This document shows, in pieces, positions 1 through 64,000 of a stretch of DNA of 64,000 bases. A program made the position numbers and the translations under genes. The stretch lies in contig VXAA01000920.1 in assembly GCA_013399115.1 (NCBI GenBank), forward strand, positions 676,948-740,947, given 5' to 3'. Below the pieces are notes generated by a model, which saw only the letters and a program-made list of their open reading frames with translations, did no database searches and was not told the origin of the DNA. Position 1 is the stretch's first letter; the number at the start of each line of letters is the position of its first letter. The stretch comes from Anseranas semipalmata. Its lineage: Eukaryota > Chordata > Aves > Anseriformes > Anseranatidae.

Positions 1-106
1 TAAGCTCTTCACCCAGCTTGGCACTTTCTTTTTCAAGTCTACTCCTTATTTCCTGGAGCTCTGTTGTTTTACATTTTTCATTAGCCAAGTCTTTTTCTTT
101 CAAAAT
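1..106 (-). CDS. EEA1: EEA1 exon 24, partial (runs off left edge)
   Basis: Begins at 106 after acceptor AATTTCTCTTCAAG, phase 0, and is open to the window edge. It reads ILKEKDLANEKCKTTELQEI, then RSRLEKESAKLGEEL. Human begins SLKEKELVNEKSKLAEIEEI here. The rest of the coiled coil and the FYVE domain lie outside. Confidence 0.93.
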   Translation of the reverse strand, partial: MLKEKDLANEKCKTTELQEIRSRLEKESAKLGEEL

Positions 107-568
107 CTTGAAGAGAAATTTTATTAAAAAAAAAAAAAAAAGGTGCTAGAAAACTGACTTCTTCCAAGTTCACAAAACAAACAAACAAACAAAAACATCT
201 AGGACCCCAAATCCTTAATTAGAAAAGCTCCAAGTAGAAAAACAACTGCAACATATCTATCTCTATCCACAGTTAGCAGTGCAAACGATTAGCAGCATAT
301 TTACAGTTTTAGATTTAAAACTAATAATGTTTTTCTGCATGTCTAGCTACTTAGTACAAATTAACAGCCTATTTTAAAGCAAATTCACTTCAACTGTCTG
401 TTAACAGTCTTCCCACCCGAGGTTCAATAAAATTGCTGTTGCTATGCTCTACAACAGTGCTATGTCCCCAGAATGACCCGTTTAGAGATGTTAGATTAAT
501 GGAGTGGGGAAGGGGTGGGAGAGGCTGTGGGTGTCTGTGTGAAGATTTCAAAAGATAGAGACATTTAC
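107..568. other. EEA1 intron 23
   Basis: AT-rich intron. Holds an A-run near 123-140 and a short (CAAA)n stretch near 174-196. Nothing else recognised. Confidence 0.9.
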
Positions 569-754
569 CCTGTCATTCTGGAGATCCTGTAACATTTTGG
601 TCTTCTCGCCCAGCTGCTGCTCCTTCTTTGACGCCTCCTGTTCCAGCATAGATTTTGCTTTCTTCAGTTCCTGGATCTGCTGATTATTGCTAGCAATTCG
701 ATTTCTGCTGGAAACCACTTCTTCTTGAGCAAGAGCAAGTTTTTCTTCTGTGGA
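569..754 (-). CDS. EEA1: EEA1 exon 23 (coiled coil)
   Basis: 186 bp, 62 codons, phase 0/0. Acceptor TTTGTAATTAG; donor AGG/gtaaat. It begins STEEKLALAQEEVVSSRNRI and later QELKKAKSMLEQEASKKEQQ, collinear with human SVEEKLSLAQEDLISNRNQI. Confidence 0.95.
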
Positions 755-3700
755 CTAATTACAAAGACAGCTCTGCAAATTATCTGTCAGTATATGAGCT
801 TCAGACACTTGACAATCATTTAATCTTTTTCCACAGAGAAAAACTGTCACCTAGCATACAACGTTTTGTTTCAAATGTTGACAAAGCGTAGTTACAGGAA
901 CTTCTAGGTCAGGAGGTTACCCCTAGTAAAAACAAACTACCCCAGAAACATTTCCAGCAGCAATACCTTACCTACATGCTCCAGTTTGCATCTTTCCACA
1001 GACAAAACGTGAAAACATCCAGAGGGCAAAGAAGGAAAAGCGATCGTTTGACAAAAAGAGAATGAACTTGAATTTGCTTACACAAAACGATTTTATTCTC
1101 AGGGTAAATGAACTGCCTTATAACTCTATACAGTTGTTATTTAAGCAGCAGTGAAGCTACACTGTGAAGTTTTCAGAAGTCATTCGGTACTATTTTTTTT
1201 TTTTCCAATGACTTAATGAAGCTAGCACTAGCACAGTCTAGAAATTTTTGAAAATCCTGAAGTGAAACAACCTGAAAAATGCTAATATCAGGACAAAATG
1301 TTTCACAGTCTCAGCTGCATCAGCATTTCAAACAAAATTTAAACTTCCATTCAAAATATATTACAGACTGTAATTTAATTGGCCTCCAACTCTCCCTATT
1401 ATGAAGAAAAAAATGTCTCTCTGTACAACTGGTCACAGAAACCCAAGTAACAACCTAAAACTTGCACCCAAGACTCATTATATTTGCTCGCAGCAAAGTC
1501 AAACTTTGAGGCTCTTCTTAATTTAGTATTCTGGAAGTTATTTTTTTTAAGGCCTTTGACTTAGCCATGGACTAGCTACATTTAGAAGCATGTTATTTCA
1601 CAAAGAAACAATAAGAAAAAAAATTAAACCTCTTGTACTTATTGTTCCTTTAAAAAAAAAAAATCACTAAACTTCAACAACTTTGACTTCACTTCATTAT
1701 ACATCTGTTTTAAGCAGCTCCTGTCTTCATTTAAAGACAAACTGATTTCTGATGTTTCCTAACCCTTACTTGTAGAGTCTGAAGTGTTTTACCAGTAGAA
1801 TCAGACTTGGTTTGAATCACCACTGATGGAACACTGCTGATTCAATAGCATTTTCAACAACCCCAGTCTCTCAAAAAGCTCAAACTGCCTTTCAGAATTA
1901 ATTTGCAAGCCAATTATTTGTTTTCTGATCTATAGCAGTTTACTCTTTAACACTTCGCAAGGTGTTAACTCAAAAAAATTTAAAGCAAAATAGGAGGTGC
2001 TTTTGCAATTTCAAGCCTGTAGCAGGGTGAGTGTTTCAGAAAAGAAAGTAAGCCCCCTCTACTCCACTACGGGCAGTGGAGTACAGTATTTTCCTAATGC
2101 TGAGAAAGGATGGGAAGTGTAGCATCATCATAGAACATCTTCACAGGAAAACCCAATAGTCTTTGCAGATTTAGAAAGAAGCATACTGAAGACACGGCTT
2201 TTATTCAGAATTGTTTCTTGTAGGAGAGTGATTATAGCCAATTTATTAGCACAGTATGATAAAATTTGGCTATGAAGCAGATAGCCAAACAAAAAGCCTT
2301 TACCTACCAGATACTCTTCCCTCAGCCATCCCCAAATTGTCTGTACTGGACAGGTGATCTGATTGTGCCTATGCCCAAACTAAGACAAGGTAAATGTTCT
2401 TAAAAGAGGAGCCAGCATTCAGCCTACTCTGCAATGTATTATGCACAAACGTTTGTAATATAAGGGACTCTGAATTTCGAGCATAATTTAGCATACTATA
2501 GCTTATGTACAGCAAGTGACTCTTAATTGTGCTATGATTAATAATAATGCTACTGACCAAATCATTCAATATAACTGTAGCAGTAAATCCACCTTCTATC
2601 TATCTGTGCCTTTCTTTCTGCTTTGCTCAAAAGTTCCTCACAGCACCCTTCAGAAAAAAGCAGAAATCTGGCACATGGCTAAACATTCCAGTTATTATCC
2701 TTGCTGCTGGCTCAGTCTCCACCGAGACTGTAGTTTAGACTGATGCTTTTGGACTTCTGAGGAGCTCACATCTTTAACATAAAATCATCTCCCCAAACAT
2801 CTGATGCCATTCACCTTCATTATTATCCAATTTTGACATTGCTCCCAGAAAATGGTAGGTGTGTCCCAACAAGATAACCCCAGTCATGAGAGTGCTCTTT
2901 AGGATGACAAAACCAGACGTAAGGAAAATGTACAGAACAAAAGAAGGCAATCTGTACTTACTGTTGTAAATAAAATCAGATGTTAGGTTGCCTGGTATAA
3001 CTAATTAACTAAATAGGAACATATCTCAGCCCAATCCAGTATAATTTGGGCTGTTGCACTGCAAATAACAGGCCACCTGGTGCCAACAGCAGAACTAGCT
3101 AGGTCCTGGGTCCTGGATTCATTCCATCTAAGTGAGGTACACAAATGAGCCATGTTAATCTGCATGCCCCTCTCCCCCCTCCCAGTTCGCAGGGCATGCA
3201 ATTATTCACAGATGCTAACCTAATGTCGCTTCACTTCCTCTGTAGTAGGATTAGACTGACTATAGGCAATTTAGGCTCCTGACTTAGAGACCTGAGCTTT
3301 GGCAGCATGAATACTCTCCCAGAACATCCACTGAAGATACACAGACAGTGATGCCAATATTGGATGCAAAGAAACATTCTTTTGAGAACACAGAGGAAAC
3401 CAGGACTGACTACAAAAAGCACAAATGCCAAGACTGAAGAATATTTGGCAGAGTTCAGGAGAGCAGTATGTTTGCCCTAACTCAAAATCAAGGCAAAAAT
3501 AATAGCTCTGCATTTTCATTAAGTCTTGTGGAAAAGGCATTTTAATTTACAAAAAGAAGAATCGCATTTATATATATAAATAATATATAAATATATAAAT
3601 AACACTACATATAAAAAGCTATAGCTTTTACAAGCACTCGGATCCTGCCAGATTTCTTTTTTCTGTCAAAAGAGACAAAAACAAATGAGTTTATTTACAC

Positions 3701-6688
3701 GTGTAGAAGGTGGGGTTTTTAAACTAAACTAAATTTGCAACATGTAGTAGCCATACAATTATAACTACATTTTCACTTCAGAATTTGCTACAACACCTCT
3801 CACTTTCCTTCTGTGAGACTTACAGCTCCACAGTCTGCATCTGGCTCACGCTGCAGAGCTAGTATCTTCCGTTATCGAACCAGAAACTGAAGTTTGAAGG
3901 GGGCGACTAATTGCCCAGCCCGTGCTGCTGGCTCCAGGCAGCTGCCCACTCGCTCTGCCCATCGCTCGGCGTGGCCGGCTCTCACGCAGCATCCCCAGCT
4001 GCACATTTCACGCGAGCATTACCCACTCTTTGTCCCAGGCCCGTCTCGCAGCTGCCCCAGCCCGCGGTGACCAGCAGCAGGCAGCCCAGCAGGGATATTC
4101 CGAGCAGAGCCAGCAGATGGTGCTCCGCGTACAGCCCAGCTCACGCCATCCCCTCCTAGGAAGGAGACCCCGCTCGTGTCACCTACACGCCTTGCAGCTT
4201 TTTATGATCTATCCCCACATCCAAGAATCACCAACAGCACGGTGCTACACTGTGTCGGAATATTTCAGTTTTCCCCTGTAATATTTTTTTTAGGTAAAGA
4301 AAACCTAGCGGTGCTAGCATCTCGCAACACAGCCTGGCTGTGCCTGTCCTGGAAAATGCTGGGCTTCAAACCATGCTCACTGAACACAGCTGTGCAGGGA
4401 GTTCATACCTCTACTAAAAATCCTAGAATAAAAGACACCTAAGCTCACCTTATACACAAGTTTTTAAAACTTCTACTACTGCCTACCCAGAATATCTAGA
4501 CCATTGTGAACCCCAGCCCTCCTACCAACCCTGGTTCCAAAACATCCAAAATTCGTAGCTGTGGTTCAAATCACCTACCTGAATTAAATATCTCCCTTAA
4601 GGCTAAACATAACACACATAACTGACTTGGAATCAGACTATGCAACTTTGCCATGAGGTTCTTCTAACTTGAGTAGTACTTGCATATTCAGCTCTCCAAA
4701 CTAACATTAGTCTTCCTGAACACTTTTTTCCTTTGCTGTCTTCTAAGACAAGTTACCACTACTACTTTAGTTTAACATTGCAATGAGACAGCACATCCGT
4801 GATTAAATATCTCTTCCCCCCATCCTTTTCCCTCTTCTGCATTTTACAGCAACAAAGCAAAAGCAGTGCCAAGCAGACCTCACTAGCCCTAATTACTAAA
4901 AATAATTATAAACACATAAGCAAGCAAGCAAACAGCCTCCAAACTGGTACATCACCTCAGTACTGAGGACACCAATCTTCCTCAGGCTCCCCAAGCTCCA
5001 CAGATATTTACATAATAAATCAAGTTATGTGTTCATATTAACAGTCTTATTTTCCTGTTGCTAGTCACCTTATTTACATATTACAGGTGTTGCTAGTCAC
5101 CTGTTCCTGTCACCTTATTTTACCTTTTTTTTGCATACATGTTCCATCTCTCCCTTGCTACCATCCCGATTCAGGCTTAAAAGCATGTGGGACAACTACT
5201 GTCCTATTTTATATTTCCCAGAACTAGAGGTCATCAAGCTGGTTTAATAACACTTGTTCAGAGCTATTTTTGCAACGAGCAATATTTAAATGAAAATTAT
5301 ACAAAAAAAAAAAGTTACTGAGTACATCCAAAGCTCTTACAGGTCATTGCATTACCAAATGTTGATCTAAACATATTCTGGGAAATTAATTCAGAAAGGA
5401 GGTTAGCAAGCTATAGTAACTAACCTTAAGTATGTTTAAACCACCTTTGCTCGTTAAGCAGGGGGAAGTTCTTTGTACGCTTGCAGAGTGATTCAATCAA
5501 GCAGCACTGAAAATAAAGCTTCTGTGACTTCCAGGAAGTCATGGCAGGTAACATCACAGAGGAGGAGTACAATTAAGAGAACTCCAATGACCTACACATA
5601 AAGGAGTTTCTCTTCTTAAAGTAACCCAAAACATGGAGTTTGGCTAGGACTCCACAGCTCACATGGAGCTACCTGAAATAGCCACAAGACCTTTAATATT
5701 TCAAGGATGGGACTGAAAAGACTACAATGGAACAAGTGAAAGAGAGCTATTAAATCTAAGCAGTCACCAAATGCTCCCTTTATATAGTGAAGCAAACAGA
5801 AGCCAACGTCTAAAATGGATTGGATGACCGGTTCTCCAGAAGTGCCTATTTCTCTCCAAGAACTTCAGAAAAGCCTAAAACAACAGTGTCAGAGACAGAC
5901 AATGACTCCCACTCCAGCTTTGCAAGTGAAAAGAGCCAAAGCCACACATCTCTGCAGCACAGTATGTCCTGGGACAAACTGGAGCATTGGCTTAGCACTG
6001 ACATGAAGGAGAGGGGAAAAAAAGAAAAAAGAACAAAACTACTTTTTCTTATTGACTCAATTCTCAGCAACATCATTTTGAAGGTATTACACCTGAATAC
6101 CAAATTGGGTAAATTCTGCTTAGGAACAGCAAGAACTTGGAGGACTACATTCAGACTTCTGCATTCTAGATAGGTCCCTAAACCTATTGTTCCTATTAGT
6201 ATGACATCTCTGAAAGTCTATATTGAGCCAGGAAGAAGCGGAAGGGGCAAAGACATAGGAGCAGACTAACAACTAAAATTCTAGTTAAATTATCTAGAAG
6301 GCAATGGTTACTCGCATGCTGTCAGTGACTTTGCCCTAATTAGCTATGCTATTTAAATTGGTTGAAAGCTACATAATATATCACCAAAAAAAAAAAAATT
6401 AACTCTTAATACGAAAATAAATCATTCGCTCCCACAGGTCAGACTGACTTTGCAGAAATGGAAGGGTAGTTCAGGTAAACTGGCAAATACACTTGGCTTT
6501 AAATTAGTTTCAGTATGTCCTTTGTCCCAGGGGAAGGGATTGAACAGCAGAACAGCACTACATATTCTATATATAGCAAAAAGCTTTTTTTGATTTCCCC
6601 ATACAGTTTTTGCACTGTTTCTTTGTCTTCAAAATGGGTACAGACAGATCTATTAAGTCACAAATAACAATAAAATGTCTGTAAGCAC
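755..6688. other. EEA1 intron 22
   Basis: 5.9-kb intron. Mostly AT-rich unique sequence, with an (AT/TATAAA)-rich patch near 3568-3603, a GC-rich islet near 3905-4190, an interleaved short duplication near 5056-5120, and a 360-bp open frame on the plus strand at about 5820-6173 that I could not assign. Confidence 0.85.
3905..4190. other. GC-rich islet inside EEA1 intron 22
   Basis: About 280 bp clearly richer in G+C and CpG than its AT-rich surroundings, with several CG dinucleotides (for example in ctcgctctgcccatcgctcg). It could be an old GC-rich repeat fragment or a regulatory element. No family recognised. Confidence 0.45.
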
Positions 6689-6871
6689 CTTAAGGTCTTG
6701 CCTGGTTGCCAACAGCTCAGACTCTTTCCCATAAAGATCCAGCTGCAGCTTTTCCATGTTTTCCTTATATTTTTCATGGGTCTTCTGTAAGTCTGCTAGT
6801 TTTCCTTTCTCTGCTTTAAGCTCCTGAGTTGACAAAATAGTCTGCTGTTGCAGTTTATTCTCCAGTTCTGC
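6689..6871 (-). CDS. EEA1: EEA1 exon 22 (coiled coil)
   Basis: 183 bp, 61 codons, phase 0/0. Acceptor TATGTTTCAG; donor AAG/gtgctt. It begins AELENKLQQQTILSTQELKA and ends YGKESELLATRQDLK, identical in its last block to human (ESELLATRQDLK). A CR1 LINE ends about 55 bp upstream of this acceptor. Confidence 0.96.
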
Positions 6872-6926
6872 CTGAAACATAAGCATAAGAAGTGTCAGTT
6901 AAAGTTGCAGACAGTAAAGTAAGCTT

Positions 6927-7765
6927 AATCACAGAATCACAGAATCATTTAGGTTGGAAGAGACCTCCAAGATCACCTAGTCCAACCTATGACCTAACTC
7001 TAACAAGTCCTCCACTAAACCATGTCGCTAAGCTCTACACCTAAACGTCTTTTGAAGACCTCCAGGGATGGTGACTCAACCACTTCCCTGGGCAGCCTGT
7101 TCCAATACCTCACAACCCTTTCAGTAAAGAAGTTGTTCCTAATATCCAACCTAAACCTCCCCTGGTGCAACTTTAGCCCATTCCCCCTCGTCCTATTACC
7201 TGGCACGTGGGAGAACAGACCAATCCCCACCTCTCTACAGCCTCCTTTAAGGTACCTGTAGAGAGTGACAAGGTCACCCCTGAGCCTCCTCTTCTCCAGG
7301 CTAAACAACCCCAGCTCCCTCAGCCACTCCTAACAGGACTTGTTCTCCAGACCCCTCACCAGCTTCATTGCCCTTCTCTGGACATGCTCCAGCACCTCGA
7401 TGTCCTTCCTGTAGNNNNNNNNNNNNNNNNNNNNNNNNNNNNNNNNNNNNNNNNNNNNNNNNNNNNNCCCCAAGTGCAGGACCCGGCACTTGGCCTTGTT
7501 GAACTTCATACAGTTGGCCTCAGCCCCTCAGTCCAGCCTATCCAGATCTTCCTGCAGAGCCTTCCTACCCTCGAGCAGATCAACACATACACCTAACTTG
7601 GTGTCATCTGCAAACTTGCTGAGGATGCACTTGATCCCCTCATCCAGATCATTGATAAAGATATGGGGGACGCCACCAGTGATCAGCCTCCAACTGGATT
7701 TAACTCCATTCACCACGACTCTTTGGGCCCAGCCACCCAGCCAGTTTCTAACCCAACGAAGCGTA
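6927..7765 (-). mobile_element. CR1 LINE, 5'-truncated, with assembly gap
   Basis: Chicken-repeat-1 type non-LTR retrotransposon in the same orientation as EEA1. The left end is the element's 3' end, with two copies of an ATTCTGTG-type unit on the minus strand. Reverse-transcriptase-like frames include FADDTKLG and FINDLDEGI, and the C-terminal block [21 protein letters not shown] followed by [13 protein letters not shown]. The frame is interrupted and the 5' part is missing, so it is dead. The N run 7415-7467 lies within it. The right border is approximate. Confidence 0.93.
7415..7467. other. Assembly gap (53 N)
   Basis: Run of N inside the CR1 fragment; the true length of the missing sequence is unknown. 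Confidence 0.99.
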
Positions 7766-7914
7766 CGTTTCGTTTCAGTAAACCACATTTCTACTGCAAA
7801 ACTAGATTTTCTTCAACTTATGAAACAGCAATTCAGTAACGTGACATTTACAGTTTTTATAGCAATATTTTCTAACTAATTTAAAAACAACATTTAATTC
7901 ATATCATAAGACAC

Positions 7915-7985
7915 AATCACAGAATCACAGAATCCTTTAGGTTGGAAGAGACCTTCAAGATCACCTAGTCCAACCTATGACCTAG
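7915..7985 (-). mobile_element. CR1 3'-end fragment (about 70 bp)
   Basis: Repeats almost base for base the first 60-70 bases of the CR1 at 6927 (aatcacagaatcacagaatc, then ggttggaagagacc and tccaacctatgacc), same orientation. A severely truncated second insertion or a local duplicate of the tail. Confidence 0.85.
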
Positions 7986-8024
7986 ACTAAGTTAAACACA
8001 GTAAGACCAAACATTTAAAATTTG

Positions 8025-8082
8025 TATTTTATATATAAATATATAAATATATATATATATACATACATACACACACACGTAT
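8025..8082. repeat. (TA)n/(CA)n simple repeat
   Basis: Runs of atatat pass into acatacatac and then acacacac. Microsatellite in intron 21. Confidence 0.85.
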
Positions 8083-8641
8083 ACTTAAAGTCCTACAGTA
8101 TCCATAGACTGATTAAAGCACAAGTATGATAATGTAGCACAGGGCAGCCAAAGCTGGTGCAACATTTAACGGTGCATGGACCACAACATAACATTTGCTA
8201 ATGTAAGACATTTGAACTCTTTCCATTATGGTTTATGAGTTTCATACTGTCACTCAGATAAATTCTTTTGGTATAATAAAAGAGTTAGTTTAAAACTGCC
8301 ATGGACATTCCAAAACACTGCAGAGTTTGTCTAAACTGTTCTCACAAAACTGTCTACTGCTTTACAAGAAAATAGCAGCTCTCGCTTCATAGCATCCTCC
8401 TGAAGCAAAATAAACACATTTAGTCTAGCCATTTTTACCAATTTATTGAAACTTAACTCCTATAGAATCTGTATATTTCAGCATTGGCTGTTGAAGACTT
8501 TCTTTCCACATCCTGACCTTATCCTTTCCAGCAAGACTACAGTGAATAGCTGTTTATTCCAAAGACGTTGGCATAAAAGCTGCAGCATTCATCAAAGAAA
8601 TTTATATTAATTTTCTTAAAGGAGTGAGAGGCCAGCCTTAC

Positions 8642-8836
8642 CTTTTCTAAAAGGGCAGTTTTTAATTCAGCTTGTAGTGTTTCACTATGTTTCTTCTTCT
8701 GCTCAAAAGATTCCTTTAGCTCTCTCAGCTTCCCCTGAAGATGCTGCTCACTTTTTTCTTTGTCTTTCAGAAGACCCTGAATTTCCAGTACTTGCGCTCG
8801 TGCTGAATCAAGTTCTATCGACAACTGCTTAGAAAT
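8642..8836 (-). CDS. EEA1: EEA1 exon 21 (coiled coil)
   Basis: 195 bp, 65 codons, phase 0/0. Acceptor TTGAATATAG; strong donor AAG/gtaagg. It begins ISKQLSIELDSARAQVLEIQ; later ELKESFEQKKKHSETLQAEL. Corresponds to human ASHQLKLELNSMQEQLIQAQ and ELKQSSEQKKKQIEALQGEL. Confidence 0.95.
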
Positions 8837-10642
8837 CTATATTCAAAAATATTAAATAACTGTATATAATTTTAATCATTATTTGCACATGCTGTAGTAT
8901 GTGAAACTGCCTATTGAACTGTGTGTATGACAAATTGCATAGTTCAAGGAGCAAACAGACAAATTCACAAATGAAAAAACAGTCAAAGCTGTTAAAGCTG
9001 AAGATACGGTCTCTGGCTCAACCCCCGAAAGACTGCTAGAAGCTGGGGAGTGTCCCCTGGCTGTAGTACCCTGAAAGGCTTGCCCTATTCTACTTTCCTC
9101 TATGTATCTGCTATTTTCCTCTGTCAGAGACTAGATAGCAGGCTATAGCTTTCTTGTAGTCCAGTATACTTGTTCTTATGTTTTCACAATAACCTGCAGA
9201 TTTTTTGTAGCAAAGAGTTTCCAAATATGCTGTTATTTCTTGTACAGTCACAGAACCAGACCATCCCACAGTGCTACTGCTGCTACCTCCTGCTTCAGAG
9301 CTAGGTGATCCAAAATTGGCAATTAGATTTAGATTTTAAGAACGCCTATACCAGAAAGATCATCTCTTATTCCCAATCTCCTACCCTTAGGTCAGCTCCA
9401 GTCTTTTTTCACTATTAAAAATTGAAAGCCAGAAGGTTTTCTAATGAGAAAACCTGAAGGGCTCTAAAATCATCCACAATGGTATGCAGAACACAGAAAT
9501 TAAGAGTAAAACCTGTATTTTAGAATTTCATATTAACACCTAGGAAATTTTTAGAATCATAGAATATCCTGAGTTGGAAGGGACCCACAAAGATCATTGA
9601 GTCCAGCTCCTGGCTCCACACAGGACCACCCAAAAATCAGACCCTATGTCTGAGAGCGTTGTCCAAACACTTCTTGAACTCCTTCAGGCTCGGTGCCGTG
9701 ACCACTTCCCTGGGGAGCCTGTTCCACCCCAGGGTACAGCTGACCCTCCTGGCTGCCAGGGCACGCTGTTGACTTATGTTCAACTTGCTGTTGACCACAA
9801 TGCCCAGATCCCTTTCTGTGGGGCTGCTCTCCAGCCTCGTCTCCAGCCTGTACATACAGGCAGGGCTGCCCCTTCCCAGGTGCAGGACCCGGCACTTGCT
9901 CTTGTTAAACTTCATGTGGTTGGTGATCACCCAGCTCTCTGGTTTGCCAAGATCTCTCCGCAAGGCCTCTCTACTCTCGAGGGAGTCAACAGCTCCTCCT
10001 AATTTAGTATCGTCTGCAAACTTACTCAAAACATTTTCTAGTCCTACATCCAAGTCATTTATGAAAACATTGAAGAGAACTGGCCCTAAAATGGAATCCT
10101 GGGGAACCCCACTAGTGACTGGTCACCAGCCTGATGTAACCCCATTTGCTATAACTATCTGAGCCCGACCCATCAGCTAATTGTTCACCCATCATATTAT
10201 GCATTTATCTAGCTTTATGCTGGCCATTTTGTCCAGAAGGTTACTGTGAGAAATAGCATCAAGAGCTTTGCTGAAATCCAAAAAGATTACACCAACTGGC
10301 TTCCCTTGGTCAGCTAGGTGGGTGAACATGTCATAAAAGGAAATTAAGTTTGTTAAGCAGGACATTCCCCTCATGAAGCCGTGTTGGCTGTGATCAATGA
10401 CCACATTGTCCTTCAGGTGTTTTTCAGTAACTCCCAGAATAATTTTCTCCATAATTTTACCAGGCATTTACCTTTTACCAGGCAATTTTGTATCACCTAA
10501 TTTCAGTGTCCCAGATGGGTTACAATTTGAGAACTGCAACCTCTTTTTCCCTCATCAATTCCAGCATATGAGAATGAAAATTAATCTTTTAAGCATTTGC
10601 TATTATTCTTTTCTTTATTTTGAAAACACATGGACAGCTTAC
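8837..10642. other. EEA1 intron 20
   Basis: 1.8-kb intron; the half nearer exon 20 is filled by a CR1 LINE (9552-10472). The remainder is unique AT-rich sequence. Confidence 0.88.
9552..10472 (-). mobile_element. CR1 LINE fragment with internal deletion
   Basis: Minus-strand CR1, same orientation as EEA1, 3' end at left (agaatcatagaat). Recognisable reverse-transcriptase pieces are SQHGFMRGMSCLTNLISFYD, VGVIFLDFSKALDAISH and [18 protein letters not shown], then [17 protein letters not shown] near the end. The frame passes from a KLNISQQ-like block almost directly to WNRLPREVV, so a middle segment present in typical CR1 is missing. Broken by frameshifts; inactive. Confidence 0.93.
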
Positions 10643-10744
10643 CCCCTCCTTTTTTTCCAGTGAGTTTTTCAATTCATTCCTCTCTTTAGCTACAGACTCT
10701 GTTTGTACCTGGAGCTGCTGTTTTACTTCTTGGTAAGATTTTTC
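10643..10744 (-). CDS. EEA1: EEA1 exon 20 (coiled coil)
   Basis: 102 bp, 34 codons, phase 0/0. Acceptor is a T tract then AAG; donor GGGG/gtaagc. It reads EKSYQEVKQQLQVQTESVAK, then ERNELKNSLEKKEG. Same length as human EKTCKELKHQLQVQMENTLK and the 14 residues that follow. Too short to appear as a long ORF and shorter than the surrounding repeats, but phase and alignment are clear. Confidence 0.92.
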
Positions 10745-11953
10745 CTTAAAAAAAAAAAAAAAAAGACAAGCAAATATTTCTGTTAGCTTCTAAGACCAAG
10801 TGACATGTATTTCTACAGGAGCTACAAATTCTTCAAAAAGAATGCTCTTCTTTCCAGTCAAAATGCTCTCCTTCTCAGCTGCAGACATTTTCAGCTAAAA
10901 ACTTCTCTATTCATTAACAGGGATAAATCTGAGCTGAACACAGCTGATATCCTGTACAGCCATGTGCCAAAAAGTTTTTCTGATTAGGAATAGTCTCCTT
11001 GGTTTAAGCTGCTGTTGGCAGCCCTTCTTCTTATGACAAGCAGTAGGCTCATTGCTCTCCTCAGGATCCAAAATTTCTTGATGTTCTAAAACTCATGAGT
11101 AAATACATTTGCAGGATTATTATGCAAACATAACTACATTTTAAGTCCAAATTCTGTGCACTTAAGTCATTGGCAAGCCTCCAAATGATGACAGAATTAG
11201 GAGCAGAATCTGGACTCCTATCTTTAAATATAAATTGGTGAGAAAATCCTTCAAGCTTTTAGGAAAAACACAAATATTTAAACAGCAGTAACTAAAGCAA
11301 GCAAAAAGGCTTATTTTAAAAAGGTGAAGGAGGAAAGGAAAAAATGTTATTTTTAAGTAGGATTCAAATTTTTTTTTTTTTTTTAAGAGTAGAATAAAAG
11401 CAGCTACACATGGGTTCTGGGAAATGGTGACATGCAAGATGGGAAGGGAATGAGAAAGATACCCCTACCATGTCTGAACATAGGGCTGTCAGTAAACCTG
11501 TATAAGAAAATTTATAAAATATGTACTCATACAGTGGTCAGTCATGTTACCAACAAAGCACAAGAGGGAAGAAAAAAAGCTGTAATTTAAGGCTAGTGAG
11601 AGTTCACTCTTATTACCATAATAGGTTGCTTTGGTCAAGTGTTTGTTACTATATTGCCATGTGTGAGACCTTTCTGAAACTCAAATAGTTCTAGTACTCT
11701 TATAAAACCTCAAGCTAGACGTCTCCCAAAACAACAGCCAGTTGGATCCCGTTGTATGATATGAACTGATGTTTTCCACTATAAACATCCAGACAAAAAA
11801 TTAAGTTAGCACACACATATGAACAACTAAAATCAAAATTTGTTTTTCCTTAAGGGAATTAACTTCCATGCAGTCTCATCATATGTACACTGTTTTCAGA
11901 CAGAAAACAAAATCTTCATATCAGACTGTAAATACCTCAAACTTAATACTAAC
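10745..11953. other. EEA1 intron 19
   Basis: 1.2-kb AT-rich intron. Holds an A-run adjoining the exon 20 acceptor (about 10748-10764) and a T-run near 11370-11384. Nothing else recognised. Confidence 0.9.
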
Positions 11954-12284
11954 CATTTCTGCTACAGCTGATTTTCCTTTTTGTACTTCTTTTTCTAATT
12001 CTTCCTTCCTTTTTTTGAAGGATTCAGAACTTTTTGAGAGCTTCTCTTTGGTAGCTGTAAGGTCTTTTAACAGAGTATCCTTCTCTAATTTCACCTGTTG
12101 CAGTTCTGATGTTGCTACTTGCATTTTACAGTCTAATTCCTTGAGTTGTTTACTTGTATCTTTACTTGATTTCTCAAGATTTTGTTTGAGGCTGGCATTT
12201 TCCTCCTCCTGCTTTGAAATTTGCTGTTTTGCTTGTTCAAGGGCCTCAGATTTCTTCTGTAAATCCAGTTTAGTACTAGACATG
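11954..12284 (-). CDS. EEA1: EEA1 exon 19 (coiled coil)
   Basis: 331 bp, phase 2 in, phase 0 out. Acceptor TGTATTTGCAG; donor ATG/gttagt. It starts by completing Leu, then MSSTKLDLQKKSEALEQAKQ; ends EKEVQKGKSAVAEM. More diverged from human than exons 10-16, but the same length and heptad-rich throughout. Confidence 0.95.
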
Positions 12285-12896
12285 CTGCAAATACAAAGCA
12301 AAATAGAGAAAAATAAGATTTTTTTAAATTCTTCTTTACAGGTTCCTTTGTATCATTAAACATCTCTACATAAATATATTAACTGTGGAACTAATTCAAA
12401 GAATACCTTTTTCTTCTAGAACACAGGCATTTGGCTCTTCAATGAAGACATATCAGCAACTCTAAACACTATTTCGAGATGGATTTTTTTTCCTCAAATA
12501 CTGTGAACAGAAACTACCCTTTTGCTGCTTATGCATAAATTGCAAATTAATCTTTGAAAGTTACAGAGCTACGGATATTTAGAGATGGACCTTAGTGCAT
12601 CAAACTGTTTAGATATTTAGCTGACAACAAGCACAGTGAGTAAACTGAAGTGTATTGAATCACAGCAGCCAGTGATTCACATAAGATGATGTGGCAGATG
12701 GAGTCTGCATGGCAGATAAAGTGCAAGAAAACAGGTGGGATATAACTCAGTTCTCATAGCAGAGGGAATACATTACTTTTATCTATGATTTTAGGAAATC
12801 ACAGGAGAGAAGAACAAAATTTCAACTATAGTCCAAACCACTCTAATTTAGCTTTACATCTCACTTGAAAAGTACTATAACAGAGGGTATGCATAC
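12285..12896. other. EEA1 intron 18
   Basis: 0.6-kb AT-rich intron. Nothing recognised. Confidence 0.9.
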
Positions 12897-13036
12897 AGTT
12901 CTCTTTCTGCTTCAAGTTGTTTACTAAGTTCTGCTGTTCGGAGGTCTAATTCTGTAGATTGCTGTCGCTGCTGCTGTAACTCCTGAAGAGCTTGTTCTTT
13001 GCTTGCTTTAGCATCAAGAATGTCAGCTTCAAGTTT
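12897..13036 (-). CDS. EEA1: EEA1 exon 18 (coiled coil)
   Basis: 140 bp, phase 0 in, phase 2 out. Acceptor TTCTATCTCAG; donor AACT/gtatgc. It begins KLEADILDAKASKEQALQEL and ends LSKQLEAERE plus a split Leu codon (CT+C) completed in exon 19. Collinear with human KLEADSLEVKASKEQALQDL. Confidence 0.95.
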
Positions 13037-14757
13037 CTGAGATAGAAAAACAAAAAAGTTAGAGCCATCAGAACACAGCCAATAAAACAAAAATAACAAT
13101 AAAAAGCAGAAGTCGTCCAGTAGTATTTACTGTAAAAAGTCTTTACTGTAGAAAGCAGTCACAGTTCTCACACACTATCTATTTCATTAGTTGGCCATTT
13201 GCCTTTCATTATTTAGTTCCTGCAATTCTTTTGCTCCCCCAGAAGTGAACTATTTTGGTAAAACATTCTGAAATCACCTTTAAATTAAATGCCAAGCAGC
13301 CATTTCACTGCAAAGTAGTAAATAAAGTGCAGAAATCTTTAAAAAGACATACACAGTGCTCAGCTTTGGGGCCAGGTTCTCAGCTACCAAGAAGTGTTTT
13401 TTCAGCAGTTTCAAATGACTGCTGATTTACACATCCCCCAACTCTGCCATTCTTTATAACAACAGACATGAACTACAGCTGTAAAGAAACCCCGTGCTTG
13501 TCTGGAAGAAGGTTTCTTTTGTTTTGTTTTTAGAAGATACTTGTTCATTTATACGGAATACAAAGAACACAGGAGTCCTCAGCAATCGCGCTCTGCTTAG
13601 ACTCTTCAACGCGTTGGCTGTTTTATAGGCACTTCTGCTTTCAAGTAGTGGCCATAAAACAAAATAATCAAGTTTCTCAGAGAAAATTCCTGAGAATTTT
13701 TTTTTTTCCATTTTTCTCTTCTCTCGCTGTCTCTAGTTTTTAATACCACGCACTCAACTGGAATAATCCCAAAGAATGGTGATGACACCAAGATTTTTAC
13801 ACAGAATTGCATTCCTGTTGACAGCATCAACAACCCTGCTCAGTTTCACACTTCAGCTACCAGGGACCTCATAAAATCTTGTGCAAGCAAACAGTGTATT
13901 CCTGCATTTGAGCATTTTTAGCAAAAGAATGAAGAATAAAAACACAAATGAAAGCAGGCAGAAAAGCACATCAACTAGAAAAAACACCCAGCTCACTCTA
14001 GACTGCTGATCTCCCTCAAAACTAATTCTGCATTTCTCCCAAGAAGTCTATATTACATGATTTTATGTACTGTGATTTTGACCGCCAAGAATGCTTAACA
14101 AATATGGAACAAAATGTAAAGCCCAAATCTAAAAACACTGAAGCTTTAGGACTAACTCATATCCTTAATGGAAAACATTAGTATAGCAAAATACAAAAAG
14201 GTTCTGCAAACCTATCAGAATTACGTGCAATTTAAGAGAAAAAACTAAATCCAGCAATGGAATGGAAAACTCAAGATCTAATTAGTGGAAAAATATTTCT
14301 CATACATAAAAATCATGATAAAAAGCCTCCAGAAAGGCCTACTGAAAGGCTTTAGAAATAAATCAAACCAGACAGGTAGTGTTAACTTGGGCTAACCAAT
14401 GTAACACATATTCCCTGGTACTGCTTGTAAAGTGTATAGACTTGGAGACTCTAATTTCAAGAAGTGTTCATGCTCCCTCTCATAGCACTTTCCAGGTAGC
14501 ATAGAGGTTGGTAGAAGCACACATATAGGAAAGTGACAGTGTAAGGGCAACACCCTAAACCTTAGTGTGATATTCTAGCACAGAAGAAGAGAATAGGATT
14601 AAAGGGCAGATCAGGAAACACTGGTGAAAAAGAAAACCTACAGAAGTCATACTGATATAATCCTTTCCCTGTCATTTGAGCCCAGCTTTTATCAACTACT
14701 ACCAAGCAGTGGAGAACATCAGTTGCAGTAAGCTCATATACTGTGCTCAATACAAAC
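13037..14757. other. EEA1 intron 17
   Basis: 1.7-kb AT-rich intron with short homopolymer runs only. Nothing recognised. Confidence 0.9.
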
Positions 14758-14913
14758 CTTAAGCTGTCCCTCTAGCTCTTCAGTCTTCTGTTCTAAATAA
14801 AGACATTGCTCTTTGTACTCTTTGAGATTGGCTTCCAGCTGAGCACAGTATTCCTGCTTATCATTCAGCTTAGCTGTAACCTGATCCAACTGAATGCTGA
14901 CCTTGTTTAACTC
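14758..14913 (-). CDS. EEA1: EEA1 exon 17 (coiled coil)
   Basis: 156 bp, 52 codons, phase 0/0. Acceptor TTTTACCTCAG; donor AAG/gtttgt. It begins ELNKVSIQLDQVTAKLNDKQ and ends LEQKTEELEGQLK; human has ELNKITTQLDQVTAKLQDKQ and LEQKTEELEGQIK. Confidence 0.96.
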
Positions 14914-16119
14914 CTGAGGTAAAATAAAAATAAAAGGGTTGTTAGCTTTTAAATAGCTTCCAGAAATGACTAATGTCCTCTGAACATATGCTTTAAATGA
15001 TTTAACGTGTTGAAATTAAAAAGGAAAATAATGTTTTTTATTCTGAGAGGCAGGAAATTGAGAGGAAAAAACACAAACAAATTCTCTGTGTTAAATATAT
15101 CCCTCTCAAACTTTACAGGCTGTGAGCTAAATCTTAACAAATGTGTTTTAACTTATAAACAGAAGAGGAACTGTATGCAATAAATGCTCAAGATCCTGGA
15201 GTTAATACAGCAATAACTAGAAAGTAATACTACAAAAGCTTACAGAAAATTTAGCTGTTTTCCTGAAATCAAGCACCACTGGAGAGGAAAGCCAGTATCA
15301 TGGGAACAGTAAGCTCTCCATATACTAAAGATGATTTCAAAGCATTTTGTTCAACACAAAACAACACAATTTTTGCAGGAGACATGAACACGTTCACCTA
15401 GTAACCACTAAGATGACAGTTATGTGCAACCTCCTTGCTCTCCAAGCAAGCTGATTTGTTTAATTATTAGTTAATTATGTATTTAATTAATAGTTGCAAA
15501 AAGAGGTCTTCTGTTTATAGCAGTTAATTACATTCCCATCCTAAAAAATAGTGCTCTTAGGAACTGCTGGATATTTCCACTAAGATCACAGCACCATTGA
15601 TTCTAACAATGCAAATATTTGATTCAGCACCTGGTGACATGCTTCACTGGGATTAATGCAAACTAAAACATGCAGTTTTAACTACAACCTTCTGGTTTGT
15701 TTGTCAGTTGGTATGCAGATAATTATTTCTGAATAAAGACATCTGATTTGGAATTTATCTGAATCTGCAATACAAGTTAAGAGTTTCCACTTGTACCCAG
15801 TGCATTCTATAAACTTTTTTTTTTTCATAACATACAGGTAAGAATTAAATTGTACCCCAATATGAAAATTTAGATCCTAAACCATAGCCAAAAACACAGC
15901 AAGGATTGGATTCCCAGGTAAATTCTTTATGCCACAAAATGTATGTGGTCCAGATTACAGCAAAAAGAACTGAATATATATCACATGGTCAAAATATCCT
16001 AAATTACTATTTTCCAATGCATAGTCACATGCTTATTTAGCTTGTAAACAGACTATTCTTAGGTTTGTAAGTAGATTTTTATGTAACATGGAAACTTTAT
16101 GTTTTATGTTGCTCGTAAC
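14914..16119. other. EEA1 intron 16
   Basis: 1.2-kb AT-rich intron. A (TTAATTA)-rich patch near 15460-15495. Nothing else recognised. Confidence 0.9.
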
Positions 16120-16233
16120 CTGTTGTTTATCTTGCAATGCGTGCTGAGCAGTGTCCAGATGATTCTGAAGGTCCGCTCTTTGAGCGGCTTTTGATGCTTC
16201 GGCTGAAAGCAGCAATTCGGTTTTTGCTTTTAC
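16120..16233 (-). CDS. EEA1: EEA1 exon 16 (coiled coil)
   Basis: 114 bp, 38 codons, phase 0/0. Acceptor TGTCTTTCAG; donor CAG/gttacg. It reads VKAKTELLLSAEASKAAQRA, then DLQNHLDTAQHALQDKQQ, matching human IKAKTELLLSAEAAKTAQRA. Confidence 0.97.
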
Positions 16234-17652
16234 CTGAAAGACAAATTGTACTTCACTAAAACATTTATTTTACTGCTTTTAATTTCTTTTTATATTCATC
16301 ATTAAGTTTAACGGTAAAATCAGTAGTTTTCATGTGCTAATTAAAAATAAAAGAAGACATTTTTTCAAACATTAGAAAATAATCAGGATGTTAAGACACA
16401 GTTAGCTCTTTCTTTGAGATAAAACCAAACCAACCAAACAAACAACAACAAAAAAAAAACAGCCCCACCCATTTTCCTTCAGGAAAATATTTTTACGTAC
16501 AAGCAAGGAACAATGGAATAGACTTACTGCATTCACACTCATGCGTACCTTGATAACCTCAACCTACACGCACATAAAATTGTTAAAAGCAAAAAAGAAA
16601 AAGAAACAAGTAAAACATGCTTCCACACATATACTATCTTTCTCCATTCCTATCTGCATGTCAGGGAGCAACTCTCCACTCTTTCTACAATACCCAGCTA
16701 GCTAAATTGATAAGGCATGTATGAATGCTGTTGGTGCATAGAGGCAATACTCAGGGTCACCGGCTACTGCTGTTTGCTATTTTTCTCCCTAACAGCAATG
16801 TTACTTCTCTGAAGACTGTAAGAAAGTTCACATTGCCTGAAAAAGCAGTTGCAACAGGCCATTGCTTACTCAGTTCTAGTACTGAAGTCTTGTTGAAAAA
16901 CTGCCCAGATATTGTAGCAAAGCCCAGCAAAAACATCAGAGCTACATCAGAAGAAGTTACCAGACCTGAGAAAATGAGTAACACTAATTAAAAAGACATC
17001 ACAGTGTATTAATCCAACAACAGTAGTAGGTACTCCAAGCGTACCAAGCTAAGAACATAATAGTTGCCAAACTTACGAACAATTGTTGTTTATTCTTTGT
17101 GATACCTGAACATAATTAGCCAATTTTAGCTTAAGCGGCACTTAGTGGGAGAGTCCACGATGAGTCCATACCGGGGAATTTCCTTGTTTAGTTCAATTAA
17201 ATTGACAACAAGACAGCCTGCAAAATTTTTGTTTTTGATAAAAGTCACCTGCATAGGAGGCTTCTTCTAGGCAAGAGCAAGATCTTAATGACTCTAGTGC
17301 ACGGAATCCAGGACTGGTAAAAGGAGTTTTTTGGATGATTAACCATTATTAATACAAAAAAGATGCTCAAGGACAAATTTTCCCAACTTGATAATGAACT
17401 CCTACCACCACCACCAAAACACATCCACCCAGTAAAGAAGGAAAACAAACAAACAAACAAAAAAACAACTTGCCACCTATTCCTATTCTGAATCCTCTTA
17501 CATGTTCCTCGTGTTTACCTGCCTTATTCTACTTCATTTGTCTGTTAGTAGAAACATGCAATTTTTCCCAAATTGCTTTGTACGTTCTCTGTAGAGAATA
17601 CAGAAATCACAAAGAGGATTTATCATCACCAGGCAGTATAGAGTTCCATTAC
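16234..17652. other. EEA1 intron 15
   Basis: 1.4-kb AT-rich intron with short (CAAA)n tracts near 16427-16460 and 17445-17465. Nothing else recognised. Confidence 0.9.
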
Positions 17653-17853
17653 CTGTACATCAAGTTGTGATACTTTCTCTTTACTTTCATTTAGCTGGCT
17701 GCTCAGCTCAGTGATGTTTGCTTCCAGGGAGAGCACACGGTCTTGAGCAGCTCTTAGATGTGCCTTCTGCTCCTGCACTTGCTCATGCAAATTCTCTTGG
17801 GCTTGTTTATGACTTTCTGATTGATTCTTCAGCTTCTCTGTCAGCTGAGTTAC
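17653..17853 (-). CDS. EEA1: EEA1 exon 15 (coiled coil)
   Basis: 201 bp, 67 codons, phase 0/0. Acceptor TTCACTACAG; donor CAG/gtaatg. It begins VTQLTEKLKNQSESHKQAQE; later KAHLRAAQDRVLSLEANITE and SQLNESKEKVSQLDVQ. Collinear with human. Confidence 0.97.
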
Positions 17854-18417
17854 CTGTAGTGAAAAAAGGAGGAAAATAGAAGACTGGAATAGGATGACCA
17901 AAAAAAGTCATAAACCTTCTGAATTCTAGGGCATCTTATCACGGCTTTGGAGTCCCAACTTCAACTATTACAATAAAGCTATATTGTATCAGAGTTTGAA
18001 TAGGGTACCAGTGGAAAATGGAAGCGGAAGTGACTGGTTAATATAGCCTTACTGTAACAAAACCAACACAATGAAGAAACAACAGACTGAATTTTGGTGT
18101 TGAAAGCATGAATTAAACCTCTTTTTAAAAACAAGAGAAAAAAATATGTATACAATGTTTGTATATGTATGTATACAATCTTTTTAAGCATATACTGCCA
18201 GCATATCTACAGATGAAACATCTAGGAATTCCTTCCTTGCTATCAGCAAAGAGGTCACCAAAACACATATACTGTGAAATTTAAGTAAGAACATCAAAGT
18301 ATCAAAGAAACAGCAAAGTATAGAAAAGACCAATGCCATATTTAATGAGACAGAAATAAAGGAAATAAGATACAATAATGAGAAAGATAGAAAAGAAATA
18401 GGTCTCCGAGTTCTTAC
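17854..18417. other. EEA1 intron 14
   Basis: 0.56-kb AT-rich intron with a short imperfect (TATGTATACAAT) repeat near 18146-18180. Confidence 0.88.
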
Positions 18418-18621
18418 CTGTATTTGCAATGCATGATTTTTCTCTTGTAGCTGGTTAAGAACTGCGGTTTCTCCTTCACCGGCTTGAATTTTTGCATACA
18501 AGTCCTCTCTTTCCTTTTCAAGTAGAGAGATGTTTTCCTTACTCTTTTGAAGCAAGGCCTCAAGATTTTGAATTTTTTGGTCCTTATCTCCAATTTGTCG
18601 TAGTACTTGCTCCAAATCATT
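18418..18621 (-). CDS. EEA1: EEA1 exon 14 (coiled coil)
   Basis: 204 bp, 68 codons, phase 0/0. Acceptor ATTTTCTAG; strong donor CAG/gtaaga. It begins NDLEQVLRQIGDKDQKIQNL and continues EALLQKSKENISLLEKERED and LYAKIQAGEGETAVLNQLQE, identical to human over most of its length. Confidence 0.97.
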
Positions 18622-18852
18622 CTAGAAAATCGCATAATAGCTTCCTTAATTATAGCGACCTTAGAAGTTATTCCTAATGCATAAAATGTTGGATAAATTT
18701 ATTAAACACCCTCTGTATACTCTGTTCTAGATTTACATATTAAATTATTGAAACTAGTATAAAGTCACAAAAGCCACTTTTACAGAGAAAATGCATTGAA
18801 AGTAATGAAATCCTGAAATACACTTTCACATGAAGATATATAACTAAGTTAC

Positions 18853-18972
18853 CTGGGCTTCTCGTAGCTTTGATGTTGTGTTTTGTTGAAGTGTCTGCTG
18901 TTCCTGGTGCTGCTGTTTTGCCTTATCTAATTGATGTTGCAATTCTGTGGAATTTGCCACTTTTTCCTTTAG
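18853..18972 (-). CDS. EEA1: EEA1 exon 13 (coiled coil)
   Basis: 120 bp, 40 codons, phase 0/0. Acceptor TTTTTTCCCTAG; donor CAG/gtaact. It begins LKEKVANSTELQHQLDKAKQ and ends TTSKLREAQ, matching human LKEKVTNSTELQHQLDKTKQ and TTAKLREAQ. Gln-rich middle. Confidence 0.97.
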
Positions 18973-19965
18973 CTAGGGAAAAAAAAAAAAGACTAATGAG
19001 TGAACAAGCACCACTCAGTATTTCAATAGCGCTCAATGTTTATTCTAGTGCCAGAAGAGTTACTCTAAACAGGAATATTTGAAAATTGATATAAAAATAG
19101 AAGTGTGTGATGCTAAGTTAAAGAATCAAAACCTAACCAAAGCATTCCTTATTATTAATTGGTGAGATCCTATATCATAAGCGAGAACTATGACACTATT
19201 AGACATATATGTATTTTAGTTCTCAAAAATATAAAAGATAAATATTTTAGTATGTTTTTTTCCAACAGGTATTAAGATATAACATGACCGATAATATAGA
19301 TACCTGTAAAACAGCATTATTATTATTATTATTAGCAGTTTTAGTAGCAACTTCAGTTTAGTAGTCTCTCCACTTTTATACTGGTCAAGGCTTTACAAAT
19401 TAGCTACAGAAAAGCTTCAGAGCTTTGACAACATACCACTCAGATATTTGGCCAATCCCCATAGAGGAAGCAGAAAATCAGCAGCATATACAAGATGTTC
19501 ATTAAAATAAATGAAAATTAATAAAACAAGATATTTCTACCCATCCACCCCACACAGTTTATTAACTATCAATGACCTGCTGTGCCAGGCTCACTTTTTG
19601 TTCATGCGGGGTTTTATCCCGCAACAATATCTATACACAAAACGTTATCCATATGGGCTTAAGTGCACCTTTGCCTTTCTTTCATACAATCCTTACGCAA
19701 AGCTCATAAATGCAAAAGCAAGATCTTTCATTCATCTCTAAAGCACCATGAACATACATGCATGAGATGAGCATTTAGCCTTACAAAATCTGTAATGCAA
19801 ATGGTATTTAGGCAGATTTTGACAATTTCGCTGTAAGATTTCAACAACGTTAGTCAAATGAGATTCCCATAAGTACAAATTTTATAAACCACAACACAAC
19901 AACATGAGTATATACAGGCTATTATCAGAAACAGCATAAATCAGAGCCTGCAGAAAATGCCCTAC
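18973..19965. other. EEA1 intron 12
   Basis: 1.0-kb AT-rich intron containing a (TTA)n repeat at about 19316-19335. Nothing else recognised. Confidence 0.9.
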
Positions 19966-20115
19966 CTGCTCTTCAGCACGAGAAAGCTTTAATTGCAGAT
20001 CAGCCACCTGCTGTTCTTTGTCCATCAACTTTTCACTAGAGAGCTGCCTCTGTTCCTTAAGCCGCCCATGTGCTTCCCCTAGCTGGCGCTCTGTTTCTAG
20101 AAGTTTACTGTGCAA
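19966..20115 (-). CDS. EEA1: EEA1 exon 12 (coiled coil)
   Basis: 150 bp, 50 codons, phase 0/0. Acceptor TTTTCCAG; donor CAG/gtaggg. It reads LHSKLLETERQLGEAHGRLK, then EQRQLSSEKLMDKEQQVADL and QLKLSRAEEQ; essentially identical to human. Confidence 0.97.
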
Positions 20116-23100
20116 CTGGAAAATAAATAAATAAATAAATTTTTCAGTCATTCTTTAGCCAACAGTCCTGTATTTTAGACTCACTTTGTGCCATGTTTGA
20201 CATAAATTTTCATTACCTAGATTAAAACAACTACATGAACTCCTGAATTCATGCATGTACATCATATAGCTCAGAAACACAAGTCAGATCAAAGAACAGC
20301 ATCAACTACACAAGCATAAACAAATATTCAAAGTAGTAGGTAAGAGGGACCCAGAAAAATCCTCATTTATCTACAGAAGCCCTTCCATATGAGTTCCAGA
20401 GATTTAACAGAAAAACAAATAGGGTAATCCTTCTAATACATAAGGACTATAATGGAAAATAGCAATGCTTAGAGCAATCTCATCTTACATCTCTGTCGTC
20501 TAGATCCAGTGGCAGAAACACCGTGCCTTTACCTGCTGCACTGGCTCCAGCAATCCACTGTTCTGCATTGCTGGACTAGTAAGAGTTGTTAGTTAGATCT
20601 AAGTATATCAATGCCATTCATTTTCTGCTGAGAAGACATACATGAACCTTCACTGTAGGGTACACAGTAACTTGGGTGGCTTATATTCCAGCATCTCCCA
20701 GCAGCAGAGAGTAAGTAGGGGATGTGTTCTTCCAGCTGGACATAAACCGCTGGACATAAAATATTTAGACTATTTTGGGGGTCATCAAAAGCAGTACTGC
20801 ACCATTGTCAAAGTGCAAGAATGGCCTTATACAATTCACTGTTAGGAAAAGCTTGCTCCATAAAATTAACTTTTGTTCCCTTTGGGTTACCTCCTGCCTA
20901 CTTCTACATTAACACATTTATGGATACACAAATGAATTTTCAACTTAACGCAAAAACAAGGAGTGAATCAGACCCTGCAGCACAGCAAGAAGTTTCTACA
21001 GCTGTCAGAATTAATGAAGCTTGGTTTCCTATTAATTTAGGTCCAAGACCTTTGTACCATTCACCTTTACCTCCAGGCCCTCCCTTTGATATTCCTAAAC
21101 CCTTTTCATACCTACCTTAAACTCTTATTAATACCTAGGCAAAAGGCAGCATGACCTTGTTGCTCACTGCAAGCTACCACTTGTTGACTGGCTGGCCATA
21201 TATGCACAACAGCTGGCTGCCTAGCGGGACAGAAAAAAGGAACAGGACTTTTGATAACATTAAATCTCCCCCCCAGGCATGGAGGGGGTGAGACATGAAC
21301 ATAAGTCTCTCTCCTTCACTCAGCTGTTTGTTTCCACAAAAATTTAACACTGATGAACCTAATGCTGAAGACCTTTGGATCATCTGTCAAAATTAGCAGA
21401 AGGTATTAAACAGTGAAAAAGTTATAGGGGATGGAGACAGAGAAACAAATTTGTCTATATGTCCACAACCACAAACACTGTGAATGAAAAGCTGTTTGGC
21501 ACATGGCTGAGATGCTGATTGTTAACTGAGACTGCACAGCTAAGAGAGGTAGAAAAAAGAGGAAGGACAGGGCATGGAAAGAGACCATACCAGTAATCAA
21601 GAACACTTGTCTTTTTCTGCAGGAATCACTAAATTATTAATACTTCCTCACTAAAAATATGAACAAGAGCTGAGGAAAAAAATCTAACAAAGAAAAGGTG
21701 CAACGAGATGGCTACAGAATTCATGGTTATGCTGATACTGAGAGAGAATATTTGGAAAGGAGGAAATCAGCAAACAACATTTTACAAAAGTCACTTTTAC
21801 TGCAGGTACACTAAGAAATAATTTGCATCAGTCAATAAGTTAACAGATACTCTAAGACTGTTAAGTTATGGATGCTATTATGTGTTTTAAATTGTTCCTG
21901 GCCATATATGCAAGTTATAAACCTACTGACCTCCAAAAAAGGTAACAGCCATTAATCACCAATAATTTCTCTAGTAGGTCATTTATAAAACATAAGGGTG
22001 CTTATAAAGCCTTGTAATTTTTTTGCCCTTGTAAAATACTTGAACAAAATACTTACGCTATATGACATTCTCGTTTACTTTCACAAAAAATAAACTTGCA
22101 AAAGCAAAGTACGTTACATGTCTAATGACATTCATGAGGATCTGAAGTTAAGTATTTTTTTAAGGTCTTTAAGTAAACAGAACCATAAAATCCATAAAAC
22201 TTTTATTACAGAATACAAAAATCAGATTTAGCTATAAAGAAAAAAATATTTAGACTTTAAAAGATACAAACTTGAAAAGATTCAAATTTTCCTCAAAAAC
22301 AGCAACAGTACATATTAGCAGCTAACACTTCTTCAAGACCAAAGGAGTCCTTATTTTCCTCTGCAAGCCTCTTTCCATTGCAGTGCTGGAACCAACACCA
22401 TCATCAGAGCTTCCTTCCATTGTGAAGATCACTTCCTTCAGGTCACCCAAATTCTAAAATATACAAACTTAACCAGTGCTCAGAGACGGGCACATACAAC
22501 TGAAAAACTATTCCATCTTTTCAGAAAAAAAAATGCATCTCACCTCTTCCTGTTATTCAGAGAAGAATCAAAATACAGGTCTGCTTTGCTTGAAGATATA
22601 TCAACTTTCTTAAGATATATCAACCATTACTTAAGCCAGTTATCTTGTGAGCAATGACAATTGCTCAGGGAAGACTGGGGGATAAAAATTGGTAACATTC
22701 AGAGAATCCCAGCTGCTGGCTAGAACAGCAGTCAGGTGGGTCAGCACTTTGCAGTAGTACATCAGCACCAGGACCTGCATCTGTCTAAGTGATTTTTGAG
22801 AAGATGGCAAAGGTTCTTTGAAAATGTGGTTTGACTAAATACCTCTGTATCTGTCTTCATAAAAAGCATTTCATTGTGTCAACGTAAGCTATTAGACTAC
22901 ATGTGTAAAATGGTAATTCCACTGAAGTATTATGTGAACAAATAAGAGAAATTTAGTTTCTCCATGATAACAGTTACTTGTTTGGAAGGAGAGAGAGGAA
23001 GAGAAACTTTTGCTTGGTTTCATTCCTAATTTGACACCATGTGTGAACAGCTTCTTTTCTCAACTGTTCTTTTACAACACAATTCTAAAACACACCCTGA

Positions 23101-24979
23101 GATCCAGCAGCTTGTTCAGGTTTTCTTGATTAGACTGACTTCCTTCCCACTGGTATCCCTGGAGAACACACGAAGCCTGCACTTCCTTTCATAGGAATTC
23201 ATTCAGCCATGCATCATTCAATCTTTCTTCATCTGCTCACCTCAAAAATCTTTCCCGAAAATGTCCTAACAATCTGAAGCCAGATTTCAGCTCTAATTCT
23301 TGGCTTTGTTTCTGAAGCTTGCGTATGTGTTGCCCGGACAGACCGAGCCAGTTTTACGAAACAAAGATTCCTAAGCAGATGACTAATATAACTCTCTCTC
23401 CCTTCCCCCACTAAAAAAAGACTGATGGGAGAAGGAGAGACATTTGGGGGATGTAATAAATACATAAATGAAGTTTTGACAAGCCACCATCCTTCCAAAA
23501 CAAACTATACATGCACAGCTTGCAATTTAATCTATTTCCTACTTTGACAAAGGGTTGAAAACTGAGAAACACTCACTTTAAAGTAATAAAGTCATAGCAA
23601 AAGATTAAAATGAAATGCATCATCCTAAAAAAAGAATGGATTTTTTTTCCCATCTTAGAACTGGACGTTACTCCTGATGCGCACATATTTCTCCAGTCTA
23701 ATATATTACTCCCCAAGACACTAGATAAAACTGAGTTAAACCACAAAAGTCAGTATGCTCAATGTTGTATGAAAGTCTTGCTTCCATAACTCATTGTACA
23801 CAGCAGAACAATATGCAGATGGTGGCAGCATGTATGTTTGGGTGTTCTCATAGCTATAGTCAACATAAAGAGAAGGTGTTTGTGGAGACATGCAAGGGAA
23901 GCAACATTAAGACTTTATATTATCCCTACTCTTCACACTAAGTAATCTCTACTGCATTCACTATTCAATTTTAAAACAAATCAAGCACTGTTCAATTATA
24001 ATGTAAAAAGAGGACTTTCACTTTTCTCAAACTTCCTATGAAGTAGTTTCACTTCAAGCAGTAATCTTACTACTTCTGATACTCTACTTGATTTTTTTCT
24101 CATAGCCTCAACATATTATAGATTCAGCTACCTTACTGAACCACAATAAGTAACCTTGCAGACTTCTTAGGAGTTGTCTATTACCATATTTCCCATGGAA
24201 ACTCAATATTCTGGGTTGCGTTCTCATTTGACAATACTTCCCTTATTTCAGGGAATTTTATGCCTTTTGCATCAATAAAAAAAGGGGAGGGAAAAAGCTG
24301 GAGGATGAAGAAAGAGATCATTTAACACTGTAAGAGAAGGAGAGTGGACAAGAAATTTGTTTCACTAAATAAATTATTATAAATATATAAATAAATAAAT
24401 TTATTCACATACAAAAAAAAGTCATGTAAACTCTCAGAACACGAGAAATAAACTACAAAGCTTATGTGGGCTCATTCAACCTTAATCTTCAAAACTGAAA
24501 GGTATCTGTATAAAGAGAGTTTGACAGAAGAGTTCCAGGTAAATAGATCAGAATTATTAAGTCTAGTTTCTCTTTCAGAAAAAGGAGAATTATACTACAG
24601 ATAGACAGATGTTATATTAGTATTCCCAGAAGTAAAAATGTAAAAAGGTGGTTGGAATTGTAGATCTCACTGAGTTTGATTGTGCCACAGGGGCTACAGC
24701 TGTGCTCATTTGCCCTTGATGAGAGTTTGGGTCTATCAAAAGGATTCAGATATAATGACATACAAACACCAAAGACTTTCAGCACTCTTATCACAGGCTC
24801 TTCTTTTTGCCTGTTCTCTTTTTTCTTCTCTAAGGAGAAGAAGTGATTTATTCAAACACCCGTTAGCTACCTGTGTTCTCCCCTTCAACAAGGAAAAGCA
24901 CAGTTAAATAAAACCTAATGGGATGGTTTAAAGAACGGTCCTAATAGGATGATGGTCTAGGAGGTTTAAGGGCCCTTAC
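20116..24979. other. EEA1 intron 11
   Basis: 4.9-kb AT-rich intron. (AAAT)n tract at about 20120-20142 adjoining the exon 12 acceptor and an AT-rich (AAAT)n patch near 24366-24402. No transposon or second gene recognised. A 100-residue open frame on the plus strand at 20821-21120 has no recognisable relatives. Confidence 0.85.
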
Positions 24980-25318
24980 CTGACTGAGCTCACCCTGGAG
25001 CTGCAGGCCATACTGTTCTTTTTCCTCCCTCTGCTGCTGGAGCTGTTTACATTCTGCCTTGAGATGCTGGTACTTTGTCTCTACTTCGGACAATTCTTCT
25101 TTAAGCTTCTGGCTTGCTTCTCCCTTCTCACCAAGCTCTGTCTGTAATCTCTGTATCGAGGCTTCAGATGCAGACAGCTTTGCCTGAAGCTGTTGGCAGT
25201 CCAGGTCCTTCTGGTGAAAGCTTGCCTGCACATTCTTTTTACTCACAGATATCTCATCATGTTTTTCTTCTAGCTGGCTGTATTCCTGCTCTTTCTTCAG
25301 CAGCTTCTCAGTCAGACT
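24980..25318 (-). CDS. EEA1: EEA1 exon 11 (coiled coil, longest exon here)
   Basis: 339 bp, 113 codons, phase 0/0. Acceptor CTGTTTGTAG; strong donor CAG/gtaagg. It starts SLTEKLLKKEQEYSQLEEKH. Central landmarks are HQKDLDCQQLQ, GEKGEASQKLKEELSEVETK and QLQQQREEKEQYGLQLQ, each with a direct human counterpart. Confidence 0.97.
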
Positions 25319-28300
25319 CTACAAACAGAGTTACACAGCAGTTCAATTGCAATTCTGCTTACACCTGTTCAACACATTAAAATGTCTTCCCAAAGTGCTG
25401 ATGCAGAACAGCAAAAAAGGTCACTCAAAAGTCTTATTAAAGGAAATTTTTTTCTCTATTTCATATTACAGAAGTTAATTCTGGAGCCCATATAGCACAC
25501 AGTTTCACCTGGACGTACTGTTTTTCAAATTCTCACATAAATCCACATCCTCTTACTGAGAACACCATACAAACTCCATTTGTGTATCCTGAAAAATAAT
25601 TTGCTTTCCCTGAAAGTTCAAATTCCAGGCTATTACAACTGCATTTGCTAGGGAAAAACACACATTGACACACACACACACATTATTTACAGATCATTTT
25701 CAGCTATTATATAATTTTTTTAACCAATTTTCATGACCTAATCAAAACTATATTCAGATAAAAATTAAGTATCTTAATGGACAAGACATCATTCAAGAAA
25801 GTTTAGGTTTTCTCCCAAGCTTAGGTTAGGCATTAACTAGAATTTCAGAGATCTCCAGGCATGACAAAGAAGCCATGAGAACCATTTCAATCTTCCATTG
25901 GCATTTTCTGAAGCACAGAAATACAGTTGCAGGGAGGCCCTGGTCACCATCCAGCTTGGGTAATTCAGTCTGTCTTCTTGAAATGTATTAGCAAGTTCCA
26001 TTTAGATACCACTAAGATACTGCAGTATCTCAGTGGAGCACTACTATGCATACCTTTCAAATGTTTGTGTTCTTCCTGCAGTTTCAGTGACTACTAGTTA
26101 CCCTTTCAATTAAAACACACACAAAAAAGAAAGAACATTTCTATCAAGTCAGCTTGAAAAAATGCCAACACTGAGGTCAATCTTATGTATGAAAACTTCA
26201 GACAGTTCTGCAACTTTGGAGCAACACTGTTGCAAGAGAAGACAGACAGAGCTCTAATTCTGGCTAAGCTGGACATCTTAAAAGTGCACTTCCACACAGT
26301 ATCCAGGGATGAAATCTGTTTTGCCAGAAAAAAAAAAAAAAGCTGTAGTATTATTCAAATAAGTTAAAAGGACCTTTTTTTTCTGTACAGATTTTAACAA
26401 ATGACAACTATACTGGCTATTATAAATCACCTACCAGCACTTTTATTTTACACTAGTGATAAGCAGGAAGATATTTTTAAAAAGAGACGTTAGGACACAA
26501 GCAATCTTGAGAAAGACAACTCTAGCAGTCTAGCAACCCCTGTGAGAACAACTATATTTAATACCTTAAGTGTCCATTTAAAAAAAACAAAAACAAAACA
26601 ACAACAACAACAAAAAAAACACTTTCTAAAGCATACAGCTCAGCCAAAAATTCCAGCTTAAGACTAAAGTTTGGCCGTTGTATTCTAGCCCTGAAGTAGT
26701 ATATTTTTAAACGTTTCTTGAAAAACAAAACAGATTGTTGCTGTTACAGGTATGCAGTTTTTGTATAGGCATATATAAATGTATAAAACAAGAAGGAATA
26801 GATGACCTAAAGAACATAATGAGGTCATGCATCATCTTCACCCTCCTGAAGTCAGTGGCAAGGCTCCTACTGCTTTTAGAATAGGTTTCATACTCCAAAT
26901 CTAAACTAAAGTTGCAATCCTCTTTTCATTAATGAGAAATGGCCAGCCAGGATTATTAACATTTATACTGAATCATGTTCCTGAAATACTAACACACCAC
27001 AGTACCTTTTTCATCAGAACTGGACAAGTTAGAAATAAGGTATTAGTATTACTAGTATTTCATAACTAGATCCACATGTCACATGTAGAACTGCTGTGAG
27101 CTACTTCATGACAAGTCAGTGCAGAGCACACAGATTTTCAAGTAAAGTTGGGAGGTTAAAAATAAAAGAAAGAGGAACGGCTAACATTGTCTTGAAGCAG
27201 ACTGAGACTTTGGGAAGCTTTCAGGGACATTACTTAAAACAAAAAAGAAGCAAAAGTTCTTCATCACCTCATTACTAGTTATTCAAAGGACAGCCAAGAG
27301 TAGCAGCTACACAAGGTTCACGATGATGCCTTGCGTTCTGCATTGCTCTTTTCCTCCCTGGTCTGTTGAGCAATACAACAGTGAATATTCATGTTTAAAG
27401 CTGCAAGATTGTGTTATAACAGGCTGCAACCCAGAGCCTCTGCCCCTGAAAGCTGAACACCTTCTGCAGTCACAAATAGCCTAACAAAGCCACAAACAGT
27501 TACTGTTACTTGTTCAAGAGAAGAGCTGGGTTTGCCTGACATCCTACTACTTCTGTTCGTGTCTGAAGCCCACGTGCAAAAGTCGAGGCCACAGAGCTGC
27601 CAACATATGTATTGTCATTCAGGTTTTATCAGTGGACCCAGTAGCGTTTCCTATTTGGAAGCATGTCCCAGCTGCATCCCAGATAAATAAAAGGATATAT
27701 CACATCTCTTCCCCATGGCTTGATTTCCACAGAAAAGAAAAAGGGATTGTCAATATGTTCCAGCACGCAACAAAGCCCTTAGCCTTCGAAGCTCACAAGA
27801 TACAAGCTGAAACACAACCCTGATCCCTTCTTTTATATCGCTCTATGGAGACATGCAAGAAGAATGTAATGCAGACTGTGTAGTCACAGTGGTTAGGCAT
27901 TAAAGAACAAACACTGTGGTCACTGACTGAAGTTCAGAACAGTTATGTCAGTAGAAGGTTGGAAACTAAGCATTTTTCCATGTAGATAATGCATCACAAT
28001 TTTCCTAAAAGAGAACAAACAAAAAAACCCACATGCAATGGGTTTGAAATTATAGTAAGTCTTATACTTCAGGGGATACGCTGGTTTTTCACATTAGGTC
28101 TTCTCTTGGCTACAGGCCATTACTGGCCTCCAAAATAATGCCTGGCTGTGCAAAGCAAGCCAAACCCCATAATTACAGTGTTTTTATAAATGAAGGGAAG
28201 TCAATTCCTACTGGTCTCAGAAAACTGATCTTATGTACTCGTCATCTGCTCTTCTCAGTATAGCTCCTGAAAATATAAGAAACAGCTTGCTTACTCGAGG

Positions 28301-29745
28301 TTGTATGTGAACTTGAAAAACTCTACATCAATGCACAGAAATATCTTCCTGCATTGCAATGGAATTATAAAAGGATGTACACAGCAAAATGCCGTGTATT
28401 CTGTCCTGCATTAATAGCATGTCCTGCCCCCCTGACAGCTCCTTCAAGGAGCGCACACTGAAGGTGGAGCAATTTCTGTTATTTGGGAAGCTAGTCTTAC
28501 CTTTTCCAACTCTAGGTCCAAGTCCTCCAAGGCCAAGATTCCTTGGCTAGCATATCATAAGCTGCATAAAGAGGTGACTGTAAACTGCTTTAAGTCACTG
28601 GAACTGAAAGAAGAAAAGTAGCTCACTGCCACTTCTGTTCTTCCTGTTCCTCAAGTGGTGTTTGGTGTCAACCTGACATAGTAGAGGACACTCCCTTAAA
28701 GTATGGTCATCTCATTCATCAATCTGTTTCACTTTATGTTATTAATACAACAGCAATACACTCAGGCAAGTGTCCTGTGCTCTATAGCAATAATTTTGCC
28801 AAAAGCTTTATTCAGTGTTGTTGGTCTGTGGAAAAGAACAGAATGACAATTCACACCATCTCAGTTCTGCACTTGATTTTAGGCACCAAACCAAGAGTCA
28901 TCCTACTAAAGGCAAGTTTAATTTACCAAATTTTAATTGCACCTTACTATATCTTTGTAAATGCTATTTTAATATTAAATTACACTAAATATGCACTGTT
29001 TGGTCCCTGTCCTTTCCTTTTTTTTTTCCCCAAGATTGACAAGGTTGCTGCTAAATACATATGTAACATTCACAGTACATACATAATGTTATTTATATAC
29101 ACACACACACAACAAAAAACAACATGCATCTTTCTCCTTGTCTCTTTTCCTTCCTTACCTCTGTTTATTACCCCACAATACATGCCTTCTTAGTGCAAAT
29201 ACAAAATGCAGGAAGCTCACAGGGCTTTGATAAAAGCTCCCAAGAAATACTTATCAGTTGAAAAGCTTCTAGAGTTTTTTTCAATTTTCAACCATTCATG
29301 ACTCTAACAAAAGGCCAGAAAATATGACACTGGTACAATCTAAAAATGAAGAAACTGTAAGACAAATAAAGAGAGCTCAAAATGCCTTCTGAATGATGAT
29401 TTTTAGGGAAACATCTTAATATTTTGATGGGTACTGCTTTAATCTTCTAATGTGTGAGATGGCAACACTTGCTTAATGATACATGAGCCTAAACTGCAGC
29501 ATTTAGAAACCTGCAAACATAACAACATTGAGGAACTAAGTTGAAATGTACTGGCGATCATTAAAAAATATTGTTTGCTTGTACATTACAATAGCCCTCG
29601 TGTTAAGCAAAATGGTAAAGGAATTCTCAACTTCTGCAATACCGAGAAGTGTTTTGTTACGGTCTTCAGCACCTCCCAAGCCAACGTGTGGTATGTTTCC
29701 ATTTTAATGTGAACTGACAAGCATAGCAAATAACAGCATTCTCAC
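25319..29745. other. EEA1 intron 10
   Basis: 4.4-kb intron. (CA)n tracts near 25660-25681 and 29099-29112, an (AAC)n tract near 26590-26620, otherwise unique sequence. Nothing else recognised. Confidence 0.88.
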
Positions 29746-29862
29746 CTGGTTTTTCTGTTCTAGCTCCTTGACTGAACTTTGAAGTTTTTGCAGCTCCTGA
29801 ACATACACAGCTACCTCCTGAGGTCCTTTGGCAAGTTCAGCTCTTAACTGATTAATGGTAGC
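29746..29862 (-). CDS. EEA1: EEA1 exon 10 (coiled coil)
   Basis: 117 bp, 39 codons, phase 0/0. Acceptor TCTGTTCAG; strong donor CAG/gtgaga. It reads ATINQLRAELAKGPQEVAVY, then VQELQKLQSSVKELEQKNQ. Near identity to human, and same length. Confidence 0.97.
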
Positions 29863-31647
29863 CTGAACAGACAAACAGAAAATGCACATTTAAAACAAAG
29901 TCTTGCATAACCCAAACAAAAGCAATATGCCTGGTAGCTAAATAAAAAGCATCTTACAGCTAAAGGAAAGGAAAAAAAAAAAAAAAAACACCTGCAAACT
30001 CATCTCAGAGTACCATCAGCTACAGAAGTACCAATGAGCATAATTTCCCAGTAGAGATTCATTCATGTCCTATTTCAGAATACAAAAATTTGCCCCAGCG
30101 CAATAAAAAATGCCAGGTTGCGCCCACAAGTAATGAAAATCACAGCACATTATCCATTAATCATTATCACAGTTCTAGCTCAAGGTGAATCCCCCCCCCG
30201 GCCCCAAGTCATTGGGGTTATGTTGCCAAAACCTTTGTCTGCCTTGTAAGGATAATGTACTGGAAAAGGCACTAGAAGCTTCAAGTCTGGCATCTGATAC
30301 AAACCTGGTGTGTGACTTTTGGATATATTGACCCTGCAGGTCAGCACAATCAGGGTAAGAAATGCTACCCCATCAAACAGGATTGGTACAAGACAGACTA
30401 TATCAATGACTGCACAGTATTTGTATATAGTAATGAAAGCACACAAAAAAGCACTTTAGATGGGTAACAATGTCTGCCTTAAAGCAGACATGTTGTGCTT
30501 GAGTTAATGGGAAATAATATGTATTTCAGTTACCCTGCAGATCTACAAGATCTTTGTAGGAAATGGTAAAAGAAAAAAAAAATTCTTTCAGAAGTGTGAT
30601 AATTGAAAAAAATAAAAGCTGATCCTTATGCTGGACAGCAAAGGTAATTGTTTTTAAACAGAAGGTTAATGAATACTGAGTTACTTAATTAAAACAGATT
30701 TGTAGCACTCTACCAGAAGCTAGCAATTGACTTGTACTTGCTATTAATGCTCTGCTTCTTTTTGACAAAAAGTTTCCTTGCATATTTGTAATACAGAAAA
30801 TAAAACGTTCTGTATGAATGCACTCACTTTGAACACATTATCTCATAATGACCTTTTTAGAGAAGTTTTCTTTCCTACTGTTCTCATGACCACAGATTTC
30901 AGCACAAAGGTATAAATACTGAATTCAAGAATGAACTAAAGTAGAAGATCGGAAGTAGTAAACAATTAACATATTATTTACAACCTTCCTGCATAAAAAG
31001 GAAGACTAAAGAGAAGATATGAGCACATTTATTGTATGACTACATATCATTATTAATACTGAGTTTCTGTAATGCTGTGCTTTACAAAGCTGTTTCATTG
31101 CAGAGCTGATAGTTAAAATATACCCTGGGATCTTCTTGGGCAAACAAACATTCCAGGATATTCTTAGAAAACAGAGTATGGATATTTCACTACTGAAAGA
31201 ATATGGTGCAGAAAACATGCAGAAGCTTGCTAACGTTACCACTGCAACCATTCAAACTAGAACCATAACTTATATGCATTAAGATACATTTCCCTCAATC
31301 ACAATTCAAAGAGCAGTCCCGTAGTTCATTCTAAAAATGGAAATATATCATGGATGAATATTCATTCCTGCTACTGTCTGGTTGATGTGTCTAAATGATT
31401 AATGAACCAATAAGCAAACAGGAACACATCTATTTAACAACCTCTTGAAATTACCTTGATAAGACAGAAATCTAATGTAATAATAAAAAGCTTTCAAAAA
31501 AATTTACCTCAAATTTAAGTGTCTCCATTAGAAAGCAGAAAAAAATAAAATGGATGGATGAAAGATGGAAATAAGCAGTGACAAAAGCTGTTAGTAGATA
31601 AGCTTCCTCAAATTTGTTGTCAAATATTGATGGTTATTAATGCCTAT

Positions 31648-31675
31648 GAGGAAAGGGGGAAAGGGGGAAAGGGGG
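31648..31675. repeat. (GGGGGAAA)n short polypurine array
   Basis: About three copies of an eight-base gggggaaa unit. Lies about 100 bp from a related (AAAAAGGG)n array. Confidence 0.9.
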
Positions 31676-31770
31676 ATCTTCTAAACAGGGAAAAAAATTG
31701 AAGACAAGAGGAATGCATCCATCTGTTTAATTATCTGCCTATAAACTCTACCAAAACATGGCACAGAAGN

Positions 31771-31853
31771 AAAGGGAAAAAGGGAAAAAGGGAAAAAGGG
31801 AAAAAGGGAAAAAGGGAAAAAGGGAAAAAGGGAAAAAGGGAAAAAGGGAAAAG
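31771..31853. repeat. (AAAAAGGG)n polypurine minisatellite
   Basis: About ten near-perfect copies of the eight-base unit aaaaaggg with almost no interruption. The base just before it is an N. Pure purine on the plus strand, so pure pyrimidine in the EEA1 pre-mRNA. Confidence 0.95.
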
Positions 31854-31862
31854 CAGTCCTGG

Positions 31863-31900
31863 CCATAATTTAATCTATTAGTCCATAATTTAATCTATTA
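31863..31900. repeat. Tandem duplication, unit about 20 bp
   Basis: ccataatttaatctatta occurs twice, separated by 'gt', immediately beside the polypurine array. Confidence 0.9.
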
Positions 31901-34900
31901 ATCTTGTTTAATACCCTAGACATTCAATATAACAATCTGTAGGAACATTTATCAGATACCGAAACAAATCCCAATCTGCAGAGATTCATAGAAATGCTTA
32001 GCTCTACAGCAGTGCAGCTGTTTTCATAATGTGTTCATTATATAGGATTCCCTATAGTGAGAAACTAAACATGGAAGGAGCCTCTCAGAATGAACACTCA
32101 TCTGAGATAGATAACCAGACACCAGAGTTTCAGGTGCAAGTCTGAAATTAGGTGTGTAACACCCAACAAAAGGACAATTTAGGTGACAACTGCAGAGCTA
32201 CGCTATTCTTCATGTTCTCCCTCTCCTGCAGTGTTTAAAGATACTCATATAGAGTTAAGATGATCTTTGTTACTCTCTTCACCCAGACCATAAATCTCTT
32301 ATTTTAAGGAAGTCTCACTTTCAAAACCAATATTAATATACGTTGCCTCGGCCATCCCCGCAAAACGGCCAAGGATGACACAAGAACCATTTTACTCTTT
32401 CAGCCTTGAAGTGGTCTTAAAGAGAAAAGTGCAGATGAAACATGGCCAAACTTTTATGGACAGAACTGTACCAATTCTGATAACAAAGGACTTCCATTTC
32501 TTGTTTTCTTACGGCTAATACTTTTCACAGTTGTGTTTTTTGTTTTTTGTTTGTTTTTTAAGAAAAGTAGAGAAGTTTTCACCACCATGACCTCAAGTAT
32601 TTTTTTTAAGTGTAACCTACTATCACTTTGCATTGACAGAAAAGCTTTTATTTTGAATATGTCTTACTACCTATGTCTTCGACTATTGTTGCCATATGTT
32701 GAATTAAGCAGAGAAGACGGTAACATATCTGAGAAGAACCAGACTGCCACTGCTTTCCATATTCTTTCATGTAGCAACTCAGTCTTCTCTGGTTCACCCT
32801 ACATACTGATGATACTACACAGATACCCCCTATTATTATAATTACTGCACTGTAGTTTATAAAGCTTCCATACATCTAAGACTTCTTAGCCTGTTCTTGT
32901 TGGAGCAGCCAGGGGTATCAGGCAGCCTTCTCCTCCATCTGCCATTACTTCCATCAGGACTGAAAAACCCTCTTTGTCTTTTTTCCCATTAAAAGCTGCA
33001 CATTAAAGCTAAATTTTAAAACTGCTAGTTATGTCAAAACTTAAACATACCTAATTTGAGGGAACAGGAGCAATTCATGTTGCTGTGAGTGTTCTAAGAT
33101 GTTAGATTTTCGTTACGCCTATGTCACTATGTCATTTTATCTTCACATGAAAACTAAATACAATATGCAAAACCACAAGAGACTACAAAGACAGTATTTT
33201 GAAAAGAAATTTAAATTCTGCAGCATAGTTGTGGGATCTCACAGTTAAAACCAAATTACAATTATGCAGCAACTTACAAGGCCACATAACCACATTATAT
33301 TCATAACTCCAACTGTGATACTCTTTCTTTTTTTTCATGTCTGATGAAATACATTGGCATACATAATTTTAACTTGAAAACAATGGTAGATTCATGTTTA
33401 GTTCTATACTGCATCCTCGTACAATTCCTGGAGCTCCACATATCTGTTGGAGGGTTCGCAGGGAAGGCAGGAGGGAAAGCCCTAAGGAGATTAGAATAAT
33501 ACAGGGCAGAGCTTCTCTAAAGCTCTGCAGTGAAAATTAAGAAACAGAAAGTTAAAATCACAGTTCTGAAATCTAGGGCATGCAAAACCCCAGGATAACA
33601 AGATGCCAGGAATTCTTCATGTTCAGAAGTCTCAAAAGGATGGAGGATACTAGAACTCCCACACAAACTCTAGGCATTTCCTCATATAAGCTGGGGAATT
33701 CTGCAAGGAACCAATTTAACTAGGGACCATAGATCTGCATTGTTTTGCTGGCCTTGTTGTAGTGGTGGGGGATAACAGAAAAGGGAGGCAAAATAAAAAG
33801 GTCTCAAACTCAGCTGACAGTGCCTTCAGTGAAGATAGTTACACTGTTGAATTGTCTGTTAGCTATACCAACCAACCTACTAGTGAGATGCAAAAACACC
33901 CAGCAAGAGAATTCTTCTGCAGGTATGGATTTACCAATTCCTCCGTAGAATAAATTATGTTAGACGAAGCCTTCTTGGTGATAGTGTATTTTTATTAGGA
34001 TTTCTTGCCAACATCTCTGTCCGAGATTTCCCTTACTATTATGATAAACAACACCAAACAGGCCTTAGCCAGGAGAGATCTGAGATGGTTCCATCTCAGG
34101 ACAGTTTGAGGAGTAAGGTTCCACCTAAAATAATGAAGTCAGAGCTGTTGCATTGCTTTTTCTCTAGCCTGCATGGAAGTGGAAAGCATTCAGTGGTGGA
34201 AAAACAGAGGAACCAAAAACAAGAAAACTGAACATTTGCTATAGGAGAGCTATGTTGTTTTGCATCCTTAAACGGAGTTATCACCAGTTGTATATACAAG
34301 AACAACAAAAGTGGGCAAATGCTTTCAAATCTCCCATCAGAAATTTAAGACTTCTTCCAATGACTCAGCCAAAACAAAGGCAAGCCTTCAGAGAGTAGTT
34401 CTGAGAAGAAACCAGCATATTCCACAACTCAAGTAAACACTGAGGTTCCAATTTACAGAAGGGATGAATTTTAAAGGTTTAAATCCAGGAAAATATGGAG
34501 AAAAAATGTTAAAAAAAAAAAGTAATTAACTTGAGAACAAGAGATTTTATTTTTTACTTTAGACAGGAGCAAAAAGGGAGGAAAACTACAGTGCTGCTGC
34601 CTGAAACAGACTATGAGTGACAGACTGACATCTTGAACTTAAGCTTGGCAATCACTCACCTTCTCGTCTAGTCAATAACAAGCAACATTTGGAGGCTATT
34701 ACGTAGTGGATTTTGGTGAGGGGTGGAAAAATTTTGTATCTTACACACAAAATAAACCTACAATAAATAATAGCTGTAGAAAGGCTTCCAAATTCAATAG
34801 TAAAAGCTAAGTAAAGAAAAATGAAAGCCATATACAAAATCCAATGAGATCTTAAAAGCTTCATTAAGCTTAAGAATTACATATGTCCTATAAGAATACT

Positions 34901-35366
34901 CAAATTATTACCTACTTTGTATTAATAATTTTTCTCACACTCTAGCATCCATTTTCAAACACATCAACTGATATTAAATTAAAACCATCATTTTCAATAA
35001 CAACTGTTTTTATCCACATGTAGCTCAATATCAGAAACAATTCTCTGAATCATACAAGTACTGCTCTATTTCTCTCTCCAAGTAGAAAGTGCACAGCTCT
35101 ACCAGAAGGTCTTCTGCTCTGCTATTGGGTTCTTATAACGACTTCATGCCAAGAAAAGGTTTTGCAACAAAAAGCATGGGGCTTTTGTGAGGGTACATAT
35201 AGTAAATTGCATAATTCTGTCAATAATGAAGAAACATGTCTCTCAGATAAGTTAGAAGAGATCTTATTAAGAAAGAAGCTTTTTCTTTATTATGAATTAA
35301 TATTTTCCAGTTTCATGTAAAAAAAACAGCAAAGTTAATACACACATCTTTTGGTATGACTATTAC

Positions 35367-35522
35367 CTCTGAGTTCGCCTGTTCTGCCTGCAGGTGCTTG
35401 CACTCATCTTTCAGCTTTTCAGATTCTTTCTCACGTTCCAAAGTCATTTTGTCCATCAGCGTCTGAACTTGGACCAGCTCCTTTTTCAGGACAGCCACAT
35501 CTTCCACACCGGGCCTTTGTAG
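35367..35522 (-). CDS. EEA1: EEA1 exon 9 (coiled coil)
   Basis: 156 bp, 52 codons, phase 0/0. Acceptor TACTTTCCAG; donor GAG/gtaata. It begins LQRPGVEDVAVLKKELVQVQ and continues TLMDKMTLEREKESEKLKDE. Human has LQRPGIEDVAVLKKELVQVQ at the same place. Confidence 0.97.
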
Positions 35523-36796
35523 CTGGAAAGTAGAAAAGCAGGAATGAGCAACATGATGTTGGCAGACATGCTTCCAGCATCAAATTTCATCTCTAAAAAT
35601 CTTTCAAACCAAGTTATAGACAAGGTGACATATACAGTATTATAGCTGGAACAAAAAACAAAAAACAGAAAAGTGTGTATCATTCCCAAAGGAAACACGA
35701 TTTAACAGCTTCTTGTCAGTTCTTGCCTTCTAAACTTTGAACTTGTTTTCCGATTTCAACCAAATCTGACAAAAAGGGATAAGGTCTCAAAGATTAAATT
35801 CCTATAATTTTCATGTAGGTAGATGGCTAAGTACAGGAGGGAGACTTTCACTTAGAGAAAACACTGAAGTGACAGGGAATCCATGCAAGAAATTTATCCA
35901 AAGTCATAATTCCAGGAAAAGTAGGTTCTATTGATTCCACCACTCTATGGAACAAATTACTGTATATGCTATACTGCTGTAATACAAACAAGCCCCTCTC
36001 ATGGCTGAGACATATAACAATCCAGTACTACACAGACTTTTAGAACGATAATGTCTCTGTCTTCAAGAACTTCTATTTCAGAAAACATCAGGAACAGACA
36101 AAAAATGGGCAGCTGAAGGAGACGTTTGAAGGAACTGTCAGACACACGTCACTCTAGCCTCATAGGTAAAATCTGCTGGTAATTACATCTATAGCACCAT
36201 AAAGTCCTTCCAAGAGAAGACCTATGGAGGAAAGGGAGGGGGAAGGCAATACTGGGCACTGAAAAAAGAAAAGTGCTGGCAGTTCACAGGTACAGGGAAA
36301 AAGGTAGGAAGGTAGAATCATAGAATGGTCTGGGTTGAAAGGAATCTCTTAAGGATCATCTAGTTCCAACACCCCTGCCATGGGCAGGGAAACCTCTCAC
36401 CAGACCAAGTTTCCCAAAGCCCCATCCAGCCTGGCCTTGAGCACTTCCAGGGATTGGGCACCCACAGCTTCTCTGGGCAGCCTGTTCCAGTGCCTCACCA
36501 CCCTCTGAGTAAAGAATTTCTTCCTTATATCTAATCTGAATATACCCTCTTTTAGTTTAGAAGGAGAAAGGAAGACAAAACAACTAAACAGATAGAGAGG
36601 AATGGATAGGTCCAGTGGCCAACAGGAACCTGTAAGCCCAGAGCAGAAACAATGGTGTTCTGAACTTCTTTTCAACCCACAATCAGATGTCTCCAATTTC
36701 AACAGAGTTTGACTACTTTAAAACTACTTTTATAAGGTATGCATATGCCCCTCTGACTTGAAAATTACAAAAACATTAATAGCGTGATATGAATAC
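35523..36796. other. EEA1 intron 8
   Basis: 1.3-kb intron carrying one CR1 fragment (36313-36558). Otherwise nothing recognised. Confidence 0.9.
36313..36558 (-). mobile_element. CR1 LINE 3' fragment (about 245 bp)
   Basis: Same orientation as EEA1. 3' end at left (tagaatcatagaatgg); encodes FRLDIRKKFFTQRVVRHWNR, then LPREAVGAQSLEVL, the CR1 ORF2 C terminus. Strongly 5'-truncated. Confidence 0.92.
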
Positions 36797-36918
36797 CAGC
36801 TCTGTCTTTAAGTCTTCTACTGTACTTCTCTCCTTCTGCAGTTCTTGTGTTAGGTTTGTCACTTTCTGTTCTGCACCTTCCCGAAGGCTGATTTCTTCAT
36901 CATACTTTGCTTTAAGAT
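36797..36918 (-). CDS. EEA1: EEA1 exon 8 (coiled coil)
   Basis: 122 bp, phase 1 in, phase 0 out. Acceptor TTAATTAG; donor GCTG/gtattc. It begins DLKAKYDEEISLREGAEQKV and ends VEDLKTEL, corresponding to human DIKSKYDEERSLREAAEQKV ... DLKTEL. Confidence 0.95.
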
Positions 36919-37003
36919 CTAATTAAGAAGAAAGTTGAATAAATGAACACTTGCACAAGCTGCACAAGCAGAGAACAGAATCAGACCTCATTAGTATACT
37001 CAC

Positions 37004-37111
37004 CCACAATTTCAGTGGCCAGTTGTGCTGCTTTTTGCTCAAATAAGTCTTTCATTTGCTTAATATTAAAATTTTCTACTTGGATCTCTTCTAGTTGCCG
37101 TTCTAATGATT
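37004..37111 (-). CDS. EEA1: EEA1 exon 7 (coiled coil)
   Basis: 108 bp, phase 1/1. Acceptor ATGGAAATAG; strong donor GTGG/gtgagt. It reads ESLERQLEEIQVE, NFNIKQMKDLFEQKAAQLAT and EIV. The NFNIKQMKDLFEQKAAQLATEI block is identical to human. Confidence 0.96.
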
Positions 37112-37957
37112 CTATTTCCATAAAAAGAACAGTATTACTTTCTGGAATTGCTAGGACAAGGTTATACAGTTACTCACATCAGTAACAAACCACAGTAGAT
37201 AAGTTCACTTAGCTAATCCAATTAGCTTAATAAAGTGAGCAACTTCACTGAAGTTAAGTATCTACAAGCATGACAGTGGAACCTGTCACTAGTGGAGTAC
37301 TATGCAGGATTAAGTACATGCTGGTTTTCAACAGTCACAAATAGTCCTTCAGATCACTGTAACATGCTGCTGAATTCTGAGCCCTGAACTGTGAGTAAAA
37401 GCTCTTTAATCATGATCAGTCAGATACTTTATGGGCACATTAGAAAAATCTTAATCCATGAGTGCCTCATGCAAATGAAACATGGAGCAAAAATTATTGG
37501 CCTGGAAAACAACTAAAACAACAAAATCCATTGTTTTCTTTGCCAGCAATGTGTACAGAAGAGCACCAAAGAAAACCAGCACTGACAAATGGTATAGTTT
37601 AAATGTCAACAACCATGGTGTATCTCAGCAAAAGACTTGAACTGAATGCTTGAATACATGAAACAATTAAAAATGAGTTCAAAACTACTAATAAAGAACT
37701 GCTTTTACAGTCAGGAGAACTCCTGTCTCACTTCTACAAATTACAGACCCCAAGCCTCTCTAACATTTCCCCACACTATAGCTGTCTTAAGCACTTGCAA
37801 TGAACTTGTTTTCAGTAACTGCACTATTTCAGCATGCTAGGTCTTTAGTTTACCAGAAGTACTTTTTCATCAACCCAAAAGCTACACTGAACTTTTGTTC
37901 AGAAACATCAGAAATCCCAACACAGTTCAGAAATTAATGCAATAAAATGTTAGCCAC
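37112..37957. other. EEA1 intron 6
   Basis: 0.85-kb AT-rich intron. Nothing recognised. Confidence 0.9.
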
Positions 37958-37997
37958 CTGTAGATGTAGATGTTGTCAATCCATCAGACTTAGAATC
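37958..37997 (-). CDS. EEA1: EEA1 exon 6 (short Ser/Thr-rich hinge)
   Basis: 40 bp, phase 0 in, phase 1 out. Acceptor TTTTCTTAAG; donor ACAG/gtggct. It reads DSKSDGLTTSTST. The human counterpart begins EAKPDGLVTDSS. It breaks the coiled coil and is the least conserved exon placed here, but phase and position are right. Confidence 0.88.
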
Positions 37998-38877
37998 CTT
38001 AAGAAAACAGAAGGATAAATGCATCATTAGACAGAAGGAACAAAAACTAATACTTCAAAAGTTCATCCCACTTTTGGAGAAGACAGAAATAAAGATTTCT
38101 ATGCTCACATACTGAATAGCAGTATAAAAATACCTGATTTCTAACAGTTATATCTGGAAGATTGGAAAAGGCCAAGACATTCCAAGAAATTTCAATATTC
38201 CAAGAAACATTCCAAGAAATTCCATTTCTTTAATAACTACACTATCAAACTTCCAGACTTGCAAGATTCCAATAACAAACCCCTCCCCTTCCCTTTCCTT
38301 TATATTGAAATCTGACCTAAAACACAGGTTACAGACATTGTTAAATACATCTGAGAAGGCATTCTGTCAGAATGCAATTTCTGAGGATAACAATCCAGGT
38401 ATCTAAGTAACTTACAGTAACTAAAGAAGTGAGTTTCCTTAGGGCACAACACACTATAATTTCCTTTGAATTGTTTGTTCAGTTCGTATCGACTTTTGTG
38501 AAATCACACTACTGTTCTTCTCCCCATTTTTTGTTTTGTTTGTTTTACACAAAAGACCCCATTGCCGTTTCTCGTAACAGGTGAAACACTACATTCAATT
38601 TCTTGTCTTTAATAAACTGAGTTCTGAAGAAGCCCAACAGAAAGTCTGAACTGAACTAGATGTAAGCAGTATGGAAAAATCATTATCTTCTCTAGCTTTT
38701 TTCTCCATGTGTATATATAGTTACATTGTGGAGAGATAACTAGCTTTGTTTTCAAGAACATGTCAATATTCAAGTTATGGAACTAACTAAATCAGGCCAC
38801 GTGCCTTACAAAAAAGGTATTAATCTTCAATGTCAATGTTGATGATAAACCTGCTTCAAGTATTTTAAAGGAATTAC
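37998..38877. other. EEA1 intron 5
   Basis: 0.88-kb intron with three close copies of attccaagaaa near 38179-38220. Nothing else recognised. Confidence 0.9.
38179..38220. repeat. Three close copies of attccaagaaa
   Basis: Copies begin at 38179, 38197 and 38209; spacing irregular (18 and 12 bp). Short local duplication. Confidence 0.85.
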
Positions 38878-38943
38878 TTGCTGCCGCTGCCCCTGCAATT
38901 TTTCTAGTTCCTTCTTCAACTCTTCTGAATACCACCTCTCCTC
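38878..38943 (-). CDS. EEA1: EEA1 exon 5 (coiled coil)
   Basis: 66 bp, 22 codons, phase 0/0. Acceptor TTTCTTTCTAG; donor CAA/gtaatt. It reads EERWYSEELKKELEKLQG, then QRQQ, matching human EEKWYSEELKKELEKYQGLQQQ in length and pattern. Confidence 0.94.
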
Positions 38944-39062
38944 CTAGAAAGAAAAAAAAAAGGAGATGGCGGAAAGAGAACTGTAAATTTGGTTAATTAA
39001 GATAGTGGAACGTTTTGCAATTTGAAACAGAGAACTACATGCAAGTAAAATACATTTCCAAC

Positions 39063-39117
39063 CTTCAGCGAAGCTTGCAAGTCTTGTACTTCTTGTCGGA
39101 GCAGCGATACTTCATCT
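39063..39117 (-). CDS. EEA1: EEA1 exon 4 (start of coiled coil)
   Basis: 55 bp, phase 2 in, phase 0 out. Acceptor TTTATTCAG; donor AAG/gttgga. The split Arg codon (AG+A) is followed by DEVSLLRQEVQDLQASLK, nearly identical to human RDDVTLLRQEVQDLQASLK. This is the first heptad-patterned segment after the zinc finger. Confidence 0.95.
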
Positions 39118-42100
39118 CTGAATAAATATATCCATGGAGTGGAGAAAATGAATATGCAGCAGTTATATTTTTGTCAATTACATACAGGTTATAACGTATA
39201 TTAAGTAATTGCAAGACAGCGATAGCCATACACTACATAAATAAAATTTACATAAATATAGTTATATTTTTTTGAAATTTGGAACTAAGTGGATTAATAC
39301 TTATTAGTTTACTTTGTACATCACTTGAAAAATGCTAAAACATATTAATTGGATAAGTAAAGAAATAGATATGCAAAAAGTCTCATGAAAACAAAAGGTA
39401 TATCTCATTCACTGCATCAGCTTGACCACGAGTTCGGAATAGCAAAGCTGTGCACTGGGATGTTTAACTGTTTTGCATGCCTTTTCATGAAAAGGACAGG
39501 CCTATTCTCCTTCACTTCCCATATCACATAAGGAACAATGCTAAGAGACAGCATGCTATTTTACTCCTTTTGAAATATGTACTTACATAATTTTTCATCC
39601 ACACAACAATTCAGTATGCCCCACAGATACACTCACTTAATGGATTGAATGTCTAAAGCCTTGGGATTTTAAATTCTCAAATGTCATGCTCAAGCCTCCA
39701 GCCATGCAAGAACACAAGATCCAAGGCTAAATTATTACTAATTGGTTTAGACAGCACACTTCTAAAATCTCAGGTCTCCTTACAGAATTACATAGCTATA
39801 CACACAATTATAATGCTGCATCACTGAGATATGGCCACTTCAAATGTAGAACATCCAGGTCATTAAAATCATGTAAACATACCCTTTCCTATTGCTTGTA
39901 CAGAGGCAACACTGAGGGGCACACAAAATATGTATGTGTGGGTATCCATACCAACATATTCTCTGTTTTACACCATACAATTTTATCACTTATGTGCTGC
40001 ATTATCCCCTCCTGCACAGGTGGTCTTTTAAATTGTCTCATACTTAGAAGAAAAACAAAACAAAACAAGCTATTTCTTAGCTAAACTGCAAAGGAATAGA
40101 TTCAACCTACATTTCACATTAACAACAGGTCAGGGTCGTCAAGAAGCAAGTGAAATACATGCACTTGAATGAAGAAAGAATTGCAAGGCTGACCAATCTT
40201 AATGGTGAAATGAACGTGTGATATTGGGAGGATAATTTTTCCAGAAAATGTTTTGTTTACACATTATTTGGCTTGTGTGAGATAAATTGGAGGTTCACAA
40301 ATACAACTTCAATAAGACAGGTGCACCTACAACTCAAAACCTATACATCGTTTGGGGGTGAAGAAGCAGGAGCAGCTTTCTCACCAGTATTAAGTAAATC
40401 AGTTAATATTCGCACCATAGATTATAAATGAAATCTCAGGCAGGTGAAACAGTTAATTATATTAAAGCCTGGCCTGAACACATGCCAGATCATAAATACT
40501 AAAGCATTTAACATGCTCTGGTCTTTGTAAGTTTTTGAACTGTATAAAAATAGCTAGTAATAGATGGCAAGAAGAAGGGGAGGAAAGGGGAAAAAAAGGA
40601 AACACCCTTCAACATTGGGAATATTGCTTCAATATTCCCAACACTGTTTTGCTTGACAGTCATAAGACAAAACCTAAATTTGGTTTAATTGTCCAGCAGA
40701 AAATGAACAGGAAAGAAGAAAAAAAAAAAAGTGTAATGGATCACTCAAGAACGGTAACTTTGTTTTTCTTACTGCCATCCAAATCCTCACCAAATCTCCC
40801 TTTCTGCTAGTGCTGTTACAATTCTGTCTTTCTGTCAGCACATCTCCTGCGCCTCACCATCTGGCAAACCCCTACTACCTTTTCCTCATACTCCTCTCTG
40901 TTCCCCAGCTGTAATGCCAGTGCCTCCATCCGAGCACTGAATACCAGCAGCCTAGCTAAACTGCACTGGGGAGAGTGACACGATTTATTCTTGGCACTAG
41001 TTACAGTAGTTTATTGGATGGGGGGTGGGAGGACACAGTGTAATTCATTGTACCTGTCTCTCCCTATTGACTAAATAAGGAACTTCACAGCCCAAACTTG
41101 GTTTTATGAATCACATGCAAACTTCACTGCCAGATCACTAGCAGAGTGGCCCCCTGCTGCAGGTTGGAATATTTCTTTAACGCAGTATTCCGAGTATTGA
41201 AAAAACATGTTTATGTTGAATGAGAGTTTTCTCAACCAAGCATGCAACTGAGAAACATTAAAAAATGCCACACTAACGGGAAGAAATAGCTCATGTATTA
41301 CACAACGGCTCTCATCAGACTCCCTTCACTTCATCCAAACTCCCTGACCTTGTCAACTTTTTCAATTATATGAGAGAAAACAAAACCACTTGTCCTTAAA
41401 CTGTCAAGAGTCAGAAAAAAAAAAAAATATGTAACTTCACCAGCCAACATCTGGTTGACATTGGAAACTTGCAAGCATAAAAATAAATCTTTCATAAACT
41501 ATATAAACAATATAGTTATGACCAATAATTCCTCCATGTGAATGCTATTATTCTACTATGAGTATCATTTCGGGTCTAAGTTATATCACTCTGAAAAGGT
41601 TTAAATCAGAGAAGAAATACTCATTCTTGAGTAAATGTGCACATAGGAAACCCAATACAACCCCTGCTAGTACCACACTACTTCCTCATACATAAAGCCT
41701 GAATTTCGATTTCATTGTTCTTCCCAAGCTATACAGCTGCCTTTCTTTCAAACTGTCCTCCACATCTTATAACTTCTTGTTGGTCCTCCGTACATTTGGA
41801 GAACACAGAGGATAAGAGCGATCATAAAAATAGCACCTTTGAAAAAAAAAAAAAAAAGAAAGAAAAAAAAAGAAAATTCTACTCCCCTCAGTTAGGTTGC
41901 AGCACGCTCACTTTAAAAAGCATAGCAATTTACTTTGCTCACTAGCTTGTTTCAGGCAGTACAGCCAGAAACCTACAGCAGCTGGAAAAGAACAGAGCTC
42001 CCGAGGAAGGTCCTGCCCGTGCATGAAGACAAGACCTCTGATAGCATTGGCTCTTACTGGCCTGGTCTGCACAACACAGACAGGGATCTTTGTTTGGATG

Positions 42101-43238
42101 ATAACTGAAATATGTTACATTCCACACACTTTTCTCACCAAAGTACCAACCTTTCATGAGTTACATAAATACGTATATTTTTCCAATGTAATTATTTATC
42201 ATTTTGGGTCACATTTCTACTAGTCACAAACGTTTGAACGGTTTACTTCCCAGCAGTGGCAGAAGCCAGCCCTGTTACCAGGTGAACACCTGCAGGGTTA
42301 TACAGTGTGTACCTCTGTTTGCTGAATGAGGCCACAGTCAGCTGCTCACTGTGACACTCTTGTGTACAAACCAAAAGAGAGTTGGGGAGGGGGCTGACCA
42401 AACAGCAGAGTGGACTGTCATTTACAACCATCCAAAATAAACACCAAACAGAAAAAGAACCAGCAGGAAGCAAAAGGAACCCTGTGTAAACTTTACCCAT
42501 ATGAAAAAGCTCCCCAAACCAACATGAGGGATTACTCAAACAGACTACTCTAAACCGTTCTACTGAGAGTGAGCCTCAACTCATCAGTTCCTGCTGGTCT
42601 TAGAAATAAACCAACCTGATGTGTTTCCTAAGAATATATTGAACAATATGCTTTTGACCAAAGATTTAAAAAAAAATTAATTAGAGAAAATTTCTGCAAA
42701 TGAGGATGGAGTTTCTGGAACATGGAAGGGGACTGAGTGACGCAGACAGAGACTTCTCAGATTTGCAAGTAACTAGGTAATACGGGAATCTATTCAGGCA
42801 AAAACCAATGTTATAATTACCCAGTAAGTATCCTAACCACTAAGGGACAAAATCAGGTTTCTCCTCTACACTCAGGGTTGTCCTCCGCCATGCTCAAAAG
42901 ATGAAATTTCAGCTCTATGCTGTAAATAAGGATGAACCGGTATTTTTCTGCCACACTCTTAAAAATCATCCCAGTTTGTTACGCTACATTCTCAGCTGCA
43001 TGAAAAACAGGTGACTGAATTAACAATATAAACATAAACAACTGATTTTCATTTATGGTCAGATCAACACCAGCCAATGTAAGTTTCAAGCTGCTTTTTA
43101 ATTGCAGTTGGAAATGGGACATGACCATTTAAATACTTCACTACATAATTAAGCGTTCAAATTAATACTGCCTTCAGTGTAATTAGAAGCAGCTCAACAC
43201 TGACACAAAAGCACATGCACAAATGAGTAGTGTTCCAC
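39118..43238. other. EEA1 intron 3
   Basis: 4.1-kb intron. Contains a perfect 12-bp inverted repeat at 40615-40641, A-runs near 41411-41425 and 41840-41873, otherwise unique sequence. No transposon recognised. Confidence 0.88.
40615..40641. repeat. Perfect 12-bp inverted repeat with 3-nt loop
   Basis: ttgggaatattg at 40615-40626 is followed by ctt and then its exact reverse complement at 40630-40641. Confidence 0.9.
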
Positions 43239-43366
43239 CTTTCCGGTGACAGATGACCTTCCCCTCCATGAGTTGAATCGATGCCAGAATTATGAACTGC
43301 TTCATAGTGCTTGAAGAGCTCCTCAGCTGATCCATGAGACTTCATACAGAGAGGACAGATAAAGCC
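43239..43366 (-). CDS. EEA1: EEA1 exon 3 (Rab5-binding C2H2 zinc finger)
   Basis: 128 bp, phase 0 in and phase 2 out. The acceptor (CCTTTTTATAATAG) follows an uninterrupted 21-T tract. It reads GFICPLCMKSHGSAEELFKH, then YEAVHNSGIDSTHGGE and GHLSPE. Zinc ligands are Cys43, Cys46, His59 and His64 in human numbering. Phe41, Ile42, Pro44, Met47 and Tyr60, the residues I recall as contacting Rab5, are kept. Two donors are possible: AAG/gtcatc after 43258 and GAAAG/gtggaa after 43239. I chose the second because only it gives the phase needed by exon 4 and because its extra residues align with human SNLALKR. Confidence 0.96.
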
Positions 43367-43380
43367 CTATTATAAAAAGG

Positions 43381-43401
43381 AAAAAAAAAAAAAAAAAAAA
43401 A
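43381..43401. repeat. 21-A run (T tract of the exon 3 acceptor)
   Basis: Twenty-one uninterrupted A on the plus strand, i.e. 21 T in the pre-mRNA about 15-35 nt upstream of exon 3. Doubles as its polypyrimidine tract. Confidence 0.95.
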
Positions 43402-45008
43402 GGAGATGAGAAGTAAATTTCATTTTTTCCACCACCTGCCCAAATCTAAATGTTTTTTGTGTATCTAAAGGGTAGCAGATACAATTGTTATTTTTAAAAG
43501 ATTCATACTAATTCTTTCCTGCTCTGATAACAGCTTTGGCAATTAGAAATTTAGAAAATGCCTACAAAATTCATGTTTCATTATTCAGTGTTTTTTTTTT
43601 TTTCCAGCAGCATGACATACTAATAACGAAGCCCTCATTTAGAAAAATGATAAGTTAGAAGGACTGCACTGCAACTACCACAATATTTGGGCTACTGGTT
43701 TTAGTAAGCATCAGAAGATTAAGAACCACTTTTTACCTTGCATATAATTAATTAGTAAGTTTCAATTCAGAGAAATACTGTCTCAAGGAAATCACACCTC
43801 TACAGCCTAAAGAATCTGAAGTCATCTACTTTCATTCCAGAATACTTACTGCAAGCTGACCAGAGCAAAAACTTAGCAGAGCAATACCATCATTCCACCC
43901 ATTAGCTCAAAGAAAACAGTTATTATTATGCACCCCTAAACATCTGTGGAGTGTACTAACTGCCACTTACCAGAAGTATCATCCATCACATTTTATCTAG
44001 CAACCTCCTACACCTGCTTTTAAGGACTGGACTTTGTTTTGGTTCTTCACTCATTTGGCTATCATGCCCACTCCCAGCCTCATTCTCATTTACACTATAG
44101 CCAATATGCGCCACGGTGGCAAAACAAAGACATTTCAGAGTGCAAGTAAACAATTTAGTCTCCCATTAAAGGCTCCTTGCGATTCCAAACCACGTAAAGA
44201 GAACCTTGTGCAAGTGTAATTAAGGTCCCCTGGTTGCTAAGCCTTAAATAACCAAACATTTGCATGGATTTAATGCAAGACAACTGTCAAGTTCAGGTAT
44301 TCAAACATGGCTGAAGCTCCAGAGCACTGAACAGGGACTTCATAGCAGCTATTACTTATTTACTGCGTCAGAAATTAATAATTAAATATAGCTGCTTGTC
44401 AAATCCAGCACATATTATATTGAAGACTAATTTTAGCACAACTCTGTTAAACAAAACAGCGTATTCCATCAGCAGACAACAAGCATTTACCCTTAACAAC
44501 CATTTACTTATTTCCAGAATTGATCTGTACCGTTTCACTCTGGATTAAAACAAGTAACTTATATATAAGTATACATACCAACATGGGTACGGAAAGATGG
44601 TTAAACTACTAAGTTCCCAGTAATGTTTATCTGATGGCAGTGAAAGTACCAGAGGGAAGTTCTAGAAAATTCCTAGCAAATACTACTGGCAGTGAACTAT
44701 AGGAGCAGTCAAAACAGCAAGGACTGCATTTTAACTAGCAGGTGAAAGCAGACAGTCTCATACGGCAACACTGCAACAGAATCCCTCTGGATGAAACACT
44801 GCTGAGCGATTCTCAGCATTCGGTTTAGTTTCCCAGCGATGGGAATGCCTGCGGTTCAGAGAAAAGCAGACTCCTCATTGCACAAGTTAAGAGCATCTGG
44901 AAAGAACGAGTGTAGAAAATTGCTCTGTACTCTCCTTCCTTTCCTTTCTTTCCACTTAAACAGCAGAGTCTGTTTCTTTGCCTTTTTTTTTTTTTTTTTT
45001 TTGGTGAA

Positions 45009-45067
45009 NNNNNNNNNNNNNNNNNNNNNNNNNNNNNNNNNNNNNNNNNNNNNNNNNNNNNNNNNNN
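45009..45067. other. Assembly gap (59 N)
   Basis: Run of N flanked on both sides by T-runs, so the gap probably reflects a hard-to-read homopolymer region. Confidence 0.99.
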
Positions 45068-45079
45068 TTTTTTTTGGTG

Positions 45080-45760
45080 TGTGTGGTCGGGTTTTATTCT
45101 GTGGAAAGAGGGGCCCTGGAGAAGAGGAAAGAATAGGTTACATTCGCAATTAGCCCAAGGGGACAGCAATCAATCATTTGTCTCATTATTAAGCAAAGCC
45201 AGCCCAAGATTTCCCAGAAAGGCAGGCAGAGCTGACTGCAGCGACTGCAAGGACGAGGGGCCTGAGGCAGAGGGAAGCTGCCAAGCAAGGGACTGGGCTG
45301 CAACCAAGAGCCCCCGGGGTGGATGGGAGCTCCTGCTCTGGAGAAGCAGGCTTGCTGTCGCCAGCAAGGGGCGGAAGCATGACTAAACCTCCTTTAACAT
45401 CAGAAACCACCTTCTCTTACAGGGGCAGCACAAAGGCATCACCCAACAGCCCCAGCCTCTCCGCCGGCACTGCCGTAACCACAGCTGGCCTTGCTTTTGA
45501 GGGACCTGGCACTGCTGGAGTCAGCACTGGGTTACAGCTCTCATACGCATCCTTACGCTAGCACAGCATTTCCTAAAGGTCTGAATCGCAAGCTCTGAGT
45601 AAGATGTCACCCTTCTGCAAAGGGGCATCCTTGTCATGGAAGACATCATCCTTCCTGCTGCTTGCAGAGCCGGGGTGGGCAAGCACACCAGCTCCTGCAG
45701 CTGCATGCACCCCAGCTCACACAGAAGAGCCTTACGTCTACATACCCAGGCCTGGATTGC
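45080..45760. other. GC-rich islet in EEA1 intron 2
   Basis: About 680 bp with higher G+C and scattered CpGs than the flanking intron, and open in several frames on both strands for that reason. Could be an intronic regulatory element, alternative promoter or an unrecognised repeat. No gene or repeat family recognised. Confidence 0.4.
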
Positions 45761-48700
45761 TTCTTGCAGGCTGATAATGCTGCTGAAGTCAGAGCTGAGA
45801 TCTTAATATTAATTCAGTTCTCTTTACAGCAAGAAAATCAGAATCATCAGGACCTCTCTGGGCACCAGGCAGTAACAGACAAAAGCATACAGCTTTCCTG
45901 GGCCTGCAACTATTAGCCCCAGGCGAGAATCTTGTTTGGGGTGGTGGGTCTCTCCTTCTCACTTTTTTAAAATGCAACCATAAAAAAAATATATATTTCT
46001 CAGCACCATCTTGAGATGCATTTTGAAAACATGCAAAAGTATACTGTACTAATTTAAAGATGAATGTGTGAGAAGGAGGAAGAACGGAAGAAAAACTGAT
46101 GATCCGAGATGTTTAAATCTTGTAAGCATTTTTGTTAGTTTCCAGAAATTTATATCCTAAGTGCAAGATGCGAGGTCCTGTATCAGGACCCTGCCTGCCC
46201 TGGATGAAGAGCAGACTGCACAGTTACAACCATGAGGTGTAACACTGGTCACCACAGCTGGGGTCTCCATCCCAGTAAGTCTGCACTTGGCTTCCTTCAC
46301 TAACAGACTCCTTTACAGAACAAGCAAGTACCAGAACACTGCTTTTGTATTTGAAGATAGCTACCATACATAACATGCACAAAAGGCTATAGTTGCCAAG
46401 AGACATCTGGTAAATTTCATTTAAAAATGCATTTACAAGTTACTTTGCATAAAGCACAGTCACAGAGAAGTGAAAGGCATTTAATATTCTTCATTTAATA
46501 AAACCAAAGATATCACTTATAACCCCTGCAGTGCTGCACCGTAAGTCTTAACTCCCTAACTGATGCCTCATGGAGGGAGAAAAGAGCCCAAAAGAAGTTA
46601 AAGGATGATTAGTTGGTTTTTGTTTTTATAAATAGAGAGTCTTTCCACCAGCAAATGACAATTTTTTGAATCCAAAACTTTTTGCAGATGCCTGTCAGTT
46701 AAGGAAGAAGAAAAATGAAACCACAACCACCACATTCACAAGTTTTTATCAGGAAAGAGTTCTTAAGATCACCACAGACCTTCTGAAGGAAGACAGAGCA
46801 AGAATATTAAAAAAAAAAAAAAAAAGAAAGAAAAAAAGGAAAGAAGTTGAAACCAAAACACTATATACATGCACAAACAGCCCACTAGGAATCAGCACAC
46901 AATTTACAGCACAAAGTAGTGTTTGACCTACTGGTCAGGGCACTATAATGAAAATGAGATAGGCAATCAATTTCAAACCCCAGTTTTCTGATTCAGAGGG
47001 AAATGTTTCTCTTCCAGGCAGATGTTTCTGAACCACCCATAGCACCAAGCTCCTCCACAGCACCACACTGTTCTCTGTGGGACAGGGCTTCCTTAGTGCA
47101 GACTTCAAAACAGACGAGTTCATTCAGAGCAGAACAGACATGGCTATGTAGAAGTTGTATAGGAAGGTGTCTTGCCTCAGCTTGAGTTATTAATGCCAAA
47201 TTTTACCAATGATCTTGAACTCCATGGAAGTACCAGATGCTTGTTTATTTGCCTGTGTCAAGAAAGACTAATGACCAAGCCTGCAGAGGGGAAAAATAGC
47301 TACCAACATTCTTCTAATAGTTAAGACTTACTTTCTGACCTCATGAATTTAAGCTTCTCAGTGTTTTCTCTCCTAAAAGGCATATGAGGTAAACGATTTC
47401 TTCCAGGTAACATTAATATTCTTACGAACTGTTAATACAGCACTTTTTGGGAAGGAAGCCAGGATGCTAAAAGCAACACTGGATGGGAACTCTTGCAACA
47501 AGACCTACCATACTTATTTTTATTGTACCAGTATAATTTACAGGGCAATTAACTGTTCGAAGAACTTTGGCCTCCCACACAGAAACACTCCCCAGCAAGA
47601 GCTGGGGCACGGACTCGCAAGGCACACTGTACACGGCCAGGCTGACTGCAGACTGCCATAGAGTCCTCCTATCCCTCAGCCTTTTTAGAACTGATTCAGA
47701 TATAGTTTACATAACAGAAAAAAAATCATGCAGAGGACTGAATGGATTCTGCTTCTCTGACTTCTCCTTGTATTACTCTGTAGGACTGAGAGGGAAATAA
47801 AAAAAAAATATTTGAGAATGTCATCCTTCTCTGAATATTACCTTTCTTGTGAATGTTTTCCTCATCATTCTGCACAAACCTGATCTAAACATTAAGTTAT
47901 GTTGTGTGACGACACATTTAGAAAAGCAGTATTTTCCCTGCTTACTAGCAAAGAAAATTGAAGATATTCAAAGATATTTCTTCAACAAGCTGAAGGCTTC
48001 AGCATGCAGTTTTAAAACAAACAAACATCTACACATAGGTGTCTAACTCTCCAATCACTCTCAATGGAGAGCTGTTCAATACAGTTAATGGAGCAAACAA
48101 CTCATCAGCTGACCTAACAAAAGCATATGTTGTAAGTAGGGTCAGCATAACAGCTCCCTGGAATCCATCACTGATAACTGGAGTTTGAAACACCTACGTA
48201 TATATGCCTTAAATCTAAATCTAAGCATCTACCAACTGCTCCTTTTTCCCAGAGCTTTACTGAAATAGTCTTTGTAGAGCTAATATGAAATCTTGTCTTA
48301 AGTAATTAATGAGTGAAAACACAGCTTACTTTACTTTAGGCTCCTTTTTCCACAAATTAAAACCAGAGCTATCTGGCAGAAAGAAGCTGCCTCTTCTTGA
48401 GGGACAGTCCCCTGGGCAAAACAGCTTTTACAGGATGGAATTCAGATTTGCTTATAGAGTTGGAGTACAAGAGAGGAGGCACCCTAGGCAAGTTTGGAAG
48501 TCACAGACATAGCTACCCTGCTTCTCTAGCATTTTCTTTAAAAATGGGATAACTTTCTATTCTCCAACCCATTTTAATATTGCATAGAACTTAACAAACA
48601 GCTGCTACAATTACTGCTGATCTACAGCTGTCTGTGGTAGAGAGCCATATAACATGAATAGTGCACATGGAGCTCTAACAGAACTTCTGCAACATCTTGC

Positions 48701-51700
48701 ATTTTTATCCCAGCAATTACGTCATGAGCCGAGCTTAAAGAACCAAGGAACTCTGCTATTTTCCACTGAGAAGTCAATTTTGTTCCATAAACACTCTTCT
48801 TGGAAAATATTTAAGTACTGCGGTGGACAAAAAATAAGTAACCACAACCAAAAAAAAAAAACCCACAGAATTGCCATGTAATTGCTACTTTTACCATACA
48901 GAAAAGGTGAGTAAATAGTCTACCATACACACCCTATGGGACAGTTCAGTCCAATCCAGTACATACTTTAGCATGCTTGGCATTTACATGACCAGGCTCT
49001 AGTTTACATAAATTTGAGTTTCTGGGCTTCATCTTTGACCTTCCAGAAATACTGGGCCAGCACTCATGCCTACAGTCTATTTGCGGTGAGCCACATGAAC
49101 AAAAAGTGATAGCTATGATTCAAGTCCAAAGCTGTAATATCTTCCAATCATAATCTGTGTTTGCCAATGTCTCAGAATTCAGACTTATGTTGACAACTCT
49201 TTCACAATTGTATCATTACAACAAGCTGATGCTGTGAATAATGTTCAGCATGTTTAAAAACTTTTTCAACACGTTCAAGAGCATGTTCACGTGCTTGGAG
49301 GCGTAAACACCTTTCTGGAGCTGATTTTCGTTTTTAAGTGTGACAATTATTTGGAAAGATTCCAAATTCACTATTCATGTTTTTCTACTGAAGCTGAACC
49401 TTCAAAACCTTCCCTGATACTATTTAAATGCTAAGTGAAAACATGTAACTCTAAACTAAAACTCAGATATTCTCCAGTTACACAGTGATTTAACGCCTGA
49501 AACATTTTATAGGACAGAAGGTTAGGAACTGTGCATACTTAGGGCCAGAGGACAAAAATTGCACTGATGTTTCAGAGCTGAAAGCTGTATCGTGTAGTTT
49601 CTGCGTTTTGTTTCCTGAATAGGCATTGAAGCAATTAATTGAATCCTCAGGAAGTTCTCAGAGGCAGTTTAAACTGCCTGGCTAGAGAGTAAGGGCAAGA
49701 CCACACCTGTAATTTATTCCAGAAGCCTTACATATTGACAAAAAAAAAAAAAAAAAAGATATTTTAAGTTAAAGAATAAATAAATAAGGTCACTCCTTTT
49801 ATATATTCTTAAAAGGAGAATACTGTTGACAGATTTTTTTCCATGTCTTCTACCAGAAAAAGCTCTTTCCCCTGTGTTTACATACACAATAAGATGACAG
49901 TGGCTTCCTGAGATGACATCTCTATCTAATCATTAGAAAAGTGGGTTAAAAGGTCACATTCCATAAAATTAAGATCCATCATTCTTTTCAACTTTATAAG
50001 CAAGTATTTAACTTTCTGATCAAAAAGAAAAAGGTGCCTTGCTACAGTTTATTTTGTAACATACCGCAGACTAAATGTCTTTTCAGAAAAGAACCTGGAT
50101 TCTTCTTGACAAGAATAGAACCAACATAATCTCCAGTTCTGTACTCTTCTGTTTTTATTACTATCAATGAGTAAGACTACAGTTCTGTCACAACCTACAA
50201 GCCTACAGTTTTGTCACGAATTAGAAATTCTAACTCAGTGGATTATCTATTTCTTAAAAGAAAGTCGCATCACACGGCCAAGTCAAATCAAATCAGCATC
50301 TCTGATTCTTCATTCTCTTAATATTGTTCAGATGTTGCAGCAAATTAATGTACCAATTATTTTGTTCCTGTGCAAAGCAGGCAAGTACCACCAAGGTGAA
50401 AACTGCAACCTAATTGGAGAAGCAGCTGAAAGAGCAGCCAAAGAGGATAAAATATAGTATTGGCATGAAAGCACTGATATGATGCTCTGTGAAAAAAAAA
50501 AAAAAAAGCAGTCTGCAACATTCCAAGGGCATCCATAAAAAAAAAAGAAGATGCGATCAATTCAGGTAAGAGACAAGTAGGAAAAACACACCAAGAACAG
50601 TGAGGTATTTTCAAAGACAAAAACCATATTTTTGCACAACTAGTATTCCAATTTACGCTCTAGGCAAATGTGCTACAAAAAGCCTATTCTGAAAACAGTG
50701 TCATATTTTGCTTGTATTAGCCAAGAAATGTGTATTTACTAAGCATTTGGAAAGTCATGAAAACAACCCAAAAGAATTGCTAAAAATTGCCTTAGATTTA
50801 GCTGCGTTGCACCTAAGACGATAGACATTAACAGCCACTATACTCTGAACACTGCAGAAGTACCACACAGGGATTTTCTGGGCACCCCTGGAGAAACCGG
50901 GAAGTCTGAAATTAAGCCTCTCTGACCGACTGTTTAAACATCATGAATTTCCAATACAGACTGTCAGGAAATGGTGGAAACAGTTTAGAAATGTATCATT
51001 CCTTTAGGAAAAAGAAAACAAAACAGAACAAACTGCACAGCTTTTGTTAGTGACACCACTGTATATATAAAAGTTGGGGAACAATGTCCCTGTTTGGGAA
51101 CACGGTGATGTGTCTGACTTCCGTTAAGGAATCTGTTTGGCCAAGTTGACTATATATGGACAAATACACTTGCCAACGTTACGGTGCCTGTTCCTGCAGC
51201 TGAATAGGCCTTCGTCTTTTAAGGTAAGGCTTCATCGGTGCTTGAGGAGTGGGGAAAAGTATTTTACTGTTACTTTCACCAGCCATCATATCGCGCAATC
51301 CCTTGTTTGAAAAACGAGGGCCGCGCAGAGAGCTATTTAAGAGAAAGATCACAAATAAATCTGCAGGTGAGTGGTGAGGATCCTTTCCTGCAGCAGGCCA
51401 TCAGACACAGACAGAAGTTCCAGGAGAGGACACCTCTGCCTGAAGAATGGCACCAACCCTCCCCGCATGGAGGACGGAAGGGAGGGAAGGGCAAGGAGAA
51501 CAGAGTGGCAAGTGACCTGACTTACTAAAATTTTGATCAGCGGGGAGGCTGAATCAGCAAAAGACGGGTTTGTGAAGAAAGCAATAGGGAAACTTAAAAG
51601 CAAGGCAGTAATGCTTTTGTCAACCAACTAACAACTTTTCAGGTCACACAACATGAGGCTAAACACTGGCCTTGCAATGCTTCCTGTCTCCACATTTGAG

Positions 51701-53095
51701 GACAATACACTGGAGAAAAAAAAAAAACAAAACTCAGGAGCTTCTTCAGCACTGTTTCCAGCAAGATGTATCTGAGCTTTTCACAGTAGTACCAGCAAGC
51801 CACAGAAAGCCATGCATCAGTCTAAGTAAGCCAAAGTCAGCCATGTTCCATATGTCTGCTACAAAAGATGGCACTGATAGCAGATTATACTCTTATAATG
51901 CTGCCTCAGGAATGGCAAAGATGCAACGAAGGGTGACAGCTTGGTTGTGCTGCTGTTTCAGGATCAGGAAGTGCTTGTTGCAAATACAAACTATCATTTT
52001 CTATCAACAAATACAAACCACCAGCTTCTCAGTAGTCGAGTATTTTAAATTTTACATTCTATCATTGATAATGATTAATAGATGCCCCACTTTGTCAATG
52101 TTTCTATGAACACTGATACAATAAGATGAAACTGATAAAAAACTTCATATATGTTAGCATTCTTTGTCTCTCACCTCCTCCAGATATTTATTGAATCACT
52201 GAACCAAGAAAGACAGCTTTAGCAACAGGAAAGAGCAAAAGTTAGAAACAACTGAATTTGCCTTTCATGTGCCACACTCAACCTGGTTAAAAAGTTGTAA
52301 TGTGCTACCAACAAGTAGAAGTAACTGATGGTGGAAAAACAAAAGCTCAAATTGGGCAAGAACACACAGTCAGCTCCACAAAACTATCTTAAAACACACC
52401 CCAGGTTAAATGAAAGGGTGATTTCTTCAGGTAACCAAGCCATCCCTAATGGCTCACATCCCACTATCTATTGATACCATTGCATCAGGAATGCCAGTCT
52501 GTCCAAGTCACAGCTTATTCAAGTAAGGCACTTGCATAGTGACTAGAACACGGAAAAAATAAAGGCAACGTGACCATGAACACAACGTGACATGAACTAC
52601 AGAGGGTTCTTGCTTCAACAGGTGGCGGTGATGAGTTAATCAAAAGCCATTTCCCATTCTACTGGCTATGAGGAAGTCCCTCCGCACACCTGGAGAGCAG
52701 CACCTGTCAGTTTTACCACAGCTCTTGCTCACTTTAACAGGTGACAGTTCATCCTTGAAATGAGATCTCAAGTGACTCTGAGATAATCTCTGTAATGAGG
52801 GCTTTCAGCATCTTTGGGAATAAAGTCCCACACTTTGAAGTCTTCCCTTCAAAAATAAAGCGTAAATACGCATCAGGTTCAGGGTAGGAACAAAAGCACT
52901 ACTTAGCAAATGCATCAAGCAACAAACAGAATAAAATCATATAGCTCATACAGCTAAGAGTAAACACCGATTCCAAAACTCAGAAGTAAGATCGTCAGAA
53001 AGAATGTAAAACATTTTTATCTCCTTTCAAGCTCATTTGGTGCATGGAAAGCTGCCTGCCCCTACAAATCAAATCTATTCTCTGAAGGTTCGGGC

Positions 53096-53113
53096 GGGGG
53101 GGGGGGGGGGGGG
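53096..53113. repeat. 18-G homopolymer
   Basis: Eighteen uninterrupted G preceded by gggc on the plus strand; a C-run in the EEA1 transcript, about 0.7 kb past the candidate zinc-finger exon. Confidence 0.95.
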
Positions 53114-53808
53114 CAGAATCAGATAGCTGAAGGCTGTTATTTTACATTCTACACTCCACAAATGGAAGAATATAGAAATGCACTACTACTTACAGTCTAT
53201 TAACTGAAACAGCCTTTACATTTTGTTGGGGATATAAAACAATTCCAATAAAATGTTGTGGTTTTGTTGTTGTTGTTGCACCTATAAGGCTCTAAAAATG
53301 TTCAGGAAGACAAGCTTCCAAATTATTTTTTAAATTCCTATCTTCAGTTCCATCCTTTAAGCAATGTATCTGTCTCCCTCTAGAAATCTGCTTTAAAATG
53401 TTAGCAAATAAAAGCTTAAAAGATTTATTTTCACATAGGATTTACCAGATCTGATATTGTATTTATCACGGAAACTGACTCTGAAGTGAAATATATCAAA
53501 TAATGTAAGCCTCATTTACAAAAAAGCCGGGTAAAAGCTGTTCAAAAGGAATACATCAGTGAATACAAGTCTCCCAATACTGCAAATGTTTCATGCGAGA
53601 CAAAACTGCAAACCAGAGAGCTAAACATAAATGAATCCTTCTGCTGAATGCATATTTTTGAATCCTGCGAAGAGATCAACTATTTTTCAGCAAGGAATCA
53701 AAAAAACCACACTTAACAAAAGCTGACATCCAAGCTATGAGAAAAGATGTATGTTCATTTAAAACAGTCCATTACCAAAGCTATTGAAACAAAATAAACA
53801 AGACCCAC

Positions 53809-53931
53809 AGTAACAGCTGGAAGGTCACGAAGCTCCTGTCTTCCTTCTGTCCCAATGTGTTCATTCTGGTAATGTTCAGACAGATCAGTAGGAGTTACAC
53901 ACACTTTCATACATAGTGGACAGATGAAGCC
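53809..53931 (-). CDS. Candidate extra EEA1-type C2H2 zinc-finger exon (unconfirmed)
   Basis: Lies in EEA1 intron 2, same strand. After an acceptor (ATACATTTCACAG) the frame opens GFICPLCMK, identical over nine residues to the start of exon 3, and continues VCVTPTDLSEHYQNEH. The ligands are Cys4, Cys7, His20 and His25 of the exon: C-x2-C-x12-H-x4-H, exactly the spacing of exon 3. Residues equivalent to Phe41, Ile42, Pro44, Met47 and Tyr60, which I recall as lying at the Rab5 interface in human EEA1, are all present. The frame stays open for 57 codons. The donor is uncertain: phase-0 GTs follow 53815, 53809 and 53776, none of them strong; the end given is one of these. No GT downstream of His25 gives the phase needed to join exon 4, so in-frame use would require joining to exon 3. 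It could be a functional cassette exon or a dying duplicate. Known human EEA1 has only one such finger. Confidence 0.6.
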
Positions 53932-56852
53932 CTGTGAAATGTATATTGGTCTTTAAGAAACTAATAAAGACACAAAAAGATTTGGAATCAAATGATGTTC
54001 AAATTCTTATGCTGAAAGTTCTTACAATCACTAAAAGCAAAGTCTGCAGCTATTTCCTTTTGGAAGGCTAATTTTTGCAAACTACATATCAATACCATGG
54101 AGAAAACAAGGAGGAACAGTTATTAAGAACATGAAAATAAATCCATAACACACTTTAAAAGCCAGCAGCATGCTGTATACTATTAAGTGTTTTCCAGACA
54201 CCCTTGGGACCCCCTTCACATGACAGAGGAACATGCTGCATAACAAATCATGAATGGACCGTTATAAGGCATCAAATCAGATCCATCATGCAGCTTCCCA
54301 TAGGCGTGGGACTCAGATGCGTGACAGAAAGAGACCAGGATGGTACACTGAGATCGCAGAAATGTCTCTGTCAATTAATAAGCAAATTTACAGTAGAATG
54401 AGAGGCATAGGCGCTAGTGCAACTGCACGCCCAGCTGGCATTCTCACTTCGGGGAAAAGAAGCATCTTTCTTGGTAGAACTAAAAACAAAAAAGCGGGGT
54501 GGGGGCATTTAGCATACTCAACCAGGAATTTACCAAAGCCAGAAGTTAAATGAGTTTCTGAAGAACCCTCAAGAAACAAAGTTAACCACCTGGAAAAAGC
54601 AGGCTGTAGCACAACGTGCTCTGGGTCTCTGTCCACACTGCCGGCTGCAGGATGGCTGCACCTCCTCGGCACTGCAACTCCCAGACAGGTGCACGTCCAA
54701 AAAGGAGGTCTGTGACAGATCTGTCTAACCACTGCAGCCATCGTGTACTAACAAAAGTGTAAACCACAGGTGGACTCCCAGCAAATGTGGAATATTTAGC
54801 AACCCTATACTGCAGATGGAGTTGCACTGGGACTTAAGATACAAAGGTAGAAGAGGCTCAAACTTTTCCTTCTTTGACTGCACAGTGAATAAAAGATGTA
54901 TTCAGGGTTGATTACAGGTCCATGTGCGATCTGTAGTGCTGGCATGCCACAGAAGGGACTAAAAGAGGCCTTCCTGTCTTGTTGAGCAATGAACAGTTTA
55001 AATTTAACCAGCCTTCCCCACTCCTTTTGTTTCGTAGCACGATTCTCAAAAATCAGGATTGATTTCAACCAGGTTTGAAGGGGGTAGGAAACATGAGAAT
55101 CTACCCAGATTTAATGATTATTCTCCATTTGAATCTTACAGCAATACAAATTAGAAAATCTAGCTAAGAAATTGGAATGAAAACAAGTCAACTGGATTCC
55201 TGATTTTATATAATAATGGAGAACCAGGTGGGATCATAACTATATATGAAGGACAGCAAACATTCTGCAAAGCCTGGCTAAGGTGCTTTTGGAGAGAAAA
55301 TTATCAGAAAAAGAACATCTTAGGCCAGCTGCACAGGAAAAGGAAGGCCGAGAGAAAGGCTCGAGTTGCATGCCACAATGCATAAATCTCAGAAGAATAA
55401 GAAACCATCACCAGCTTCAGAACTCAGTTTCAAACAGATTTTGAAATTTTATGCTAAAGAGAACACCCTACTTGTAACTAATGCAGCAGATAGTGGAATT
55501 ATTGACAACTAAAAGCTACTTTTTAATATATTATACAGTACGAAACAAAAGTGACACGGCAGCCTTTGGCCTGACTTGAGTTTCAACTCAGTAGTAGGAA
55601 GAACGAATGGTGCAGTAGTGCAGGCACACCAACACTTTGAAAGTACGTCCCACGTCAAGAAGATAACACTGCATTAGTACTGAGGTACCTTGTGACACCC
55701 GCCAGCTGTACAGTCAGTGATACTACAGTCATGTTAACAGAATTGTACAATGTTAGCCAAACTTTGTAAAAAGCAATTATCTCATTGCATATTTTTACAC
55801 CATAATTAACTACAAAAGTAATGAGATTTTAGTCTGCAACTTAAGTATATTTATTTGCTTCAGGGACGGTGTAAATATGCATACAAAACAGATTTGGACT
55901 CACAAATGCATGACATGTATAACATGCAGCATAAAATTAAGGAACGTCTGATTATACTGACTGTAATATCACTTCATGAACTAAGAAATAAGCAGATGCA
56001 CAGATGGAAGGCAATTAGGATTTTAAACAGCACAGTGGAAAGTTCTCTTATCACTTATCACAACAGACATAGGAATATTTGAATCATCATATACTTCATT
56101 CAGTGTAAGAAAGGGCACTTTGGTCCCTTTAATGCTGTAATAGGAGTAATTAACCTTGCACTGCATTTGTATGCTAAGCTTGAAGCACATTTGCAAGCTA
56201 GGTAATCAGGCTACGTTAGCACAAAATAGCTTCAACAGCCAGTGAAGTCAGCTTGCATTTTTAAAAGTTAATATTTGACAACACTGTAAATCTAAAGACA
56301 TCGTAATATTTGATTGAAGCAAGAATAACAAGTTATTCTGCTGGCTAAGCATGGCATACAGCACATTAAAAAAAATGGATAGGACTTGCAAGTGGTAGCT
56401 TTATGAACCAAAGAAAACCCAACAAACTTGATATTTTACATGCAGAAGGAGGTTTCCAGTATACATTATAGCTAGCACAAGCAAGGTGAATAGGAAGTAC
56501 AAGTGTGATAAAATGTTGAGCCTTGTTTTTCCAAACTCATAAAACATTTATAAATGAGGAATGTTAAGCTTATGCCTCATTGCTTTTAATTTTAATAATT
56601 CATCTCTATGACTACAGGAAGGATTGCTTGTGACCATTTAGATAAACTTAATCAAAAGTCACATATTTATATCATCTATCCTCACTTTTTTATTTAAATA
56701 AAAACCTATTCTTAGACAATGACACTTTCTAGTGTTTACTTTGTACAGCTGTTACTTAGGTATGGCATCAAAATGAATGCCAACAGCTTCATGGATCAGA
56801 GAAGCAGGGCACAAGGTTTACAACTCCAGTTGCACGTCTCAGCGCACAGTAC

Positions 56853-56945
56853 CTCGGAGGAGCCTTCATTGTTCACATCCACGGCATTTCCTGGTGCGGC
56901 AGATGAATCAGAATCAGAGCTCTGAGACCCAACTCTGCCCGGAGT
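56853..56945 (-). CDS. EEA1: EEA1 exon 2 (N-terminal acidic/serine-rich linker)
   Basis: 93 bp, 31 codons, phase 0 at both ends. Acceptor TTTCTCTTCCAG before ACT; donor GAG then gtactg. It reads TPGRVGSQ, then a Ser/Asp-rich stretch (SSDSDSSAAPGN) and VDVNNEGSSE. This matches residues 9-39 of human EEA1, just before the zinc finger. The middle is diverged from human while both ends are conserved, as expected for a flexible linker. No start codon lies in this exon, so translation must begin in an upstream exon. Confidence 0.93.
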
Positions 56946-58574
56946 CTGGAAGAGAAAGGGGAGGGGAAGATGAAAGTCTACAGACTGTATTTAATAAAGC
57001 ATGGTATGCAACCTGTGCAAAGGCCTCTCTTCTATTTGCTAAAACACGGAAGTATTTTCCCTCCACAAAAGTAATGAAATGAACAAGCTGACAAACCAAT
57101 TACATAATTTTCAGTGCAACACTTCAACAAAAGCTTTTATCAAAGAACTTCAATATAGCAAACAACAAGCAGACACCAAATGCAAAGGCTATGATTTTAA
57201 ATCACTTCGTCTTATGAATGCTCAACACAAAACAAAGAATTAAGCAAAAGTCTGTCCTTATATCACTCGCTCTGATGTTAAATTAGGTCTATCTATCCAA
57301 TAGGAAAACACCAGAAATTACAATCTGAAAATTTTCAGAAGCAGTGAACTGGTACCATACTACTTTCCTGACAACTTATCTACAACCCGAAAGACAAAAA
57401 ATTAAAGAAAATTAAAGAGCAAGGACCCTGCTGATACAATAAGCAAGCAAGAAAGTACACTAGTACTGTAATTCAACGGAGAAAAAAAAATCAAGTGTCA
57501 AGCTTGTGGTTAAGTTAAACCATGTTATCAGTAAGACAACCTATAAAAATAAATTCCAATTAATATGCTGGAAATGAAAACAACAGTATTGATTTGAAAC
57601 CACAGATTTAGAGAAAATAAGCAGATAAATTTGAAATACTACTTGATTCAAAAACTGGCTAGATAGATTTAAATAAGGATTATAAGCAGTGATCCAACTG
57701 TTTTAAATAAATTTAACTTCTCTTACTCATCTCCAGGACTCCACTGCTTGACCAATGACAGAAGAGTTAGCATTCTCAAAGCAAACACTGGTAAATAAAT
57801 TATCTTAATACTGATATGCAATCCTAGTTTCTAAAAAGAATAAAAGTTCATTATCTAATTCCATGATGACAACTGAAAATGGGATGAAGTAATGCTACTT
57901 CAGTATTTCAGCTCATCTGGAAATACCTGTAATGTTATAAAGGAATTTCTCATTTAACACAAGGGGATTAAAGACATAGAATTTTAAATATATAGATTGA
58001 AATCCACAGACAGAGGGACAGAATTCAATAAATAGTTTAGTTTCTAAATCTTGGTGTCTCCAAAATTTTGCTTTAGAATTTTCTTTCTTGAATATATCCT
58101 TTCTTTTCAAACAAATCTGTCTGATTTATAACATACCTACACAACATGCAAGCTTTTCCATACTTTGACACTGAAGTACATTTTCCTGCTGTGTTTTTTA
58201 AAGAACGTTTTATTTCCAACTCATACAAAGACTACAGCGTTGTAGTCAAACAAAAAAATACGTAATAAAAGGTCAAGTTTACTGATTAAGGACTTCATTC
58301 CCAGTGAGATACAGTTAAATTTTAGAACAGCTCCACAGACTGACCAAAGTGAAGTGAGTAGGGGTGACAGAAGCAAGCTATCAGGAGCTGGTGACAGTAA
58401 GTATGAGAGCAACATCTCTCCTCATTCTGGTCTTTTCTGGGGTCATCAGTCAAGTGATCAACATAAGCTGATTTTCCTGCTCCCATATCTGTTTTAACTG
58501 TTACCTTTTTTTTTTTATGCTTCCAAAGAAAACAAGACCCCAGTATAGTTTCCTCCTAGGAGGAGCACACCAAG

Positions 58575-58950
58575 ATACCGCATCCAGGCTCGGGTCTCTC
58601 AGTCCAGAAAGGACATCGACAAACCGGAGCGAGCTCAGCAAAGGCCACCAGGGCAGCGGGGTGCTGGAGCAGCCGCCCTGTGAGGAGAGGCTGAGGGACT
58701 GGGGTTGGTTCAGCCTGGAGAGGACTCGACTTTGGGGGTCTGACGGCAGCCCCCCGCTGCCCGTGAGGAGGTCGTCAAAAAGATGAAGCCAGCCCACTGA
58801 CGGCAACACGCAGCGGGAGGACAAGAGACATCAGACAAATTGAAACGAGAGGCTCCCACTGGATGCAAGGAAAAGCTGTTTCACCGTGAGGACAGGCCTG
58901 AGCAGCCCGCTCTGACCTCGCAGCCAAGCCTGCCCTCAGCAGGAGGTTGC
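58575..58950 (+). mobile_element. CR1 LINE fragment, opposite orientation to EEA1
   Basis: Plus-strand sequence with CR1 ORF2 3'-half landmarks: agaaaggacatcgacaaacc, ccctgtgaggagaggctgag, ttcagcctggagagga. It runs opposite to EEA1, unlike the other four. Broken reading frame. Borders approximate; the 3' part past 58900 is more diverged. Confidence 0.85.
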
Positions 58951-61499
58951 ACAGCATTTGTGAATCCATTCTGCGTGCGAACAGAGCCCAAAAGAAGATG
59001 TATATACATATATGTCTACATAAAGGAATGTCAGTAAGTCAGGTGTCAAAGCTTTCTGCCACAAGGGAGCTGAAATTTCGAGATATAGGAAGCAGCTTCT
59101 TATTGATAGCAAATTTTCAAAAAGCTTTAAAAATCAGAGCATGATACAAAGGATTTCATATGGCAATTAGCTACAGAGGATCTTCTGTTCCCCAAAAAGC
59201 TGAGCAATTGAACCCCTACCTGTCCCAATAGCTACATCCACAGGTAGAAATGGGATGCTTTAAAATGGAGGACGTGTCAGCATTAACAGCTATGCACTTC
59301 TTCAATGATCCTCTACAACAAATGGAAGCCTTTGGCCCCACTCTCCCACTCAGTTCCAAGAACTGAAGAATGCACCTTCACGTATCTAGCCTCGGACAGC
59401 AGAAGAGAGAAACCGAACGGAGGTTGACAATAACCCGGACAATGACAATAACTGACGGCCTGATAGTCCGCTGGGACGGGCAGGATACATCTCCACGTCG
59501 GCAACACCTGACAGCACGCTTTCAGTGTAGTGAATGAACCATTTCTTCCCAAAACCAAGAACCTCCCATGACAACTAAGACAGAAGAACATTTTCTCCAC
59601 TTTATATCGTAGCTTCTTATACAACACTACAGTGCGTTGTTAATCAGCTATCGCATGACAGAACTGTATTTCGCAATGAGATTTGCATATTAAGTTCTGC
59701 TAGTTTTAGCACTACAAATTGGAGATTATTACAACCTTCAGGATGAAAGCTGTTATATTAAAGTACAGTGTTATTACTACATGGTTGATTAAAGTACTTG
59801 CTTTATGAAACATCTCAGACATGCTATAATCACACTCAAATGCACTGCATGGCATGTCTTATTACATGTAATATGAGAGACAGAAATTATTAAACAGTAC
59901 CTGGTAAAATCCTTTTAACTTAAAAAAACAATGTGCTCACTTTAAAACAGAAAGCATAATTGTAAGCTAGATTTAGAAAGCTTAGTACAAAAAGGTGGCA
60001 TTTTCTGTTGAGTGGCATGCACAAGGAAGAAGGGTGGGAAGGAGAAAGGTCATTAAGTACCTTTCCACATCAGGAGAAAGGCACCACAGCATCCATTTGA
60101 TAAGTAATATGAACTATCAAGAAAAAATTAATACAAATTTGGAAGGATGTTATGGAGACCGAGACCATAAATACAACTAACTCATCTTTTAAAGCTACAC
60201 TGTCATTTAAACATCCTTCACCAGACAAATAAAGAATGGGGGGGTTAAGACATTGGGACTTTCTTTTTTTCTTTTGTTGAGCATCCCATGATTAAGTATG
60301 TTCATACACATGTTTAAGCTAGGCTCCCACACCACTGCTATAACACATTCCAATAAAAAATAAATCATAACACATTGAACAACATACCAAATGGGGCACA
60401 GACTTCATGAACTAAGGAAAGACTCCGAATGATGCTCTTTGTTTTCAGTTACCTTTATTGTTCTTGACCGAATAAAGCTCTAGGCTATATGAGGGAGCAG
60501 AAGAATGATTTATGAATCACACAGGAAAAGTAATTTTTCACACAGGCTTCTGTATATGTATTTTAACATAACTAACATTTGACACCTAAAGCCATACACA
60601 GAGTTGAAAGACTGATGCAAAATTAGTCTCTCACCCAACGTATTTCTTTCCTAGTTGTCCAAGTTATATTTGTTTATTTTGCTGAGAAGCATACATTTCT
60701 ACTTATGGCACTATAGTTGTGGAAATAACATGCTAAACTTCATAATGTAGTTCTTTGTGTTTTCTCAAAACTGCAAGCTAATATAAGGAAACATCATTAG
60801 CAACAGAAAGCACAACAAGTGCAGCTTGTTTTCTGAAAAGGAATAGAAAATTATATAATGAATGAGTTGAGCTAATACATTAAAATGACAGAGTATAAAT
60901 ATGGATCTCTACCATCTCATTTTTGCATAGTCATTTATCTGTCTATAGCTACACTCCATTCATTTGTGATGCTCTTTCCAGCAGTTTTAAATTCAGAATA
61001 AATTAAACTTTGAAAAATATGTTAAGCCTCAAGAATGTCTTCACAAATATGGATTTCTAGAGTTCTTCCAGCACAGGTTTAAATACTACAGAAGGGTATT
61101 ACTGCCCAAACCTATTAAGGTCCCAAAGCAACAAGCAAGACACAAGAACAAAAAGATGAGACAGCCAAAGCCCTTGGTATTAAGCATTTTTCATCTCTCT
61201 GTTTTGCTCTTGTCCATCCTTTAAGGACGTTATAGCCCAAATTCAAAATATTTTTTCTCTTCAGAAGCTTCCTGAGAAAAGAACAAAACCAATGTTTTGT
61301 AGACAAGATCTTTCCAAGGCCTCAGTACAAGATTTTCAGCTCTCGAAACAGTGTAAATCTAATTAAGCACACCTGATAACACTGTCACGTCCAAGTAATT
61401 AACACGTGTGCTAGAAACAGAGCACGCGATGATACGGAGCAGCAGTATGGTTTACTTCTCTAGACGCGTAACAGCCACTTTGTGGCCGCGCTGAACACT

Positions 61500-61640
61500 C
61501 AGGACGAAAGCCTTCCTCCCTGCCTGCCTCCCTCCCTCCGCACCGCGTTCCACGGGGGCAGGCCCCACACCCCTGCTGCCCCGCTGCCAGGGCACGGCCG
61601 CGGGTCTGCGCCCATCCGCAAACGCGCTCTCCAGCCAGCC
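61500..61640. other. Small GC-rich patch with (CCTS)n
   Basis: Starts with a cctccctgcctgcctccctc simple repeat and continues as CpG-containing GC-rich sequence. No gene recognised. Confidence 0.5.
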
Positions 61641-63779
61641 CTGCAATTGTAAGCGTAAAAAAGAAAGTTATAGGTGTGGTACGAAATGCAACGCATCCCG
61701 GACACGTAAACACCTCCTTCCTGAGGATGGCAGAAGAGAAAAGGCAACTGTACTACCTGAGATACAGAAACGCCTGCAAAAGCCAGTTCTCCACCTAAGT
61801 GGAGAACCTAAGAACCTAAGCGTACCAAGCAGTGTTAGAAATGGGACAAGAGGGTCTTACCACCCAAACACGGCACAACAGCTAATAGGTGAAGATAGCC
61901 TGCTAAACACAAAGAATTAAGACAAAACTAAGGTAAACAGTAGTCGCGTTAGCCCAACAGAGACGTTCTTCACCAAATGAGAGAGAGATGGGTGGAAGGC
62001 TCAGAAGAAGCCCAAAGTAATTAGTTTTCCAGCAACTGAAAACAAATGCCTCCTCCCTGTAAAAATGCTCCCTCCTCCCCCAAGTTTTGGTATTTGGCAA
62101 ACTTAAGAAGTGGGCTCTGCTCTCTGCTTCAGCAGACCAAGGCACCAGTCACCGTCCCCCCAGTCCATGAGCAACTGAGAGGGGAAGCACTGGCCACAAA
62201 GGGCCTTCAGAGCTGAATGCAATCAGATAGCTCTCCAGGGAACACATCTAAGCAGGGCTGATAAAATCAAACTATCCGGACAGGAAAGCTGTCTCCCTCA
62301 GTCATCCCACACAGGTCTCTTTCGGGAAAGACTACCTGTTTTCTAGATCAGCATGATGAACAGTGCATGAAATTGAGGAGTGGCAAGAGCCTAAATGAAT
62401 GATATTTTTTTTTTTNAATATATAGAACAGATGGATCTTTGAGATGGTAAGTTGAAAACACGTAAAATTTAGGAACAGCTTGCAGGAAAAGGACATAAAA
62501 GGAGGTCCTGGTTCAAGACGGCATTGAGATACTAACTTCAAAAACTAACTGAGCGATGTTCAGTAGCAACAAGTACATAAAGTAATTTCTATTTTAAAAA
62601 TATGCCAAAGTTACTGAGTGTACAAAAATTACAGCTGTGGAGGAAATAAAAAGGTGATCAGGGAACAGGAAGAGCACAAAAAGAATTATCTGATGTTTCA
62701 AAACTTCAGGAACCAGAACGTCAAGTAAGTGACTAAAACTACAAACAGCATCTTTGTACTTTTTGTCTTCCTCCTTTCCAGCTTGACAGCCAGCTCTGTG
62801 CCCTACAAAAAATGAAGTGTAACGGAGAAGTTTACCTGTTGCCCATGAGCAAACAATAAACCAAACGCATATATAAGAAACTATGTTTCAGTGACTGCAA
62901 GGTTTTGTTCTCTCCCTCCTATTTTTTTTTTTTAACCAGTTACATTAATGACGCACCAAGAGGTGGATCCCCTGGCTTTCAAATCACTGCTTCAGAGATG
63001 GAAAACATTTTAATACTTATTTTCTTTATGCACAAATGTGACAGCAACCAAAGGCTCACTTTTAGCACCAAAGCATATCAGAAGTTATTTTCATTGTTTG
63101 CCAACTGCAGACTGTAGGTCCAAAAGGTATGTATGAGGTTATGCATCCAATCACTAGTTCTACTAAAAGGGCATTAGGCTTTTTTATGAGAGAGGGACTT
63201 TTTAAAAGCATAGTTATTTGCACCAACCAAAATACCTTTAAAAATGTTGCCATTTCCCTATTTATTTTGGGGCACCTTTGTTAGCAATTAGCTCTGCTGT
63301 AATCCTGTAATTTTGGGAACCACTGGGGAGCAGCTATTTGTTTAAAATTTTCAGGAAAGATGGCTGTTTCTAATACATGACAACTTTTGTACCGACTTTA
63401 GGTTTTTAGCTAAACTTAGACTTAGGGGCGAATTTCCCTTAGCGCTGTATCAAGCTGCTTTGCACATCATATAAGCTTTCCTCGAAGGCCTGTTGTTTCT
63501 CAGAACCAATAAACACCCGGTTAAATGCCAACAGCGTTTAATCAGATCGGTACTGAGGTTTCCCTGCTTGGTGCTATGTCTTCCCATCAAATTTCAGGAA
63601 GTTCTTCCTTGTAAATACTAAGTTCCAAATTCACCAAGATTAATCTTCACCTACTAGGATCTGCGACTGAAAAGAAAAACAATTTGAGACACGTGCTTTA
63701 TGCCAAGAAAGTCAGCAGTGCGCGTAGTGATGCACTTTCTTCCCCTGCGTAACAGAGCAATATACTCTCATCCTCGTGG

Positions 63780-64000
63780 CATCGCTTCCCCACACGGGGG
63801 ACGAGAAAAGCACGCCAGCGTTCCCCACAAAACGCTTCGGAACCCCTTCGCAGCCGCGCTGCGCTGCCGGAGCGCCTCGGAAGAAGCGTCGGGCAACCGC
63901 GGGGGCCAGCCCTTCCCCGCTGCCCCGAGCACGCGTGCGGGAAGCGGGGCGCTGGCTCCCCACGGCCGCTCGCGGGGCTCCCCGCGCCGGCCGCCAGCAA
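63780..64000. promoter_or_regulatory. Probable left edge of a CpG island (EEA1 5' end)
   Basis: The last 220 bp turn abruptly GC- and CpG-rich (for example ggaagaagcgtcgggcaacc, cgctcgcggggctccccgcg). Lying upstream of EEA1 exon 2 on the transcript's 5' side, it is most simply the edge of the promoter CpG island. Where transcription starts cannot be told, because the island continues past the window. Confidence 0.6.

Follow-up and report, generated by a model that had tools for sequence, protein, structure and literature searches.

The large second intron of EEA1 carries, on the coding strand between exons 2 and 3, a further C2H2 zinc-finger segment, here called exon X. We interpret it, with a probability of roughly two in three, as an old tandem duplicate of the zinc-finger exon that would now be a weakly spliced cassette adding a second finger to the protein. 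In textbooks EEA1 figures as the Rab5 tether; it serves as a standard marker of early endosomes and is taken to have one N-terminal finger. If the interpretation is right, a second finger exon older than the split of birds and mammals would amount to a missed form of EEA1, with a changed grip on incoming vesicles.

The window, which is the whole stretch of 64,000 nucleotides that was analysed, contains EEA1 on the minus strand from exon 2 onward, as placed by tblastn with a human EEA1 query; exon 1 was not found within these 64 kb. The features on which the argument draws are the following.

56853..56945, minus strand: EEA1 exon 2, from tblastn and sequence, ending in phase 0 (...NNEGSSE|) at the donor GAG|GTACTG
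53932..53945, minus strand: 3' splice site of X, TATACATTTCACAG then GGC, 6.65 bits
53809..53931, minus strand: exon X, a C2H2 finger and a 16-residue linker, 123 nt, 41 codons, phase 0 to 0
53857..53931, minus strand: the finger of X, GFICPLCMKVCVTPTDLSEHYQNEH in translation, 25 residues, with C4, C7, H20 and H25
53803..53811, minus strand: 5' splice site of X, ACT|GTGGGT, 4.12 bits, with its GT at 53808-53807
53773..53802, minus strand: U-rich stretch directly behind the donor hexamer of X, 57% T over 30 nt
53776..53931, minus strand: longer version of X given in an earlier note on this DNA, 156 nt, in frame, with the donor TTG|GTAATG at 53775, 2.67 bits
53755..53757, minus strand: TGA closing the frame of X if the donors at 53808 and 53775 are both unused, as in a terminal-exon or poison reading
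43239..43366, minus strand: EEA1 exon 3 with the canonical Rab5-binding finger, 128 nt, phase 0 to 2, from tblastn and sequence
39063..39117, minus strand: EEA1 exon 4, from its start to the matched end, by frame-joining analysis

The minus strand of 53776-53931 translates without a stop to GFICPLCMKVCVTPTDLSEHYQNEHIGTEGRQELRDLPAVTVGLVYFVSIAL. As the earlier note had claimed, the first nine residues, GFICPLCMK, are all equal to those of exon 3, and translation likewise bears out the presence of all four zinc ligands with the C-x2-C-x12-H-x4-H spacing of exon 3. By alignment, 13 of the 25 finger residues are identical between the two exons and 9 of the 12 differences fall between the second Cys and the first His, both as claimed. 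The acceptor lies directly before GGC in X (which starts GGC TTC ATC TGT) and in exon 3 alike, so that both begin in phase 0, the phase in which exon 2 ends; the claim of a shared acceptor phase thus holds. Against Pfam, X remains below the cut-offs of zf-Di19 (18 vs 27.5), zf-C2H2_4 (17.7 vs 27) and zf-C2H2 (16.2 vs 25.2), and since the true exon 3 does so too (best 25.5 vs 27), this test does not separate the two.

Several observations point to common descent of X and exon 3. A degenerate pattern of the nine-codon start occurs at two places in the window, X and exon 3, and nowhere in 100 shuffles. A search of the whole genome with X gave four first-look candidates, all of which were scored: X itself, the finger L010 (E 0.043), which is of the rabenosyn type, EEA1 exon 3 (E 1.6) and a fourth finger (E 2.1) that matches KCMF1 entries in PDB. 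The 25 codons of X and exon 3 differ at 32 nucleotides, distributed 8/7/17 over the three codon positions, and at least 17 third-position differences would arise by chance with a probability of 0.002; none of the four differences in the first nine codons changes the residue. By the Nei-Gojobori method dN is 0.38, dS being saturated and not computable. When as many changes were placed at random, at least 13 identities without a stop were retained in 0.08% of 100,000 neutral runs. Given the excess of silent changes and the neutral runs, an ancient divergence of X and exon 3 with selection on the protein is well supported by the sequence comparison. A chance match was rejected on the shuffles, the genome search and the neutral runs, and an origin as a mobile element or retrocopy on the single occurrence of X found in this genome. 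Rfam had no match on the window, and scans of viral_contigs and genome_contigs with the X pattern had none each.

The earlier note had proposed a search for X among bird, reptile and mammal sequences, and carriers were found in birds, in a turtle and among mammal-like records. A protein search with the 52-residue reading of X placed 11 of 11 candidates at E <= 5.3e-6, and a profile search placed 31 of 848 candidates at E <= 10. The carriers of X are 22 database proteins at E <= 3.4e-12, in 21 of which the finger is covered, P0012 having the linker only. Those with names include two owls (Athene cunicularia and Bubo bubo), a parrot (Amazona collaria), a tinamou, which is a palaeognath (Nothoprocta perdicaria), a fairywren (Malurus melanocephalus) and, outside birds, a turtle (Chrysemys picta bellii). 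Some further carriers are mammal-like, a label that we assume from P0018, which bears a mammalian EEA1 N-terminus. The other nine profile matches are weak (E 0.05 to 7.8). Six of these nine were examined, and five contain the start MAE.EGFICPLCM and are presumably rabenosyn-like, while the sixth, P0026, is a different finger that belongs to this kind in a broad sense.

Together with X of the window these proteins form a set of 23 rows, 22 of which cover the finger. GFICPLC is kept in all 13 rows that cover the start of the finger, and M8, K9, L17, E19, H20, Y21 and H25 are kept in 22 of 22, counts to be read with the fact that the row-finding pattern itself required several conserved positions, including H20 and H25 (only P0012 failed it). 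No zinc ligand is lost at any covered position (C4 and C7 in 13 of 13 rows, H20 and H25 in 22 of 22). Lost Cys or His ligands in relatives, which the earlier note had named as evidence against a used exon, did not appear in the 22 rows; these are protein-database rows, among which losses of X are uncountable because broken copies would hardly enter such a database. Between the second Cys and the first His, X has a conserved make-up of its own (C11 in 20/22, T13 in 20/22, D16 in 21/22, S18 in 19/22 and E19 in 22/22). Unlike the ligands and the core, the linker behind the finger varies between rows, and from the start of the finger to the donor there are 41 or 42 codons, always in frame, in each of the 19 countable rows.

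That X is no more than a dead copy of an exon and has survived by chance, as its weak donor and the intronic look of the tail past that donor might suggest, is a reading that these data already largely refute and to which we give very little credence. Neutral simulation, in which the divergences were assumed and the target was the 20-21 of 25 residues that X of this bird shares with the mammal-type or turtle copy, reached that target in none of the 60,000 runs made for each of five settings from 0.6 to 1.3 changes per site; at 0.3 changes per site, 0.57% of the runs kept 20 of 25.

The age of the duplication can be judged from the same rows. Sauropsid X and mammal-type X are identical at 17-20 of 25 positions (42 pairs), X and exon 3 at 12-15 of 25 (39 pairs), and bird and human exon 3 at 22 of 25. 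Because X is closer across the sauropsid/mammal-type divide than it is to exon 3, the duplication is very likely older than the split of birds and mammals. That split took place more than 300 million years ago. In a tree on 27 columns the exon 3 rows are grouped with a support of 99/100 and are drawn inside a comb of X rows, a single X clade appearing in 32% of the bootstrap trees.

Splice signals were scored with vertebrate matrices. On this scale the acceptor of X (6.65 bits) compares with that of exon 3 (6.69 bits), and 52 of the 879 AGs of intron 2, X included, score at least as high. The best in-frame, stop-free donor behind the finger is that at 53808; with 4.12 bits, as against 4.51 for the donor of exon 3, it is weak, as 63 of the 849 GTs of intron 2, itself included, reach its score. 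Use of this donor makes 53809 a more likely right-hand end of X than 53776, where the earlier note had placed it. The donors at 53828, 53814 and 53804 were discarded as weak, and the GT at 53904 (5.23 bits, in frame and scoring above 53808) as lying inside the finger. Where the donor is read through it encodes V-G, which is kept in all 20 rows that read through, turtle and mammal-type included; as to the remaining three of the 23, P0013 splices at the donor and P0010 and P0011 are out of frame before it. The 30 nt behind the donor hexamer belong to the top 2.5% of intron-2 30-mers in U-richness and exceed in this respect each of the other 17 EEA1 donors compared, several of which had been placed by score near tblastn ends. 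This stretch is a candidate splicing enhancer of the TIA1/TIAL1 type.

A separate observation concerns 53755-53808 on the minus strand, where relatives that read through show an open hydrophobic tail (VTVG.VYF...) and P0009 seems frame-shifted. This tail could reflect conserved splice control or be the tail of a terminal exon.

X has the attributes of a cassette exon: an AG acceptor and a GT donor in matching phase, a length that is a multiple of three, and no stop. Added before exon 3, it leaves the frame of EEA1 intact through exon 4, whereas X joined directly to exon 4 reads PAVTR*, an immediate stop. Since X runs from phase 0 to 0 and exon 3 from phase 0 to 2, X cannot substitute for exon 3, and a mutually exclusive tandem exon is thereby excluded. 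No premature stop arises with the donors at 53808 or 53775, but one does with a later donor or when exon 3 is skipped.

Such stops are the basis of a rival reading, in which X is a poison exon: a later donor or skipping of exon 3 would bring in a stop and the message would be destroyed, so that X would set the amount of EEA1 and not its form, as a conserved switch. Kovalak et al. 2021 (PMC8091538) describe for EEA1 a conserved alternative 3' splice site, unannotated, whose use in human HEK293 cells creates a poison cassette exon and thereby an NMD isoform. Like X, this is an unannotated cassette of the same gene with a conserved 3' splice site, although it is described as NMD-inducing only. 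The human exon could be X, in which case the use of X in human cells would already be on record under another reading and the meaning of X would change. Besides the immediate stop upon joining to exon 4, the protein P0018, which reads beyond the X donor, and the TGA at 53757-53755, behind which a possible donor lies at 53712 (3.05 bits), fit such a role. With the donor at 53808, however, X is a stop-free multiple of three in frame with exon 3, and its conservation tracks the finger, with fixed ligands and core, a free linker and whole-codon changes in length, and not the stretch as a whole; a poison exon needs no finger. This finger-shaped conservation speaks for X protein being made at least sometimes, and we consider the poison reading unlikely, albeit the most serious of the rivals.

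Among the protein records, exon 2, X and exon 3 are all joined in P0013, an NCBI gene model named "early endosome antigen 1 [Malurus melanocephalus]", which runs in frame through exons 1 and 2, the 41 residues of X, and exon 3. Its X ends at the equivalent of the donor at 53808, which had been ranked best before P0013 was examined. One genome of this fairywren was annotated with MAKER (PMC10072822), and P0013, if it derives from that genome, as we assume, may be a prediction only. Exons 1 and 2 are joined to X of the mammal type in the mammal-like, transcript-like record P0018 (MLRRILQRTPGR...NNESSSE|GFICPLCMKRC...), which has three members and two contigs, the longest of 930 nt. A joining of this kind requires RNA or a retrocopy. 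Past the donor of X, P0018 continues without joining exon 3 and ends VTVGPVYFVLAAWLWVA.

P0018 thereby lends itself to a further reading, in which X serves as an alternative last exon. Translation of exons 1-2-X would then stop at the TGA at 53757-53755, and the product, a short soluble protein with one finger and a hydrophobic tail, could be a competitor of EEA1 for Rab. The rows that extend past the donor do have an open tail, though by construction, as they are database reading frames, and an AATAAA lies downstream at 53429. Set against this, P0009 seems frame-shifted just past the donor with its finger intact, the U-rich flank of the donor would translate as hydrophobic in any case, and P0013 splices X to exon 3, all of which makes a last exon decidedly improbable in our estimation.

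The UniRef models of the two owls, the parrot and the tinamou have X preceded by sequence from outside any known exon or by a shifted frame. The first parts of P0002, P0003, P0010 and P0011 map best either near 54225-54187, where there is no known exon, or to exon 2 read in a shifted frame, at 56961, and these four were rejected as transcript proof on that account. The turtle model P0006 seems to read through the acceptor of X, and the eagle owl and tinamou models leave X before the donor. From such odd starts and exits it follows that gene finders detect X; the mode of splicing is not thereby given. A full-length protein search with X gave one candidate, none scored, and no EEA1-sized protein with X, which clustering at 90% could hide.

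The proposal in the earlier note, that X is an alternatively used exon giving EEA1 an additional finger, is thus upheld in part. An intact finger exon under long constraint at the protein level, a gene model and a record joining X to exon 2 agree with it, and the reading of X as an alternatively used exon is well supported by evolution, as judged from sequence; its symmetric phase 0-0 permits addition to exon 3 and not a swap. In the cassette interpretation that we prefer, the EEA1 zinc-finger exon would have been duplicated in tandem and the copy would have become a cassette exon in intron 2. Splicing of exon 2 to X and of X to exon 3 would add 41 residues in frame, and the result would be two EEA1-type fingers in tandem at the N-terminus, with X adjoining the final glutamate of exon 2 and followed by the canonical finger. 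Inclusion would probably be restricted to some cells, because the donor is weak and may need a factor that acts on the U-rich tract, such as TIA1/TIAL1. The finger of X would be expected to fold on zinc and may bind Rab5 or a related Rab, providing a second or altered N-terminal grip on the incoming vesicle.

Among the residues of the canonical finger, P44, M47 and Y60 are, we assume, contacts to Rab5. The F41A/I42A substitution impairs Rab5 binding by EEA1 (PMC10397212). In X the equivalents of all five positions are kept, as the earlier note had observed for this bird: F2, I3 and P5 in 13 of 13 rows, and M8 and Y21 in 22 of 22. With the equivalents of F41 and I42 retained in every covering row, it is plausible that X binds Rab5 or one of its close relatives, and its own conserved make-up between the second Cys and the first His suggests a Rab preference different from that of the canonical finger. 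A more far-reaching version can be offered only tentatively, and we would sooner doubt it than not: X would be an unannotated second-finger exon of amniotes, more than 300 million years old, with a face of its own (C11, T13, D16-L-S-E) and a different preference for a Rab or Rab5 isoform, and regulated splicing would let EEA1 alternate between one finger and two, the two-finger tether being able to grip two Rabs at one end.

In PDB, the best sequence match of X is the N-terminal C2H2 finger of human EEA1 (3mjh chain B, E 0.0064), a product of the same gene that has the same spacing and shares with X the residues F, I, P, M and Y at positions 41, 42, 44, 47 and 60 and their equivalents; from the canonical finger of this bird, encoded by exon 3, X differs at 12 of 25 positions, mostly from the second Cys to the first His. 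With the N-terminal C2H2 finger of Rabenosyn-5, X shares GF.CPLC.K and L..HY...EH, and L010 is its best non-self match in the genome, but this finger belongs to a different gene and is identical at only 12 of 25 positions. The tree, which is weakly resolved, also sets the rows of rabenosyn type apart from X and exon 3 (87/83). X also resembles the tandem duplicated, mutually exclusive homologous exons described in PMC9741552 in being an old duplicate of a neighbouring coding exon with its structural residues kept; unlike the substitution of those exons, a swap of X and exon 3 breaks the frame. EEA1 is absent from the main text of that paper and of PMC5740500, and from the main text of PMC11632617, which deals with cryptic poison exons. 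Among the literature matches listed, as judged by title or the start of the abstract and with most subscription journals outside the scope, no description of a second EEA1 finger exon was found, PMC8091538 alone having a bearing on X.

About 270 nt upstream of X, at 54187-54225 on the minus strand, the Ensembl-type models of owl and parrot begin their X protein. In this bird the segment reads CHVKGVPR.../KGVPRVSGKH, and it may represent a second, minor exon upstream of X or else a pipeline artefact.
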